This document shows, piece by piece, positions 1 through 64,000 of a stretch of DNA of 64,000 nucleotides (positions are counted from its first letter, which is position 1; every line of letters starts with the position of its first letter). The notes beneath the pieces are model-generated. The model had not been told where the DNA came from, did no database searches, and saw nothing but the letters and a program-made list of their open reading frames with translations. The DNA comes from Leptolyngbya iicbica LK (GTDB taxonomy: Bacteria > Cyanobacteriota > Cyanobacteriia > Phormidesmidales > Phormidesmidaceae). Made by a program: the position numbers and the translations under genes. The stretch covers positions 848,914 through 912,913 of the forward strand of contig NZ_QVFV01000002.1 of NCBI RefSeq assembly GCF_004212215.1. Reading direction: 5' to 3'.

Positions 1-93
<93 letters not shown>

Positions 94-126
94 TCTTCGA
101 AGCTTAGCTAGTCTGAGAACCTAATG

Positions 127-158
127 AAAGGCGTCTCTCTTCGGAGGGGCGCCTTTTT
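127..158 (+). terminator. Rho-independent terminator of psbA
   Basis: A 13-bp stem (127-139 with 144-156, two G-U pairs) is closed by a TTCG tetraloop. The 3' arm runs into five T at 154-158. It lies 33 bases after the psbA stop, so it ends the highly expressed psbA transcript. Confidence 0.93.
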
Positions 159-261
159 GCTATCCGGTTAAATAATTGGCCATTCTACAGAACTGCTGAC
201 AACTCATCCCTTCAATTCAACAGGTTAGGCAGTTCGCTTCTGAATAGGCATAGAGAAGTGG

Positions 262-675
262 TCACAAGCGCACGTTGCCGCGTAGGGCTTTCTTTTGGCC
301 GCGTTTCTTCTTGCGCTCGATACGTTTTTTGTCCGCACTCTTCGATCGCTTCGTCGGTTTCCGTTTCTTGAGCGTGTAGGTAACACTTTGAATCAGCTGC
401 TTTAGCCGTTTCAGAGCTTCTTCCTTATTTTGTTCTTGAGTGCGGTGCTCCTGCGCCTTAATGACCACAACGCCGTCTTTCGTAATGCGGTTATCGCGCA
501 ACTTCAGTAAGCGCTCTTTATGCACATCCGGCAGCGAGGAAGTCGAGATATCAAACCGCAGGTGGATCGCGCTGGCAACTTTATTTACGTTCTGGCCACC
601 TGCACCCGACGATCGCACTGCGTTCAGCTCGATTTCATGATCGGGAATAGCGGTACGATTCGTGATCTTCAGCAT
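262..675 (-). CDS. arfB: Peptidyl-tRNA hydrolase ArfB (ribosome rescue factor)
   Basis: The 137-residue protein has the release-factor domain 3 fold with the GGQ motif at residues 26-28 in the context RSSGAGGQNVNK. GGQ is the hydrolysis motif of class I release factors. There is no codon-recognition domain. The C-terminus (from about residue 103) is a Lys/Arg-rich tail, which in ArfB (YaeJ/ICT1) inserts into the empty mRNA channel of stalled ribosomes. The expected role is release of peptides from ribosomes on non-stop mRNA. ArfB proteins are about 140 residues, so the length fits. It converges on psbA and is separated from it by the psbA terminator. No operon partner is apparent. Confidence 0.93.
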   Translation of the reverse strand: MLKITNRTAIPDHEIELNAVRSSGAGGQNVNKVASAIHLRFDISTSSLPDVHKERLLKLRDNRITKDGVVVIKAQEHRTQEQNKEEALKRLKQLIQSVTYTLKKRKPTKRSKSADKKRIERKKKRGQKKALRGNVRL

Positions 676-774
676 AGTTTCTGGTCAGCAGTGGCTACGT
701 ACACCTTAACCAGAATCATGACTAGCCACAGACATCATCGACTACGGAAAGCAGAATGGCGATCGCTCGTCCCA

Positions 775-2100
775 TTAATCAATCGCGTTTTCCGTCGTCA
801 TGTGACTTGTGTATTCGTGCAAAGCTTGATGCTTTAACTTGAGGTAAGAAGCCACAAACTCGTGCCCCATCGCGGCTGGCAGCACCGTGTTTCGCTCTAA
901 ATGGAGCAATGCATCAGGCAAACTTTTGGGCAAGGTTTTGACTTCACCCGGCGACAGGGGATGGGTGTAAGTATTATTGTCCCGACGTGGGCCTGGGTCA
1001 CGCTTCTCAGCCATGCCTTCTAACCCAGCGGCAATCAGAGAGGCGGGTAACAGATAAGGGTTTGCCGAGCCGTCGGCTAGTCGCAGCTCAAAGCGGCCTG
1101 GATCAGGAATTCGAATCGTATGAGTGCGGTTGTTGCCGCTGTAGCTCAGGGTGTTGGGTGACCAGGTCGCGCCAGACGCTGTGACCGGAGCGTTGATGCG
1201 GCGATAAGAATTCACCGTTGGATTGGCAAAAGCACACAGCGCCTCACCCGAGTTCAACACTCCCCCAATGAACTGATACGCCAGCGCCGAGAGCCCCAAT
1301 TCGCCTTCTGGGTCAAGGAAGAGGTTGTTGGCGCGATCGCGATCCCACACAGATAAGTGAACATGACAACCATTGCCGGTGAGGTGTGGAAATGGCTTCG
1401 GCTTAAAGGTTGCTTGATAGCCGTGCTTTTCAGCAATACTTTTCACCATGAACTGGAAAAAGGCCTGGCGGTCAGCGGTCACCAGGGCATGGTCAAAGGT
1501 CCAGTTCATTTCAAACTGACCGTTGGCGTCCTCATGGTCGTTTTGATATGGTCCCCAGCCCAGAGACAACATGCCATCGCAAATTTCGCGAATGACGTCG
1601 TAGCGACGCATCAGTGCTTGCTGGTCGTAGCAAGGTTTGGACTGGCGATCGCGACCGTCAGAAATATCCGTACCGTCTTCATTCAGCAAAAAATACTCGC
1701 ACTCAACCCCAGTACAGATTTGATAGCCCTGCTCAGCGGCTTGGGCTAACACCCGTTTCAGCACGAGGCGAGGCGTTTGAGCGATCGGTTCACCATCCAC
1801 ACCGTAGAGATCGGCAGGCATCCACGCGACATCAGGTTGCCAGGGCAGTTGAAACAAGCTGTCTGGATCTGGCATTGCCAACACATCAGGATCGGCTGGA
1901 GTCATGTCCAGCCAAGCCGCAAAGCCCGCAAACCCTGCTCCATTCGCGGCCATCGTATCGATACTTTGGGCCGGCACCAGCTTAGAGCGCTGCACGCCAA
2001 ACAGATCTGTAAACGAAATAAGAAAATAGTCGATGCCGCGATCGCGGGCAATCTCTGACAGCACCTGAGCCATAACGTCGGTCAAATTTAAGGAACACAT
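775..2100 (-). CDS. glnT: Glutamine synthetase family, GlnT-type ('type III glutamate-ammonia ligase')
   Basis: A 441-residue enzyme of the glutamine synthetase superfamily: ATP-dependent amide formation between glutamate and ammonium, or a related gamma-glutamyl ligation. Visible motifs are SFTDLFGVQRSKLVPA near the N-terminus, the metal-site strand GVECEYFL at about 131-138, HEDANGQFEMNW at about 190, the LTGNGCHVHLS segment, NPTVNSYRRINAP with the ATP-site Arg, and GRFELRL. This set is that of the 430-440 residue GlnT group. It differs from GlnA (about 470 residues) and GlnN (over 700), the usual cyanobacterial assimilatory enzymes. The physiological substrate cannot be read from sequence. 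Translation may instead begin at Met10 (position 2073), as neither ATG has a good ribosome binding site. An 11-bp palindrome lies about 38 bases upstream. Confidence 0.85.
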   Translation of the reverse strand: MCSLNLTDVMAQVLSEIARDRGIDYFLISFTDLFGVQRSKLVPAQSIDTMAANGAGFAGFAAWLDMTPADPDVLAMPDPDSLFQLPWQPDVAWMPADLYGVDGEPIAQTPRLVLKRVLAQAAEQGYQICTGVECEYFLLNEDGTDISDGRDRQSKPCYDQQALMRRYDVIREICDGMLSLGWGPYQNDHEDANGQFEMNWTFDHALVTADRQAFFQFMVKSIAEKHGYQATFKPKPFPHLTGNGCHVHLSVWDRDRANNLFLDPEGELGLSALAYQFIGGVLNSGEALCAFANPTVNSYRRINAPVTASGATWSPNTLSYSGNNRTHTIRIPDPGRFELRLADGSANPYLLPASLIAAGLEGMAEKRDPGPRRDNNTYTHPLSPGEVKTLPKSLPDALLHLERNTVLPAAMGHEFVASYLKLKHQALHEYTSHMTTENAID

Positions 2101-2137
2101 CTCGAAGCAGCTACATCATCTAGTGTGAGGCAGCCCC

Positions 2138-2148
2138 GTTACGGTAAC
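2138..2148. promoter_or_regulatory. Palindrome upstream of glnT
   Basis: GTTAC-G-GTAAC is a perfect 5-1-5 inverted repeat about 38 bases upstream of the glnT start. It could be an operator. It does not match the NtcA consensus GTA-N8-TAC, so NtcA is not claimed. Confidence 0.3.
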
Positions 2149-2234
2149 AAGCTTGACGGAATGAACGGCAGCAAGCGGGGAGATCGCCGACAAATTGAGA
2201 GGTTCTCTGGTGAAAGCCTGATTCAGTGACCCAT

Positions 2235-2266
2235 AAAAATGCCGACTGCCTTTACAGACAGTCGGC
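2235..2266 (-). terminator. Rho-independent terminator of the peroxiredoxin gene
   Basis: Read leftward, GCCGACTG pairs with CAGTCGGC (2266-2259 with 2248-2241) around a 10-base loop, and ATTTTTA follows. It begins about 48 bases beyond the peroxiredoxin stop. Confidence 0.88.
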
Positions 2267-2314
2267 TTGAGGCCTCAACTCAGTAGGCCAGTATTAGCGA
2301 CAATACGGATGTGC

Positions 2315-2887
2315 TTAGCCCACGAACGCTTTGCGAGGCTCAGAGACACCAGGCGCCTCTTGGCCCTTAAGGTAAGCCAACATCGTGTCAGCGTCAGAGA
2401 CCTCAAAGGGGTCGGTGGGGCAGTTATCGCCAAAGTCAGGCTCGATGAACATCTTCTCGATGGTCATGTCGTTCACCACCATGGAATAGCGCCAAGAGCG
2501 CATCCCAAAGCCCAGATTGCTCTTCTCGACCAGCATCCCCATCTTGCGAGAAAACTCGCCGTTACCATCGGGCAGCAGCTTCACTTTCTCAGCACCTTGC
2601 TGCTTGCCCCACTGGAACATCACGAACGCATCGTTGACGGAGAGGCAGTAGATTTCATCCACACCGAGCGCCTTGAACTCATCGGCGAGCTCTTCGTAGC
2701 GGGGCAGGTGGTTGGAAGAGCAAGTCGGAGTGAAGGCCCCCGGCAGCGAGAACACAACAACCTTCTTACCCGCAAAAATATCTTCAGTAGTGGTGTCTTG
2801 CCAACGGAAGGGATTTGGCCCCTCAACGGACTCGTCGCGAACGCGAGTCTTAAATACCACGTGGGGAACCTTTTCGATAACAGCCAT
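2315..2887 (-). CDS. Type II (Prx5-like) peroxiredoxin
   Basis: A 190-residue thioredoxin-fold peroxidase that reduces H2O2 and organic hydroperoxides, usually with glutathione/glutaredoxin or thioredoxin as reductant. The peroxidatic Cys is C56 in the Prx motif PGAFTPTCS, and the conserved active-site Arg is R130 in GMRSWRY. Two further Cys occur, C81 and C156; whether either acts as resolving Cys is unknown. The start is firm: AGGAGG lies five bases before the ATG. The gene is divergent from the PerR-like regulator. The same pairing of a type II peroxiredoxin with a PerR gene occurs in Synechocystis 6803 (sll1621/slr1738), which supports peroxide-responsive control. Confidence 0.94.
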
Positions 2888-3018
2888 TAAAGACCTCCTA
2901 ACAAATTTCTCAAACTAAGCCAAGCAGCTGGATTACATCAGGCCAACAAAGCTTGTGTCACCAGCAGCTTGTGAACGCTCGCAGAGATGCGTGCATCTCA
3001 CTTCATATTAGAATAGTT

Positions 3019-3082
3019 CTTAGTTAGGATTTTATCAATGGTTTAAGTGAACTAAGCTATAAAGAGAGTCTTAGTTAAGACT
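3019..3082. promoter_or_regulatory. Candidate PerR operator region between peroxiredoxin and perR
   Basis: AGTCTTA-GT-TAAGACT at 3067-3082 is a perfect 7-2-7 palindrome. The half-site CTTAGTT recurs at 3019-3025 and its complement AACTAAG at 3050-3056. The divergent genes and the AT-rich composition make this the likely shared control region. The match is to the general Fur/PerR operator style (AT-rich inverted heptamers), not to a site I can cite exactly. Confidence 0.55.
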
Positions 3083-3184
3083 GATTTAGAAAAGATAATG
3101 CTATTAATGAAGTAGAGCATTATCTCGACTCTGAAGAGCTGGGCCTACCCCCGTTGAGTGATGCTTCGTTGCGGAAAGGGAGTT

Positions 3185-3604
3185 ATGTCGAAACAAATAG
3201 AGGAAATCGTCCAAACGCTGAGGAGCAAGCAGTTGCGGGTCACCCCTCAGCGGTTTGCCGTCTATGCCAATCTGCTCAACCGGACCGATCATCCTACCGC
3301 CGAGCAGATTTTGACCGACCTGAATCAAGATGCACCGATATCTTCTCAGGCGACGATTTATAACTGTTTGCAGGCATTACGCGAGGTGGGGTTGATTCGT
3401 GAGGTGTTGCTGGATGAAGGCAACTGCCGATATGACGCCAATGTCGAACCGCATCACCATTTTCGGTGTGGATGCTGTGGGGCGATCGCCGATATTCCCT
3501 GGCAAGCGCTGCAGCCCATCGAGCTCAACCACTTAAATGATGCCTGGCAAGTGAGCGGCTACGAGGTCACTGTGCATGGCACTTGCGAAACTTGCCAAGC
3601 GTAA
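3185..3604 (+). CDS. perR: Fur-family peroxide-responsive repressor, PerR-like
   Basis: A 139-residue Fur-family regulator with an N-terminal winged helix (VTPQRFAVYANL, then the recognition helix SSQATIYNCLQAL at about 53-65) and a C-terminal dimerisation and metal domain. Zinc ligands C95/C98 and C134/C137 form the structural Cys4 site. H36, D84, the H90-H92 cluster and D103 line up with the PerR regulatory metal site (H37, D85, H91/H93, D104 in Bacillus). Asp rather than Glu at the last position favours PerR over Fur. The start at 3185 has AAGG five bases upstream; an upstream in-frame ATG at 3158 would add nine residues. It lies divergent from the peroxiredoxin and probably represses both genes. 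Confidence 0.9.
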   Translation: MSKQIEEIVQTLRSKQLRVTPQRFAVYANLLNRTDHPTAEQILTDLNQDAPISSQATIYNCLQALREVGLIREVLLDEGNCRYDANVEPHHHFRCGCCGAIADIPWQALQPIELNHLNDAWQVSGYEVTVHGTCETCQA

Positions 3605-3715
3605 TCGCACCCAAATTGACCATCATCGAATAGGTTGATGACGCCGACTATTGGGCTATTCGGTGATAGTTAGCGGATCACTGCAACGACAGTGCAAAAG
3701 TTTTTTGACAAGCAT

Positions 3716-3743
3716 AAAAAAGAGCACCGAATATCGGTGCTCT
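3716..3743 (-). terminator. Rho-independent terminator of ilvC
   Basis: A perfect 10-bp stem (3721-3730 with 3734-3743) with a three-base loop. Read leftward it is followed by five T (3720-3716). It lies about 30 bases beyond the ilvC stop. Confidence 0.92.
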
Positions 3744-3773
3744 CTCAAGTTCCAAGAGGTTTCGAGGAAAGCT

Positions 3774-5641
<1,868 letters not shown>

Positions 5642-6625
5642 ATGCCTAAAGTGAATGCCCGTAAGTCCAAAACCAAAGCCCATTTCTCTGCCGACGCTGT
5701 GCGTACTTACCTACACGAAATCGGCCGGGTTCCTCTGCTGACCCATGAAGAGGAAATCGTTCTGGGTAAGCAAGTGCAGGCCATGATGGCCCTGCTAGAA
5801 ACTCGCGAAAATTTGCAGGGCGATGAAGAGCGTGAGGTGACCTATCAAGCGTGGGCCGACGCCAGCAATCTTTCTGTTGATGAGCTGAAACGGCTGCTCC
5901 GTGAAGGTGAGCGTGCTAAGCGGCAAATGATTGAGGCGAATTTGCGGCTGGTGGTGGCGATCGCCAAAAAGTATCAAAAGCGCAACCTAGAGTTCCTCGA
6001 TCTCATTCAAGAAGGCACCCTGGGACTGGAGCGAGGCGTCGAGAAGTTTGACCCCACCAAAGGCTATAAGTTCTCCACCTACGCCTACTGGTGGATTCGT
6101 CAGGCCATCACGCGGGCGATCGCTCAGCAAGCCCGCACCATTCGTCTACCGATCCACATCACAGAAAAGTTGAACAAGATCAAGCGCGTGCAGCGTGAAC
6201 TGTCTCAACAGCTGGGCCGTAGTGCGACTGTGGCGGAAATTGCCGAGGCGTTGGAACTAGAGGTGTCGCAGGTCCGCGAATATCTGACCATCTCTCGTCA
6301 ACCCATTTCGCTAGATGTGCGCATTGGCGACAACCAGGATACGGAACTGCAAGAGCTACTCGAAGACGAAAAAGCTTCGCCAGAAGACTACACCGTTCGG
6401 GAAGCGCTCAAGCAAGATATCCGCACCCTGCTGGCCGAATTGACGCCGCAGCAGCAGGAAGTGATTACCCTACGCTACGGTCTCAACGATGGCAACGAGT
6501 TATCGCTGGCCAAAGTGGGCAATCGGTTGAACATCAGCCGAGAGCGGGTGCGTCAGCTAGAACAGCAAGCACTGAAGCATTTGCGGCGACGCAAGAGCAA
6601 CGTGCGCGGTTATCTCGCCAGCTAA
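5642..6625 (+). CDS. Group 2 sigma-70 family RNA polymerase sigma factor
   Basis: A 327-residue sigma factor with regions 1.2 (VRTYLHEIGRVPLLTHEEE, from residue 19), 2 (NLRLVVAIAKKYQ to YAYWWIRQAITRAI, binding core and the -10 element), 3, and 4 with the helix-turn-helix LNISRERVRQLEQQAL near 295-310. It lacks the long N-terminal extension of the essential group 1 SigA (about 390 residues or more), so it belongs to the group 2 (SigB/C/D/E-like) stress and light sigma factors. Length is close to SigB/SigD types, but I do not assign a letter. The start has GGAGG about seven bases upstream; the frame stays open for 21 more codons without a better site. Two hairpins precede the ribosome binding site, and a terminator follows. 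Confidence 0.92.
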   Translation: MPKVNARKSKTKAHFSADAVRTYLHEIGRVPLLTHEEEIVLGKQVQAMMALLETRENLQGDEEREVTYQAWADASNLSVDELKRLLREGERAKRQMIEANLRLVVAIAKKYQKRNLEFLDLIQEGTLGLERGVEKFDPTKGYKFSTYAYWWIRQAITRAIAQQARTIRLPIHITEKLNKIKRVQRELSQQLGRSATVAEIAEALELEVSQVREYLTISRQPISLDVRIGDNQDTELQELLEDEKASPEDYTVREALKQDIRTLLAELTPQQQEVITLRYGLNDGNELSLAKVGNRLNISRERVRQLEQQALKHLRRRKSNVRGYLAS

Positions 6626-6660
6626 AATTCACGATTCCTTGAGCTTCATGCGTGAATGTT

Positions 6661-6688
6661 AACGCCCCTTTATCGGGGCGTTTTTTTT
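6661..6688 (+). terminator. Rho-independent terminator of the sigma factor gene
   Basis: AACGCCCC pairs with GGGGCGTT (6661-6668 with 6675-6682), followed by a run of eight T (6681-6688). It lies 36 bases after the sigma factor stop and just before the 3' end of the convergent galE. Confidence 0.95.
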
Positions 6689-6703
6689 GCAAAAATCCGC
6701 TTG

Positions 6704-7714
6704 CTACGCTGATGCCCGACCGTGGCGGTACAAATGCCACTGCCACGCATGGGCAATAATCGATTCCAAGTCGGGGTATTGAGGCTCCCAACCCAGAATA
6801 TTGCGGGCCTGGTCGCTGCTGCCAATGAGCCGAGGCGGATCACCGGGACGGCGATCGCGCTCCACCGCCAAAATCTCTTCTCCAGTCACTTGCCGAGCCG
6901 TCTCAATCACTTCCCGAACAGAGAAGCCATTGCCATTGCCTAAATTAATAAAGGTGGTGTCGCCGCCTTGCATGAGATACTCCACCCCCAAAACATGGGC
7001 CGAAGCCAAATCAGCGACGTGAATATAGTCACGAATGCAGGTGCCGTCAGGGGTGTCATAGTCAGTGCCAAACATGGCAATGTTTTCTCGCCGTCCCAAG
7101 GCGGCTTGCAAAACGAGAGGAATCAAGTGCGTTTCTGGCTGATGATCTTCGCCCAAGCGCCCCTCAGGATCAGCCCCTGCCGCGTTGAAGTAGCGAAATA
7201 CCACCGAATTGAGACCATAAGCAGCGGAAAAATCCTTAAGCATTTCTTCCACCATCAGCTTGCTCGACGCATAGGGACTGATGGGATTTTTGGGATGGTC
7301 TTCGGGAATGGGGACAGTCTTAGGCGGGCCGTAAATTGCACAGGTCGAAGAAAAGACAAATTGCTTCACATCGGCGGCCAGCATCGCTTCTAACAGCGTC
7401 AAGGTGCCATACACATTGTTGTGGTAGTACTCAGCAGGCTTTTCGACCGATTCCCCCACCGCAATGTACGCAGCAAAGTGCATCACTGCACCAATGTCAT
7501 GGGTTTGAAAAATCTGGTCGAGCAGCGGGCGATCGGTGGTCTTGCCCTGAATGAGTTCTGCCTTTAAGTGTTGCTGAGCCAACTCCGCATGGCCATATTC
7601 CAGGCTGTCTAAAATCACCACCGGATAGCCCGCCGCCTCTAGTGCCAGCACCGCATGGGAACCAATGTAGCCTGCTCCCCCAGTTACTAAGATTTTCGGT
7701 TTATCACTCGACAT
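6704..7714 (-). CDS. galE: UDP-glucose 4-epimerase
   Basis: A 336-residue extended short-chain dehydrogenase that interconverts UDP-glucose and UDP-galactose through bound NAD+. The NAD-binding motif GGAGYIGSH lies about ten residues from the start. The catalytic Tyr/Lys pair is in YASSK, preceded by SSTCAIYG with the catalytic Ser/Thr. RYFNAAGADPEGRLGE and IRDYIHVADLASAH are typical GalE segments. The start is placed at 7714 because AGGAG lies nine bases upstream; the ATG at 7723 directly abuts that AGGAG. It supplies galactosyl units for polysaccharide and galactolipid precursors. It stands alone, convergent with the sigma factor gene. Confidence 0.95.
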   Translation of the reverse strand: MSSDKPKILVTGGAGYIGSHAVLALEAAGYPVVILDSLEYGHAELAQQHLKAELIQGKTTDRPLLDQIFQTHDIGAVMHFAAYIAVGESVEKPAEYYHNNVYGTLTLLEAMLAADVKQFVFSSTCAIYGPPKTVPIPEDHPKNPISPYASSKLMVEEMLKDFSAAYGLNSVVFRYFNAAGADPEGRLGEDHQPETHLIPLVLQAALGRRENIAMFGTDYDTPDGTCIRDYIHVADLASAHVLGVEYLMQGGDTTFINLGNGNGFSVREVIETARQVTGEEILAVERDRRPGDPPRLIGSSDQARNILGWEPQYPDLESIIAHAWQWHLYRHGRASA

Positions 7715-7771
7715 GCCGCTCATCTCCTAGTCTCATCGCCTGATATTGCCCTCATGACTATTGGCCTATCC

Positions 7772-7793
7772 AACCCTTGACATGCCAAGGGTT
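7772..7793. other. 8-bp perfect inverted repeat between proB and galE
   Basis: AACCCTTG-ACATGC-CAAGGGTT. It lies downstream of proB and about 58 bases upstream of the galE start. There is no T run on either side, so it may be an operator, an RNA hairpin in the galE leader or a weak terminator. Confidence 0.35.
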
Positions 7794-7943
7794 AGTTCGT
7801 GATTGCCCCAAGCTTAAGCTGGTCAATCCAAGCGGCGGCGTCTTCGCGATCGCTCACTCATTACTAGCCATGGGGATTACAGTCAATCGGGCGGTGTTGG
7901 ACGACCCGCCTTCCTATGTATTCCCGAATTCCCATTCAGATGC

Positions 7944-9065
7944 TTAAAGAGACTGTGAAATTACCAGATTGTCGCGATGCACAACGGTATCGCTGCTGGT
8001 GTAGCCCAAGATTTTGGAAATTTCTTCTGATTGGTGTCCCATAATCTGCGCTAACTCGCTATGGCTATAGTTGACGATGCCTCGGGCGATTTCCTGCCCC
8101 TGAGCATCACACAGTTGGACTGACGATCGCTGTTCAAACTCACCTTCAATTTCTGTGATTCCCGCAGGCAATAAAGATTTGCCCCCGGTTTGAATCGCTT
8201 TCACCGCTCCGGCATCCAGATACAGCTTGCCTGCAGGAACCAGGCTTTGGGCAATCCAGCGTTTGCGGGCATTGGCGACGGTCTTTTTCGGCGAAAACTG
8301 GGTGCCGAGGGATTCCCCCGCCAGGATTTTGATGAGATTTTCAGGATGTTGGCCGTCGGTAATTACCGTGCGGACTCCGGCATTGGCAGCGATGCGAGCG
8401 GCTTCTATTTTGGTCAACATGCCCCCGGTGCCCCACTGACTGCCGCGATCGCCAATCTGGACTTGCAAATCTTCCAGTTGCTCCACATGCTCCACGATAT
8501 GGATGGGCTGGGCATCGGGATTCGATCGCGGGTCGGCGGAATACAGCCGATCGACATCCGTCAGCAAAAAAAGCCAATCCGCCCCCACCAGGCTGGCGAC
8601 TTGGGCAGAGAGGGTGTCGTTGTCGCCAAAGCGGAGTTCTTCGATAGCGACGGTGTCGTTCTCATTCACGATGGGAATGACTTTGAGCTGCAATAGTTGC
8701 CGGAAGGTGCGGTAGCTGTTGACGTAGCGCGATCGCTGCACCAGATCGGTGCGGGTGAGCAGCACTTGGGCGATCGGCTGATTTAGCGAGGTAAAAAAGT
8801 CATCGTAAACTCGCATCAGGCGACCTTGACCCACTGCGGCCACCGCCTGCTTCATCGAAATCGTCTTGGGCCGCTCTGCCAGATTGAGCCGCGCACACCC
8901 CACGCCGACCGCCCCAGAAGAGACCAAAATGACTCGATGACCCGCATTTTGCAAGGCGCACAGAGTTTCCACGAGCGTCGCAATGACAGAAATCGCCAGG
9001 TATCCCGTCTTTTTAGTCAGACTGGATGTACCGATTTTTACGACTACGGTTTGGGACTGGGCCAC
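7944..9065 (-). CDS. proB: Glutamate 5-kinase
   Basis: A 373-residue enzyme that phosphorylates glutamate to gamma-glutamyl phosphate, the first step of proline synthesis and the usual point of proline feedback inhibition. The amino acid kinase domain starts with [10 protein letters not shown] and includes the [10 protein letters not shown] loop, [22 protein letters not shown] and [16 protein letters not shown] domain follows from about residue 275 ([26 protein letters not shown]). The start is placed at a GTG at 9065 because a clear GGAGG stands seven bases before it; the longer ATG frame to 9110 would read that site as coding and add residues not expected in the family. No proA lies next to it. 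Confidence 0.93.
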
Positions 9066-9292
9066 GCTGATACCTCCGTCTGCACAAGCAGTCATCATAG
9101 GCAGACCCACGACTTTTGAAAAGTTATTTCAGCCGCCAGATCGGTGAGAAAGCCTAAAAACTCCCCCAACGAAGTCGGCATCAAAGCCGACCTGTTCGCC
9201 AGAAGCCGCTCAAACGAATCGCGATCAGCCCGTAAATCGCGCTATCCCCTCCCAATCTGCTATACAAACAGTGGCCTTCTATCCTGTTCACC

Positions 9293-9871
9293 ATGCCTAC
9301 TGTCATTGTCGCCACCGGAAATCCTGGCAAGCTCAAAGAGATGCAAAGCTATCTAGTTGACCTGGGGTGGGAACTCGCGTTGAAACCGCCAGAAATTGAC
9401 GTTGAGGAAACGGGTACGACATTTCTGGAAAATGCCCGCCTCAAAGCCTCGGAAGTGGCGAAAGCGATGGGGCAATGGGCGATCGCAGATGATTCGGGGC
9501 TCATGGTGGATGCGCTGGATGGCGCTCCCGGTCTCTATACAGCGCGCTATGGTCGCACGGATGATGAGCGCATTGGTCGCTTACTCAAGGAATTGCAGAA
9601 CGCGGCAAATCGGACTGCGCAGTTTGTCTGTGCGATCGCCCTGGCTCGTCCAGACGGCACCATTGCGTTGCAAACCGAAGGCGTCTGCCGGGGGGCGATC
9701 GCGACTGAAAAAAGGGGAACTGACGGCTTTGGCTATGATCCAGTTTTCTATGTCCCAGCGGTGGATAAAACCTTTGCCGAAATGAGCCCCGCTGACAAAG
9801 ACCAGCTCAGTCACCGGGGCGTGGCGTTTGCCCAGCTGATGCCCGAGTTGCGATCGCTTACCCTTCAGTAG
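9293..9871 (+). CDS. rdgB: XTP/dITP diphosphatase (RdgB/HAM1)
   Basis: A 192-residue nucleotide-pool sanitising enzyme that hydrolyses dITP, ITP and XTP to monophosphates and keeps deaminated purines out of DNA and RNA. Family motifs are VIVATGNPGKLKEM at the N-terminus, EETGTTFLENARLKA, the metal-binding WAIADDSGLMVDALDGAPGL, GFGYDPVFY and the C-terminal SHRG. The length is normal for the family. It converges on murB and the two 3' ends overlap by 14 bases. Confidence 0.96.
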   Translation: MPTVIVATGNPGKLKEMQSYLVDLGWELALKPPEIDVEETGTTFLENARLKASEVAKAMGQWAIADDSGLMVDALDGAPGLYTARYGRTDDERIGRLLKELQNAANRTAQFVCAIALARPDGTIALQTEGVCRGAIATEKRGTDGFGYDPVFYVPAVDKTFAEMSPADKDQLSHRGVAFAQLMPELRSLTLQ

Positions 9872-10778
9872 CGGCAATCCCTAACCCCTCAAAACTGCCG
9901 AGAAGCCTGACTTCAGGATGCAAGCGAATATTCCATTTTTCCTCAACCCGATCTTGCACTGAGTGAATCAAATTCAAGACGTTGTCGGCGGTCGCGCCCC
10001 CCACATTCACAATGAAGTTGGCATGCATCGGCGAAACCTGCGCCTGACCGATCTGCAAAGCCTTCAGCCCAGTTTGCTCAATTAGCCAGCCAGCGGTGTA
10101 AGGTGCTGGATTCCGAAAGACACTGCCGCAGCTCGGCAAATGATACGGCTGTGTTGATCGGCGTTTCTGTAGCGCGGCCTGAGTGTCAGCCACTACCTGA
10201 GCTGGGTCGTGACCGGGGCTCAAGCGAAACTGGGCTTGCGTCACGAAACCAATGTGCGATTGCAAACTCGATGTGCGGTACGCAAATTCAAGCGCTTCCG
10301 GTGTCAAGTCGAGAAAATCCCCAGTGGGAGTCAATCCTTGTGCAGTGACCAGGCTATCAGCGGTACAAGCGCCATGAGCCCCCGCATTCATAAACACGGC
10401 CCCGCCCACCGTACCGGGAATGCCGACCGCCCATTCAAACCCTCGCCAGCCGCGCCGCGCCGCCTTCCAGGCCAGGTTAGGCAAGGGCTCGCCCGCCGCC
10501 GCAGTAAAGGTGCCCGCCGCATCATCAAAGCTGACCCCACGCAGGTGGCGGGTGCAGATTACTAAACCGCGCACCCCGCGATCGCTCACCAGCAAGTTAG
10601 AGCCAGCCCCTAAAAAGGTAATCGGCAAGTCGCGTTGCTTGGCCCAAGACAAATTATCCGCGATCGCTTCAACCGTTTTGGGTAGAGCAAACCAATCGGC
10701 CACACCGCCCACCCGGTATGAAGTAAAACTCGCCAGAGAGACCCCCTGCTTTAGAGTCAAGTCGGACTGCGGTCGCAC
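9858..10778 (-). CDS. murB: UDP-N-acetylenolpyruvoylglucosamine reductase
   Basis: A 306-residue FAD enzyme that reduces UDP-GlcNAc-enolpyruvate to UDP-MurNAc with NADPH, in cytoplasmic peptidoglycan synthesis. FAD-binding segments YRVGGVADWFALP, FLGAGSNLLVSD and GIPGTVGGAVFMNAGAHG are present. The catalytic Ser lies in CGSVFRNP, and HANFIVNVGGATADNV is the C-terminal motif. It lies 85 bases downstream of murC in the same direction, so the two consecutive cell wall genes are probably co-transcribed. Its 3' end overlaps rdgB on the other strand. Confidence 0.96.
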   Translation of the reverse strand: MRPQSDLTLKQGVSLASFTSYRVGGVADWFALPKTVEAIADNLSWAKQRDLPITFLGAGSNLLVSDRGVRGLVICTRHLRGVSFDDAAGTFTAAAGEPLPNLAWKAARRGWRGFEWAVGIPGTVGGAVFMNAGAHGACTADSLVTAQGLTPTGDFLDLTPEALEFAYRTSSLQSHIGFVTQAQFRLSPGHDPAQVVADTQAALQKRRSTQPYHLPSCGSVFRNPAPYTAGWLIEQTGLKALQIGQAQVSPMHANFIVNVGGATADNVLNLIHSVQDRVEEKWNIRLHPEVRLLGSFEGLGIAATEG

Positions 10779-10863
10779 AGAGTAGCATCCAAAAAGAACA
10801 CCCTATTTTACCTTTGCAGTAGCGACTCTCTGGCGAAATCTCGGATCTAAGCAAATCCCAACG

Positions 10864-12354
10864 TTACGCCTGCTGAACAGCCTGCATCTCAGCGGCCATA
10901 AACGGTTCCATGACCTCAGGGATGATGCGATTCAAGTTGCCCGCCCCTAAAAAGAGCGCCATATCCCCCGGTTGCAACCGCTCTTTCAACACCGTGCTGA
11001 CCGCATCCAGCGAGGGACAATACTGCACGTGCGGATGATGAAGGGCGATCGCTTGACCAACCTTCTTCGTGCAAAAATCAGACGGCGCGGCTTCTCCAGC
11101 ACTATAAACATCCGTCACAATGACCTCGTCTGCATCCGCAAAGGCTTCCGCAAAGTCATCTAAGAACGCGGTCACGCGACTATACCGATGGGGCTGAAAA
11201 ATCGCCACAATGCGATTCACCTGACTGCTCAATGACACATCGCTTGACTTCAGCAAACTTGCCGTCGATAGCGTGGCCTTAATTTCACTGGGATGATGGG
11301 CATAATCATCCACAAATTGAATGCCGTTGTAGAAACCTCGTCGTTCAAAGCGGCGACGCGCTCCCTCAAACTTGGCTAAGCCAGCGGATAAGTCGGCAAA
11401 GTCTAGCCCCATGTGACGACCGGCTGCGATCGCGGCCAACGCATTGCTGAGGTTATGCTTACCTGGCACCGACAACCGCAAAATGCCCAGGCGTGCACCC
11501 CGTTCCCAAACCACGGCCCGAGTCCCGTTCGCGCCATACACCACATCCGTCACGGTGTAGTCAGCGTCTTTACCCACCTCAACGCTGTAGGTGATCTCCG
11601 CATCAATGTATTTGGCAATCGTCTCACAGTCAGCCGAGACAATGATGGTCTCCGTCTGCTGGGAAAACCGCCGAAAAATATCCACAACATCATCCAACGT
11701 CTCGTAATGGTCGGGATGATCTAGCTCAATATTGGTGATGATGCCAATGTTTGCTGCCAGCTTGACGAGCGACCCGTCGGACTCATCCGCTTCTGCGACA
11801 AACCAATCACTCGTGCCCAGATGTGCGTTGCCTTCCCAAGCGGAGACTTCACCGCCCACCACAATCGTAGGATCCAAGTTGGCAGCCAACAGCGCATAGC
11901 CGACCATGCTACTCGTCGTCGTTTTGCCATGGGTGCCAGCAACGGCCACACTTTGTTGCTCATTCATCAGCGCAGCCAATAGATCTGAGCGATGCAGGAT
12001 GGGACAACCCATTTGCAAAGCGGCCCGATATTCTTCATTGCTTTCGTTGATCGCGGTGGAACACACCACCTGCGGCAACACCTGCGATAGCGACTGGACA
12101 TAAGCCGCAAATGGCCGTTGCTCGCATGTAGGAGAAAGGCTCTGCTCAAAAAATCTCAGGTTTTCGGCTTCTTGCCGCCAAAAGATATGTGCCCCAGCTT
12201 CTTGCAAGCGCTGAGTGATATGACTCAGCCGCAAATCTGATCCTGAAACCGGTAGCTGCTTCTGCGTTAAGACGTAGGCCAACGCAGACATCCCTATCCC
12301 TCCAATTCCAATGAAGTGGAAAGGTCTACCGCTGAAATCCACAGAATTCAGCAT
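10864..12354 (-). CDS. murC: UDP-N-acetylmuramate--L-alanine ligase
   Basis: A 496-residue Mur ligase that adds L-Ala to UDP-MurNAc using ATP. FHFIGIGGIGMSALAYVL is the N-terminal nucleotide-sugar domain, AGTHGKTTTSSM the ATP P-loop, and DDYAHHPSEIKATL and FQPHRYSR belong to the C-terminal domain. The start is the ATG at 12354, with GAGGAG six bases upstream; the longer frame adds nine residues before it. It is the first gene of a murC-murB pair. Confidence 0.96.
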   Translation of the reverse strand: MLNSVDFSGRPFHFIGIGGIGMSALAYVLTQKQLPVSGSDLRLSHITQRLQEAGAHIFWRQEAENLRFFEQSLSPTCEQRPFAAYVQSLSQVLPQVVCSTAINESNEEYRAALQMGCPILHRSDLLAALMNEQQSVAVAGTHGKTTTSSMVGYALLAANLDPTIVVGGEVSAWEGNAHLGTSDWFVAEADESDGSLVKLAANIGIITNIELDHPDHYETLDDVVDIFRRFSQQTETIIVSADCETIAKYIDAEITYSVEVGKDADYTVTDVVYGANGTRAVVWERGARLGILRLSVPGKHNLSNALAAIAAGRHMGLDFADLSAGLAKFEGARRRFERRGFYNGIQFVDDYAHHPSEIKATLSTASLLKSSDVSLSSQVNRIVAIFQPHRYSRVTAFLDDFAEAFADADEVIVTDVYSAGEAAPSDFCTKKVGQAIALHHPHVQYCPSLDAVSTVLKERLQPGDMALFLGAGNLNRIIPEVMEPFMAAEMQAVQQA

Positions 12355-13186
12355 CTTACACTCCTCAACATGCCACACCACACCAATATCAGGCGTATCA
12401 TACCAGGTATCCCCAAGATGACCTAAAAACTGGCTCTCAATCGGACAATTGCTTACTATCCGCTGCTTTCAGCGTTTTTCGCGAAACGGCGACAGCAATA
12501 AAGTCACCGCAGCGGCAGCATCGTTGACCTAATTACGCCCCATCGGCTGTAACCAGGTCGCGGGGAAAACGACACAGCTCAAATCGTAGGTGGCGGTTTC
12601 CGCGAATGAACTTGAAGAGCCCGACACAAGCCCATACAACCTGCGGCTTGATGGTTCCCGAATATAGCAAGGGTTTTTAGTTTCAGAACACATTCCCGAA
12701 CGGAAATATAAGTAAATTTGGGAGAAATTAAGTTTCAAGTCAGTTTTTCCTACCTGAATGGCTTCTGAGCTACCTTAGATGGCCATTTGCAACGTTTAGA
12801 CCCGCAGCGAAGATCGAAGCAGGTAACGAATGACTTAGTGCTGAGGCCACTACAGTTATTCGGTCAGTCGATGGCCTTGAGGCGATGGCGTGAAGGTGAG
12901 TCAGATGTGGTGCAAGTAAGTTTTGTGCACGAATGGGTTGGGCACTTGATCTGGCCTGGTCATCGCTGAGAGGAATCGTCATCCAATATTTGCAGTTGGG
13001 AAGCCGCAGATTAGCCAAGGGAATTGCTTGCAAATTGCATCCCCAATTATTGCGGTTGGGCAGTGCCTAACCCGTACAAAGCCTTGGCTGATCTGGAGAG
13101 GTTATTTCAGCGCCTAGCCCTAAGTTTGGCCAAGAACTGGATCGCAGTTGGTCAATGAGTTCGTTAGCGTATGAAAATCACTGTCG
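12355..13186. other. Long intergenic region between murC and the methyltransferase fusion
   Basis: About 830 bases flanked by divergent genes. Short open frames occur on both strands (for example 12770-13033 leftward) but have no ribosome binding site and no recognisable protein. Near the right end, two imperfect copies of a CATCC...CAGTTGGG-like segment occur about 65 bases apart (around 12980 and 13040). No tRNA, terminator with a T run or known RNA motif was seen. Promoters of both flanking genes must lie here. Confidence 0.5.
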
Positions 13187-14059
13187 ATGTCGTTCCCTAT
13201 GCCGGTTTCTTCTACGCTAGCGTCAGATTATGAGCGGGTTGCCTCAGCGATCGCGTTCATTCAGTCGCATCACCATCACCAACCAGATTTAGCCACCATT
13301 GCCCGTCATGTTCATCTCAGCGAGCACCACTTTCAAAAGCTCTTCACTCGTTGGGCCGGCGTGAGTCCTAAGCGCTTTGTGCAACTTTTGACTTTAGAAA
13401 ATACGAAGCAACGTCTGACCACCACACAATCTTTACTGGCAGTGGCTTTAGACTCGGGCTTATCAAGCCCCAGCCGCCTGCATGATCTTTATGTCCGCTT
13501 TGAGGCGATGACCCCCGCCGACTATCGCAGTGGAGGTGCAGGATTAGTCATTTCCTACGGACTGCATCCCACCCGCTTTGGCACCGCTTTGATTGCCCAA
13601 ACCGATCGAGGGATTTGTAACTTGCTGTTTTGTGAGCCACACGATTTCAGGCGTGATGTGGACTGGCTAAAGCAGCAGTGGCCGCAGGCAGAATTTCAGC
13701 AGCAACCGGAACACACTCAATCTGTGGCAGATCGCCTCAATCAATCATTAGCAGGAGATAATCAACAGCCCCTCACGGTCTTAGTCAAAGGCACTAACTT
13801 TCAAATTCAAGTGTGGCGAGCGTTGTTGACTCTGCCGCTAGGCGGCTTGTTTACCTATCAAGATATTGCCAACCGGATCGACAAGCCCAAGGCCGCCCGA
13901 GCCGTGGGTACGGCCATTGGTGCCAACCCCGTGGGATATTTGATTCCTTGTCATCGGGTGATTCGCGCCACAGGAGACATCGGCGGTTATCGTTGGGGGC
14001 CGCTACGCAAGACGGTGATGCTGGGTTGGGAAGCCGCTCAATCACCGGAGGATGCTTAG
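13187..14059 (+). CDS. AraC-type HTH / O6-alkylguanine-DNA methyltransferase fusion
   Basis: A 290-residue two-domain protein. Residues about 15-115 are an AraC-family double helix-turn-helix (LATIARHVHLSEHHFQKLFTRW, then VALDSGLSSPSRLHDLYVRF). Residues about 120-285 are a methylated-DNA-[protein]-cysteine methyltransferase with acceptor C255 in IPCHRVIRATGDIGGYRWG. It removes alkyl groups from O6-guanine in a suicide reaction. Compared with E. coli Ada it lacks the N-terminal Cys4 zinc domain that accepts phosphotriester methyl groups and switches Ada on. The last bases hold the GGAGG of the next gene, so the two are probably translated together. Start could be Met1 or Met5. Confidence 0.9.
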   Translation: MSFPMPVSSTLASDYERVASAIAFIQSHHHHQPDLATIARHVHLSEHHFQKLFTRWAGVSPKRFVQLLTLENTKQRLTTTQSLLAVALDSGLSSPSRLHDLYVRFEAMTPADYRSGGAGLVISYGLHPTRFGTALIAQTDRGICNLLFCEPHDFRRDVDWLKQQWPQAEFQQQPEHTQSVADRLNQSLAGDNQQPLTVLVKGTNFQIQVWRALLTLPLGGLFTYQDIANRIDKPKAARAVGTAIGANPVGYLIPCHRVIRATGDIGGYRWGPLRKTVMLGWEAAQSPEDA

Positions 14060-14060
14060 A

Positions 14061-14948
14061 ATGACGCCTCGGCAAATCGCTGAATTATTCTTGCTGGCAG
14101 CGCTATGGGGGGCCTCATTTCTCTTTATGCGTATTGCGGCTCCAGAGTTAGGCCCGATTTGGTTGATTGAATCGCGGGTAGTATTGTCGGGGCTCTCGTT
14201 GCTGCCATTATTGCTGCATCAGGGATTGGCAACTCAGATCCCTAAATATTGGCGATCGCTCTTAGTGGTCGGCTTGCTCAACTCAGCCCTGCCCTTTTCG
14301 CTGCTAGCCTTTTCGTCCTTATCTTTGCCAGCGGGCACCACCGCCATTTTGAACGGGACGGTGCCCTTTTTTGGCGTGGCGGTTGCCTACGTCTGGTTGC
14401 GAGAGCCTCTCGGTGCCCATCGTATCGCGGGCCTCGTTTTAGGGTTTGGCGGCGTGGTGGTCCTCGTTGGCCTGCGGGACACGGCCATTACCCCAGAGAT
14501 TTTGCTAGCGATCGCCACAGGGCTTTGCGCCGCGTTAATGTACGCGATCGCGGCTCCCTTTATCCGTCTTAATCTCTACGGCGTCCCTTCCCTGGTCATT
14601 GCCACTGGCAGTCAGCTAAGTGCCGCCATCTGCCTGCTGCCGCTGTTGCCCTTTACCCGACCAGCCATGCTCCCTTCTCAGCCGGCCCTGTTAGCCGTAG
14701 TTGGCCTGGCAATTCTCTCGACTTCGCTGGCCTATATTCTCTATTTCCGGCTCATTCATACCGTCGGCTCCACCCGTGCCCTGTCTGTGGCCTATTTGAT
14801 TCCACTCTTTGCCATGCTGTGGGGAACCTTATTGCTCAATGAAGCGCTCACATTATCTATGGTAGCTGGCAGTGCTTTGATCTTATTGGGAACAGCGATC
14901 GCGAACCAAATGTTCAAGTTTCCTGCTCGCCCCGCCTCTAAACCCTAG
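14061..14948 (+). CDS. EamA/DMT-superfamily transporter
   Basis: A 295-residue integral membrane protein with two EamA repeats and about ten hydrophobic helices, as in RhaT/YdcZ/RarD-type drug/metabolite transporters. The first repeat begins FLLAALWGASFLFMRIAAPE, a typical EamA start. The second ends with the SVAYLIPLFAMLWGTLLLNE segment typical of the C-terminal repeat. Substrate is unknown; family members export amino acids, purines or other metabolites. The ATG at 14061 has GGAGG nine bases upstream inside the preceding gene. It starts one base after that gene's stop, so the two form an operon. Confidence 0.88.
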   Translation: MTPRQIAELFLLAALWGASFLFMRIAAPELGPIWLIESRVVLSGLSLLPLLLHQGLATQIPKYWRSLLVVGLLNSALPFSLLAFSSLSLPAGTTAILNGTVPFFGVAVAYVWLREPLGAHRIAGLVLGFGGVVVLVGLRDTAITPEILLAIATGLCAALMYAIAAPFIRLNLYGVPSLVIATGSQLSAAICLLPLLPFTRPAMLPSQPALLAVVGLAILSTSLAYILYFRLIHTVGSTRALSVAYLIPLFAMLWGTLLLNEALTLSMVAGSALILLGTAIANQMFKFPARPASKP

Positions 14949-15153
14949 TCAGTGGTAAATTCCAGCCCAACTTCCACGTTACTCGCAACCACAATGCCAC
15001 TACCGAGAAATCCGCCCACCTGCATCAATACCGCAGGCAAGCGGATAGCTCCAAATACCCTATTAAAACGAGTACATTAACTACTTTTATTGTCAGCGAC
15101 ACTGCGCCAACGCCAAGAGAACGCAGATAGCCACAGAGCGTTGCTCACTCACT

Positions 15154-15285
15154 CTAATCTTCATGCTCATCAAAGGGATCAGTCAGCTGCTTAGCTGGCG
15201 GTCCAAACGCGGTGTAGACCGCAAACGCAGTAAAGGCAACAATCACGGCCCCTACGGAAATAATAAGAACTGTTGCAGGTTCCAT
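15154..15285 (-). CDS. psbN: Photosystem II assembly protein PsbN
   Basis: A 43-residue gene. Translated leftward it starts MEPATVLIISVGAVIVAFTA, has one membrane helix, then YTAFGPPAKQLTDPFDEHED and stop. The FGPP and DPFxEHED elements are diagnostic for PsbN, a thylakoid protein required for assembly and repair of photosystem II rather than a subunit. It stands divergent to psbH with 77 bases between the starts, the arrangement conserved in cyanobacteria and in plastid psbB clusters. Confidence 0.97.
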   Translation of the reverse strand: MEPATVLIISVGAVIVAFTAFAVYTAFGPPAKQLTDPFDEHED

Positions 15286-15317
15286 AGCAATCTCTATTTC
15301 TTAAGACACTCTAATCC

Positions 15318-15323
15318 TATAAT
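15318..15323 (+). promoter_or_regulatory. psbH: Candidate -10 element of psbH
   Basis: A perfect TATAAT lies 39 bases before the psbH ATG. No good -35 hexamer is visible at the expected distance, which is common for cyanobacterial photosystem promoters. Confidence 0.45.
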
Positions 15324-15362
15324 ATTACGGAATATAAAGTGGCGTATAGGTTTAGGATACCG

Positions 15363-15566
15363 ATGGCACAACAAACGCGGCTAGGCAATCTGCTCAAGCC
15401 CCTTAACTCTGAGTACGGTAAGGTCACTCCTGGTTGGGGCACAACTCCTGTGATGGGTGTGTTCATGGGGTTGTTTCTGGTCTTTCTTCTCATCATCCTG
15501 CAGCTCTACAATTCTTCGCTCATTCTTCAGAACGTTGATGTTGACTGGCGGAGCTTGGGACTCTAA
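15363..15566 (+). CDS. psbH: Photosystem II reaction centre protein H
   Basis: A 67-residue subunit of photosystem II with one membrane helix (about residues 30-48). The sequence [20 protein letters not shown], then [21 protein letters not shown], is characteristic of PsbH. It stabilises the QB side of the complex and helps CP47 assembly. The start is the ATG of MAQQT, which matches known PsbH starts; the frame is open for eight codons upstream. It is divergent from psbN and followed by a strong terminator. Confidence 0.97.
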
Positions 15567-15591
15567 GGGCAACTGCTACCAATAGAGCTTG

Positions 15592-15635
15592 CTGAGGGGC
15601 AGAAGAAATTTAACTTCTGCCCCTCAGTGTTTTTG
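15592..15635 (+). terminator. Rho-independent terminator of psbH
   Basis: A perfect 14-bp stem (15592-15605 with 15614-15627) with an eight-base loop is followed by TGTTTTTG. It lies 25 bases after the psbH stop and separates psbH from tatA. Confidence 0.95.
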
Positions 15636-15733
15636 TTGGAAAACGTGGCGGCTTTTTGCTGGTTACTGTTGGCGACTTAGCTTGCTGCGATACTGTGTAG
15701 TAGGTCGCAGCCCTGTGTATTTAGGAGGACGTG

Positions 15734-16096
15734 ATGAATATTTTTGGCATTGGTTTGCCTGAAATGGCACTGATTTTAGTGATCGCCCTATTGGTGTTTG
15801 GCCCGAAAAAGCTGCCCGAAGTCGGTCGCAGCCTCGCCCAGGCCTTGGGGAGCTTCAAAAAAGCACAGCAAGAATTTGAAGCTGAACTCAAACGAGAGTC
15901 AGCTGAAATCGAAAAGACTATGAAGGCTCCCATGAAGGCAGAAATTGCGCAACCAGACGCCAAAGCGTTGCCCCAAGATGAGGCTCCCGAAGCTGTCGAT
16001 GAGGCTCCTGAAGTCGCGGATGCGGCTGAAACTGATGCCACCACCTCAGAAGCAACTGAAGAAGTCGTTTCTGATGCCTCAACCCCGACGGCTTGA
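15734..16096 (+). CDS. tatA: Twin-arginine translocase TatA/TatE-family subunit
   Basis: A 120-residue protein with one short N-terminal membrane helix (about 5-20), the FGPKKLPEVGRSLAQALGSFKKA hinge and amphipathic helix of TatA/Hcf106, then an Ala/Glu/Asp-rich acidic tail. It forms the pore-forming component of the Tat system that moves folded, often cofactor-bearing proteins across plasma and thylakoid membranes. Likely clients in this window are the twin-arginine proteins PotD and the Rieske protein. GGAGG stands five bases before the ATG; a GTG one codon earlier is possible. TatA, TatB and TatE types are hard to separate by sequence here. Confidence 0.92.
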   Translation: MNIFGIGLPEMALILVIALLVFGPKKLPEVGRSLAQALGSFKKAQQEFEAELKRESAEIEKTMKAPMKAEIAQPDAKALPQDEAPEAVDEAPEVADAAETDATTSEATEEVVSDASTPTA

Positions 16097-16351
16097 GCTA
16101 GTTTTCAAGTCGCATTCCCACTGCGGCCTCAAGTCAAGGTCAGGGTTGCTGTCCAGCATGCTTCACATTGCCATAGTCTGCATCACCTGCTAGCAATGAC
16201 ATTGTCAAAGCCAGCTTACCCTTGAGTCTTCCGCAAAGCTGGTTGGAGCAGAACGGCAATGGCTTGATAAGGCGGTTGGGGATTAGGGCTGTCTCAGAGT
16301 CATGTCGGCTCTGACTATTGAATCAGTTCAGCATTGGCCGAGTTTAACGAA

Positions 16352-16972
16352 GTGACAGAAACTGTACGATTGATCGTAGGTCTGGGTAATCCGGGAGAAA
16401 AGTATGCTCAGACTCGCCATAATGTCGGGTTTGATGTCCTCGATGCGCTCGCCCGACGCTGGCAAATTTCCCTCAGCAATCATCGTAAATTTCAGGGGGA
16501 ATTTGGCGAGGGCATGGCGATCGCGGGACAAAAAGTATTCCTGCTGAAACCCACCACCTATATGAATCGGTCGGGACAAGCCGTTCGGGCGGTACTCGAT
16601 TGGTACAAGTTACCCCCTGAGTCGATTTTGGTCATTTACGACGACATGGCGCTGCCCTTGGGCAAACTGCGACTCCGCCCCAATGGCTCAGCGGGGGGCC
16701 ACAACGGCATGAAATCTCTCATTGCCCATCTCAATACCCAGGAATTTAAGCGGCTGCGGGTGGGCATTGGTTCTACTCAGCAGAATGGCGATCGCGATCG
16801 GGCGGTCGTCGCCCACGTGCTCGGCAAGTTTGCTCCCGATGAAAAACCCTTGGTTAATACCGCCTTAGACTGGGCAGTAGAAGCGGTAGAAACCTTGGTG
16901 CAGCAGGGAACCGAAGCCACGATGAGTAAATTTAATGGCCGCTCAGCTCTGCCAGAAACGGAATTGCGCTAA
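16352..16972 (+). CDS. pth: Peptidyl-tRNA hydrolase
   Basis: The enzyme (about 206 residues) cleaves peptidyl-tRNA released from stalled ribosomes and recycles the tRNA. The core starts LIVGLGNPGEKYAQTRHNVGF with the catalytic His in TRHNVG. The catalytic Asp is in IYDDMALPLGKLRLRPNGSAGGHNGMKS, and FKRLRVGIG is also conserved. The start is uncertain: GTG at 16352 is used, but TTG at 16334 or TTG at 16370 is possible and none has a strong ribosome binding site. This Pth hydrolyses free peptidyl-tRNA, complementing ArfB, which acts on the ribosome. Confidence 0.94.
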   Translation: MTETVRLIVGLGNPGEKYAQTRHNVGFDVLDALARRWQISLSNHRKFQGEFGEGMAIAGQKVFLLKPTTYMNRSGQAVRAVLDWYKLPPESILVIYDDMALPLGKLRLRPNGSAGGHNGMKSLIAHLNTQEFKRLRVGIGSTQQNGDRDRAVVAHVLGKFAPDEKPLVNTALDWAVEAVETLVQQGTEATMSKFNGRSALPETELR

Positions 16973-17156
16973 CCCCTGACAAAAGACGCTATCTACCTTT
17001 GAAGCAGATAGTGACCTCCAGATGATGCGGATAAGTGCGGGTTTAGTTGATCCACTCCACACAAGGTTATGGGCAAGCCTTTAAAGCGAATTCTCCCCGT
17101 TGGTTGGAGACTCACTGCCAGTTGAGAACCTGAAGCAAACCTTATAAGAAGGGCTC

Positions 17157-17177
17157 GAAGCAGCTGGTAACTGCTTC
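17157..17177 (-). other. Hairpin at the 3' end of the DUF1825 gene
   Basis: GAAGCAG-CTGGTAA-CTGCTTC is a perfect 7-bp inverted repeat whose right arm includes part of the DUF1825 stop codon. No T run follows leftward, so termination is uncertain. Confidence 0.35.
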
Positions 17178-17496
17178 AATATTCGCCAATTTCGGACTTC
17201 ATGCGCTCCAAAGTCAAGTGCATTTGGTCAAACATTTGCTGCGGGGTCATGCCAGCTTGACTGAGCTGCGTCTTGAGCTGTTCCACAGTCATTTTTGCCA
17301 TGAAATCGTCAGATAGCTCAAAGCGCTTCATAAAAATGCGATAGCGCTCCAGGACATCTTCCATTTGCTGGATGTAAAGCTTTTTGCCTTCCCGGTCAAA
17401 CTTGCCGTAGCGACCGCCCATTTCTACCAAGTTTTGATAGTCCTGAAACAAGGACATCGCTTCCTGCTGAACAATCTCAGAGTCAAAAATTCCCAT
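17176..17496 (-). CDS. DUF1825 family protein
   Basis: A 106-residue mostly helical protein of a family found nearly only in cyanobacteria and without known function. The characteristic core GGRYGKFDREGKKLYIQQME, RYRIFMKRFELSDDFMAKMT and MTPQQMFDQM is intact. It has no signal peptide or membrane segment, so it is cytoplasmic. The start is the ATG at 17496; a GTG just before it would add one residue. It stands alone between pth and the J-domain gene. Confidence 0.9.
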   Translation of the reverse strand: MGIFDSEIVQQEAMSLFQDYQNLVEMGGRYGKFDREGKKLYIQQMEDVLERYRIFMKRFELSDDFMAKMTVEQLKTQLSQAGMTPQQMFDQMHLTLERMKSEIGEY

Positions 17497-17696
17497 CACA
17501 CTTATCTAAATTAAGTATTTGAACAAGCGAGCAACCTCAACGGTTTCATCACCAATGTTGAGAAGCACTAGCTCGATGCTGTCAACCGTCACACCCATGT
17601 TTGCTGGACGTCGTGAAAGCAGCTTAGAGGATGATTGCAGACAGCAATATTATGACTTTAAGAGACACTGAAACCTTCAGCAAAGGGTAGAAAACC

Positions 17697-18680
17697 CTAC
17701 TTCTTAACCCGTTTGGCAGAAAACATGCTGAACAAACCGCCCTTTTTGCCCTGCCCATTAGAGTTAGCGGGACGCTTGTCGTGGCCGTTAGTGCTCGCAG
17801 CATGGCCGTTGTTCGCTGTGGTGGGCGTTGCCATGGCAATATCTAGCTGCTTGGCGTACTTCTGAGCAATACGATTTTGGGCGTCTAGTTTGAGGGCTTG
17901 GCGAATATGGACTTTGGCCATCCCGTTCATTTTTTGTAAGAGATAAGCTTGGCCCAACATGGTGTGGTAATTGCTGTTAGTCGGATCAATGCGGACAGCG
18001 TCGCGTAATTCCTGCACAGCCTCGGCATAAGCTTTGCTCGCAATATAAGTTTTGGCTCGCGCCACGTGGCGTTGACCGTAATCAACTTGAGTTTTTTCCT
18101 GCGGTTGAGCAGCTGTTGGCTGAGCTGCCACAGGACTAGAGGCCGCAGGCTGGCTCGTCGCTGACATCAGCCCAGTCCGCTTTTCGCGAATGACCGGATC
18201 GCCCATCTTGCGTCGCAAATACACCAGGTTTAGTTCTGCGATCGCATCGGTTTGGGCGGCGAAATTTTCTGTCGATGAATATTGCTCATCCGAGAGTTCC
18301 GTCAGGGCCTTCTCATAAAAGAGATCAACCTCGGCTTCATCAACATGCAGTAGCTGTTTTGCCTGAGCGACTTGGGTGGTCAGTTTATTTTCTCGAGTGA
18401 GGCGCCGAACCTTAAACCGCAGCGTCGCCAATACTTCGGCACGCCCTTTATCTTGCTTGAGACGTTGATATGCCGGATTGACGAGGCGGGTAAGTACACT
18501 GTTTGCAAATTCACGCGCGGCTTCTTCGGCTCCGATTTGTTGGTCGGGGTGCAGTCGTTTGGCAACCTGGCGATATCGCTTGGCAATGCGTCGCTCGTCT
18601 GCCGTGACTGCCACACCCAAAATGGCGTAAGGATCGGAGAACTGTTTAAGCCAATCAGGAGAGAAAGCCGGAGATGTCAT
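17697..18680 (-). CDS. J-domain protein with TPR repeats
   Basis: A 327-residue co-chaperone-like protein. The N-terminal J domain (about 17-75) reads DPYAILGVAVTADERRIAKRYRQVAKRLHPD, with the HPD tripeptide that stimulates DnaK. A helical middle part follows, then an Ala/Gln-rich linker, then about two TPR units (about 200-280; AVQELRDAVRIDPTNSNYHTMLGQAYL). The end is low-complexity, rich in Asn, Gly and His, and closes with a basic Phe-containing tail. There is no Gly/Phe region or zinc finger, so it is a class C J-protein, probably adapting DnaK to specific clients. The ATG at 18680 is used; the longer frame needs a TTG start. Confidence 0.85.
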   Translation of the reverse strand: MTSPAFSPDWLKQFSDPYAILGVAVTADERRIAKRYRQVAKRLHPDQQIGAEEAAREFANSVLTRLVNPAYQRLKQDKGRAEVLATLRFKVRRLTRENKLTTQVAQAKQLLHVDEAEVDLFYEKALTELSDEQYSSTENFAAQTDAIAELNLVYLRRKMGDPVIREKRTGLMSATSQPAASSPVAAQPTAAQPQEKTQVDYGQRHVARAKTYIASKAYAEAVQELRDAVRIDPTNSNYHTMLGQAYLLQKMNGMAKVHIRQALKLDAQNRIAQKYAKQLDIAMATPTTANNGHAASTNGHDKRPANSNGQGKKGGLFSMFSAKRVKK

Positions 18681-19147
18681 GCAAACCGTACAAAAAGGGG
18701 GCAATTAAAGGGGCAAAATGTCTACAGGGGATAGGCAAAGTTGCCGACGAACAGGGCACTAAGCTTGAATTCTCTAGCATTGACTAGAGTAACGCTTTGA
18801 GTGAGCGATGTTGGCTTTTATAAGCCGTTCATGAAGAAGTTACTGCCGTTAGTTAAAGGATATTTAGGCGCTTGAGCATCAGCGCGATTGGCGACCAATC
18901 ATCGCAATCTCAGAGGTGTGAAAAATATCCAGTCTTGCCCCGACAGTAACAGACCCCGACAGTAACAGACCCCGACAGTAACAGACCCCGACAGTAACAG
19001 AGATTTTGCCCCGTTGTGACGAGGCTCTTACCCATCACGAGGAGGGCGGTGGCCGATCATCACCGCTGGGGAAAACGGATTCAGGGACAAAACCTCAACT
19101 CATTCTTCTTGCGCTAAAGTAGGCTGACAGGAAGGTTTGAGGTCGGC
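18681..19147. other. Intergenic region with a tandem repeat
   Basis: About 470 bases between divergent genes. Apart from the 4 x 16 bp repeat there is an inverted repeat CGGTG/CACCG near 19045-19063. No small gene with a ribosome binding site was found. Confidence 0.5.
18938..19001. repeat. Four perfect tandem copies of a 16-bp unit
   Basis: The unit CCCCGACAGTAACAGA is repeated without mismatch at 18938, 18954, 18970 and 18986. The period is not a multiple of three and the array is outside any gene, 147 bases upstream of the TM2-SHOCT gene. Complete identity suggests recent expansion by slippage. Confidence 0.97.
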
Positions 19148-19561
19148 ATGGTTGGTCAGTTGAAGACACCACCCCCGGTCAGCGGTAAAGCGCAGTCACC
19201 CCAGCAGTGGAAAATTGCGGCTGCTTTAGCCTTTGCTGGAGCGCTGAGTCCTTTGCCTGTCCCGATTTCGGGACTGCACAAGTTTTATTTGAGACAGCCC
19301 GTTTGGGGCAGCATTTATCTGTTACTCGGGTGGACGGGCATTCCTCGGATTGCTTGTGCCGTGGAAGGGGTCTGGCTACTCGTGCGATCGCAGCATGGCA
19401 GCCCGACTGGCGATACAGTTTACGAAAGTGTGGCAGTCTCAGAACAGACCCAGGCGATCGCCACAGCCCTGCGTGAGTTGGAAAAACTGCGCCAAGAGGG
19501 GCTCATTTCTGAACAAGAGTTTGAGCAAAATCGTCGCACCTTGCTGACGAAGCTGAGTTAA
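19148..19561 (+). CDS. TM2 and SHOCT domain protein
   Basis: A 137-residue small membrane protein. Residues about 22-78 form a TM2 domain: two hydrophobic helices flanking GLHKFYLRQPVWGSIYLLLG, with the Gly-x-His/Asp-(K/R)-Phe-Tyr core. The C-terminal 35 residues are a SHOCT-like motif (LRELEKLRQEGLISEQEFEQ, then KKLL-like end). Function is unknown; TM2 proteins are small membrane proteins in many bacteria, and SHOCT is a short oligomerisation or binding motif. It ends 26 bases before the HhH gene, so the two are probably co-transcribed. Confidence 0.85.
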   Translation: MVGQLKTPPPVSGKAQSPQQWKIAAALAFAGALSPLPVPISGLHKFYLRQPVWGSIYLLLGWTGIPRIACAVEGVWLLVRSQHGSPTGDTVYESVAVSEQTQAIATALRELEKLRQEGLISEQEFEQNRRTLLTKLS

Positions 19562-19587
19562 TTGTTTTTCCTGCCAGCGCTGTTCCT

Positions 19588-20148
19588 ATGAGTCGCTTTT
19601 CACCATCGTCTCAGTCGCCTCGTCAACGGCTCAAGCGCTGGGCTAACCAGTTTCATCCATTGAAAGCCAAGTTGCAGCGCGATCCGATGCTGCGCCTAGA
19701 GACCGTAACGGACTTGGCAATCGCTGCTGACCTCGGGGTCCGCATTGATGCCAACCAGGCCACCGTTGACGACTGGTTGCGACTGCCAGGCTTATCAATT
19801 CATCAGGCTCGCACCTTGGTCACGCTGAGCCATAGCGGCGTGGTGTTTTACTCAGTAGATGATGTGGCCGCAGCGCTTGGCTTAGCGGCATCACAGTTGG
19901 CCGCGCTAGAGCCCATCTTGCAATTTTGTTACTACGATGCGGCGAGTCCCATAGCCACGCTGCCGCCCTCGTTGAATCAGGCGACGATCGCGCAATTGCT
20001 GGCCTTACCCGGTATGTCCAGTCCCATGGCCGAACGTATCTTAAACGAACGCCAGCGATCGCCATTTACTAATTGGAGCGACGTGCACCATCGCCTACGA
20101 CTCACCGCCGCCCAAACCAGCCAGTGGATGCATTACCTTCGGATTTGA
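19588..20148 (+). CDS. Helix-hairpin-helix (ComEA-like) protein
   Basis: A 186-residue protein with two helix-hairpin-helix regions. The first is at about 55-75 (RIDANQATVDDWLRLPGLSI). The second is at about 128-170 (SLNQATIAQLLALPGMSSPM, then AERILNERQRSPFTNWSDV). The pattern of N-x-A-x-x-x-x-L-x-x-L-P-G matches ComEA, which binds DNA during uptake. There is no clear signal peptide; the N-terminus is basic, so it may act inside the cell. Its exact role is unassigned. It converges on the PBP2 gene with a 15-base gap. Confidence 0.78.
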   Translation: MSRFSPSSQSPRQRLKRWANQFHPLKAKLQRDPMLRLETVTDLAIAADLGVRIDANQATVDDWLRLPGLSIHQARTLVTLSHSGVVFYSVDDVAAALGLAASQLAALEPILQFCYYDAASPIATLPPSLNQATIAQLLALPGMSSPMAERILNERQRSPFTNWSDVHHRLRLTAAQTSQWMHYLRI

Positions 20149-20156
20149 GCAAGGGT

Positions 20157-20176
20157 CTGGCAATTATTTTTGCCAG
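20157..20176. other. Hairpin shared by the convergent HhH and PBP2 gene ends
   Basis: CTGGCAA-TTATTT-TTGCCAG is a perfect 7-bp stem whose loop holds the PBP2 stop codon. CAAG/CTTG add pairs beyond a two-base internal loop. It may stop transcripts from both sides, but there is no T run after the stem. Confidence 0.45.
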
Positions 20177-21951
20177 TCCTTGTAGTAGGCTTCAAGCATC
20201 TGTTTCACCATCGGGGCGGCGACCGAGCCACCGCCGCCGCCAGAGTTTTCGCCGAAAGCCACGATCAAAATTTCTGGATCATCGGCGGGTGCGTAGGCCC
20301 CAAACCAGGTGTGGTTTTCAAAGGGATCGGCCTCTGCTGTGCCGGTTTTTCCGGCGATCGGCGGCAGATTCGGCAAATTCAACGCTTGAGCCGTTCCCCC
20401 TGAAATCACTTGTCGCAAACCATCTTGCAAAATTTTGACGGTCTCAGGCTGTAGACCCATCGGTTCACGCCAGTCATCGGGGGTGCGACTGTCTTTGAGT
20501 AAATGGGGCGTCACCATATAGCCGCCATTGGCCGGTACCGCAAACATCACGGCTACTTGTAGCGGCGAGGTTTGCAAATAACCCTGACCAATCGACATGT
20601 TAATGGTGTCACCCACAAACCACTGGTAACCAATGACATCACGCTTCCAAGCATCATCTGGCACCAAACCGGGACTTTCTTCAGCCCCTAGCTCAATGCC
20701 GGTTTTGCTACCAAAGCCAAACCGTCGGGTCCATTGGATCAGCGTTTCTCCACCAATGCGGCGACCCACTTGATAGAAAAAGGTGTCGCTACTCATCGCC
20801 ATGGCCCCTCGGAATCCCAGCGGCCCAAAGCCGACATTGTTCCAGTCATGAAAGGCGATGCCGCCAATCGTAATAGCACCGTAGGTGGGCAAAATCGTTT
20901 CGTGGGCAAAGGCGCCCGATTCAATTCCCGCAGCGGTGGTAACAATTTTGAACGTGCTAGCAGGCGGAAACCCTTGCAGTGCCCGGTTGACAAAGGGATA
21001 TCGCTGCCCCTGCAGTTGCGCCCACTGGGCATCAGTAATGTTGGTGGTAAAAATGTTGGGGTCAAAGGCTGGACGACTCACCATGGCCAGGATTTCGCCT
21101 GATTTTGGTTCGATCGCCACGATCGCTCCCTGCCGATCCCCCAGGGCCTGTTCGGCCAGCTTTTGCACCTCAAGATCAATGGTGAGTTGGACATCGTTGC
21201 CCGAAACGGCGGGCTTATCCCCTAATACGCTGATGACCCGACCAGAGCTATCAACTTCAACCTGTTGTCCCCCCCATTCGCCCTGCAGCATCGACTCAAA
21301 AGCGGCCTCAGACCCCATTTGGCCAATGATGTCGCCGAGTCGATAGTCAGCATATTTGGGACTATCCAATTCCTCTTGAGTAATCTCGCCGGTATAGCCC
21401 AAAACGTGAGCAGCCAGGTCGCCGTTGGGATAGTTGCGCACGGCTTCTGCTTCGAGACGGACACCGGGTAGCTCTTGGCTAAATTCAGCGATCGCCGTGG
21501 CCTGGGCCGGACTGATCCCCCGAGCAATGGTAATAGCCTCAATGGATTCGTAACCCGCTTGTTCAAGCCGTTGTTGAATGTCTTCCGGCGGCACCTTGAG
21601 AATGTCCGAGAGGCGGGCAATCACCGTAGGCCACTCAGACTTGGGCAGGGCGATCGGCCAGATGGAAATCGCGTGGGACAATCGGCTACTGGCGAGAATC
21701 TTGCCATTACGATCGAGCAAAGCCCCCCGCGCCGGACGCTTGGGGACTAAACGAATGCGGTTAGTATCGGCCCGTTGGCGGTTAAGCGGGCCTTCGACCA
21801 GCTGTAACTGCGCCAGCCGTGTACCCACTGCGCCAAAGAGCACACCCGTCACAGCCAGCATCACCACCACCGCCTGAAAGTGCTTGCCAACGGTGCGATC
21901 GCTCTCTTTACCAAGTCGTAATTGAAACCGAGAAGGAAACTCTAGCGTCAT
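20164..21951 (-). CDS. mrdA: Penicillin-binding protein 2 (elongasome transpeptidase)
   Basis: A 595-residue class B PBP that cross-links peptidoglycan during lateral growth, acting with RodA and MreB. It has a short cytoplasmic start, one membrane helix (about 25-45), a pedestal/dimerisation domain (about 50-230) and a transpeptidase domain. Catalytic motifs are S332-T-F-K335, S387-S-D389 and K535-T-G-T538. SSD rather than SxN is typical of PBP2 as opposed to PBP3/FtsI. GGGGGS and the C-terminal QMLEAYYKDWQK end are usual. No rodA or mre gene is nearby. Confidence 0.95.
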   Translation of the reverse strand: MTLEFPSRFQLRLGKESDRTVGKHFQAVVVMLAVTGVLFGAVGTRLAQLQLVEGPLNRQRADTNRIRLVPKRPARGALLDRNGKILASSRLSHAISIWPIALPKSEWPTVIARLSDILKVPPEDIQQRLEQAGYESIEAITIARGISPAQATAIAEFSQELPGVRLEAEAVRNYPNGDLAAHVLGYTGEITQEELDSPKYADYRLGDIIGQMGSEAAFESMLQGEWGGQQVEVDSSGRVISVLGDKPAVSGNDVQLTIDLEVQKLAEQALGDRQGAIVAIEPKSGEILAMVSRPAFDPNIFTTNITDAQWAQLQGQRYPFVNRALQGFPPASTFKIVTTAAGIESGAFAHETILPTYGAITIGGIAFHDWNNVGFGPLGFRGAMAMSSDTFFYQVGRRIGGETLIQWTRRFGFGSKTGIELGAEESPGLVPDDAWKRDVIGYQWFVGDTINMSIGQGYLQTSPLQVAVMFAVPANGGYMVTPHLLKDSRTPDDWREPMGLQPETVKILQDGLRQVISGGTAQALNLPNLPPIAGKTGTAEADPFENHTWFGAYAPADDPEILIVAFGENSGGGGGSVAAPMVKQMLEAYYKDWQK

Positions 21952-22402
21952 CGTTTAGTGCTCGCCATGTCGGGCCAGAGATGCTATGTGACATCTCAAC
22001 TAGGATAGCGGGCGATTCTCTGTTTTAGGAGGACTCCCTGGCTAATCGGCAGACAAAAATTTTCGCAGGTTGGTTGCCTCAATGCTCAGAACAACTGGCC
22101 ATACCGTCGTCGTTGCTTTCCGCATGTTTCAGCAGTGGGTCAGGCTGAGCCATCAATCTCGGACTAATCGCTTTCGGAATAGCCCCCTCTAGACAGACCA
22201 AATACTGCGCCTTTTTGCTCAATCCTCTGGCGTCTTGTGTCTACTGCATGCGGCTATTCAGAGAAAACTTTGTCAAACTTCCTCTAACTGCCTTATAACA
22301 GTTTCAAACCACATGTCATGATGCTGTCTGAGAATTCACCGGGCATTCTGATATCGAGCCATACTTATCGGCAACTCTACTGCTGTTCAGGGAATCACCT
22401 TC
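21952..22402. other. Intergenic region upstream of the pot operon
   Basis: About 450 bases between the divergent mrdA and potA. It holds a good sigma-70 promoter for potA (22270-22298). The rest shows no gene or known RNA motif. Confidence 0.5.
22270..22298 (+). promoter_or_regulatory. Sigma-70 promoter of the pot operon
   Basis: A TTGTCA -35 box (22270-22275) and a TTATAA -10 box (22293-22298) are separated by exactly 17 bases. This would start an mRNA with a leader of about 95 bases before potA. Confidence 0.65.
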
Positions 22403-23527
22403 ATGTCACAGACAGTTTCTCCCGCGATGTCTCAATCTTCCAACCAGCGAGTGGCCGATGTCGAACTTTGTCAGGTATCAAAGTCTTTTGGGGAAGAAAT
22501 TGCTGTCAACACGATCGATTTGACGATTCAAGAAGGCGAATTCTTTAGCATTTTGGGGCCTTCTGGCTGTGGTAAAACGACGACTCTGCGCCTAATTGCG
22601 GGCTTCGAACAGCCCACCACTGGCAAAGTTGTCATTCAAGGGCGCGATATGAACCGGACTCCGGCTCATCGACGTTCCGTCAATACGGTGTTTCAAAGCT
22701 ATGCCCTCTTTAACCATATGACCGTCAAAGACAACATTGCCTTCGGTCTACGGATCAAAAAGATGGGGCGATCGCAGGTGCAGCAGCGGGTCACCGATGC
22801 CCTCCGCCTGGTCAAAATGGAAGCCTTTGGCAACCGCTATCCCGCGCAATTGTCAGGCGGGCAAAAACAACGGGTCGCCCTCGCTCGCGCTTTGGTCAAC
22901 CGTCCCGCTGTCATGTTGCTCGATGAACCCCTGGGGGCCCTTGACCTCAAACTGCGCAAAGAAATGCAGGTTGAACTGAGCAACCTCCACCAGCAACTGG
23001 GCATCACCTTTGTCATGGTGACCCACGATCAAGAAGAGGCCCTTTCCCTGTCTGACCGCATTGCCGTCATGAATGATGGCAACATCGAACAAATTGGCTC
23101 ACCCAAAGAAATTTACGATCATCCCACCACGCCCTTTGTGGCCGACTTTATTGGCGACACCAATCTGCTGAAAGGTACCGTAGCCTTTGCCGACAAGCAC
23201 ATGCTGCAAATCAAAACACCGGAAGGCACCACGGTCTTGGCCCAACCCTCGGACAATATCCCCGCTGACCTTAAAACGGCAGTCGTGAGTGTGCGGCCAG
23301 AAAAAATCCACCTCAGTCAAGAACCGCCGCCGGATGAAGGAAACTGCTATTCTGGCTACGTCAAACATGTCATGTATCTAGGGACGCATCTGCATTGTGT
23401 GGTGCAGCTCCAAACAGGAGAATGTCTCACCGTTATGCAGCCTAACCGGACGGGCCTCTCTTGGGCCTCAGCAACGCCGGTTTATGTCTCTTGGATGCCT
23501 GCCGATTGTCTTGCACTTGCTGCTTGA
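22403..23527 (+). CDS. potA: Spermidine/putrescine ABC transporter ATP-binding protein
   Basis: A 374-residue ABC ATPase that powers polyamine import. Walker A is GPSGCGKTT, the signature is LSGGQKQRVALARAL, Walker B is VMLLDEPLGALDLKLR, and the switch His is in VTHDQEEAL. A C-terminal TOBE domain (about 285-370) fits the PotA/MalK type. It is the first gene of potA-potD-potB-potC. AGGGA precedes the ATG by nine bases. Substrate is inferred from the family and from PotD; related importers can take other cations. Confidence 0.93.
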   Translation: MSQTVSPAMSQSSNQRVADVELCQVSKSFGEEIAVNTIDLTIQEGEFFSILGPSGCGKTTTLRLIAGFEQPTTGKVVIQGRDMNRTPAHRRSVNTVFQSYALFNHMTVKDNIAFGLRIKKMGRSQVQQRVTDALRLVKMEAFGNRYPAQLSGGQKQRVALARALVNRPAVMLLDEPLGALDLKLRKEMQVELSNLHQQLGITFVMVTHDQEEALSLSDRIAVMNDGNIEQIGSPKEIYDHPTTPFVADFIGDTNLLKGTVAFADKHMLQIKTPEGTTVLAQPSDNIPADLKTAVVSVRPEKIHLSQEPPPDEGNCYSGYVKHVMYLGTHLHCVVQLQTGECLTVMQPNRTGLSWASATPVYVSWMPADCLALAA

Positions 23528-23639
23528 CGGAACTTTTGATCGGGCAAAGTGTTGTCCGTTAAACAAAGTTAAGGGTCGCGATTTAATAGTGTTTTAGGTC
23601 ATACCCCCAAGCCGTTTAATTTATGTGAGGAATTCTGCT

Positions 23640-24812
23640 ATGCCCCGCAAGCGCTCTCTCTACTTGCCCTCGTCGTCGCGACGCCTTGGTGCGACTCGCC
23701 GACGGTTTTTACAGGGGTCAGCAGCCGCGATCGCTGGCGTCACGTTGGCTAACTGCCGTCAAAATATCGCTGACCAAGCGACTCCTGAAGCAGACCCGGC
23801 TGCGACCACTCCTGAAGGCGGCGGTGCCAGCGGCGGTGACAGTGGTGTTCTGCATGTTTACACCTGGGCTGACTACACCAACGACGAAATGGTCAATGCC
23901 TTTACCGAGCAGACTGGCATTGAGGTCATTGTCGATATCTATGACTCAAATGAAACGATGCTAGCCAAGATGCAGGCTGGTGGGGGCGATGCTTACAGCA
24001 TCATTTACCCCTCAGACTACATGGTGCAGCAGATGATCGAGCTGAATATGCTCACTAAGCTTGAAAAAGAACGCATCAGCGGCATCGAAAACATCTTTGA
24101 TAAGTGGCAAGATCCCGTATACGACCCGGGCAACAGCTTTAGTGTGCCCTTTGCCTGGGGCACCACCGGGCTGCTTTACAACACCGACATCATTACCGAC
24201 ACGCCGACCGATTGGGACTATCTCTGGGAAAACAGTTCAGCCTTGTCGAAACGGATGACCTTGCTGGACGACGTGCGCGAAACCATGGGCATGGTGCTCA
24301 AGTCCCTGGGGTATTCCTATAACTCCACCGATCCGGCGGAAATTGAAGAGGCTTACGAGCGGCTGATCGAAATCAAGCCTGACCTGGCTTCCTTCATGTC
24401 CTTTGGCTTTGAGGATGGCTTGCTAAGTGGTGACTTAGCGGTAGTGATGGCCTACTCGGTGGATGCCCTATCCAGCATTGCCGAAGACGAGACGCTGAAC
24501 TACATCATTCCGGAGAGCGGGTCTTCTGTGTGGACGGATACGCTGGTGATTCCGACCACGGCGCCCAACGTCGACGCGGCTTACGAGTGGATCAACTTCA
24601 ACTTGCAGCCTGAGATCGCTCAACTCAACACGGAGACGCTGTTTAACGCGACCCCGAATCAGGTAGCCTTCGAAAATCTGTCGGACGAGTTCAAAAACGA
24701 CGAAAAACTCTTCCCGCCCGAAGATCTGCTGGCCAAGTGTGAAGGCATCGCCCCTGTAGGAGACGCCTCCTCGATTTATGACGAGTTTTGGACTCGCGCT
24801 ACGAGCGCTTAG
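23640..24812 (+). CDS. potD: Spermidine/putrescine-binding protein with twin-arginine signal
   Basis: A 390-residue periplasmic binding protein. The N-terminus has RRRFLQGSAAAIAGVTLANC, a Tat signal with a Cys that could be lipid-modified, though Asn before the Cys is unusual for a lipobox. A low-complexity Pro/Gly/Glu linker follows, then the PotD/PotF fold: VLHVYTWADYTNDEMVNAF, YDSNETMLAKMQAG, YSIIYPSDYMVQQMI, SVPFAWGTTGLLYN. The ATG at 23640 has GAGG nine bases upstream. Tat export suggests folding before secretion. It lies between potA and the permease genes. Confidence 0.92.
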   Translation: MPRKRSLYLPSSSRRLGATRRRFLQGSAAAIAGVTLANCRQNIADQATPEADPAATTPEGGGASGGDSGVLHVYTWADYTNDEMVNAFTEQTGIEVIVDIYDSNETMLAKMQAGGGDAYSIIYPSDYMVQQMIELNMLTKLEKERISGIENIFDKWQDPVYDPGNSFSVPFAWGTTGLLYNTDIITDTPTDWDYLWENSSALSKRMTLLDDVRETMGMVLKSLGYSYNSTDPAEIEEAYERLIEIKPDLASFMSFGFEDGLLSGDLAVVMAYSVDALSSIAEDETLNYIIPESGSSVWTDTLVIPTTAPNVDAAYEWINFNLQPEIAQLNTETLFNATPNQVAFENLSDEFKNDEKLFPPEDLLAKCEGIAPVGDASSIYDEFWTRATSA

Positions 24813-24823
24813 GAATCTAGGTT

Positions 24824-25774
24824 ATGAGTGCATCTCTGAGCAAGAACCCATTTCAAGGCTTAGGTGCCACCATTCGCCATCGGCTTAACCAGTTGTTGGG
24901 GCCGATCGCATTGTTGGGGCCAGCCGGAATTTGGCTCTTGCTCTTTTTGGTGCTACCGACCCTGCTGATTCTCGACATCAGCTTGGTGCCGGGTTTCCGG
25001 CCTGAAGATGTGGGCGGCTCTTTCGGCCTGGGCAACTATTTCCAGGTGTTTAATCCGTTTGATCCCAGCTTTGATCCGGTTTATCTCCAGGTCATCTGGC
25101 GATCGATTTACTATGCCACTGTCTCCACCGTGGCTTGCCTGGTACTGGGGTTTCCGGTCGCTTACTGGCTGGCGATCATGGCGCCTCGCCGCTGGCGTAA
25201 CTTTTTGGTGGTGGCGTTCATTTTGCCCCTATGGACGTCATCACTGTTACGCTCCTACGCCTGGATTAGCATCTTGCGCCCCACAGGCTTACTAAACACG
25301 TTTATTACCTGGCTGAGTGGGTTTATTCCCGGCGTTGATCTCCCCACTCAGAGCTGGCTGTATTCCTCAGCGGCAGTATTTGTGGGATTAACCTACAACT
25401 TCCTGCCTTACATGGTGCTCATTTTGTACGCCTCGCTAGAAAAACTCGACATTTCACTGTTAGAAGCCGCCGCTGATTTAGGGGCGAATCCCCGCGAGGT
25501 TTTTTGGAAGGTGACGGTACCGCAGACGCTACCGGGCATTGCCGCCGGTTGTTTGCTGGTTTTTATCACCAGCATGGGCGATTTTGTGGTCCCCACATTG
25601 CTGGGGGGCGCGTCCAGCATGACCATTTCTCGCCTGATTTATAACCAGTTTTTAGGCATTACTCGCAACTGGGGACTCGGGTCGGCATTGAGTATGGTTT
25701 TGATTTTGGCCGTGAGTTTGGCGATCGCCCTCTTGCTGAAATATGGCGATCGCGATTCAGTACAGGAAACGTAG
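24824..25774 (+). CDS. potB: Spermidine/putrescine ABC transporter permease PotB
   Basis: A 316-residue membrane protein with about six helices and the binding-protein-dependent permease loop EAAADLGANPREVFWKVTVP (EAA motif), which docks on PotA. The early segment LLLFLVLPTLLILDISLV is the usual PotB first helix. It starts 11 bases after potD stops and ends 12 bases before potC. Confidence 0.93.
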   Translation: MSASLSKNPFQGLGATIRHRLNQLLGPIALLGPAGIWLLLFLVLPTLLILDISLVPGFRPEDVGGSFGLGNYFQVFNPFDPSFDPVYLQVIWRSIYYATVSTVACLVLGFPVAYWLAIMAPRRWRNFLVVAFILPLWTSSLLRSYAWISILRPTGLLNTFITWLSGFIPGVDLPTQSWLYSSAAVFVGLTYNFLPYMVLILYASLEKLDISLLEAAADLGANPREVFWKVTVPQTLPGIAAGCLLVFITSMGDFVVPTLLGGASSMTISRLIYNQFLGITRNWGLGSALSMVLILAVSLAIALLLKYGDRDSVQET

Positions 25775-25786
25775 GGGAACAAGCGC

Positions 25787-26593
25787 ATGTCATTGCTACG
25801 CCGACTGAACCTACCTAAAACCTGGCAAGGGTGGCTGACAGTCGCTCTCTTTGGATTTATGTACGGCCCGATTGTGGTGTTGGGCATTTACAGCTTTAAT
25901 GACTCGCGGCGCTACACGTCCGTTTGGCAAGGGTTCAGCCTGCGGTGGTATGAAAGTTTGTTTCAAGATGCGCGAATTTTTCGCGCGCTGCAAGACACCT
26001 TGTTCGTCGCCATCATGGCGGTGGCGATTTCCTCGGTGCTAGGCACGCTGATGGCGATCGGCCTCTCCAAATACTACTTTCCTGGCAAGGGCGTCTACCG
26101 GGGCGTGTCATATCTGCCGCTGATTGTGCCCGACATTTCGATTGCCGTGGCCACCCTCGTCTTTCTCGCTTCAATGGCCATTCCCCTGAGTATTTGGACG
26201 ATTGTGGCCGCGCACATGGTGTTTTGTCTGGCCTACATTGCCGTGGTCGTCTCTAGTCGGCTGGGCAGTCTCGACCCCAATTTAGAAGAAGCAGCGCTGG
26301 ATTTAGGGGCCACCCCGACCCAAGCTTTAATTAAAGTACTCTTACCGCAGCTCATGCCTGCGATCGTGGCTGGCTGCCTGTTAGCCTTTGTCCTCAGCAT
26401 TGATGATTTGCTGATTTCCAGCTTCACCGCCGGAGGGGGAGCCAATCCCCTACCGCTCGAAATTTTCAGTCGCATTCGCAATGGGGTTAAACCTGACATG
26501 AATGCGCTGAGTGTCTTGCTGATTTTGGCCTCGGGCATGATTGCCGCCTTGGCAGAATACTTGCGTTACAAAAGCTCTACCTTAGAGCGGTAG
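25787..26593 (+). CDS. potC: Spermidine/putrescine ABC transporter permease PotC
   Basis: A 268-residue partner permease with about six helices. The EAA loop is EEAALDLGATPTQALIKVLLP. The N-terminal FMYGPIVVLGIYSFNDSRRY and the SIDDLLISSFTAGGGANPLP segment are typical of PotC. It is the last gene of the pot operon. A weak hairpin, AGGCG-ATG-CGCCT, stands about 30 bases downstream without a T run. Confidence 0.93.
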   Translation: MSLLRRLNLPKTWQGWLTVALFGFMYGPIVVLGIYSFNDSRRYTSVWQGFSLRWYESLFQDARIFRALQDTLFVAIMAVAISSVLGTLMAIGLSKYYFPGKGVYRGVSYLPLIVPDISIAVATLVFLASMAIPLSIWTIVAAHMVFCLAYIAVVVSSRLGSLDPNLEEAALDLGATPTQALIKVLLPQLMPAIVAGCLLAFVLSIDDLLISSFTAGGGANPLPLEIFSRIRNGVKPDMNALSVLLILASGMIAALAEYLRYKSSTLER

Positions 26594-26679
26594 TCAGGTT
26601 CGATGCAGTGATGAGGCGATGCGCCTGAAAAAGTTGCTGAAATCTCGTAATTTTGAGCAGAAACGTCTAGCATGAAAGG

Positions 26680-27933
26680 GTGAAAAAGACCCATCGTTCT
26701 CTAATTTCTTTGCAGGCAGGTCGCTGGTTCAAACTCATTGGAGGAGCCAGTTATCAACATCTTCCTGCTATTCGCAATTTGGCCCTGGCTTATACTCTTG
26801 CAGGTGCTGATTGCATCGATGTCGCTGCTGATCCTGCTGTGGTTAGCGCGGTTAAAGAGTCGTTTCACGTCATTTCGCAGCTGCCGAGAATTCTTGAAGG
26901 CACGAAATTTCTTGGCAGCAGAATTCCCTCCGAACTGCCATTGCTCATGGTGAGCTTTAGCGATGGCGAAGATCCGCATTTTCGGAAAGCGCAATTTGAT
27001 CCCACTCGCTGTCCTGCCGACTGTTCGCGGCCCTGTGAAGCCATTTGTCCAGCCGCTGCGATCGCCTTCACCCCAGCAACGGCAGGTGTCATTGAAGAAC
27101 GTTGCTATGGTTGCGGTCGGTGTTTACCCGTTTGTCCCATTCAGCAGATTGCCACAGTGACACGGGCGACCGCTCCAGAAGCGATCGCGGCCACTTTGCT
27201 AGAGCAAGTAGATGCGATCGAAATTCATACTCAAGTGGGGCGTTATGACTCATTCATGACGCTGTGGGCGACCCTGCAACCCCATCTGCACCACTTGTCG
27301 GTTATCTCCATTAGCTGTCCTGAGCAAGCCGGAGCGATCGACTATTTGTGGCAGCTTTACGAAGCCATTCAGCCGCTGCCGCTGCCCCTGATCTGGCAAA
27401 CCGATGGCCGCCCGATGAGTGGCGACATTGGCCGCGGCACAACGCATACCACACTGCGCTATGCCAGACGGATGCTGCAATCGGGACCCCCTGGCTACGT
27501 GCAGCTAGCCGGGGGCACCAATGCCCATACCGCCGAAAAATTGCCAGCCCTGGCGCTGGAGCAGGGCTCAGAGCGAGCGGCGAGCGCCGCCGGGCCGATG
27601 ACGGCTCCCGCTTTACGACCGACTTTGGGCGGAGTGGCTTTTGGGAGTTTTGCCCGGCGGCTATTAAGTCCGCTGTTAGAGGACGAGGCAACTGTCCCCC
27701 GGTTTGGTTCTGCTGTTGATCGTGATGAGAGGCCATCGTGTGATGATTCAGAGTCCCTGGCGAGTTCGATGTTGTGGCTACGGCAAGCGGTGCAGCTGGC
27801 CACCAGCCTAGTGGCTCCCATCAAAGGAGTCCCGAGTGCCGCATTGACCTGGCCGGCTAACCCAGAGGGCGATCGCGCCCATGGGCTAGCACCCCCTACG
27901 GAACCGCGACCGTATTCCCCAGTCATTGAGTAG
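26680..27933 (+). CDS. ldpA: Light-dependent period protein LdpA (iron-sulfur clock input)
   Basis: A 417-residue protein that in Synechococcus elongatus adjusts circadian period to light and redox state. The N-terminal AGRWFKLIGGASYQHLPAIR and ALAYTLAGADCIDVAADPAV segments are diagnostic. Two 4Fe-4S motifs are visible: C111-x3-C115-x3-C119-x3-C123 and C142-x2-C145-x2-C148-x3-C152. The middle holds a conserved QAGAIDYLWQLYEA and QTDGRPMSGDIG region. The end (about 290-417) is Ala/Pro-rich, low in conservation, and makes the protein longer than the S. elongatus one. The start codon is a GTG with AAAGG right against it, so the exact start is uncertain. The R3H ATPase gene follows after 16 bases. 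Confidence 0.92.
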   Translation: MKKTHRSLISLQAGRWFKLIGGASYQHLPAIRNLALAYTLAGADCIDVAADPAVVSAVKESFHVISQLPRILEGTKFLGSRIPSELPLLMVSFSDGEDPHFRKAQFDPTRCPADCSRPCEAICPAAAIAFTPATAGVIEERCYGCGRCLPVCPIQQIATVTRATAPEAIAATLLEQVDAIEIHTQVGRYDSFMTLWATLQPHLHHLSVISISCPEQAGAIDYLWQLYEAIQPLPLPLIWQTDGRPMSGDIGRGTTHTTLRYARRMLQSGPPGYVQLAGGTNAHTAEKLPALALEQGSERAASAAGPMTAPALRPTLGGVAFGSFARRLLSPLLEDEATVPRFGSAVDRDERPSCDDSESLASSMLWLRQAVQLATSLVAPIKGVPSAALTWPANPEGDRAHGLAPPTEPRPYSPVIE

Positions 27934-27949
27934 AGTTTTTTGTTAGGCT

Positions 27950-29782
27950 ATGGCCCTTTACGACGATCCCCAGTCCGTTGAGTCTGCCCCTGTTGATCCC
28001 ACTCCCGCTGGCCACCCGGAGACGGCTCAGTCCGCCGTTTACGATGACCTGCAAGCCCTGCTGGCCGTGTTGCCACCCGAGACCGCCGCGCAAATTCAGC
28101 GTCACCAGCAAGCCGATCAGCTCATCGAAGTCATTCTGGATTTGGGGCGACGCCCTGAAGCCCGATTTTTGTCCGGGTCGGAATATCTCTCAGAGCAAGT
28201 CGTGTCTAAAGACGATTTGCAACACTGCGTCGATCGCGTCGGGTATTTTGGCGGTGACAACCGGGCTGGCATTGAAAAGACCTTGCACCGGATCAGTGCC
28301 ATTCGCAACCGTTCTGGCGATGTGATTGGCCTCACCTGCCGCGTCGGACGAGCGGTTTTTGGCACCATTGGCTTGATTCAAGACTTGGTCGAGCGCGGCC
28401 AATCCATTTTGATGTTGGGGCGTCCTGGCGTGGGCAAAACCACGGCCCTGCGGGAAATCGCTCGGGTATTGGCCGACGACCTCGATCGCCGCGTCGTGAT
28501 TATCGATACCTCCAACGAGATTGCGGGGGATGGCGACATTCCGCATCCGGCGATCGGGCGAGCGCGGCGGATGCAGGTGGCCAAGCCAGAACTGCAACAC
28601 CAGGTGATGATTGAAGCGGTGGAAAACCACATGCCCGAGGTCATCGTGATTGATGAAATCGGCACGGAATTGGAAGCCACAGCCGCACGCACCATTGCCG
28701 AGCGCGGCGTGCAGCTCGTCGGCACCGCCCACGGCAACCAGCTCGAAAACTTGATGAAAAACCCGACGCTGTCGGACCTCGTGGGGGGCATCCAGTCCGT
28801 CACCTTGGGGGATGATGAAGCCCGACGCCGGGGCAGCCAAAAGAGCGTGCTGGAACGGAAAGCGCCCCCCACCTTTGACATTGCGGTGGAAATGCTGGAA
28901 CGGCAACGCTGGGTCATTCACGAAGATGTAGCCGTGACAGTGGACTCACTGCTGCGGGGACGACAACCTGCGACGCAAACTCGCAGCGTCAACGAAGCAG
29001 GCGAGGTAGTGGTCACCCATGAGGCCGCCAAAGTTAAGGCCTCGCCCCTCAAAGGCCGATTGCCTGGCAAAGCCCAAAGGCAGGCAGGCGGTTGGCGAGC
29101 ATCGGGCCGCATGACGCCGCCCCAAGGGGGCACAGTAGAGCAGTTGCCGGTGACGGCTGAGCAGCAAAGCTTTGAGGCGATGCTCGATCGCTCGCTGAAC
29201 GAAGATGAAATGGTCTATGCGGCAGCAGGAGAATCCTTGGCGCTCGCACCTGAGCCCACCGTTGGCCCCAACGGCGAAGATATTTTGCGAGTGTATTCCT
29301 ACGGCATCAGCAAGCATCATCTGGACCAGGTGATTGCCACGCTGCGGTTGCCCGTCGTGCTCACCAAAGATTTGGATAGTGCGGATGCGGTGCTGGCCTT
29401 GCGATCGCACGTCAAACACCACTCCAAACTGCGCCACATCGCGAAGGTGCGCGAGTTGCCCATTCACACCGTTAAGTCCAACAGTATGCCGCAGATTGTG
29501 CGGACGTTACAGCGCATGTTGGATATCGACGACGGCAACGTTCGCGCCATGCCCAATCTCAGCCTGTTTTCGCCCAACGAAGACGCCGACGAGCTAGAAG
29601 CCCTGGAAGAGGCGCGCCTCGCGGTGGAACAAATTGTGATTCCTAAGGGTCAACCCGTGGAATTGCTACCGCGATCGGCCCGTATCCGCAAAATGCAGCA
29701 CGAATTGGCCGAGCATTACCGCCTGAAGTCTTGCAGCTTTGGCGATGAACCGAATCGGCGACTGCGGATCTATCCTGCATAA
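27950..29782 (+). CDS. Ycf45-like AAA ATPase with R3H domain
   Basis: A 610-residue protein. The ATPase domain has the P-loop LGRPGVGKTT (157-165) and Walker B VIVIDEIG (231-238), with RDTSNEIAGDGDIPHPAIG-like and GTAHGNQLENL segments shared with SpoIIIAA and the plastid Ycf45. After a variable, Ala-rich linker (about 325-410), the C-terminal third has a conserved RVYSYGISKHHLDQVI part and an R3H domain at about 545-610, which binds single-stranded nucleic acid. The function is not established. Conservation across cyanobacteria and some plastids suggests a basic RNA- or DNA-linked role. It follows ldpA by 16 bases and is likely in the same operon. Confidence 0.9.
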   Translation: MALYDDPQSVESAPVDPTPAGHPETAQSAVYDDLQALLAVLPPETAAQIQRHQQADQLIEVILDLGRRPEARFLSGSEYLSEQVVSKDDLQHCVDRVGYFGGDNRAGIEKTLHRISAIRNRSGDVIGLTCRVGRAVFGTIGLIQDLVERGQSILMLGRPGVGKTTALREIARVLADDLDRRVVIIDTSNEIAGDGDIPHPAIGRARRMQVAKPELQHQVMIEAVENHMPEVIVIDEIGTELEATAARTIAERGVQLVGTAHGNQLENLMKNPTLSDLVGGIQSVTLGDDEARRRGSQKSVLERKAPPTFDIAVEMLERQRWVIHEDVAVTVDSLLRGRQPATQTRSVNEAGEVVVTHEAAKVKASPLKGRLPGKAQRQAGGWRASGRMTPPQGGTVEQLPVTAEQQSFEAMLDRSLNEDEMVYAAAGESLALAPEPTVGPNGEDILRVYSYGISKHHLDQVIATLRLPVVLTKDLDSADAVLALRSHVKHHSKLRHIAKVRELPIHTVKSNSMPQIVRTLQRMLDIDDGNVRAMPNLSLFSPNEDADELEALEEARLAVEQIVIPKGQPVELLPRSARIRKMQHELAEHYRLKSCSFGDEPNRRLRIYPA

Positions 29783-30031
29783 GCCCGACTATGGGGAGCG
29801 GTGCGACTGGGTCATTGGAGGGCGTCCCGCCCACAGCGACATTGGCATCAATCATCTGGGGTGTAGGGCAGCAAACAGTAGTGATCAAGGCTCATCGGCG
29901 ATCGCGTTCACTAGAGCCGACAAGGGGACTGATCGCTTTAAGCTAAAATTTACGATGGACTTTTGGCCGGGGATCACTCGCGACCAAAAATTATTGACCG
30001 GCAACGAGTTGGGCATGACGGAGGCCAATTA

Positions 30032-31222
30032 ATGGTAACTTTTCGATGGTTTGCACTGGGCTTATCGAGTGCGGTGTTCGGAGTGATGGCAAGCAGTGCC
30101 GCTGCGGCGATCGCCCCTGCCAATGCCGTCATTGAGACCGCCACATCCGGGCCACTCGTCTTCCGCCTCCCCCGGGTTGACCTTGCCCAAAGCCGCAACT
30201 CTAATCTTTCCGATGCCCAACAAGAGGCCTTGGATGACCTGCTCACCGAAGGGCAAGACAAAGTTGAGGCCGAAGACTACGATGCCGCGATCGCGCTTTA
30301 TCGAGAAGCCACGCGCATTGACCCTCGTAATGCGCGGCTATATTCGGGCATCGGCTATTTATACGTGCAGCAGGGTGAGTATGCCGCTGCGGTTGAACCC
30401 TATCAGCAAGCGATCGCGCTAGAACCGAACAACATGCCGTTTCGCTATGGTCTGGCCTATGCCTATGTGCAGCTAGCCGACTATGAAAATGCGATCGCGA
30501 TCTACGAAGAAATCACCACCCTCGCGCCCTCAGAAGCGGATGCCTATCTGGGGTTAGGCAATATCTTCATCACCCTCGAAGACTACGATGCTGCGTTGAG
30601 CACGTATGAACGCCTGGCGAGTCGTGCCCCTGGTAATGCCAGTGCTTACGAGGCGCTGGGAACCCTGTACCTGATTCGAGAAGATTACGTTGCGGCGCAA
30701 TCCGCCTTTGAACGCGCTGTACGAGCCGATGGGAGACGCAGTGAGCCACACGTGGGTTTAGCCGAAACGCAAATCGCACTGGGCAACTCGCGGGCCGCTT
30801 TTGAAAATCTGGAAACAGCCGTCAGACTCGATCGCAATAATGCTCAAGCCAATTTTCTACTTGGCGAACTGTCGATGGAAATTGGCGATGAAACCGCTGC
30901 TTACACCTACTATCGACGGGCCGTTGATGCTAATCCAGACTTGATTCCGGCTCAGGCTGCGGTTGGCGCTTTTCATCTGAGAGAAGGGGTCTATTTACAG
31001 GCAATTAGAGCTTATCGCCAAGTTCTTCGCGCCTTCCCCAATAACCCTGGAGCGCATTACAACTTGGGACTAGCGCTCTGGGCTGAAGGGCTAGAAAAAC
31101 AAGCCATATCGTCGATCAATCTGGCTCGTCGCCTTTATGAAGCCAATGAAGACTTTGATTCAGTAGAACGGGTAGATGAATTACTAGAGCTGTGGAATGC
31201 CTCTGAAGTAGAAACCCCATAA
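30032..31222 (+). CDS. Exported TPR-repeat protein
   Basis: A 396-residue protein with a Sec signal (MVTFRWFALGLSSAVFGVMA, then SSAAAAIA) and about eight tetratricopeptide repeats from residue 60 to 375 (such as AIALYREATRIDPRNARLYS and AVEPYQQAIALEPNN). It probably acts as a protein-protein scaffold in the periplasm or thylakoid lumen. The start is set at 30032 because GGAGG stands seven bases before this ATG and the signal peptide begins there; the longer frame adds 23 unlikely residues. Partners are unknown. Confidence 0.85.
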   Translation: MVTFRWFALGLSSAVFGVMASSAAAAIAPANAVIETATSGPLVFRLPRVDLAQSRNSNLSDAQQEALDDLLTEGQDKVEAEDYDAAIALYREATRIDPRNARLYSGIGYLYVQQGEYAAAVEPYQQAIALEPNNMPFRYGLAYAYVQLADYENAIAIYEEITTLAPSEADAYLGLGNIFITLEDYDAALSTYERLASRAPGNASAYEALGTLYLIREDYVAAQSAFERAVRADGRRSEPHVGLAETQIALGNSRAAFENLETAVRLDRNNAQANFLLGELSMEIGDETAAYTYYRRAVDANPDLIPAQAAVGAFHLREGVYLQAIRAYRQVLRAFPNNPGAHYNLGLALWAEGLEKQAISSINLARRLYEANEDFDSVERVDELLELWNASEVETP

Positions 31223-31241
31223 GGCATCGGTGAGAAAACCA

Positions 31242-31282
31242 TCATCCATTGGTACGCGGTGAATGCGTGAACCAATGGATGA
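31242..31282. terminator. Long hairpin between convergent genes
   Basis: TCATCCATTGGT (31242-31253) pairs perfectly with ACCAATGGATGA (31271-31282). ACGC/GCGT extends the stem inside with a two-base bulge. It lies 19 bases after the TPR gene stop and 73 bases from the SLC13 gene stop. No T run follows on either side, so this may be a factor-assisted or bidirectional terminator or an mRNA end stabiliser. Confidence 0.55.
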
Positions 31283-31354
31283 CAACACTGCTCGGCTAGC
31301 ATGACTACTTTTACGCTGCGCATCTCCTTAAGCAGAGACCTCGTAAATCAGCTT

Positions 31355-33280
31355 TTAGAAGGGGTAGATATGCGGTGCCAAAAATACGGTGATGCCCCAA
31401 AACAGCAGGTTTAGAGGAATACCGATGCGCATGAAATCGGTGAATTTGTATCCCCCGGGACCGTACACCATCAAATTCGTTTGATAGCCAATTGGCGTGG
31501 AGAAACTAGCCGAAGCCGCAATCATAATTGCAATGACAAACGGCATATAACTGACGCCGAGGCCCTGAGCGACCGACAACGCAATGGGAAACATCAGAGC
31601 AGCGGCGGCATTGTTCGTAATCATTTCTGTGAGCAGCGTCGTGATGCCGTAAATGACGGCAAGAGCTACTAGCGGTTGGCTACCAGCAATACCTAAAAAA
31701 CTGGCCGCGATCGCTTCGGCAGCCCCGGTCACTTGCATCGCCTCACTAATGCCCAAAGCGGCCCCAATGACCAGCAATACTGACCATTCAATACTTTGCA
31801 GCGCTCGAGTGGGCGCACAGCAGCCAGTGATCAGCATTAACATCGCCGCCAACACAGCCGCTTTCAACATGCTGAGCCAGCCGACTCCAGCTAGTACCAC
31901 CATCAGCAATAAAATCAGCAGCGCAATGGGCGCTTTTTCGTGGCGTAGTGGCTCCGAGTCTGGCAAGTCACTGACTAAATAAAAGTCATTCGAGATGCGT
32001 TGCCGTTCAATAAAGCGAGGATGCGTTTCGAGTAAGAGGGTATCGCCAGGTCGCAGCCGAATATCACCGACTTTGCCCTGCACGCGATCGCCATTGCGAG
32101 CCACCGCCAACACCACCGCATCGTATCGAGAGCGAAATTGCCCTTCGCGAATCGTTTTGCCCACGAGTGAGCAGGTATGAGATACCACCGCTTCGATCAA
32201 CCGACGCTCGGTGCGGGGCGTATCGAGCTTAAAGACCTGATCGGTCGCAGGAGACAAGCCGCGTAGCCGTTGCAAATCCAAAATCGAATCGACGATGCCA
32301 ACAAAGACCAACTGATCATTTTCCCGCAGCAGCTCACGCGGGCTCACCGCAGGCAGAATTTGCTGCCCCCGAGCGATTTCAGCCAGATACAGTCCTGGCA
32401 AGTGGCGCAACCCGGCTTGCTCGACGGTTTTGCCCGCCAGGGGACTGCGCGGGGCCACCACCATTTCCACCGTGTATTGCCGCACATCACTCAAATCACC
32501 CATCGCTGGTTTGCGATTCGGCAGGAGCCAACGCTGCCCAAAGAAGAGGAAGCATAATCCCGCGATCGCACAGGGCAACCCCACGGGCGTCAGATCAAAA
32601 ATTCGCAAACCAGGATGGTCAGTCGCCTCGACCAACAAGCCACTGACCACTAAATTGGTGCTGGTCCCAATCAAGGTGCAAAGCCCCCCAAAAATCGATG
32701 CATAGCTGAGGGGAATCATCAACTTTGAGGGACTGATGCGCAATTTGCGACACCAGTCATTCACCACGGGAATAAACATCGCCACGACGGGCGTGTTATT
32801 TAAAAAAGCGCTGAGCACCATAATCGGCACAGTCAGGCGCACAAAGGTGGTCGTGCGGCGTTTGGGCAGGCCGAGCAATTGTTGAGAAATCCAGGCTAGG
32901 GCACCCGTTTGCTGCAATCCGGTCACGACAAAATACAGCACCGCCACCGTGACCATGCCGTCATTGCTGAACCCCTGCAGCGCCTCGGCGGTAGTCAGGA
33001 CGCCGCTCACATACAGCACCGCCACCGCACCTAAAAATACAATCTCAGCGGGCAGTGCCGTAATGGCATTGAGCACAAACGCTAAGGCCGTCACTAATAA
33101 GGTCAGCCAACCTGGCCAGCCCAAACTCATCAACGGCGCATCGGTCGCGAGATACTGCAAGGCCGCGATCGCCAGTCCCAGCAACAACCCCAGCGCAACG
33201 CAAATCAAGATCTGCCGCTGTCGTCGTTGCGTCCACCAATACCGAAAAGTTTGTTCTAGCTGCATGTTTGTTGGTACCAA
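31355..33280 (-). CDS. SLC13-family permease with two RCK_C (TrkA-C) domains
   Basis: A 641-residue membrane transporter. The N-terminal half has five to six helices and the SLC13/ArsB-like motif FLNNTPVVAMFIPVVNDWCR, then ASIFGGLCTLIGTSTNLVVS. The middle (about 255-430) holds two TrkA-C regulatory domains (LAGKTVEQAGLRHLPGLYLA, and LVGKTIREGQFRSRYDAVVL). The second half repeats the membrane part, with MITNNAAAALMFPIALS and FSTPIGYQTNLMVYGPGGY. Such proteins transport sulfate or other anions with Na+; the substrate is not evident. A start at Met6 is possible. Confidence 0.88.
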   Translation of the reverse strand: MVPTNMQLEQTFRYWWTQRRQRQILICVALGLLLGLAIAALQYLATDAPLMSLGWPGWLTLLVTALAFVLNAITALPAEIVFLGAVAVLYVSGVLTTAEALQGFSNDGMVTVAVLYFVVTGLQQTGALAWISQQLLGLPKRRTTTFVRLTVPIMVLSAFLNNTPVVAMFIPVVNDWCRKLRISPSKLMIPLSYASIFGGLCTLIGTSTNLVVSGLLVEATDHPGLRIFDLTPVGLPCAIAGLCFLFFGQRWLLPNRKPAMGDLSDVRQYTVEMVVAPRSPLAGKTVEQAGLRHLPGLYLAEIARGQQILPAVSPRELLRENDQLVFVGIVDSILDLQRLRGLSPATDQVFKLDTPRTERRLIEAVVSHTCSLVGKTIREGQFRSRYDAVVLAVARNGDRVQGKVGDIRLRPGDTLLLETHPRFIERQRISNDFYLVSDLPDSEPLRHEKAPIALLILLLMVVLAGVGWLSMLKAAVLAAMLMLITGCCAPTRALQSIEWSVLLVIGAALGISEAMQVTGAAEAIAASFLGIAGSQPLVALAVIYGITTLLTEMITNNAAAALMFPIALSVAQGLGVSYMPFVIAIMIAASASFSTPIGYQTNLMVYGPGGYKFTDFMRIGIPLNLLFWGITVFLAPHIYPF

Positions 33281-34170
33281 ATTCGTGGCTTGGGCGTCGC
33301 AATCACCGCAGCAAAGCAGTTATTTGATGACCGATTTCCCCTTAGAGCAACTGACTCAATCGATGGATTTCCGTCTCAATAGTGATGCCCAAAAAGCCCG
33401 TAAGACAATCAGCAATTCATGTAAATGAGTCATTGCTAATCGTATTTCAAAATCCTATCGAGTGAACTAAACAAGAAGTTTTCTTCAATTTCGCGAATAG
33501 ATTGACTATTTGGGAATGGGGCTCAGAGCCAGTGCTGAGACTGGCATTGCTAAAGCCTCTTTCACATTGCCGGTACCAGCATCGGGAATTTGATTTTGAA
33601 CAATCTGTGAAGTTGTCAAAGTCGCCAGCGTTAGCGCTAGGGGTGCTGTGGAGGTTTCGCATCACGGTCAATCATGTCGGCGCTGCCGTAATGGCGATCG
33701 CCTTTGATGCAGCGATGGCGAGGCCTTGTCCAGATCCGGTTAGCCTCGTCCTCTGAATGACCGACCGCTCCAACGCCCGATCAGGATCAGTTGTTTTAGA
33801 GGGTAGCAGTTATTCAATAATGGCCGGAGAAACTTGCCGATACTGGCTTCAATAAATGCCCTTTTTGGTACCAGATAGAACTCGAAAATAATGCCATCGG
33901 CTGTCAGATTTCCAGGTCTATCAACGGGGCAGTAGCACCTCTCAATTCTGTTTGACAAATTCCCCTTACAGGCCAGATGTCGGTTGTAAATCTCAGCTAA
34001 TTTATCAAAGTTAGGATGACTTCGAGATTCATCATCGGCTCAATTTCAAATTTCGAAAGGGGCGAAAATCCATCGGCTGTCCCCACAGCCACCGATACCA
34101 CCGCTCAACTCAATGACGTACCAGCAGGTATCCCGAATAAGGGTGGCGAGGACATGAGTCAGCGGGCAAG
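33281..34170. other. Long intergenic region between SLC13 and DUF1574 genes
   Basis: About 890 bases. Open frames here (for example 33502-33756 rightward and 33740-33958 leftward) have no ribosome binding site and no recognisable motif. Base composition looks more AT-rich than in flanking genes. It may hold a decayed gene, but I see no family that would prove it. The SLC13 promoter lies at the left end. Confidence 0.5.
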
Positions 34171-35514
34171 TCATTCTTCAGTCGGCGGCTCCGCTGGGGC
34201 AGCCAGCACATCCCAAGGAATCGTGTCAGTTTCCGAAACTCGAATTGCGACTTGGGCCGCACCGACCCGGTTGAGATGACTGGGATCGGCAAAGAACAGA
34301 TTTTGTCCGGGCCACTCATTCAGCAAATCAACCACCACGAAGTCACCATTTTGGGCTTCTTGCTGGAGAAACTGCTGAAACTGCTGCTCGTATGCTGAGC
34401 GCGTTTCATCCAAATAGTCGTCGCTCAGGGGCAGGTTGATAAAGATGAGAGGAATGTTGTTACTGCGGGCAAACGTCGCGATCGCTCGGGTAGAAACCGC
34501 CTGTACGCCTTCCAAATTAAAGTTCAGGTAAGCGTCGTCGTAGGCCCCGGGCACGCGCGGAAAACTCTGATAGTAGGTATCAGGATTGAACACATCATTC
34601 ACGGCTAAAAAGCCGTATCCATTGATGCTGCTGACGGGCATCGCCTGGGTTTTATCGCGGGCAGTAAACCTGCTGGCATTGTCGGTGTCTAAGGTGGCGG
34701 CCAGGGGCGTCGCCGACTCAAAGGTCGGGCGATCTCCCGCTTGCACAGCGGCAAAACCGGGCGACTCTAAAATCTGGGCAAAGGTGCGATCGAAGCGGCC
34801 ACTGTTGAACGAACGAGAACCCCCCGCCCAAATAATCATCTTGGGCATCTGCTCAGGAGTTAACAAATAGCGCAGAATAAAGCTCACCACCTGGGCTGTC
34901 GCGCCATTAACCGCAAAGTTATAGACCTTGAGGTCGGTATAGCCCTGTTCGGCCAGGCGCTGCTGCAAAATCTGGGGATTGAGCCCCTGCAAAGCCCGCG
35001 AGCTACCAATAATCAGGATATCGGGGTTATCGAAGGTGGCAATGTAGGACAGGTAGAGGGCTAACTGTTCGTCTAAGACGGGATTGCCCAAGGGCGGAAA
35101 AATCGCTAATCGCGCCGCCTCTTCAACCCGTTGCAGGGCGATCGCTTGGTTCGCTAAATATTCGCGAGTCTTGCGCTGGGCAAACAGCCACTCTGGGCTG
35201 TCAGTGGGAATCGCTTGCAATGCCTGAATGGCCTCAGCCCACGCGGTGGCCACCGCACTCCACTCGCTCGCCGTCGTCGCTGACTGCGCCAACTGGGCCG
35301 CCGTTATTGCCGCCTCAAACGCCTGCGATAACAGCACTTTTGACGACTCTGGCGGGGGCAGTTTCGCCTCTGCCACCACGGCTTGCGACGAGGATGTCGC
35401 GGCTGACGGTTCACCCCAGGTTGAAACCGTGGCGGAACAGGCCAGCCCGGTCAAACCGCCCCACGTTAAAGCGCTCACTAAGATCCATTCCCACCGTCGT
35501 TTGCACTGATGCAT
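34171..35514 (-). CDS. DUF1574 family, SGNH-hydrolase-like exported protein
   Basis: A 447-residue protein with an N-terminal signal segment (WILVSALTWGGLTGLAC), which may be cleaved or anchored; GLAC is not a canonical lipobox. A helical Ala-rich part follows (about 55-150). The rest is the DUF1574 domain, an SGNH/GDSL-like fold: nucleophile Ser in ILIIGSSRALQGLNP, then YNFAVNGATAQV and, near the end, ADPSHLNRVGA, which would supply Asp and His. DUF1574 is widespread in cyanobacteria and resembles acyltransferase or esterase partners of polysaccharide export. Its substrate is unknown. The P450 gene lies 134 bases upstream in the same direction. Confidence 0.82.
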   Translation of the reverse strand: MHQCKRRWEWILVSALTWGGLTGLACSATVSTWGEPSAATSSSQAVVAEAKLPPPESSKVLLSQAFEAAITAAQLAQSATTASEWSAVATAWAEAIQALQAIPTDSPEWLFAQRKTREYLANQAIALQRVEEAARLAIFPPLGNPVLDEQLALYLSYIATFDNPDILIIGSSRALQGLNPQILQQRLAEQGYTDLKVYNFAVNGATAQVVSFILRYLLTPEQMPKMIIWAGGSRSFNSGRFDRTFAQILESPGFAAVQAGDRPTFESATPLAATLDTDNASRFTARDKTQAMPVSSINGYGFLAVNDVFNPDTYYQSFPRVPGAYDDAYLNFNLEGVQAVSTRAIATFARSNNIPLIFINLPLSDDYLDETRSAYEQQFQQFLQQEAQNGDFVVVDLLNEWPGQNLFFADPSHLNRVGAAQVAIRVSETDTIPWDVLAAPAEPPTEE

Positions 35515-35648
35515 GGCACTGCCCGAATAATCAGCCTGCTACTTTGTCCAGTATCAAACAAGATCTCACGAGTCGGCAGTCGAAAGTGACATTCAATGAA
35601 GCGCGATCGCAGCCTGGCTGAGAGAACCCGTCCTTTCGGCATTCGCGA

Positions 35649-37016
35649 TTAAATCGCGATGGGAGTAGGCACTGAACGAGTCCCTTGATAGACCATTTGG
35701 ACGCCATCTTTCATGCCCAGGGTGATGCCCCGCCGCTCAGGTATGGCCGGGCGATCGCTCACCAGCTCAAAGTTAAAGTGCGTCAACAGCGTGCCCAGAA
35801 TGATTTTCAGCTCATACATGGCGAGGGCATAGCCGATGCATCGTCGCGCCCCACCCCCAAAGGGCATAAATTCAAAGGCAGAATATTGCCGTTCAAGAAA
35901 CCGCTCGGGCCGAAACTCAGAGGGTTGGGGGTACAAGTCTTCGCGGTGGTGCAGCAAATAGATGCAGCCGACTAATAGGGTACCGGGATCAATGGTGTAA
36001 CCCATTAGCTCCAGGGGCTGTTGGGCGACTCGGGCAAAGGTCAGCATCGCCACCGGATAAATGCGCAGAATTTCATTGCAAAATGCCTCTAGATACGGCA
36101 ATTTGGTCAGCGCCATGGGATCGTCGTTGGCCCCGGCAGTGGCAATCTCATCCCGGACTTTTTGCCGGATGTCGGGCTGATAGTGCGCCCAATGCAGCCC
36201 CCAAGCGATCGCGGTAGCCGTCGTTTCATGCCCCGCAATCAACAGCGCCATCAACTCATCGTGCAATTCTTCGTCCGACAATCCCTGACCGGCCTCATCC
36301 CGCGACATCAGGAGCAGCGAAAGTACATCTTGACGGCTGGCATCGACCGCAGCCCGGCGTTCGCGAATCTCGGCATAGAGCAACTCATCAATTTCCGCCG
36401 CGAGCCGCTCAATTTTGGCCCCGGGGCTCCAACTGCCATAGTTCTTTCTCAAGATGGGAAAAAATACGACCGTCGAGGCCAGAGGCTTACTCACCATGTC
36501 GAGTCGTTCGGCCAATAGACTTTCGAGGCGACGGCAGCGATCGCCGTCATGCAGACCAAACACCGCTTGCAAAATCACCCGCATCGTCATTTGTTGGATC
36601 AGCGATCGGGCCTGCAAGGCTTGACCGGGCTGTAGCTCCGCCATCACCTCTAACGTGATTTGGCGAATCAGGTCGGCATACACCTTCAGCCGTTCCCCAT
36701 GAAAGGGCGGCATAATCAACTTGCGCCGTTGCCGATGTTGGTTGCCCGACAGCAGCATGACCGAGTGTTCACCCAACAGCGGCTTGAGAATCTCGTTGGT
36801 CTCACCAGGAGCGCTGATAGCGGCCCCCATATCCTGACTGAGAACCGTTTTAATCGCCTCAGGATGGTTGAGAAATACCCACTCAAACAAGCCCCAGCGG
36901 GCAAAGAATAGGTCGCCGTAACGCCGATAGTTAACCTCCATGTAGTCCAATGGCCGAAAGATCCAATTGGCTAGCTGGGCATAGGGATAGGTTTGCGTGA
37001 CGGGGACGGTTTTCAT
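35649..37016 (-). CDS. Cytochrome P450, CYP110-like
   Basis: A 455-residue haem monooxygenase. The oxygen-binding helix motif is AGHETT (261-266), the K-helix is E315-x-x-R318, and the haem loop is FMPFGGGARRCIG with the axial ligand C393. The full pattern resembles cyanobacterial CYP110, whose characterised members hydroxylate fatty acids, alkanes or terpenes. There is no membrane anchor, so it should be soluble and need ferredoxin and a reductase. It lies 47 bases after the hydrolase gene and is the third gene of a leftward set with the MFS-HEAT protein. Confidence 0.92.
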   Translation of the reverse strand: MKTVPVTQTYPYAQLANWIFRPLDYMEVNYRRYGDLFFARWGLFEWVFLNHPEAIKTVLSQDMGAAISAPGETNEILKPLLGEHSVMLLSGNQHRQRRKLIMPPFHGERLKVYADLIRQITLEVMAELQPGQALQARSLIQQMTMRVILQAVFGLHDGDRCRRLESLLAERLDMVSKPLASTVVFFPILRKNYGSWSPGAKIERLAAEIDELLYAEIRERRAAVDASRQDVLSLLLMSRDEAGQGLSDEELHDELMALLIAGHETTATAIAWGLHWAHYQPDIRQKVRDEIATAGANDDPMALTKLPYLEAFCNEILRIYPVAMLTFARVAQQPLELMGYTIDPGTLLVGCIYLLHHREDLYPQPSEFRPERFLERQYSAFEFMPFGGGARRCIGYALAMYELKIILGTLLTHFNFELVSDRPAIPERRGITLGMKDGVQMVYQGTRSVPTPIAI

Positions 37017-37063
37017 GAGGCGATGGAAAAAACAGCGTACCCCTAGCCTACAAGGTGCGATCG

Positions 37064-37936
37064 CTAACTGGGGTCGGCAACTGCCATTTGATTGAGGGCC
37101 GTCGCGATCGCCTGATTAAACGACTCCGGTTCCACCAGATGAGGCCAGTGATTGCCGGGAATCAGGTGAACCTGAAGCTGCATCAAATATTGGTGATAGG
37201 GGCGCGTTTGCCAGGCCATGCGGTTGAGTCCTTGCGCTGGCAAGAGCAGCGTCGTTGGGGTCGGCAATGGTGCCGTCAAGCCCGCAGATTGCAAAATGTC
37301 CTCAAATACACCGTTGCGAGCCGCGATCGCAAACTTGCTGCGCCATTGCCCATCGGCTTGCTGCTCCATCCCAGCGTGAAAAATAGCTTGCTGCGGCTCA
37401 CTCCAGCCTTGATATTGCTTCAGTCCCTGAGCTAATGCTTGGGCTTGCTCCAGATCGGCAAACGGCCCCATCACTTTGAGAAAGGGCAACGTGCGATACA
37501 GGATGGGAAAAGTCGGGCGAAAAACGACAGACAAACGATTCACAAAAAAGGGATCGACCAGGATGAGGTGACGTAATCGTTGAGGACACTGCTGCGCCCA
37601 TAACAGGGCGACCTTAGCTGCCCAGGAATGCGCGACGACGGCCACGGTCCCTACCTGTAGCTGCTCACAAAATTGTTCCAGATCATCGGCAATGAGCCGG
37701 GCATCGTACTCCGCAGCCGGGGGCTTGCTACTGTCGCCATGTCCTCGCAAATCAGGCGCGAGGCAACGATAGCGATCGCCCAAATGCTGTGCCAAACTTT
37801 GCCAAACCAAGCTATGGTCGGCCAGACCATGCAGCAAGATCACAGGGATTCCAGTGCCTGCTTCGCGGTACGCCAGGGTCAGGTCGTCAGTTAGCGCCAC
37901 CTGCTTAATCGAAAACGATGCCTGATTTGGTTGCAT
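37064..37936 (-). CDS. Alpha/beta hydrolase
   Basis: A 290-residue alpha/beta hydrolase fold protein. The oxyanion region is VILLHGLADHSLVW. The nucleophile Ser lies in VVAHSWAAKVALL, where Ala replaces the usual Gly on both sides of the elbow (AHSWA instead of GHSxG). The likely acid is in LILVDPFF and the His in GNHWPHLVEP. The substrate cannot be deduced. It is 10 bases downstream of the MFS-HEAT gene and 47 bases upstream of the P450 gene, so the three probably form one transcript. Confidence 0.88.
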   Translation of the reverse strand: MQPNQASFSIKQVALTDDLTLAYREAGTGIPVILLHGLADHSLVWQSLAQHLGDRYRCLAPDLRGHGDSSKPPAAEYDARLIADDLEQFCEQLQVGTVAVVAHSWAAKVALLWAQQCPQRLRHLILVDPFFVNRLSVVFRPTFPILYRTLPFLKVMGPFADLEQAQALAQGLKQYQGWSEPQQAIFHAGMEQQADGQWRSKFAIAARNGVFEDILQSAGLTAPLPTPTTLLLPAQGLNRMAWQTRPYHQYLMQLQVHLIPGNHWPHLVEPESFNQAIATALNQMAVADPS

Positions 37937-37946
37937 ACGCTGCGGC

Positions 37947-40922
37947 TCAATCCACCTGCAATTCTGCCATCAGTTGTTGTACCTGATTGCTCACCAGTTC
38001 GTTGGGGTCCTTGCGCATGAGCGGCAGCAACTCGCGCAATACGCGGGGTGAGGCCACCTGCAAATAGGACAACACCGCCTCGCGGACAAAACCCGTGGGA
38101 TGTTTGAGACAGGCGACGGTATTCTCGGCGCTCAGGCTCCAGCGTTGGGCGCGGGCGAGATGGAAGCAGCAGGCCAAAGCCCAATCCGACAGAAAGTAAC
38201 GCAGATCAAGGAGGTAGCGGAGGCGATCGCTGGGCCGCATCTGGCGATAAACAAACAAGTTACTTTCACGCAGCACGTCTACCTTTTCAGCCCGACTGCG
38301 ACGATCCAAAATGGTCAAAATCGCCCGCTTGCTGGGAATGTCGAGAGTGTTGTCCAAAATCTCGATGCCCCGCGCCTGGTTGGAAGCGCTGCCCCCTTGC
38401 CAACTCACTTGGGCGGCTTGAATGGCTCCCGGTGGTGAGATAAACCGCAGCAGCATAAAGATGCGCTCGATCGCGTCCTTTTGTAACTCTGTCAATGCCC
38501 GCTGCAACAGATTGGCCTCGCGTCCAGCAGGAACACTGTCCTCTAGATCCAGCAAGGCTCCGTAGATTTGCCCCACAAACGTCAATTCCTGGTTGATCAA
38601 ATCTTCGACCCCGTCCCGCCCAAACCGATCTAAAGCGGAGTCAATCCCCTGATTGCGCTTAAAGCCGGTCTCTTGCACCATCCGCAATAAAATCCGCAGC
38701 AGGGTCCGGCGAGTGCTGCCCCAACTGGTGATCAGATTTTGCAGCAGACAGTCGATCGCGGCATCACTGCCCATGTTGCCGATCGCTTGCCAGGCTTGGT
38801 TGCGCAAACTATCAGGCCGATAAGGATCGAGTGCCACTTCTTCCAACATATCTAGCGCGTCATTACCCAGGCGGGTCAGGGCTTGGCTGGCTGCTTCCCG
38901 CGTGGATTTGTACTGCAATGCCTTCATCAACGACGGATAGTATTCCTCCAGGTTAGTGGCGGCGATCGCCTCCAATAGCGCCCGTCGCACCCGCAAAGAT
39001 TCGTCCTGCAACAAGTTAGGAATGTAGAGTCGCAGCGATTGCAAATAATCCGCTTCGCCCAAAGCCCGACACCCCATCACCCGCTCCCGCTCGTGTTCGT
39101 TGGTCAACATTTGGCGCAGGGTATTCACGGCCTCATTCTTTTCGCGGGCATTGCCATGCTTCAACATCAGCGAAGCCGCTGTGCCCCGCACCACCGGGTC
39201 CACTTCGGCATCTAAATAAGACTGCAAACGCCCAATATCAGGGCTGTCATCCGTAATCCAGATGTATCGCAGCGCCAGCGCTAAAATTTCCGGGGGTTGC
39301 TCAGTCTTGAGCAGTTGCCGCACTGTCTCCGCATACTCCCGTCCCGGATACTCCAACATCGCCTCTAGACTCTGCTTCCGGAGGGACAGAGGCAACGCCA
39401 TTAAGCGTGGGGCCAGCACCTCGCCCACACTTCGCGGATCAAGTTCAGAAAGCAGTTCAATACAGGAGCGCTTTTCCGCCTCCGAACCAGGCTTTTCTAA
39501 CTGTTCGACAAAGGCTTTGCGCAACGCCCGCAGGTTGGCCTCACTCCCGCTGAGCAATCCCCGCTGTGCACTTTTGACCAGCAGCTCTAAATATTGCGAT
39601 CGCAAAAACAAGATCGCAATCAGCCAGACAACCGCGAGGAAGGCGATCACCCCTAAAAAGAATTGTGCCTGCAACAGTTGGCTTTCAAAGCCAAGGAAAT
39701 TGGCCCAGGCAATCACAAACAGAATGAAGACGCCTGTGCCCCCCATTGCCAGCGGCTCGGCAATGCCCCCCACCAGGGATTGAAAGAGAGTCCGCTCACT
39801 ATCCGGAATTGGTTGAAACAAGACCGGGCGCGTACTGGCGACCAGGGTGTAGCGCAGCCACTCATCGAAAAATTTCAAGACCACGAGCCCCAGAAATAGG
39901 GCCGTCCCCCCCAAAAGACCGGGAAAGCCGCCAATCATGGTCATCAAACTGAGGCCGATGATGACCACGGGCAACAGCGACAGCACTGCAAATACCCCCT
40001 GACGTTCAATCAGGCGACTCGACGTGAACCATTGAGTCAACAGTTCGATCAGCCCCAACAGGCCGCTAAAAATGCCCAAAAAAGCCGCGATTTCATCGAC
40101 TTCCAGATTCAGTTCGAGCTGGGTCAGGTATTCAAACTCGATCAAATACATGACGATTTGGGCCAGCACAAAGAAGCTGAACAACATCACCACGTACTGG
40201 CGAATGGTGCCGCGCGATCGCTGCGCTTTGTGGTCGTCTTGGGCGGCCTCGGCCTGTCGCTGCAAGGAATCTGGGAAAGCGTGAGAATATTTGCGGCTAA
40301 TCAGCCACAGCACCCCAGAGCCCGCCATCATGATCAGAAATGCCAGCACCAGCACGTTTTGCAAACCGACAAAGCTGACGAGAAAAAACACCGAAAACCC
40401 ACTCAGCACATCGGCCACCAAGTTGCCGCTACTGACGAGGGGAAAGGTGCGCTTGATTTCTCGAATATTGAAGAGCTGATTAGCCGTTATCGAAACGTTG
40501 AGGTCATTGAGCCCATAAATGGCTTCCATCCACAAGCGCATCCCGAAAATGGTCAGCGGCAACACCGACGCAAAGGCCAAGCCCCAGCGAAACAGCAGCA
40601 CGGGCACCGCCATCAACACGGCAATGACCACAATCACCCAGCGCAGCGGCAAAAACTTTTGCAACCAGGAGTAGACGACGCTGAGGCCAAACCCGACTCC
40701 GGCGCTAAAGATGTAGATCCACGGCAGCGAGTCAGGACCATACTCATCCAAAAACAGGGCGGCCGAGCTAACCTCTAACCACAAAATCCCCATGGAAGTC
40801 GCGGTGTAAAACGCGAACATCAAAAAAGTGCGCTCGACTTCATTAGGGCGCAGGTTAATGACTCGCAGCACCTGCTGCTGCCATTGCGGCAGGGATGGAG
40901 AAGCAGTCCGGCTCGATTGCAT
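37947..40922 (-). CDS. MFS/NTT-like membrane protein fused to HEAT repeats
   Basis: A 991-residue protein. Residues about 25-455 contain 11-12 membrane helices resembling the major facilitator or nucleotide-transporter-like fold (starts VERTFLMFAFYTATSMGILW; conserved GLNDLNVSITANQLFNIREI and the Lys/Arg-rich turn after it). Residues about 460-990 are a soluble array of HEAT repeats (such as DPVVRGTAASLMLKHGNARE and DESLRVRRALLEAIAAT). Similar fusions occur in cyanobacteria; the substrate is unknown. The HEAT part is probably cytoplasmic and may regulate or dock partners. It leads a tight leftward set with a hydrolase and a P450. infC lies 54 bases upstream. Confidence 0.83.
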   Translation of the reverse strand: MQSSRTASPSLPQWQQQVLRVINLRPNEVERTFLMFAFYTATSMGILWLEVSSAALFLDEYGPDSLPWIYIFSAGVGFGLSVVYSWLQKFLPLRWVIVVIAVLMAVPVLLFRWGLAFASVLPLTIFGMRLWMEAIYGLNDLNVSITANQLFNIREIKRTFPLVSSGNLVADVLSGFSVFFLVSFVGLQNVLVLAFLIMMAGSGVLWLISRKYSHAFPDSLQRQAEAAQDDHKAQRSRGTIRQYVVMLFSFFVLAQIVMYLIEFEYLTQLELNLEVDEIAAFLGIFSGLLGLIELLTQWFTSSRLIERQGVFAVLSLLPVVIIGLSLMTMIGGFPGLLGGTALFLGLVVLKFFDEWLRYTLVASTRPVLFQPIPDSERTLFQSLVGGIAEPLAMGGTGVFILFVIAWANFLGFESQLLQAQFFLGVIAFLAVVWLIAILFLRSQYLELLVKSAQRGLLSGSEANLRALRKAFVEQLEKPGSEAEKRSCIELLSELDPRSVGEVLAPRLMALPLSLRKQSLEAMLEYPGREYAETVRQLLKTEQPPEILALALRYIWITDDSPDIGRLQSYLDAEVDPVVRGTAASLMLKHGNAREKNEAVNTLRQMLTNEHERERVMGCRALGEADYLQSLRLYIPNLLQDESLRVRRALLEAIAATNLEEYYPSLMKALQYKSTREAASQALTRLGNDALDMLEEVALDPYRPDSLRNQAWQAIGNMGSDAAIDCLLQNLITSWGSTRRTLLRILLRMVQETGFKRNQGIDSALDRFGRDGVEDLINQELTFVGQIYGALLDLEDSVPAGREANLLQRALTELQKDAIERIFMLLRFISPPGAIQAAQVSWQGGSASNQARGIEILDNTLDIPSKRAILTILDRRSRAEKVDVLRESNLFVYRQMRPSDRLRYLLDLRYFLSDWALACCFHLARAQRWSLSAENTVACLKHPTGFVREAVLSYLQVASPRVLRELLPLMRKDPNELVSNQVQQLMAELQVD

Positions 40923-40976
40923 ACGCTAGACGCAGGAAACAGTCTGAGTGCGATCGCCATTCGAGTGGCTAAACCA

Positions 40977-41501
40977 CTATTTTTTCGGCGATAACAGCAT
41001 CATCATATTGCGACCTTCCCGTTTTGGCGCTTGCTGCATCTCAGCAACTTCGTCCAAATCATCAGCCATGCGGCGCAGCAGCTTTTCCGCCAAGTCAGAA
41101 TGCTGGATCTCACGCCCCCGAAACATTACGGTGGCTTTGACTTTGTCGCCAGACTTTAAAAAGCGATGGGCATTTTTGACGCGCACGTTGTAGTCATGAT
41201 CGTCAATCTTGTAACGCATCTTCACTTCTTTGACTTCGGCGTTATGCTGGCGCTTTTTCGCTTCGCGGGCGCGCTTTTCTTGCTCAAACTTGTACTTGCC
41301 GTAGTTAATGATGCGGCAAACAGGAGGAGTGGCTTTATCACTGACTAATACCAGATCCAAATCCTGCTCTTCGGCCATTCGTAGCGCTTCGCTCGGAGCC
41401 ATAATGCCCAGCTGATCGCCATCGGCGCCAATCAGGCGAATTTCAGGAAAACGGATATTCTCGTTAATGGGTGGAACGTTTCGAGGATTTCGGCTTCGCA
41501 T
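40977..41501 (-). CDS. infC: Translation initiation factor IF-3
   Basis: A 174-residue factor that binds the 30S subunit, blocks early 50S joining and checks the start codon. The N-domain begins [22 protein letters not shown], the linker is [23 protein letters not shown], and the C-domain ends with the [20 protein letters not shown] segment. The start is the ATG at 41501; the frame extends upstream only through a TTG. The usual partners rpmI and rplT are not next to it. No ribosome binding site is obvious, and an A+T-rich stretch precedes the gene. Confidence 0.95.
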
Positions 41502-41991
41502 GCGCGGCAAAGAATAAAAAAGAGAACAGAAGTCGTGAACTCAAAATTGATCGTTCTATAGCCTAATCGCTGTCTTTGATTTCGTCTAGAGGGAAAATTT
41601 TTCCTGACGCCATCAATCCCAGCACTCGAGGGCAGCAACATCTTTACCGATATTAAGGGCCGAGTCGAAATCTGCCCATCTATTCATTGCGAAGTCCGAC
41701 AAAATATTTACATATGCAACGTCGCTGACGGCTGACGTCAGATGTCGGATTGCAGTGCTGCTGGCGATCGCGGCACCGGTGGGCGGTCTGGTGCGGCGGG
41801 TGAATCTTTGAGGGGCTGGCTCCATCCAGCGTTCCACCAATCGTTAGCCCTCGACGAGATCGCTGACGGCTAGAGCCGCCGATTGATAAAACCTGTCAAT
41901 TTCCGCTTAACAAAAGGCTGCCGTCAGGCTAGGATCATCTCCTGTCTTAGCAACGCTACCGGGCTGTAGCAGCGGGTTTGTCGCCAACATC
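41502..41991. other. Intergenic region between infC and ilvH
   Basis: About 490 bases between divergent genes, without a convincing gene. Inverted repeats occur at 41695-41701/41743-41749 (TCCGACA/TGTCGGA), enclosing the perfect 10-bp palindrome CTGACGTCAG at 41732-41741. These would lie about 250-300 bases upstream of the ilvH start. No leader peptide rich in branched-chain residues was seen. Confidence 0.5.
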
Positions 41992-42513
41992 ATGAAACAT
42001 ACATTGTCAGTTTTAGTCGAAGACGAGGCGGGTGTTTTGACTCGCATTGCGGGGTTGTTTGCTCGACGTGGCTTCAACATTGAGAGTTTGGCAGTCGGCC
42101 CGGCTGAGCAAATGGGCGTCTCGCGCATCACGATGATGGTGCCCGGCGACGATCAAATCATTGAGCAAATTACTAAGCAGCTCTACAAGCTCATCAATGT
42201 CCTCAAGGTGCAAGACATCACTGAGGTGCCCTGTGTCGAGCGGGAATTGATGCTCATCAAGGTCAACGCCACGAGTGCCAATCGCTCAGAAATTTTGGAG
42301 TTGGTGCAGATCTTTCGGGCGCGAGTCGTGGATGTTTCAGAAGATTCCCTCACGGTTGAGGTGGTGGGCGATCCCGGCAAGATGGTGGCGATCGTTCAGG
42401 TGCTCAGTCGCTTTGGCCTGCGAGAAATCGCGCGTACGGGCAAGATTGCCCTGACCCGTGAGTCAGGGGTCAATACGGAATACCTCAAGTCTTTGCAAAG
42501 CAAATTGCAGTAG
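41992..42513 (+). CDS. ilvH: Acetolactate synthase small (regulatory) subunit
   Basis: A 173-residue regulatory subunit of acetolactate synthase, which makes 2-acetolactate for valine, leucine and isoleucine. The N-terminal ACT domain reads [33 protein letters not shown]. The C-terminal domain includes [11 protein letters not shown] and the [20 protein letters not shown] segment. It senses valine and raises catalytic activity. The large subunit is not in the window. It converges on the MidA gene with a 23-base gap. Confidence 0.96.
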
Positions 42514-42536
42514 CGATCGCCCCTCGACCATCCCGC

Positions 42537-43748
42537 TCACATCAGCGGCGGCAGGGTCAACCCTTTCAGCGTTTTCTGCTCCAGGGTTTCCAGTCCCTTG
42601 CCTTGAATCAACACGTTAAATTTGCCGACCCCCAGCGGATTCATCAGCTGATGCAGCGCCTCCCGTCGTTGCAGCGCGTATCGCACCGCTTGCGGGTCAG
42701 ACGCTTCCATTTGCATGAGTTGATTTAAGCGATCGCCCAAGCCCAGCGCCATCAAAAACAGTTCTTGCGGCACCTGGCCCAGATTGCTCAGGCCGACGCG
42801 ATCTCCCTGCAGTTCTAACGCAGTGAAATCGACATGAGCGGTGATGTCTTGCTGGCCAATGTTAATCAGTGGGTCGTTGTGGTGCGCGTGCTGGTAATAG
42901 CATTGCAGCGTGCCTTGCGATCGCGCGGGACTGTAATAACGCTCGGCGGTATACCCATAATCAATCGTCAACACATAACCGCGATGGAGTTTGGTCGCCA
43001 CTTCCTTTAACCAGTCCAGAGCCGCCAGGTTGACTTCGGTAGTGTAACCGTCGGGATAGGTTGGCTGGCTGGGAACCACACCGACCCAGTCGAAATAGGA
43101 ACTGAGCGCTGGTTGCGATAATGGCCCTAAGACCAGCGAAAATGGCGGCTTAGCGCCCTCACGATGGGTGACGTACTGCTCTTGCCAGCCGTCGGCAGTG
43201 AGCGTTACCCGATGCACCGGCAGCGCATCCACCAGCTCATTGGAAAAGCAGCAGCCAGTGACCGACTCCGCTGGAAGGTCCGCCAGCTCGCGCCAATCAA
43301 TGGGCACAGAAGCTGCTTGCCACCGCACCAATCGGGTTTGCTGGACTTGTCGCAGTGCGGCGGATGTCTCGACTAAGGTGTAGTGAACAGCCGCAAAACA
43401 GTCCCAATATTGCCGCTGTAAATAAGCCAGGATGGTATCAGCTAGCAATCCCTGGCCCGGCCCCATTTCCACTAAGTGAAAGGGATGAGGTCGGCCCAGA
43501 TGGTGCCACATTTCTACCAGTTGCTCGGCCAGCAGTTCGCCAAAATCTGGCCCCAGGTGCACCGAGGTAGCAAAGTCGCCCTCCATGCCCAAGGGCTCAG
43601 CCTGACTAGTGTAGTAACCGTAGTCAGGCTGATAGAGCGCCAGGGCCATGAAGTCAGCAAAAGGAATCTGCTGTTGGGGCGATCGCTGAATGCGATCGCG
43701 AATCACCGCACACAGTTCTGGCTTCCCCAGAGACACGGGCATCGCCAC
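42537..43748 (-). CDS. MidA/NDUFAF7-like SAM-dependent methyltransferase
   Basis: A 403-residue member of the MidA family (DUF185). NDUFAF7/MidA methylates an Arg of a complex I subunit during assembly in mitochondria. Visible parts are DFMALALYQPDYGYYTS near the start, GDFATSVHLGPDFGELLAEQ, and the SAM loop FHLVEMGPGQGLLADTIL. The later motifs are CFSNELVDALPVHRV, VLTIDYGYTAERYYSPAR and GTLQCYYQH. In cyanobacteria the related target would be NDH-1, but this is inference. The TPR gene lies three bases upstream, so the two are translated from one mRNA. Confidence 0.9.
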   Translation of the reverse strand: MAMPVSLGKPELCAVIRDRIQRSPQQQIPFADFMALALYQPDYGYYTSQAEPLGMEGDFATSVHLGPDFGELLAEQLVEMWHHLGRPHPFHLVEMGPGQGLLADTILAYLQRQYWDCFAAVHYTLVETSAALRQVQQTRLVRWQAASVPIDWRELADLPAESVTGCCFSNELVDALPVHRVTLTADGWQEQYVTHREGAKPPFSLVLGPLSQPALSSYFDWVGVVPSQPTYPDGYTTEVNLAALDWLKEVATKLHRGYVLTIDYGYTAERYYSPARSQGTLQCYYQHAHHNDPLINIGQQDITAHVDFTALELQGDRVGLSNLGQVPQELFLMALGLGDRLNQLMQMEASDPQAVRYALQRREALHQLMNPLGVGKFNVLIQGKGLETLEQKTLKGLTLPPLM

Positions 43749-43751
43749 AGT

Positions 43752-44621
43752 CTAAAGCTGGGCCAAGACAGCTTGGACGTCTGGATAACTAAAAAAGGCG
43801 TCCGTATCCGCGATCAACTTGGGTCCCCACAGGTTGTCGATCAAAAACTGCATATCGGCATAGCGACTGTCTTTTTCCAGAGCCGGAATGCCAATCTCTA
43901 GCGCTGCGTCGACATCCCCTTGGGCAAACTTAGCGACCGCGATCGCCAATTCGGGTTCCGGTTCCATGGGCGCAATTTCGAGAGATTCTTCCCAGCGACC
44001 AATCGCCGATTCCACCTTGCCCTGCTCGTACTCGACCAGGCCGATATTGTTGACCGACGGCCAAAACTCCGGGTCTAGCCCGACCGACCGCTCATATTGC
44101 GCGATCGCAGTGTCAAACTCATTCAGCTTGAAATAGGTATTGCCCAAGTCAAACAGCGCGCCCGGATTGTCAGGGTCAATGGCTAAGCCCGATTCTAGAA
44201 AGTCCGATGCTTTTTCGTAGTTGCCCTTACGAAAATGGGCCGTTCCCAACGCAAACAGCACCGCCGTGTTGTCAGACTCTAAAATCTTGGCCCGGCTGAG
44301 CGCCGCGATCGCAGCGTCAAATTCTTCAACTTGTAGATAGAGGCTGCCTAATAACCCCCAGACAGCGGCGCTAGTGGGCACCAGTTGCGAGGCCAGTTGC
44401 GCCTGGGCTAAAGCCAACTCATATTGCTGAAGCTGGGCTAATTGTGCTGCTTCTTGGGCTAAGGCCAGCCCCTGATCTTCTAAGCGTTCAGCGTCGAGGG
44501 GCAACACGTAGGGTAAAAGTGCTTGCGCTCGAACGGGAGCCGCTATCGTCCAGAGCCCAATCGCCGTCAATGCAGAAAGTAAAGATGTCCGTATTAGCAC
44601 AACAAGTCCTTGAATTCGCAC
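43752..44621 (-). CDS. Exported TPR-repeat protein
   Basis: A 289-residue protein with a Sec signal (about residues 1-32, ending PVRAQA) and five to six TPR units from residue 55 to 250 (such as AIAALSRAKILESDNTAVLF and AIAQYERSVGLDPEFWPSV). It is probably a lumenal or periplasmic scaffold. It is followed after three bases by the MidA gene. If the pair works together, it would link an extracytoplasmic TPR protein with NDH-1 assembly, which is speculative. Confidence 0.85.
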   Translation of the reverse strand: MRIQGLVVLIRTSLLSALTAIGLWTIAAPVRAQALLPYVLPLDAERLEDQGLALAQEAAQLAQLQQYELALAQAQLASQLVPTSAAVWGLLGSLYLQVEEFDAAIAALSRAKILESDNTAVLFALGTAHFRKGNYEKASDFLESGLAIDPDNPGALFDLGNTYFKLNEFDTAIAQYERSVGLDPEFWPSVNNIGLVEYEQGKVESAIGRWEESLEIAPMEPEPELAIAVAKFAQGDVDAALEIGIPALEKDSRYADMQFLIDNLWGPKLIADTDAFFSYPDVQAVLAQL

Positions 44622-44729
44622 GTAGCGCTAGCCATTTGTCAGCTTAGCTTATTCAACTAAATTCGCTGGTGTTGCCATCAAACTACCACTCAGAGGCACT
44701 TAAGGATGGCGAAACAGCGATCGCCCCCC

Positions 44730-45491
44730 CTAATCCAGCAGCAAATCAGCCACATTGGCATAAATCTGGGTCAACGGATGATCCGGGAAACGGAGACTAA
44801 AAATGTCACTGCTCCCCAACTGCATCATTTCCTCTGTGAGTGGCACTATCGACGCGACCGAAGCGCCGTAAGTTTCTTCGACTTCCTGCTTCAAAGCAAC
44901 GAAATCAAACGACGACAAGGCCTTATTGACCAGCAACAGCATCTTTGGCACTTCTAAGCGCCGGGCAATATCGACAGTAACGGCAGTGCCCTGAAAATCT
45001 TGGCGATCAGGCCGCAAAATCAACAACAATACATCCGAAATGGTAATTGACAGCAGCGTTTCCTCATTCAATCCCGGATGGGTATCGATAAATAAGTAGT
45101 CCAAGTTGAGCTGCTGAATTAACCCCTGAAAACCGTCGTTCAGTAGCCCAACGTCATAACCTTCGCGGAGTACCCGAGCAATCTCCCCGGCCTTCAAGCT
45201 AGACGGAATCAAGTAAATCGCGCTGTTACTGCCACCCTGACCTTGAAGTTTATGGGTCACGTCGTAGGCCGCATCTTCAACGGCGCAGCGTCCCCACAGG
45301 TAATCATTCAATGCCAAATTCATGTCGCTTTCATCAAAGCCAAATAGCACATGAATCCCAGGAGACTGAATGTCAGTATCCACAATGCCAACCCGCTTGC
45401 CGGTGCGGGCTACGGTGGCTGCTAGATTTGCTGTTGTATTTGACTTGCCGGTGCCTCCTCGAAAGGAGTGGACAGACACCACTTTGACCAT
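44730..45491 (-). CDS. MinD/ParA-like P-loop ATPase
   Basis: A 253-residue ATPase of the deviant Walker A (MinD/ParA/SIMIBI) class. The P-loop is VHSFRGGTGKSNTTANLAA (about 7-25). The usual signature Lys before GG is Arg here, while the P-loop Lys is kept. Other motifs are GIVDTDIQSPGIHVLFG and the Walker B-like YLFIDTHPGLNEETLLSI, then LILRPDRQDFQGT. No C-terminal amphipathic membrane helix like that of MinD is obvious, and no minC or minE is next to it. Its cargo is unknown. The gene stands alone. Confidence 0.85.
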   Translation of the reverse strand: MVKVVSVHSFRGGTGKSNTTANLAATVARTGKRVGIVDTDIQSPGIHVLFGFDESDMNLALNDYLWGRCAVEDAAYDVTHKLQGQGGSNSAIYLIPSSLKAGEIARVLREGYDVGLLNDGFQGLIQQLNLDYLFIDTHPGLNEETLLSITISDVLLLILRPDRQDFQGTAVTVDIARRLEVPKMLLLVNKALSSFDFVALKQEVEETYGASVASIVPLTEEMMQLGSSDIFSLRFPDHPLTQIYANVADLLLD

Positions 45492-45964
45492 ATGTCTACC
45501 TTCCAGGGTTATCGCGCTGCTTGATCTTCGCTCAAAAGCTTAAGCATACCGGGACTCGCAGCAATGACGCCTCAGTGTTATTGAAGCTTACCGTGTTTAA
45601 TCCACGTCACATCGCCGCAGATGTGCCAGTTGTGTCTGTGATAAGTGTATGGGAAAGCTTCGATTTATCTCAAAAAAATCAATGCCACAGGCCAGAACAA
45701 GGGTGCAACACTCTGCTGAACCAACGGCTTGATGATGTGCCGCCTAGCGTTTAAGGCATACCGGGTTAGCGGTAATACCAGGTCGGGACAACTCAAAGCC
45801 GAGTCCCTATGGAGTACATCGTTGAGCAACTCAGGAAAGAGTCTTGAAGTGATGAACTCAAGCGTTGCGCCAGTCCCTCAGACAGCTTCACAATGGCGAG
45901 ATTCCCAAAATGGGCTTAGGCCAAAAACCACCGACAAGGGATACGTACTCCTAATTCTCAAACA
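45492..45964. other. Intergenic region between the DUF2973 and MinD-like genes
   Basis: About 470 bases without a convincing gene. GCATACCGGG occurs twice (about 45543 and 45760) in the same orientation. GGGAC/GTCCC at about 45785-45805 could form a small hairpin. No tRNA fold was found. Confidence 0.45.
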
Positions 45965-46267
45965 TTACGCATCGTCATCAGTCGTGTTTTCAGAATTGCC
46001 TTCGTAAAGGGCATCTAGCTGCTCGCGGGCGTCTTCGAGGGAAATCGATTTCATGACTAGCAGCGGCTCGTCCAACACACGTCCAGTTTCGTCCAACATT
46101 TCCGGATGCGGGACGGAGCGCTGGCCAGCATTCTCAGGAGCACTGCCAAAGCCTCGGTTGCTCGTACGACGGGTGTCAGTACCAAACATGATGATGTTGC
46201 GGATCAAGTTACTGACAGCCAACACCGATAAAACTGCGAATGCAATGATGTAGATAGCGTGCAGCAT
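45965..46267 (-). CDS. DUF2973 family protein
   Basis: A 100-residue protein of a family confined to cyanobacteria. It has one N-terminal membrane helix (MLHAIYIIAFAVLSVLAVSN) and the conserved tail HPEMLDETGRVLDEPLLVMK, then SISLEDAREQLDALY. The start is the ATG of MLHAIYI, matching the family start; the frame upstream needs a TTG. It lies close to a DUF2605 gene, a neighbour often seen with it. No function is known. Confidence 0.87.
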   Translation of the reverse strand: MLHAIYIIAFAVLSVLAVSNLIRNIIMFGTDTRRTSNRGFGSAPENAGQRSVPHPEMLDETGRVLDEPLLVMKSISLEDAREQLDALYEGNSENTTDDDA

Positions 46268-46463
46268 GGTTTCTGTGACGTGGCTCCTAAAGGCTTGAAT
46301 CAAGGGGGACCAATACCCGCATGGTCGCAGATGTTTGATCGCCTTTGTTTAGTGTATCGAAGGTCGAGGGTGATTTTCAGGCGATCGCCTAAAACCTTGA
46401 CGCTCATCATTGCTTGTCGAGTCATCCGCAACAGACTCTCGCGGTCTTGGTCAATACCATCAA

Positions 46464-46805
46464 TTAATCTGAGTCTGTATTGTCTGTAGTGTGTTGGCGA
46501 ATGTAGCGTGATGTTTGCCAGCACTTATTCACCAGTCGGTGCCACTGCCCGACGACAGCCATATCGACACCAGCATGGCCATCTGTAGCTAGCAGCAGCG
46601 TTTTTGCGGTAGCGACGGCTTGTTGTGCCGTGGAAACCTCTTGTTCTAGCGCTTGGCGATCGCTCTCGGGCAAACAATCCGCTTGGGCAGAATTCAGTAG
46701 TGTTTGAGTTTCACCAAACCAATATTGAAAATCTTCCAACAAGGGTTCTAAAACCGCTTGGACAATGGGTTGCTCGGGTTGATTTGAAGGCTCAGTGGCT
46801 GACAT
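46464..46805 (-). CDS. DUF2605 family protein
   Basis: A 113-residue soluble helical protein. The segment VLEPLLEDFQYWFGETQTLL marks the cyanobacterial DUF2605 family. A second helix pair (ALEQEVSTAQQAVATAKTLL) and a WHRLVNKCW motif follow. It has no signal or membrane segment. It stands upstream of DUF2973 in the same direction, with about 200 bases between. The pair recurs in cyanobacteria (from memory), but the role is unknown. Confidence 0.82.
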   Translation of the reverse strand: MSATEPSNQPEQPIVQAVLEPLLEDFQYWFGETQTLLNSAQADCLPESDRQALEQEVSTAQQAVATAKTLLLATDGHAGVDMAVVGQWHRLVNKCWQTSRYIRQHTTDNTDSD

Positions 46806-46854
46806 TGTGACGGGTGGCTTCCATGCATCTCTTGTCTGTCAGCGTAACAAGGTT

Positions 46855-47100
46855 TTACCGTTGACTGCTTTGCTGCTCTTGCAGTGATTGCCATCCTGCC
46901 TGCCAGGCATGGCGATTTTTCAAGCCCTTGGCGTTGATCCAAAATCGGACGTCAGGATCACAGGCTGCCACCATCTCGGCGAACACCATGCCCTGCTCAT
47001 TTTTGCGCGTTACAACCTGAAAATGTCGCCATCCGAAAGTCTTTTCTTGGGCTGTCCATTTCGACCCTATGAGGTGCGGAAACTTTTGCTTTTTGGCCAT
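46855..47100 (-). CDS. Trp-rich conserved protein (TIGR02450)
   Basis: An 81-residue basic protein rich in Trp. KFPHLIGSKWTAQEKTFGWR, then HFQVV and WINAKGLKNRHAWQAGWQSL, define the TIGR02450 family, found in cyanobacteria and some marine proteobacteria. The function is unknown. It lies 50 bases upstream of DUF2605 and points the same way, so it may lead a small group with DUF2605 and DUF2973. Confidence 0.88.
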   Translation of the reverse strand: MAKKQKFPHLIGSKWTAQEKTFGWRHFQVVTRKNEQGMVFAEMVAACDPDVRFWINAKGLKNRHAWQAGWQSLQEQQSSQR

Positions 47101-47293
47101 CGGTTATCCTGCCCGGTTGTCTGCGATCGCGCCACTCTGGTTCCAAAATACCAGCGTTCAGGACTGCCTAGCATGTCAGTAACGTAGTCGAAGGGGTGGA
47201 TTCCTCAGGTCCGACGCTGATGTATCAACAGCTGTCCAACACAATAAAAGGCGTTAAACGTTAGGCGGCGGCGCTAAGCCCCAAGGGAGCGTC

Positions 47294-48049
47294 ATGTATT
47301 TTATCGGGGTTGATTTGGGTTGGCAGTCTGGCGGCAGTGGCGTTTGTCTACTGCAAGCGGAGGACGATAACCTCCAGCTACTGAGTTTTCATCATTGCGA
47401 CAGCCGCGCGGCGGTGCTGGCGCTACTCGATGAGCTGATCGCGCCGACAGCACCCGCCCTGATTGCGGTTGATGCTCCGACGTTGATTCCCAACCAGACG
47501 GGGATGCGCGAGTGCGATCGCCTGGCCCACCGATATTTTGGCAAGTATGACGCCGGCTGTTATCCCGCCAATCGGAGTCGCCCCTTTGCTCCGGCCCTAC
47601 TGGAATTTGGTCTAGAGTTGGAATCTCGGGGCTTCGTGCACGCGCCACAGATCATCCCCCAGCAAGCTGGCCGCTACCAAATTGAGTTGTTTCCTCACCC
47701 GGCCACGATTCACCTATTTCGGCTCGCCAAGATTTTGAAATACAAAAAAGGACGTATTGCTGAGCGCCGACAAGCCCTCGCGCAACTGCGGACCCTGCAA
47801 TTAGACTCATTTCCCCAGCTCACGCCGAGTCTACCGCTGCAAGACCATGATCTCCCCACACTGCCCTCTGGGGGCAAAGCGCTCAAGGCCGTCGAAGATC
47901 AACTAGACAGCTTGACCTGTGCCTATGCGGGCGCCCATTGGTGGTGGTGGGGCTTAGCGCGTAACTGGGTCATGGGGGATGCTGCCGGTGGCTATATCGT
48001 CGTGCCAGCCCCCTATCCTGACCAAGTGGCCCCTCACCTTGATCAGTAA
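47294..48049 (+). CDS. DUF429 family protein (RNase H-like fold)
   Basis: A 251-residue protein. The N-terminal FIGVDLGWQSGGSGVCLL and LIAVDAPTLIPNQTGMRECD are the two Asp-bearing strands of DUF429, a predicted nuclease-like family with an RNase H-like fold. YQIELFPHPATIHLF, KYKKGRIAERRQALAQL and the Glu/Asp-rich DQLDSLTCAYAGAHWWWWG follow. The substrate is unknown. It converges on the glutathione transferase gene with a 19-base gap. Confidence 0.82.
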   Translation: MYFIGVDLGWQSGGSGVCLLQAEDDNLQLLSFHHCDSRAAVLALLDELIAPTAPALIAVDAPTLIPNQTGMRECDRLAHRYFGKYDAGCYPANRSRPFAPALLEFGLELESRGFVHAPQIIPQQAGRYQIELFPHPATIHLFRLAKILKYKKGRIAERRQALAQLRTLQLDSFPQLTPSLPLQDHDLPTLPSGGKALKAVEDQLDSLTCAYAGAHWWWWGLARNWVMGDAAGGYIVVPAPYPDQVAPHLDQ

Positions 48050-48068
48050 ACTTCTGGGCTGGCCAAGA

Positions 48069-49274
48069 TTAAACCGGGGCAAACTCCACTGGGTTTTGGT
48101 CGCGACGATGCCGTACGGGAATGGCTGGCCCCTGCTGATCACCCACCAGCGCAGCGGTATGTTCCAACGACGCCCGTAGTCGCTTGGCTGCATAGATTGA
48201 CATGTCGCGGGGCACATTGATGCGATCGCGTAAATATCGCAAACCCACATCCGTCCCCTTTGGAGGTGGACAAGTTTCCCCCGTCATTAAATGCGTCAGG
48301 GCACAGCGCAGCGCCTCATCCAACGGCTGATCGCGCACTGGATTTACCCGAATAATATTGACCCGGTGCTGCAAAACCCGTTGTAACGCCTCTGCCCGCG
48401 ATGTTTCCGGTTCTGGATAGCGAACATCGGGTAAGCCGAGCCAAGGCCCCTGGTCAACCTGCTGCTGATTGCGCCGCGCCTCGGGCGTGCCGTTTTCATA
48501 ACAGCCGCCCATTTGCGGGGGCAAATCGTGAACATGGGTATGAAAATCGCTCTGGGTGCCGCGATAGGTCAAACGACTTTCCAAACCATCAAACCAATCT
48601 GACAGGCGGGGATTGACCTCCCGCAAAGAATAGCCTTTGTAGTAGTAAAGACTGGCGTTCATCCGCTCAACGTAGGGCACAAAAATAATGTCAGCGGCAC
48701 TGAACGTATCGAGAAAAAATGGCCCCGGTGTCTGACTCAAGGCGGCCTCGACGTCTTCGACAACGCGCAAGAACTGCTCGCGGTGATAATCGTCTTCGCG
48801 CTGCGATCGCGCCGGATAACACAGCCAGCTACACCAGGCCCGAAACAGCAACCGTTCCAGCTTACGCAGTGGCATCACTTGTGGATCTCGCAGACTCCAC
48901 TCCAAAGGGCCAAAGGCTTGCTCCAAGGCCAATAAAATATCGTCGCTCTCGGTAATTAACTGGCCATCCAGTTCCAGCGCGGGCAACATCCCCGAAGGCA
49001 CCTTACGCTTGTACCAGGCTTCTTTTTGGCCATAGCAAAACATCGTGATTTTTTCGATGCGGTAAGGAATCCGCTTTTCTTCCAGCCAGAGCCAAACCTT
49101 TTGACAATAGGGACACCAGGCATGATTATCGCGATACAAAGTGACCCGTACATCCGCTTCAGCCTGGCCAAATAGCCGGAGTTTGGATTGGGCGTTGGTC
49201 GGCCCATTCACGCGATCGATCGTAAAGTCAGTCAGCGATTCAAGGTCTTGCCAGTTCAAGCACTGCGTCGTCAT
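48069..49274 (-). CDS. Glutathione S-transferase family protein
   Basis: A 401-residue protein. Residues about 48-135 form a glutathione-binding thioredoxin-fold domain with [20 protein letters not shown] (CPYC-type redox motif) and [20 protein letters not shown], the usual cis-Pro and Glu-Ser segment. The helical C-domain follows (about 140-265). About 130 more residues come after it, including [20 protein letters not shown]. Its length is about twice that of simple transferases but fits a plant and cyanobacterial subgroup. It may act in thiol redox or detoxification. Confidence 0.85.
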
Positions 49275-49417
49275 AAATTCAGCCTGGATAACGATATGTC
49301 TACTCCTGTACTCAATTTAACGCCTCATCAGAGTGCTCTTGAAATAGCGGACAGGCTTAGTCCCTCGATGCGGTTAGCTGGCTGAAAAAACTAAGCGGCG
49401 CAGTGAACGGCCCTGAT

Positions 49418-51019
49418 TCACGACTGGGACGAAGGCAAACGGCCGGTGGAGCGATCGCCAGCCTCACAAGCCACCCGAAACAGCCCCCCTGGCACCGGCA
49501 AGGCTTCAGGCAGACAGGCAAACTGCGCGAGTAATTGCTCAGTGGGTTCAAAGAGCAATACGGTTTGGCCCGCTGTCGGTACCTGAGGTAACTCTGGAGA
49601 TTGTGTAATCACCCACGTCGTCTCTGGAGCCAGGTAATAGCTGAGGGAAATCACATTTCCAAGGGTTGTTTCGTGCGCCTGAGTCAGGACGGTCGGCTGC
49701 GGCCACTCATTAATCGCCGCTGCGATAGTACGGTTGTGATAGTTAAATCCTTTGCTCCACCAAGCCGGGGCCTGCAGAATCGCCCACGAGCTGGTGAGCC
49801 CCAACCCTAGGAGCAATGCGACTCCCCACAGCACTGCCCGACGCCGGTATTGATATTGCAACCCCAACCAACCGGCCATGGCCACGAGGCAGCCAATGAG
49901 CGCTGGCATAAAGTAGCGCGTATTTCTCGACAGCACACTCCCCCGCACCCAATCGCCCCCAAGGATGCAGACGGTGGGCACTAACACCAGCGTGAGCACC
50001 AACACGCTTGACTCTTTAGATAAGGAGCGCAGCAAGGACAACAATATGCCCAGCAATAGCAGCACAAACAAAGGCGGCACTAGCCACGAATAAGGATGCT
50101 CTAACGGCAAATTGGGATCAAAAAATACAGCGGTGAAGTGCAATCCCCAGAGCTTGACCAGCACGTCTAGGGGATAGCTGACGACGGTCGTCCAGTCGGT
50201 GGCTGATTGCCACTGCTGTCGATTGAGCGCCATCACCAGCAACCACGGCATAAATAAGAGTCCAGCCGCCGCGATCGCTAATACGAATCTATGCCTTTGC
50301 CGTTGGGACAGTACCAATAGGCCGTATATCCCATGAGCCATCACAATCGTGAGGGACAGCACTGAAGTATAAAACGTGAGGCTAAGGCAAACTGCATAGG
50401 TGCCCCAAGCTCGCCAGCGTTGCAACCGCACCGCCCGCCGTAAGGCCCAAGTCGCGAGCACGGTAACCAACGTCCACAAAGCGTACTGTCGAGCTTCTTG
50501 GGCGTAGAGTAAGTGTACTGGCGAAACCGCAAACAGCAGGGGCGCAAGAATTGCGGCTTCGCGGATAGCAAAAAGTTCCCAGGCGAGACCCGGCAAGGCT
50601 AGAAAGGTCACCGTACTGATCAGTGCAGACAGGCTGCGAAAAGCGGTCACAGAGGTACCAAAAACTTTGACCCACACCCAGCCGAGCAAATAAAACAACG
50701 GTGGATGTTCCGGATGGTCGATGAGCGATCGCCAGGTATCGGCAAAGGTACTGCCTGGGGCAAAGGTCTGGTATTGCAAGATTGCTGAGGCCGCGATCGG
50801 CTCTCCGGTAAAGAGTTGCGCCGCAACTTGGTCGCCCAGATGTCCGGTCACCCGCAAAGCCGTAAAGACCTCGTCATGCCAGAACACCATCTGGTCTAAT
50901 CGCAGCCATCGCAAGCCAATTCCCAATAAAAGACAAAGTGAGATCGCCCATAACCAGGGCAATCTCACTTCGCTGAATCGCTGAGTTAGCCTACGCGAAA
51001 GAATAGCCAAACTTTCCAA
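49418..51019 (-). CDS. GT39-like membrane glycosyltransferase
   Basis: A 533-residue protein with about ten to twelve membrane helices and a conserved first loop, LDQMVFWHDEVFTALRVTG, containing the catalytic-type Asp-Glu of PMT/ArnT (GT39, GT-C fold). The later motif EHPPLFYLLGWVWVKVFG and SPVHLLYAQEARQYALWTL belong to the same family. It would transfer a sugar from a polyprenyl-phosphate carrier to a lipid, protein or glycan. Its 5' end overlaps the next upstream gene by 29 bases, so the two are translationally coupled. Confidence 0.88.
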   Translation of the reverse strand: MESLAILSRRLTQRFSEVRLPWLWAISLCLLLGIGLRWLRLDQMVFWHDEVFTALRVTGHLGDQVAAQLFTGEPIAASAILQYQTFAPGSTFADTWRSLIDHPEHPPLFYLLGWVWVKVFGTSVTAFRSLSALISTVTFLALPGLAWELFAIREAAILAPLLFAVSPVHLLYAQEARQYALWTLVTVLATWALRRAVRLQRWRAWGTYAVCLSLTFYTSVLSLTIVMAHGIYGLLVLSQRQRHRFVLAIAAAGLLFMPWLLVMALNRQQWQSATDWTTVVSYPLDVLVKLWGLHFTAVFFDPNLPLEHPYSWLVPPLFVLLLLGILLSLLRSLSKESSVLVLTLVLVPTVCILGGDWVRGSVLSRNTRYFMPALIGCLVAMAGWLGLQYQYRRRAVLWGVALLLGLGLTSSWAILQAPAWWSKGFNYHNRTIAAAINEWPQPTVLTQAHETTLGNVISLSYYLAPETTWVITQSPELPQVPTAGQTVLLFEPTEQLLAQFACLPEALPVPGGLFRVACEAGDRSTGRLPSSQS

Positions 51020-52247
51020 AATTGGTCAGTAGGGCAATGTTCGTATGCTCTAGCGTATTGACCAGCCAGGGCACTTCTTTGCAAACACACTTTTCATGAT
51101 GGTTAAACAACACCGTCAAGCGATTTTCTAGCCAGGGCTTGACGGCGGAGCAAAACAACACCACCCGCAGCAGTAATCCAACAGTCAATGTCTGACCCGC
51201 ATCATGGAGCAACTGCCAAAACCGCCGGAAAACCGGCTGTTGACGGCCTTGAACAACTAAAAAGTTCAACAGCTTTTGGCAAGTGGTAATCACGATAAAG
51301 TCAGTCAGCCGCTGATCATCAAAGTCGCTTAGCGTCTCGCGGAGATATTGCCGGAGCGATCGCCGAAAATGATTATTCACATAACGAGGATCAGCGTCTG
51401 CCAATGGCGACAGCAGGTACTCCAAAAACTCTTCCTTAAAATCTCGGAAAGAGCGCACCGTTTTGCTGTAAGTGCGAAACATCTGAGCCAAGTCGCGATG
51501 GCTGCGGTTGCCTTCGACCTTGCCAGTGTAATAACTGAGGGCTTGGGCAAACTCATCCGAGGGCAGTTGCGTCGGATTTGGGACAGTCTTGCTGACCCCA
51601 CGCTTTTGCTGGTCACAATAACGCGCGAGTTGCACCCCTAACTTGGTCTCCGCTTCTTGGCGCAACTGACCAACCTGATTTTTCTGCTGCTGGTCGCTGT
51701 CTTTGGTCAACAAACTGCTGTCATACAAAAAGGGATAGCGCTTGAGCTGTTTACCGACTGGCTGCTCATCCATCGCGACGGTAGCCCCTTCGTCTGGGAC
51801 GTCAATCAAATTAGCAAACCGTCGCAGTGCATCATATTGTTCAGTCTGTGTAAACAGACGGCTCAGCTTACGAATTGTCTGGGTTTCCGCCATCGCGGCT
51901 GGAGTTGTTGGCACCTGCTCAAACATTTGCACCAGAGCTGGCACCGCCCAGTGATTGCGCGGCTCCGTTGACCAGGGATTCGCCAAGGTGTAGCTACAGC
52001 GGTTCAGCGTGTACTTAAACTCCCGTTCCGCATAAGGGCGATGGGCTAGCTCCACCACAATTTCCCAAATCGTTTCGTCCGGGCAGTAGTCCGCCTGGAT
52101 GAACAATTGATGAAACTGTTGCAAAACGGTGTCAGCATCTTGCTGCTGACGACAGTGCTGCAAAAAACCGTAAAGGCGGTTTTCAAGCTCGGCAGTGGAG
52201 GCGTTTTGGTGGCTAGACCACGATTCGTAGGAATCCATAGGGCTCAT
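50991..52247 (-). CDS. Conserved cyanobacterial protein of unknown function
   Basis: A 418-residue protein that I recognise only as conserved among cyanobacteria. It has helical segments such as LENRLYGFLQHCRQQQDADT and AEREFKYTLNRCSYTLANPW, plus FIVITTCQKLLNFLVVQGRQ. There is no signal peptide, and one moderately hydrophobic stretch (TVGLLLRVVLFCSAV) is probably a buried helix. Its 3' end overlaps the GT39 gene by 29 bases. Two 15-bp direct repeats lie 60-90 bases before the start. Alternative start at Met4 is possible. Confidence 0.78.
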   Translation of the reverse strand: MSPMDSYESWSSHQNASTAELENRLYGFLQHCRQQQDADTVLQQFHQLFIQADYCPDETIWEIVVELAHRPYAEREFKYTLNRCSYTLANPWSTEPRNHWAVPALVQMFEQVPTTPAAMAETQTIRKLSRLFTQTEQYDALRRFANLIDVPDEGATVAMDEQPVGKQLKRYPFLYDSSLLTKDSDQQQKNQVGQLRQEAETKLGVQLARYCDQQKRGVSKTVPNPTQLPSDEFAQALSYYTGKVEGNRSHRDLAQMFRTYSKTVRSFRDFKEEFLEYLLSPLADADPRYVNNHFRRSLRQYLRETLSDFDDQRLTDFIVITTCQKLLNFLVVQGRQQPVFRRFWQLLHDAGQTLTVGLLLRVVLFCSAVKPWLENRLTVLFNHHEKCVCKEVPWLVNTLEHTNIALLTNFGKFGYSFA

Positions 52248-52305
52248 GCTGGCAGACTACCCAATTCGGCGACAGGGACAGCGATCAAGCGATTCGTTAA
52301 AACTG

Positions 52306-52337
52306 CAATTGAGTTAATTATCCAATTGAGTTAATTA
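52306..52337. repeat. Two 15-bp direct repeats, period 17
   Basis: CAATTGAGTTAATTA occurs at 52306-52320 and again at 52323-52337, separated by two bases. It lies in the probable promoter region of the leftward 418-residue protein gene. The AT-rich near-palindromic halves suggest a protein-binding site. Confidence 0.9.
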
Positions 52338-52508
52338 ATTGATGGATGCGTTGAATGCACCTTACCCGCAAAACCTCTAATCAACAGAGCCATGCGGACA
52401 CTTTTCAGGCTGTCTCCTCCCAATCATATCCCCAAGACCGATGTACGTCTTCTGCTTACGGCTAAAGCCGACTCTAGAACTGTGCAATCACGATTGCAAA
52501 AAAGCACA

Positions 52509-52531
52509 AAAAAAGGGGGCAAATGCCCCCA
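52509..52531 (-). terminator. Rho-independent terminator of cpcG
   Basis: GGGGGC pairs with GCCCCC around AAAT (52516-52531). Read leftward it is followed by seven T (complement of 52515-52509). It is about 33 bases beyond the cpcG stop. Confidence 0.93.
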
Positions 52532-52563
52532 AAACGAGTTCCCTTGAAGCAAATCTAAAACGC

Positions 52564-53325
52564 TTAAGATGCTACCTGACGGTAAGGCACCGTGGTGGCG
52601 ATATTGATATCAGCCGTGGTTACCCGAGCCGGAGCTTTGGAGTTGGGCTGAATCTTGCGAGCCATATCCAAAAACAGCTGGGGGTTGCCTGCACTGGGGC
52701 GCTTGTCCTGGGGGACGAAGCGACGCACCTGAGACTGCCAAATAGACTGAGGGAAGCCGAGAATGGAGCGGTAGTATTCGTCGTAGCGGGGCAACTTCAA
52801 GTTGGTGGGCATTTCGCCTTCTTCGCGGCTCGCTAATACGCGACGGCGTTGGTAAGGCACGGTATTAAAGCCGAAGTTGCTGATGTACTCTTCGCTATCG
52901 AGCAACTCATCAACGAATCCTTGAATCCCTTTGGTGGCAACGACAATAGACCAAGCGATCTTTTCGCGCTCACTGTAAACGCGGCGACCTAAAACGCGCT
53001 CTACACAGTGCTCAACAAAGCGATAGTTATTGTTCTTTTCATAAAAGCTGTTGTAAAAGGTCTTTGACAACAGCAGACCCCGGATGAAATCACGGACATT
53101 GATTTGCCCATTACGCAACTGGGACTCTAAGAAGGCTTCGCGATCCCACTTAAAGGCATGAAAGAAAATCTGACGATAAGCTGCCTCAATCAAGGCATCC
53201 ATATCAGTAGCGTCTAAGAGGTCGTCGGTGCTAAAAGTGCGTGCTTGCTCGTCACCGCCAACGTCGTACCCTTCGACACGCGGGTTTTGACTGGAAGGGG
53301 AATAATTCAACAATGGAAGCGCCAC
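52564..53325 (-). CDS. cpcG: Phycobilisome rod-core linker polypeptide
   Basis: A 253-residue linker that attaches phycocyanin rods to the allophycocyanin core. The N-terminal [20 protein letters not shown] is the CpcG signature. The PBS linker domain follows (about 40-170: [60 protein letters not shown]). The C-terminal part binds the core. Lack of a C-terminal hydrophobic helix argues for CpcG1 rather than CpcL. It has its own strong terminator and lies apart from the main cpc operon. Confidence 0.95.
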
Positions 53326-53550
53326 GTCTGAATCTCCGATATCTGAGAGTTTTTTACAATCGTTATTGCCAATAATAGGGGATGGTGGTCAGGCACTCTG
53401 GCAATCCTGAGGAAATCATCACAGAGCTTAACATTCCACCGAAGCTATACGGGGCATCGATTTCAAGACTCTGTGGTGGCTGCATGAGACGCTGAAAAGG
53501 GCCACATCTGAGGAGAAGATGGGCCGAAGTTGATGTTTGGCAATGTTTCT

Positions 53551-54156
53551 TTACCAGCCGAGGACAGAATATTGCGCGGCGGGAATGGCGATCGCTTCGG
53601 GCGCAACGTCTCCGCTCGGAACCGTACTGGACTCATCGGGAACATCCATCCGAGTTTCGACACAAAATGAGGCGGTGTTCGATAAGCCAATGACTGTGCT
53701 GGTGCGGATGCGAGTCGTCGCATTGGGAAACCAAAACCGCTCGACCGAGCTCATCGTGGAATAGTCGGTCGTTAATACAAGGCCATCCTGGTCATCTACC
53801 TGATAGCGACCCACCACGGGGGAAGTTTCTGCATAGCCCTTTTCGCGCAGTAGTTGGCCGGATTGGGCAGAGTCGGTATCGGGGACCAAGACGAGCACGG
53901 TGGCGCCCTCTTGGGTCTGCCCCTCCTCATCCCACTGCATAGAACCTTGCCAACTCACCGCTGCACCCCCGATCGCGCGGGCGGGGTCAACGTCATGCAT
54001 TTGGCAGATTTCCACCACTTTGGAGTCCGTAGCTGGCAAAACAGAAGCGTTAATTTCGAGCTGCCCCAGTTCGGTACGACGCATCGCAAGATGGTGGGTC
54101 GTGCGCTGAGAAATCCAGCGACCTTCACTCATCTGAAAAAAATCCATCGCTTCCAT
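53551..54156 (-). CDS. cpcS: CpcS/CpeS-type phycobiliprotein lyase
   Basis: A 201-residue lipocalin-fold lyase that attaches phycocyanobilin to the Cys-84-type site of phycobiliproteins. The start MEAMDFFQMSEGRWISQRTT, then HHLAMRRTELG and the ATRIRTSTVIGLSNTASFCV, ETR segment are typical of CpcS-I. The frame stays open another 97 codons upstream, but that stretch lacks similarity and overlaps the mscS start, so the ATG at 54156 is used (54147 is possible). It lies 225 bases upstream of cpcG in the same direction, so the two may be co-regulated. Confidence 0.93.
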   Translation of the reverse strand: MEAMDFFQMSEGRWISQRTTHHLAMRRTELGQLEINASVLPATDSKVVEICQMHDVDPARAIGGAAVSWQGSMQWDEEGQTQEGATVLVLVPDTDSAQSGQLLREKGYAETSPVVGRYQVDDQDGLVLTTDYSTMSSVERFWFPNATTRIRTSTVIGLSNTASFCVETRMDVPDESSTVPSGDVAPEAIAIPAAQYSVLGW

Positions 54157-54217
54157 AACTAAAGTCCGTCGTGAGTAACATGCAGTTGAGAGTTGTATCG
54201 ATATTGTAAAGGGGAGC

Positions 54218-54228
54218 GTGTGAGGAGT
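54218..54228 (+). promoter_or_regulatory. Predicted Yfr1 sRNA target site at the mscS ribosome binding site
   Basis: GTGTGAGGAGT is the exact reverse complement of ACUCCUCACAC, the ultraconserved unpaired core of the cyanobacterial sRNA Yfr1. It covers the GAGGAG ribosome binding site, 10 bases before the GTG start of mscS. Binding would block translation. Whether this organism makes Yfr1 is not shown by the window. Confidence 0.5.
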
Positions 54229-54238
54229 TGGCAGAATC

Positions 54239-56161
54239 GTGAAGAATTTCCATCGATCAATCTGGCGGCGATCGCTGCGCCGACGCCTGGCATGGAGCCT
54301 TGTGGGCCTGCTCTTGGGTCTGGGGTGTTGGGCGATCGCGCCGCCAGTCACGGCCCAAAGTGAGGCTGATGCGCCGCCCCCACCAACGGCAGCGCCGACT
54401 GAGGCCAATTCACCAACCAGTGAGGGCGGCTCCCTAATGGTGCCCAACGCTCAAAACCCGGTGATTAATCCGCTGAAAACCTGGACGCCTTATCAAATCC
54501 GGGAGCTTTTTGCGGAGAACGACAATCAAGCATCGGATACCGCTGCCATTCATTTAGATGGCCGCACCTTATTCGAGGTAGCGGCTCCCATCAGCGAGGA
54601 GGATACGCTCAATGCCCTCGAGCGGGCGTCGGCGATTGAAACTGAATTAGAGCGAATGGCCGCAGAGTTTTTGCGTACGGGTAATCCAGACACATTAGAG
54701 GTTTATTACGAGGTGGATGAAGAAAGTAATCAACCGGTCATTTACGTCAATGGCCAAATGCTGATGACGGTGACCTATCTGGACGCCCGGATTAACGGGA
54801 TCAACAGCTTAACGCTACGGGCTCAACAAATTGTGCGGTCGGTTGAAACAGCGCTTCTCCAATACCACCAAGAGCGCCAGTCGGCCTTTCTATGGCAGCA
54901 GGTGCGCTGGACCCTGGCAACTTTGCTCATCACCCTGCTGGCGAGTTTTGCCATTAGTCATTTCGCGCGTCAGCTGAGTGTGCAGCGGCAGGCGCTAAAG
55001 CAAGGGAACTCGTTGGCGGGGCGATCGCCGACTCCAGAGAACCTGGCACTGGCGTCGTCGGGCCAGGTGAATCACATGCGCACAACCCTATTGACAAAGC
55101 AGCGGATTAACAGTCTTGGGATTGTCCGCGATGGGCTCAAAATTGTCCAGATATTTTTGTGGATTACGAGTGGGCTGGTGGTGTTAGGGTTTTTCCCTTA
55201 CACCCGTTGGCTACAGCCGCTGATCGTGGATTTAATGCGGTTGCCGGTGCGCTTGGTGTTAGCCGGTGTGGTGGCCTATGTCGTGATTCAGTTAGCCAGT
55301 CTGTGGATTGATCGACTCTTTTTAATATTTCAAGGACGCACCGAAGTGCATTTGGAGCGATCGCAGCGCTTGATTTTGCGCCTGTCTACCTTTTCTCAAG
55401 TGATTAAGGGCGTGGTTGCGGTGGTCATTGTCGGCATTACCACTCTAGTCATTTTGAGCTGGCTGGGCGTGCGCATCGGCCCCCTGGTGGCCGGTGCCGG
55501 TTTAATTGGTTTTGCCATCTCATTTGCCTCCCAGAGCCTGATCAAAGACATCATCAACGGCTTTTTGGTGTTGGTTGAAGATCAGTATGGCGTGGGTGAT
55601 GTCATTACCGTGGGCGCGATGTCGGGCTTTGTCGAAACCATGAACCTGCGCATCACCCAACTGCGGGCCACCGATGGCCAACTCATTACCATTCCCAACA
55701 GCCAAATCAATATTGTGCAGAACTTATCGAAGGAGTGGTCACGGGTAGATTTGATGATTCCGGTGGGGTTGACCGCCGACATTAATCAGGCCCTCCAATT
55801 AGTGGAAGATGAAGCGACTTTGATGCAACGGGATGAGATTTGGGGATCGTTGATTTTAGAGCCGCCGTTGTTATTGGGGGTGGATGACCTGAACCACGCC
55901 GGGGCCACCATTCGCATTTGGATCAAGACGCAGCCGCTGAAGCAGTGGGATGTGGCGCGAGAATATCGCCGCCGCCTAAAATTGGCGTTTGAAGCCGCCC
56001 AGATTCCCCTGGGGATCCCGCAGCAAGTGGTGCAGGTGTCCGGGCCGTATGCGCTCAGTCGGTTTGCCCACAACGGGCTGCATGGTCAGGAGGAGATTGA
56101 GGCGATCGCCCCAGCGCCAGCCCCACCCACCGGTTCACTGAATGTCACCCCAGATGTGTAA
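54239..56161 (+). CDS. MscS-family mechanosensitive ion channel
   Basis: A 640-residue channel that opens under membrane tension and protects against osmotic downshift. It has a basic signal-like N-terminus (SLRRRLAWSLVGLLLGLGCW, end AIAPPVTAQ), a periplasmic helical domain (about 45-215), then four to five membrane helices. The pore region VRIGPLVAGAGLIGFAISFA, SQSLIKDIINGFLVLVEDQY is followed by the beta domain (VGDVITVGAMSGFVETMNLR, TQLRATDGQLITIPNSQI). A cytoplasmic C-domain follows. The start is a GTG with GAGGAG 11 bases upstream. It precedes an alpha/beta hydrolase gene by 27 bases. Confidence 0.92.
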   Translation: MKNFHRSIWRRSLRRRLAWSLVGLLLGLGCWAIAPPVTAQSEADAPPPPTAAPTEANSPTSEGGSLMVPNAQNPVINPLKTWTPYQIRELFAENDNQASDTAAIHLDGRTLFEVAAPISEEDTLNALERASAIETELERMAAEFLRTGNPDTLEVYYEVDEESNQPVIYVNGQMLMTVTYLDARINGINSLTLRAQQIVRSVETALLQYHQERQSAFLWQQVRWTLATLLITLLASFAISHFARQLSVQRQALKQGNSLAGRSPTPENLALASSGQVNHMRTTLLTKQRINSLGIVRDGLKIVQIFLWITSGLVVLGFFPYTRWLQPLIVDLMRLPVRLVLAGVVAYVVIQLASLWIDRLFLIFQGRTEVHLERSQRLILRLSTFSQVIKGVVAVVIVGITTLVILSWLGVRIGPLVAGAGLIGFAISFASQSLIKDIINGFLVLVEDQYGVGDVITVGAMSGFVETMNLRITQLRATDGQLITIPNSQINIVQNLSKEWSRVDLMIPVGLTADINQALQLVEDEATLMQRDEIWGSLILEPPLLLGVDDLNHAGATIRIWIKTQPLKQWDVAREYRRRLKLAFEAAQIPLGIPQQVVQVSGPYALSRFAHNGLHGQEEIEAIAPAPAPPTGSLNVTPDV

Positions 56162-56188
56162 TTTACTGGCGATCGCTGAGGAGCCCTG

Positions 56189-57142
56189 ATGTCGCTATCC
56201 CCTGCTCAGACTACCCCCGTCGCGATCGCCCAACACCGCTATTGGTATTGGCGGGGTTGGCGCATTCGTTATCTGGTGATGCCCGCGCGATCGCCCCAGG
56301 CGGAGTTGCCACCACTCCTGTTGCTCCACGGGTTTGGGTCGAGCTTAGACCAGTGGCGCGACAACCTACCCGAGTTGGCACAACATCGCACGGTGTATGC
56401 GTTGGACCTGTTGGGATTTGGGGATTCTCAAAAGGCAGCCACCATCTTTAACACCGATTTGTGGAGTGACCAAGTACAGGCATTTTGGCAAACCTGGATC
56501 GGCCAACCCGTTGCCCTGATCGGTCACTCTTTGGGCGCTTTGGTGGCCTTGCATACAGCAGTTAAGACACCCGACATGGTGGAACGAGCCGTCTTGCTCA
56601 CCTTGCCCGCCGCCCGCGAAGAGCTGCTCTCTGGGTGGATTGAGTCCCTTTCTCGCGGGGCCGAACGGTTGTTTTCGACGCCATTACTGATCCGCCCCAT
56701 TTTCCAGATCTTTCGCCGCCCGGGAGTAATTCGAGGCGCCTTACGGGGAATTTATCAGCAGCGCGATCGCGTGGATGAGGCATTGGTGCAGCAATTTGTG
56801 CAACCAACGGCAGACCGGGGTGCAGCCCGCACGTTGTGTTACTTAGTGCGATCGCGGACCGAAATCCAATTCACCCCCGAAACCAAACAGTTGGTCCCCC
56901 AGCTCACGATGCCCACCCTGCTGCTGTGGGGCGACGCGGATCGGGTGATTCCCCTGTCTTGGGGACGACAACTCGCCCCCCTGAATCCACAACTCACCTT
57001 ACAGGTTGTCCCTAACCTGGGGCACTGTGCCTATGACGAAGATCCAGCGCTGATCAACCGACTCATCCTGGTTTGGTTGGCTGAATCGCCAGAGTCATCC
57101 TCAACGGCTGTTGACTCTACCGACTCAGAGCATCGCAGCTAA
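56189..57142 (+). CDS. Alpha/beta hydrolase
   Basis: A 317-residue hydrolase. LLLLHGFGSSLDQWRDNLPE is the oxyanion region, the nucleophile Ser is in LIGHSLGALVALH, the acid Asp in LLWGDADRVIPLSWG, and the His in VPNLGHCAYDEDP. This is an intact GHSLG triad set, unlike the AHSWA protein near 37.5 kb. The class includes esterases, haloalkane-dehalogenase-like and lipid-head hydrolases; the substrate is unknown. It is probably co-transcribed with mscS (27-base gap) and converges on the kinase gene with an 11-base gap. Confidence 0.88.
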   Translation: MSLSPAQTTPVAIAQHRYWYWRGWRIRYLVMPARSPQAELPPLLLLHGFGSSLDQWRDNLPELAQHRTVYALDLLGFGDSQKAATIFNTDLWSDQVQAFWQTWIGQPVALIGHSLGALVALHTAVKTPDMVERAVLLTLPAAREELLSGWIESLSRGAERLFSTPLLIRPIFQIFRRPGVIRGALRGIYQQRDRVDEALVQQFVQPTADRGAARTLCYLVRSRTEIQFTPETKQLVPQLTMPTLLLWGDADRVIPLSWGRQLAPLNPQLTLQVVPNLGHCAYDEDPALINRLILVWLAESPESSSTAVDSTDSEHRS

Positions 57143-57153
57143 TCCTTCGGGCA

Positions 57154-58284
57154 TCAAAAATTGCGATGGGGAGATGCCGAACTGGTGTTCATCGAAAATC
57201 CGGTATTGGGGAAAGTCTGGGAATCGGCCTTGTGATGGCGAGTGCGCCAGCGGCGAATCGCGATCGCCTGCCGTTGAATCGGCGTTAAATAGCCCTCTAC
57301 TGACGTCAGCTCTGGATCTTCTGGCTCAACAGCTGACCTCGTTCTCGGCTGATAGCTAAGCCCGGGAGCCAAGTCATCAAAATGCTCCTCTAGCAGCAGC
57401 GCCCGCATCAGATCTTCCACCGATTCATACCGGTCCACCACATCGGGGCACAACATTTTGGTCAACACGGTCGCGAAGTGCTCACTCACAGCCACCAAGT
57501 GCCGCCACAAAATCGCCCCCGTTTTGGGATCAGAGTCAAACTCGATGGGGGTTTTACCCGTCAGCAAAAAGAGGCAGGTCATGCCCAGGGCGTAAATATC
57601 GCTGGCATACGTCGGGCGCAAAGCTTGCTGCTCTGGCGGCGCAAACCCTGGGGTCCCCACAAACTGAGTAATCGGAATTTGATAACCGCCATCGCCCAAA
57701 TCGCCTAGGCACTCTCGCACCGCACCAAAATCAATCAGCACCAGACGACCATCGTCGGCACAGCGAATAATGTTGGGGGGTTTGATATCACGATGGATGA
57801 TTTTGCAGCGGTGAATAAATTTCACAACGGGCAAAATTTCCCGCAAAAACAGCTTCACCTCGCGCTCGCTCTGCGGCCCGTCTCGCCGGACTTCCCGGGT
57901 CAAAACCTCACCCGGCACATATTCCTGCACTAAGTAAAAGCCGTCGTTGATGGTGAAATAGTCCAGGAGTCGAGGAATCTGGGAATGGCTGCCGACTTTG
58001 GCTAAGACTTTGGCCTCTTTGCGAAAGCGTCGTTTGGCTCGCTCTAGCGACAGGGGATTACTAACCTTAGGACAGAGCTGCTTGATCACACAAAGGGGAC
58101 TGCCCGGAATGCCGCCGTCTTGAGCCAGATAGGTGACCCCAAAGCCCCCCGCTGCCAGCACTTTCACAATGCGGTACCGCTCCCGAAACATGTGTCCCGG
58201 TTTGTGGAGCTGACGGCGACGCGAAGAACGTCGACCAGCGCCTCGATAATCCGATAATTGAAGCGGTGAATTCTGAGTAGTCAT
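57154..58284 (-). CDS. Hanks-type serine/threonine protein kinase
   Basis: A 376-residue eukaryotic-like kinase. The Gly-rich loop is LAAGGFGVTYLAQD (43-56), the ATP-site Lys is K68 in CVIKQL, the catalytic loop is HRDIKPPN (164-171), the DFG motif is at 185-187, and the activation loop ends in FAPPEQ, with DIYALGMTCLFLLTGKTP beyond. A basic 30-residue N-terminus precedes it, and a short Pro/Ser-rich tail follows. There is no membrane helix or sensor domain, so it is cytoplasmic. The ATG at 58284 is used, as the longer frame needs a TTG. Its targets are unknown. Confidence 0.93.
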   Translation of the reverse strand: MTTQNSPLQLSDYRGAGRRSSRRRQLHKPGHMFRERYRIVKVLAAGGFGVTYLAQDGGIPGSPLCVIKQLCPKVSNPLSLERAKRRFRKEAKVLAKVGSHSQIPRLLDYFTINDGFYLVQEYVPGEVLTREVRRDGPQSEREVKLFLREILPVVKFIHRCKIIHRDIKPPNIIRCADDGRLVLIDFGAVRECLGDLGDGGYQIPITQFVGTPGFAPPEQQALRPTYASDIYALGMTCLFLLTGKTPIEFDSDPKTGAILWRHLVAVSEHFATVLTKMLCPDVVDRYESVEDLMRALLLEEHFDDLAPGLSYQPRTRSAVEPEDPELTSVEGYLTPIQRQAIAIRRWRTRHHKADSQTFPNTGFSMNTSSASPHRNF

Positions 58285-58333
58285 CGGAGTGGCCAAGGTG
58301 TCTGGGTCATCTCACCGTGTAGACTTTCACAGA

Positions 58334-59482
58334 TTACACGGTTTCTTCCTGTCGTGGGGGATGCGGAGCGGTTGGCGGGGTCGTGGCTGAGGCGATGGGC
58401 AAATTAAACCGAAAGATGCTGCCCTGACCGATCGCGCTTTCTACCTCAATATGCCCGCCGTGCAGCCCGATCAAACGGCGACAAATGGTAAGCCCAATGC
58501 CCGTACCGCCAGAGACGCGATCGCGGGAGCGATCGGCCCGCCAAAAGCGATCGAACACATGGGGCACATCTTCGGGGGCAATGCCCGGCCCGGTGTCTTC
58601 GACGGCCACCCACAGTTGCTTGGCATCTTTCCAAGCGCGCACCCTCACAGTTCCCTCCTGAGTATGACGTAAGGCATTGCCCAAAAGATTCACCATGACC
58701 TGCTCAATGCGTTCGGCATCGGCCTGCGCCAGCGGCAGCTTAGACGGAACATCGAGCTGAAGCTGGACGGGCGCGTCGGGTAATTGTTGATCGGCAAATC
58801 GACGCACTACATAATTCAATAGTTCTAGCAGGTCTGTCGGCTGGGGATGAATCGGCAAATAGCCGGACTCGAGCTGCGACAGTTCCTGCAGGTCGTTGAC
58901 CAGTCGCTGCAACCGTTGAGTCTCCCGTGCGAGACGTTCATAAACGATGGGATCGGGGGCGATCGTGCCGTCGGCCATGCCCTCTAAATAGCCCTTGAGA
59001 ATCGTCAGCGGCGTGCGGAGCTCGTGGGACAGGTCACTCACTAAATCCCGCCGTCGCTGCTCCACACTTTGAATGTCAGCCGCCATGTGATTCACGCTGT
59101 GAGCCAGGCGCGTCAGTTCCAAGATTTCGTATTCCGGCAGCCGCCGATCTAAATCACCGGCGGCAAATGCCCCCGTGATTTCCTCCATTTCCAGCAGTGG
59201 TTCGATAATCCGTTTAGACATCCAATAGCTCAGGGAACTGGCCGAAATGCCCCCCACCAAAGCGGCCCATAACAGGCCCCGACCTAACGCAAACTGAAAC
59301 ACATCGACTAACTGCCCCTGAAGCTGAGCAGCCCGAAAGTTGCCGATTTCGACTCGTCGTAGTCGCACCACAAAAAGTCGTGGAGAGTACAACCAGCCGA
59401 CAGTGGCCAGGGTCAGCATGCCAATCGCCAGCACGATGAGCTGAGCACGAAAGAGGCGACTGCGTAGGCTAGGTTTACTCAT
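58334..59482 (-). CDS. Membrane sensor histidine kinase
   Basis: A 382-residue two-component sensor with TM1 at about 12-31, a short outer loop of about 36 residues, TM2 at about 68-88, HAMP (about 84-138), HisKA with phospho-acceptor H153 in SHELRTPL, and HATPase with NLLGNALRHT, DTGPGIAPEDV and GGTGIGLTI. The short loop leaves little room for a ligand domain, so the signal may be in the membrane or relayed by another protein. It overlaps the response regulator gene by four bases, which marks a cognate pair. Confidence 0.93.
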   Translation of the reverse strand: MSKPSLRSRLFRAQLIVLAIGMLTLATVGWLYSPRLFVVRLRRVEIGNFRAAQLQGQLVDVFQFALGRGLLWAALVGGISASSLSYWMSKRIIEPLLEMEEITGAFAAGDLDRRLPEYEILELTRLAHSVNHMAADIQSVEQRRRDLVSDLSHELRTPLTILKGYLEGMADGTIAPDPIVYERLARETQRLQRLVNDLQELSQLESGYLPIHPQPTDLLELLNYVVRRFADQQLPDAPVQLQLDVPSKLPLAQADAERIEQVMVNLLGNALRHTQEGTVRVRAWKDAKQLWVAVEDTGPGIAPEDVPHVFDRFWRADRSRDRVSGGTGIGLTICRRLIGLHGGHIEVESAIGQGSIFRFNLPIASATTPPTAPHPPRQEETV

Positions 59483-60192
59483 ACAACATCCGGCTCGTCT
59501 TCAAATTTGTAGCCCACGCCAATCACCGTTTTGATGAAAGTGGGTTGGGCGGGATCGGGCTCTACTTTTTTGCGCAGGCGAGCGACATGGGCATCCACAA
59601 TGCGTTCATCGCCGTAAAAGTCATCGCCCCAAAGCTTGTCAATTAATTGCGGTCGTGTCCACACCCGCCCCGGATAGCTGACAAATGTTGCCAAGAGGTC
59701 AAATTCCAGCGTCGTGAGGGAAAGGGTTTCTGGCGCTTGATCGGGCTGCGATCGCACCGCTTCTCGCTGTTGGGGATCAATTTGAAAATGGGGACTTTGT
59801 AACTGCGGTGACTGCCCCCCCTGCCGGAGACTGCGACGGAGCAGCGCCCGCACTCGGGCCACCAATTCCCTCGGGCTAAAGGGCTTCACCAAATAGTCAT
59901 CAGCGCCCGTAGAGAGGCCGATGATGCGATCAAGTTCTTCGCCCTTCGCGGTCACCATCATTATGTAAGGATCTTTTTCGCCGGGCTGTTGGCGAATGCG
60001 GGCACACACCTCTAAACCATCGAGGCCCGGCAACATCAGATCTAACACCACCACATCGGGTTGAATCGTTTGCGCCATCTGAACAGCCTGGTCGCCCCGG
60101 TGACAGAGATGGACTGTGAACCCCTCTTTTTCCAGATATAGCTGGATGAGATGGGCAATTTCTCGTTCATCTTCGACAACCAGAATGTCCAT
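59479..60192 (-). CDS. OmpR-family response regulator
   Basis: A 237-residue transcription factor. The receiver domain has the acidic pocket VVEDER, phospho-acceptor D51 in VVLDLMLPG, the switch T80 and K102 in VKPFSP. The winged-helix DNA-binding domain (about 140-232) contains LTTLEFDLLATFVSYPGRVW and the recognition region DERIVDAHVARLRKKVEPDP. It probably regulates transcription under control of the histidine kinase, whose ATG overlaps its stop. The regulon cannot be inferred from the window. Confidence 0.94.
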   Translation of the reverse strand: MDILVVEDEREIAHLIQLYLEKEGFTVHLCHRGDQAVQMAQTIQPDVVVLDLMLPGLDGLEVCARIRQQPGEKDPYIMMVTAKGEELDRIIGLSTGADDYLVKPFSPRELVARVRALLRRSLRQGGQSPQLQSPHFQIDPQQREAVRSQPDQAPETLSLTTLEFDLLATFVSYPGRVWTRPQLIDKLWGDDFYGDERIVDAHVARLRKKVEPDPAQPTFIKTVIGVGYKFEDEPDVV

Positions 60193-60304
60193 AAGCGTGC
60201 TTCAGACCAAAATCAGTCGCAGAGGGAAGGATGGAGGGGAGGGTGGATACAGCCATCGACGGCGTAACCTAGCCCTATGCTAAAGGGCAGATGTCAATCT
60301 GTGG

Positions 60305-60880
60305 ATGAGGATGCCCAAACTGCCCCCCAAGGACTATGTGGAGTCGGTCGATTGGCCGCAGACGGTGACGCTACAGCCCATTGGCTGGGTGCGATCGCCT
60401 TACACTGAACGCCACGGTACGCCCCGCCAATCGCAGCTCTCGCACCCACCTGCCGACTATGAACCGGCGATCGCTCGCATTGAGCTTTTTGAGGAGGTCG
60501 TCCCCGCGATCGCCCTCAAAGATTTGGCTGGGTTTGACTACCTTTGGGTGATTGCCTGGCTGCATTTAAACCAAAATTGGAATCCGACGGTGATGCCACC
60601 GCGCGGGCCACGAGTCCGCCGGGGCACTTTAGCGACTCGGGCTCCCCATCGCCCCAATCCCCTGGGGCTCAGCGCTACCCGCATTCTCAATGTTGAAGGT
60701 AACGTGATTGAAGTTGCCGGCATTGATTTTTTAGACCGCACGCCCGTACTGGATATCAAGCCTTACGTGCCCTACTGCGATGCTTTTCCCCAGGCTAAGG
60801 CAGGCTATGTGGATGAGGCCGAAGCGGCGATCGCGGCGGAAACGGACATCTTTGGTCAGGCCGGTCATCCCCTCAAATAA
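60305..60880 (+). CDS. trmO: tRNA (N6-threonylcarbamoyladenosine-37)-N6-methyltransferase TrmO-like
   Basis: A 191-residue TrmO/TsaA (VirR) family protein that methylates the t6A37 base of ACY-reading tRNA-Thr to m6t6A with SAM. LQPIGWVRSPYTERHGTPRQ, GFDYLWVIAWLHLN, RRGTLATRAPHRPNPLGLSA and DFLDRTPVLDIKPYVPYCDA are the family motifs. The length fits the single-domain form. Start choices at 60305 and 60311 are two residues apart. It lies divergent from the response regulator. Confidence 0.92.
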   Translation: MRMPKLPPKDYVESVDWPQTVTLQPIGWVRSPYTERHGTPRQSQLSHPPADYEPAIARIELFEEVVPAIALKDLAGFDYLWVIAWLHLNQNWNPTVMPPRGPRVRRGTLATRAPHRPNPLGLSATRILNVEGNVIEVAGIDFLDRTPVLDIKPYVPYCDAFPQAKAGYVDEAEAAIAAETDIFGQAGHPLK

Positions 60881-61008
60881 CCGCGATATTTCAACTAAAG
60901 TCATTGAATTTCTCAATCGGCTTTCGCGAAAAGAGGCAATGCCTACAGTTCAATCCCAGTGTTCTGTGATTGGATAGCTGAGCCAAACATCGAAAAAGGA
61001 ACCGAGTA

Positions 61009-61455
61009 GTGAATCGACGTGAGTTTGCCAATTGGTTAGGGGTGGGGGCTTTAGCGAGTTCGCTGCCGATCGCGATCGCCGCCTGTCAGGGCGACACGGC
61101 AGACGCGCCGACGGATGCCCCCGCCGACACCGCAGCGACGGTTGAAGGAGATGGCTTTGCAGCGATTGGGACGGTTGCCGACCTGGATGCCGCCGGGTTC
61201 CTGGCTAACGTGCGGTTTCAGGGATCCCGAGTCCTGGTGATTCGTGATCCGGCCAATGCGGACGCGGTAATCGCGTTCAACGCTGTGTGTCCCCATGCGG
61301 CCTGCACCGTGGAATGGGGCGAAGAGACCCTGGTTTGCCCATGTCATGACTCGTTTTTCAACTTCGATGGCACAGTGGCCTCTGGGCCGGCTGCCGAACC
61401 GTTGGCACAGTTTGAGGCCAAAATCGAAGGCGATCAGGTTTTAGTCAAAGTTTGA
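61009..61455 (+). CDS. Rieske iron-sulfur protein, PetC3-like
   Basis: A 148-residue exported 2Fe-2S protein. The N-terminus MNRREFANWLGVGALASSLP is a twin-arginine signal, with a possible lipid Cys in IAIAAC. A short acidic linker follows. The cluster ligands are C94-P-H96 and C110-x2-H113, with disulfide Cys C99 and C112 (CPHAAC and CPCHDS). CPHAAC differs from the CTHLGC of the main cytochrome b6f Rieske protein and matches the small PetC3 type, found in the plasma membrane and not required for b6f activity (from memory). GTG start, with AAGGA about nine bases before. It converges on the aldehyde dehydrogenase gene with a five-base gap. Confidence 0.85.
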   Translation: MNRREFANWLGVGALASSLPIAIAACQGDTADAPTDAPADTAATVEGDGFAAIGTVADLDAAGFLANVRFQGSRVLVIRDPANADAVIAFNAVCPHAACTVEWGEETLVCPCHDSFFNFDGTVASGPAAEPLAQFEAKIEGDQVLVKV

Positions 61456-61460
61456 CCCCG

Positions 61461-62936
61461 TTAAAACTGGCGGCTCCATTCCTTTGGCCAGCGCTCGACC
61501 ACCACCTTAGTTTGGGTGAAAAACTCGACCGCATGGTGGCTTTGCCCGTGCAAATCACCAAAGAAGCTGTCCTTCCAACCGCTAAAGGGGAAAAAGGCCA
61601 TGGGGGCAGCTACGCCGATATTGATGCCAATATTGCCCGCTTCGGCCTCGGAACGAAACTTACGGGCAGCGGCACCGCTATTGGTGAAGAGGCAAGCCAT
61701 ATTGCCCCACGGACTGCGGTTGACTAGCGCGATCGCCTCCTCGACGGTCTCGACGTGCATCAGTCCCAACACGGGGCCAAAGATTTCGGTGCTGGCGATT
61801 GTGCCGTCAGGCGGCACACCTTGCAAAATGGTGGGTTTCACAAAACTCCCGTTTGCCAGCCCCGCAATTTGTGGCTGGCGGCCATCTACCAGCACTTGTG
61901 CGCCCTCATCGGCCCCTTGCTGAATCAGCGCCTCTATGCGATCGCGGCTCTGAGCGGTGATGACTGGCCCCATTTGGACGTTGGCCTCCAGGCCATTGCC
62001 GGTGATGCGTTGCGCCGCCGCATCGGCGATCGCCTCGGTGAACGGCTGCTTTGCCTCCCCCACCGTCACCGCCAACGAGGCGGCGAGACATCGCTGCCCC
62101 GCACAGCCAAAGGCACTATCAGCGGCGATGCGCGTCGTCATCTCCATATCGGCATCGGGCAGCACAATGATGGGATTCTTAGCCCCTCCCTGACACTGCA
62201 CTCGTTTGCCGTGGGTAGCCGCCTGCGCGTAAATGTAACGGGCGACCGGCGAAGACCCCACAAAGCTAATGGCGCGAATATCGGGATGCTGCAAAATTGC
62301 ATCGACTGTTTCCTTTGCGCCGTTAACCAGATTCAGCACCCCGGCGGGAAAGTCCGCCTGATCAATGAGTTCAAAAATTTTCTGCATGGTCAACGGCACC
62401 TTTTCTGACGGCTTGACCAGATAGGTGTTGCCGCAGGCGATCGCATAGGGCATGAACCAAAACGGAATCATCGCGGGAAAGTTAAAGGGCGCGATCGCCG
62501 CCGCCACCCCCAGCGGTTGCCGAATCATAAACTCATCAATGCCGCGAGCAATATCTTCTGAAAACGTGCCCTGCATAGCGGTAGGAATGCCGCAGGCCAC
62601 CTCGACATTCTCGATCGCCCGCTGCAACTCTCCCCGCGACTCCTTCAAGGTTTTGCCACATTCCTGAGTAATCAAGCGGGCCAGCTCATCGGCATGCGCT
62701 TCCAACAATCCTTTGAGGCGAAATAAAGGCTGCACCCGCTCCACTGCTGGCACCCGTCGCCAGGCCAAAAACGCTTGGGCCGCAGCGGCGGTCGCTTGAT
62801 TGACTTCATCGCCAGGAGAAAGCGGCACTTCGGCCAGCACTTGCGCCGTTGCGGGATTATGGACGGGGAGGCGATCGCTCGCGCTCGAAAGCCGCCATTC
62901 CCCGTTGATGTAGTTTTTGAGTACAGCGTTAGACAT
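61461..62936 (-). CDS. MmsA-like CoA-acylating semialdehyde dehydrogenase
   Basis: A 491-residue aldehyde dehydrogenase of the methylmalonate-semialdehyde type, which oxidises methylmalonate or malonate semialdehyde with NAD+ and CoA. The catalytic Cys is in [12 protein letters not shown], and [20 protein letters not shown] is like the NAD site (reads [13 protein letters not shown]). [40 protein letters not shown] and the [18 protein letters not shown] end are MmsA-like. The ATG at 62936 has AGGA nine bases upstream; another ATG at 62972 is possible. It may serve valine, beta-alanine or inositol breakdown, but no such pathway gene is near. Confidence 0.9.
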
Positions 62937-63156
62937 CGCTAGATTCCTGATCACCCTTCCATAGTGAATCATAGGTCGCCCCAGTGACCTGGATCAGACA
63001 CGGGTTAGGGGTTGAGTCAGAAACGGCAGTTCCCTGTCTGCAAATCCTTTTACTGGCCGCACCGCTTGTCGTCAGGCTCTGGTTGGCCCCGATCATCCAT
63101 TCCCAACAATGAATGGGCTGAGCACAGCGAACACATTTGGCACCCATTTCCCAACA

Positions 63157-63192
63157 TAAAATTTGCCCTGGAAGCCGTCCGCTTCACAGGGC
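63157..63192 (-). terminator. Rho-independent terminator of secG
   Basis: Read leftward, GCCCTG-(T)-GAAGC pairs with GCTTC-CAGGGC around GGACG, followed by AAATTTTATG. It begins about 40 bases past the secG stop. Confidence 0.82.
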
Positions 63193-63231
63193 AGAAATCT
63201 TAGGCAGCGATCAATTGCAACGAAAGCTGAC

Positions 63232-63474
63232 TTAACCCGCAGGCGGCGTCAACCAACCGGCACTTAAAACCACCGTTAACCCCATAAAGAGGGCGGTCAA
63301 CGTCCAGGTGACCCGGTTCAAAGTGGTTTCAGCGCTTTTGGTACTGGTAAACAGTTGCGCCTGTCCACCCAGGGCTCCTAAGCCGTCCCCTTTAGGACTG
63401 TGCAGTAGCACCAGTACAGACAGACCGATCGCTGATACGGTCCACACTACTTGAAGGATCGAAACTACAGTCAT
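63232..63474 (-). CDS. secG: Preprotein translocase subunit SecG
   Basis: An 80-residue membrane protein with two helices separated by a short loop. LLHSPKGDGLGALGGQAQLF and STKSAETTLNRVTWTLTALF are the SecG signature. It helps the SecYE channel move proteins across plasma and thylakoid membranes. It lies downstream of gpmI in the same direction, with about 114 bases between, an order common in cyanobacteria. It has its own terminator. Confidence 0.95.
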   Translation of the reverse strand: MTVVSILQVVWTVSAIGLSVLVLLHSPKGDGLGALGGQAQLFTSTKSAETTLNRVTWTLTALFMGLTVVLSAGWLTPPAG

Positions 63475-63588
63475 AGGGTAATTGCGCCAAAAATTCAGAC
63501 TTAAAAACTGCCGTTCTGCCGAGCGGCCATTTGCTCAATCATTTTAGCCTGCCAGGGAGATTTGCCCAAGCCGTTGCCGGGGCGATCG

Positions 63589-64000
63589 CTAGAGCCCCAC
63601 ATGCACCGGAGTCCGATTGGGTCGCAAGTCCACAGATGAATTGAGCAACATAGAGCGCCCGGTCATCTCTTGGGGCTGAGGAATATTCAGAATATCCAAA
63701 ATCGTCGGCGCGATGTCAGACAAGCGACCATCGGAGCGCAGTTCGACCTCGGTACCATGCCCCGGAATCTTGAGCCCTTCGCCCTCCACCAGAATGAAGG
63801 GCACCGGGTTAGTCGTGTGAGCCGTCCAAGGTTTGTGGTTTTCATCCCACATGTATTCAGCGTTGCCGTGGTCAGCGGTAATAATGGCCGTGCCGCCCGC
63901 TTGGCTAATGCCCTCTAACAGCCGACCGAGTTCAGTGTCTACCGTCTGCAACGCCGTCACCGTAGCGTCCAAATTGCCCGTGTGGCCGACCATGTCGGGA
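63589..64000 (-). CDS. gpmI: 2,3-bisphosphoglycerate-independent phosphoglycerate mutase, C-terminal part
   Basis: The last 137 or so codons of gpmI; the rest lies beyond the right edge. The visible part includes PDMVGHTGNLDATVTA, ITADHGNAEYMWD (metal-binding Asp and His), AHTTNPVPFI and SDIAPTILDILNIPQPQEMT. The enzyme interconverts 3- and 2-phosphoglycerate in glycolysis and uses two Mn2+ ions. The frame is open through base 64000. Confidence 0.95.
   Translation of the reverse strand, partial: PDMVGHTGNLDATVTALQTVDTELGRLLEGISQAGGTAIITADHGNAEYMWDENHKPWTAHTTNPVPFILVEGEGLKIPGHGTEVELRSDGRLSDIAPTILDILNIPQPQEMTGRSMLLNSSVDLRPNRTPVHVGL

Follow-up and report, generated by a model that had tools for sequence, protein, structure and literature searches.

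A perfect Yfr1 complement at the mscS ribosome site of Leptolyngbya iicbica LK is probably a Shine-Dalgarno element whose flank fits by chance, and Yfr1 pairing looks conserved at cell-wall genes

Inspection of a 64-kb window (the whole stretch of 64,000 nucleotides analyzed here) from Leptolyngbya iicbica LK had revealed a perfect complement to the core of the small RNA Yfr1 in the leader of an mscS-type mechanosensitive channel gene. In this study, we compared this site with the leaders of related genomes and found that it is probably a Shine-Dalgarno element whose flanking bases fit Yfr1 by chance, the conserved role of Yfr1 lying at cell-wall genes. We infer that selection for Yfr1 binding does not act on the mscS match and that the Yfr1 target within the window is murC. 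Regulation in this organism is predicted throughout, and the experiments referred to below were performed in other strains.

The mscS leader and the yfr1 gene

Sequence inspection and a pattern search recovered the 11-mer GTGTGAGGAGT at positions 54218 to 54228 (plus strand), which is fully complementary to the Yfr1 core ACUCCUCACAC, just as the original prediction had described it, covering the GAGGAG ahead of mscS. It is the sole match in the window, even if one mismatch is allowed. The GAGGAG itself (54222 to 54227, plus strand) is the Shine-Dalgarno element of mscS and lies 11 nt ahead of the GTG start at 54239, the earliest possible start downstream of an in-frame TGA located within the 11-mer. 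The open reading frame (54239 to 56161, plus strand) encodes 640 amino acids with three Pfam MscS domains (MS_channel). A cpeS-like gene (53551 to 54156, minus strand; Pfam CpeS, E value 1.9e-60) is transcribed divergently, and since it starts at 54156, the spacer between the two genes measures just 82 bp. Downstream of the cpeS-like gene and on the same strand, an open reading frame (52564 to 53325, minus strand) presumably resembles a CpcG-type rod-core linker of the phycobilisome. An Rfam scan of the window gave no match.

A covariance model identified one yfr1 gene above the Rfam cut-off in the 5.72-Mb genome (G000:C8:39707-39770, minus strand; RF01116, 49.7 bits versus a cut-off of 38). 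Its core, ACTCCTCACAC, is the exact complement of the mscS-leader 11-mer, so the sRNA gene that the original prediction presupposed is present with an exact core. According to fold prediction, the linker UUCACUCCUCACACCACACU is unpaired and the core sits between two hairpins. The gene thus resembles the described family RF01116 in its two hairpins, its unpaired linker with ACUCCUCACAC, and a guaB-like gene upstream, and differs from it in having an acetyltransferase-like open reading frame downstream, where the family has trxA (PMC2190773); of the expected location between trxA and guaB, the guaB side alone was found. Furthermore, yfr1 is present in 61 of 65 family genomes, and ACTCCTCACACCA is retained in the copies inspected among them.

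Genome-wide, there are six exact copies of the 11-mer: in yfr1, at the ribosome sites of mscS and glmM, and at three positions elsewhere. Copies located behind an SGNH-like gene in a tract rich in GTGAG (not a sense-strand ribosome site), within an HtrA-like open reading frame (antisense), and between bioB-like and methyltransferase-like genes (wrong strand) were rejected as targets. The earlier calculation of 0.03 chance matches per 64 kb is correct as arithmetic but naive, since GAGGAG is favored at starts. For a rough estimate that preserves Shine-Dalgarno elements, we counted GAGGAG close to the starts of 707 sampled genes (17 genes, mscS included) and took flank base composition into account. 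By chance, about 0.3 exact matches at a ribosome site are then expected per genome, so a single unselected match is unremarkable. As a separate observation, a divergent spacer (L252/L253, G000:C1:1223994-1224052) has an outward-facing TGTGAGGAG on each strand, both copies close to a possible start, and one strand therefore also reads CTCCTCACA.

Conservation, rank, and accessibility of the mscS site

The cpeS-mscS synteny is common to six genomes (that of L. iicbica LK, G003, G002, G004, G060, and G006). In an alignment of their mscS leaders, the 11/11 match GTGTGAGGAGT of L. iicbica LK corresponds to GTGTGAGGAGG in G003 (10/11) and to mismatched versions in G002 (GTGTGAAGAGG) and G004 (GCGTGCGGAGG), and no site was found in G060 and G006. 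The original prediction had named lack of conservation in related mscS leaders as evidence against it, and the 11-mer is indeed absent from them except for the 10/11 match in the closest genome. G003 is the nearest relative, and its mscS leader is nearly identical throughout; because there are few differences anywhere in this leader, its 10/11 match carries little information. G003, G002, and G004 all read GG where L. iicbica LK reads GT, which makes the base that completes the 11-mer private to the latter.

We also calculated Yfr1 pairing for 27 mscS homologs. The mean was -10.8 kcal/mol (own-genome background, -8.9), which does not stand out from shuffled Yfr1 linkers, 68 of 300 being as good; when the two closest genomes were removed, the count was 114 of 300. 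In both of these closest genomes, pairing at mscS is good. As judged from these sequences, a place for mscS in the Yfr1 regulon is not borne out by conservation.

These data fit a simple origin of the match. With its CUCCUC, the Yfr1 core is similar to an anti-Shine-Dalgarno sequence, so any GAGGAG ribosome site automatically provides six pairs. In the lineage of L. iicbica LK, the mscS leader also carries an upstream GTGT, and in L. iicbica LK itself the G-to-T difference (GGAGG in the relatives, GGAGT here) makes the match 11/11. Given the similarity of the core to an anti-Shine-Dalgarno sequence, drift can produce perfect matches at ribosome sites, and such matches have to be tested for conservation. 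Incidental binding of Yfr1 to the mscS mRNA may occur if the site is unfolded.

It is rather unlikely that the surroundings of the 11-mer have been kept mainly because they serve the divergent cpeS gene, and perhaps also mscS, as promoter DNA; the partial matches in close relatives would then stem from a conserved promoter rather than from RNA pairing. The leader alignment shows a block, TATCGATATTGTAA (54196 to 54209, no strand assigned), that is conserved in most syntenic genomes and, from its sequence, is likely the -10 region of cpeS and perhaps also that of mscS. Within the 82-bp spacer, TATTGTAA is the best-conserved part in the aligned genomes and G006, and on the minus strand, towards cpeS, it shows the good -10 hexamer TACAAT. 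However, a promoter scan of the window found no full sigma-70 pattern, and promoter conservation alone leaves the private eleventh base unexplained. A promoter function is compatible with a Shine-Dalgarno element that matches Yfr1 by drift.

We consider it unlikely that mscS is a genuine target recently acquired in this lineage, with pairing at the ribosome site blocking translation, which would couple a valve for envelope tension with the synthesis of the cell wall. Several observations speak for such a target and count against drift. Among 1332 genes sampled from 1.66 Mb of the genome, the uninterrupted 11-bp match is the longest at a ribosome site, and its hybrid energy of -20.2 ranks fifth. 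Yfr1 is present with an unpaired core, both closest genomes pair well, and most of the Yfr1 sites verified in Nostoc are located at the translation start or immediately ahead of it (PMC6974561). Moreover, mscS encodes an envelope protein, fitting the known Yfr1 regulon, and its repression by an abundant sRNA is quite conceivable regardless of how the match arose. Against a recent target stand the missing conservation in the genus, the lack of a group signal among mscS homologs, a search of the accessible literature that found no paper linking Yfr1 with mechanosensitive channels, and the predicted inaccessibility of the site, mscS falling to rank 13 of 1332 once the opening cost is included. 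This cost amounts to about 10 to 14 kcal/mol, depending on the assumed 5' end and calculated from naked-RNA folds only, and arises from pairing between the site and the GC-rich beginning of the coding region; the folds predict the site to be buried in a hairpin. The glmM site costs about 4.8 kcal/mol to open, and net pairing energies are about -6 to -10 kcal/mol for mscS versus about -16 kcal/mol for glmM. Since naked-RNA folds ignore ribosomes, accessibility is weak evidence.

Predicted Yfr1 sites at murC, glmM, and mraY

The conserved function of Yfr1 in this organism is probably repression at the starts of murC, glmM, and mraY and, in relatives, of porin-type outer membrane genes. The candidate in the window is murC (10864 to 12354, minus strand), identified as an open reading frame and by family search, named from sequence resemblance, and followed by murB (9858 to 10778; an open reading frame likewise named from resemblance). 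Its leader carries a family-conserved two-part Yfr1 site on the minus strand (12383 to 12375 and 12366 to 12359) with 17 pairs in total and a predicted duplex energy of -26.4 kcal/mol. By hybrid energy, murC was the highest-ranked gene in the first gene sample. It is also the strongest Yfr1 candidate within the window.

A family search for the exact 11-mer just before starts identified glmM throughout the six genus genomes and additionally in G049, and mraY in five genomes (G004, G006, G009, G050, and G060). In L. iicbica LK, the glmM leader with the exact complement is that of L009 551 to 1993 (minus strand; G000:C1:1437340-1437360). Other genes with such matches in the family include those for SomB/OprB-type porins, a TonB receptor, and an outer-membrane barrel. 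Several matches in relatives were merely the antisense of yfr1 itself and were rejected. In two relatives, G021 and G036, Yfr1-complementary 11-mers occur in tandem, 19 to 22 nt apart (L055, about position 1500; L063, about 1478 to 1500).

Mean pairing energies across family orthologs were -22.9 kcal/mol for glmM, -26.0 for murC, and -22.9 for mraY, and 1, 0, and 0 of 300 shuffled linkers, respectively, paired as well. Left out were a few ortholog loci at which automatic start finding failed, their frame not being open or a contig end cutting the locus; the apparently unpaired murC leader of G005 is one of them and was excluded from the shuffled-linker test. The register of pairing varies by clade, as with GTGTGAGGAGT versus GTGTGGTGTGAG at mraY, so pairing is kept while the sequence changes. 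For glmM, 19 leaders from Cyanophyceae outside the family gave a mean of -19.8 kcal/mol (0 of 300 shuffles as good), and 7 leaders from sister classes, in which we assume that Yfr1 is not to be expected, gave -8.3 kcal/mol (265 of 300). Since related sequences are not independent, none of these counts is a probability. On these comparisons, murC, glmM, and mraY look like true conserved Yfr1 targets, with glmM looking like a new candidate across the Cyanophyceae. The combined reading, in which Yfr1 controls peptidoglycan precursor synthesis at all three throughout the Cyanophyceae and a single substitution also brought mscS into the regulon in this lineage, is quite unlikely.

Relation to known Yfr1 targets

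The glmM product makes glucosamine-1-phosphate for the cell-wall precursor UDP-GlcNAc. If the prediction for glmM is true, Yfr1 would slow a single pathway at three steps in a coordinated way (glmM, murC, and mraY), which gives this by-product of the analysis more weight than the mscS match, which on its own matters little. The original prediction placed osmotic or envelope channels in the Yfr1 regulon; its envelope theme is upheld by murC, glmM, mraY, and the porin-type genes, and its mscS part is not, the site being unconserved and without a group signal. Yfr1 is likely, from sequence, to control the envelope in this organism through cell-wall genes.

In Nostoc sp. PCC 7120, 11 Yfr1 interactions have been confirmed, 10 of them repressive, with murC and mraY included (PMC6974561). 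Both of these verified targets have strong predicted Yfr1 sites here too, murC in the window and mraY in the genome. The two systems are alike in the sRNA core, in pairing at translation starts, and in the involvement of envelope and peptidoglycan genes; they differ in that the main text of the Nostoc study names neither mscS, whose site here is unconserved, nor glmM (PMC6974561). In Prochlorococcus MED4, Yfr1 and Yfr10 likewise pair via a shared motif, and mutation of UCCU abolishes binding; the gene set is another one, with no mechanosensitive channel, murC, or peptidoglycan in the main text (PMC6778093).

A literature search, with supplements and many subscription papers (e.g., the 2010 IntaRNA study) outside its reach, found no link between Yfr1 and phosphoglucosamine mutase, and the single co-mention of Yfr1 and glmM was unrelated. 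glmM may already be listed as a Yfr1 target somewhere.
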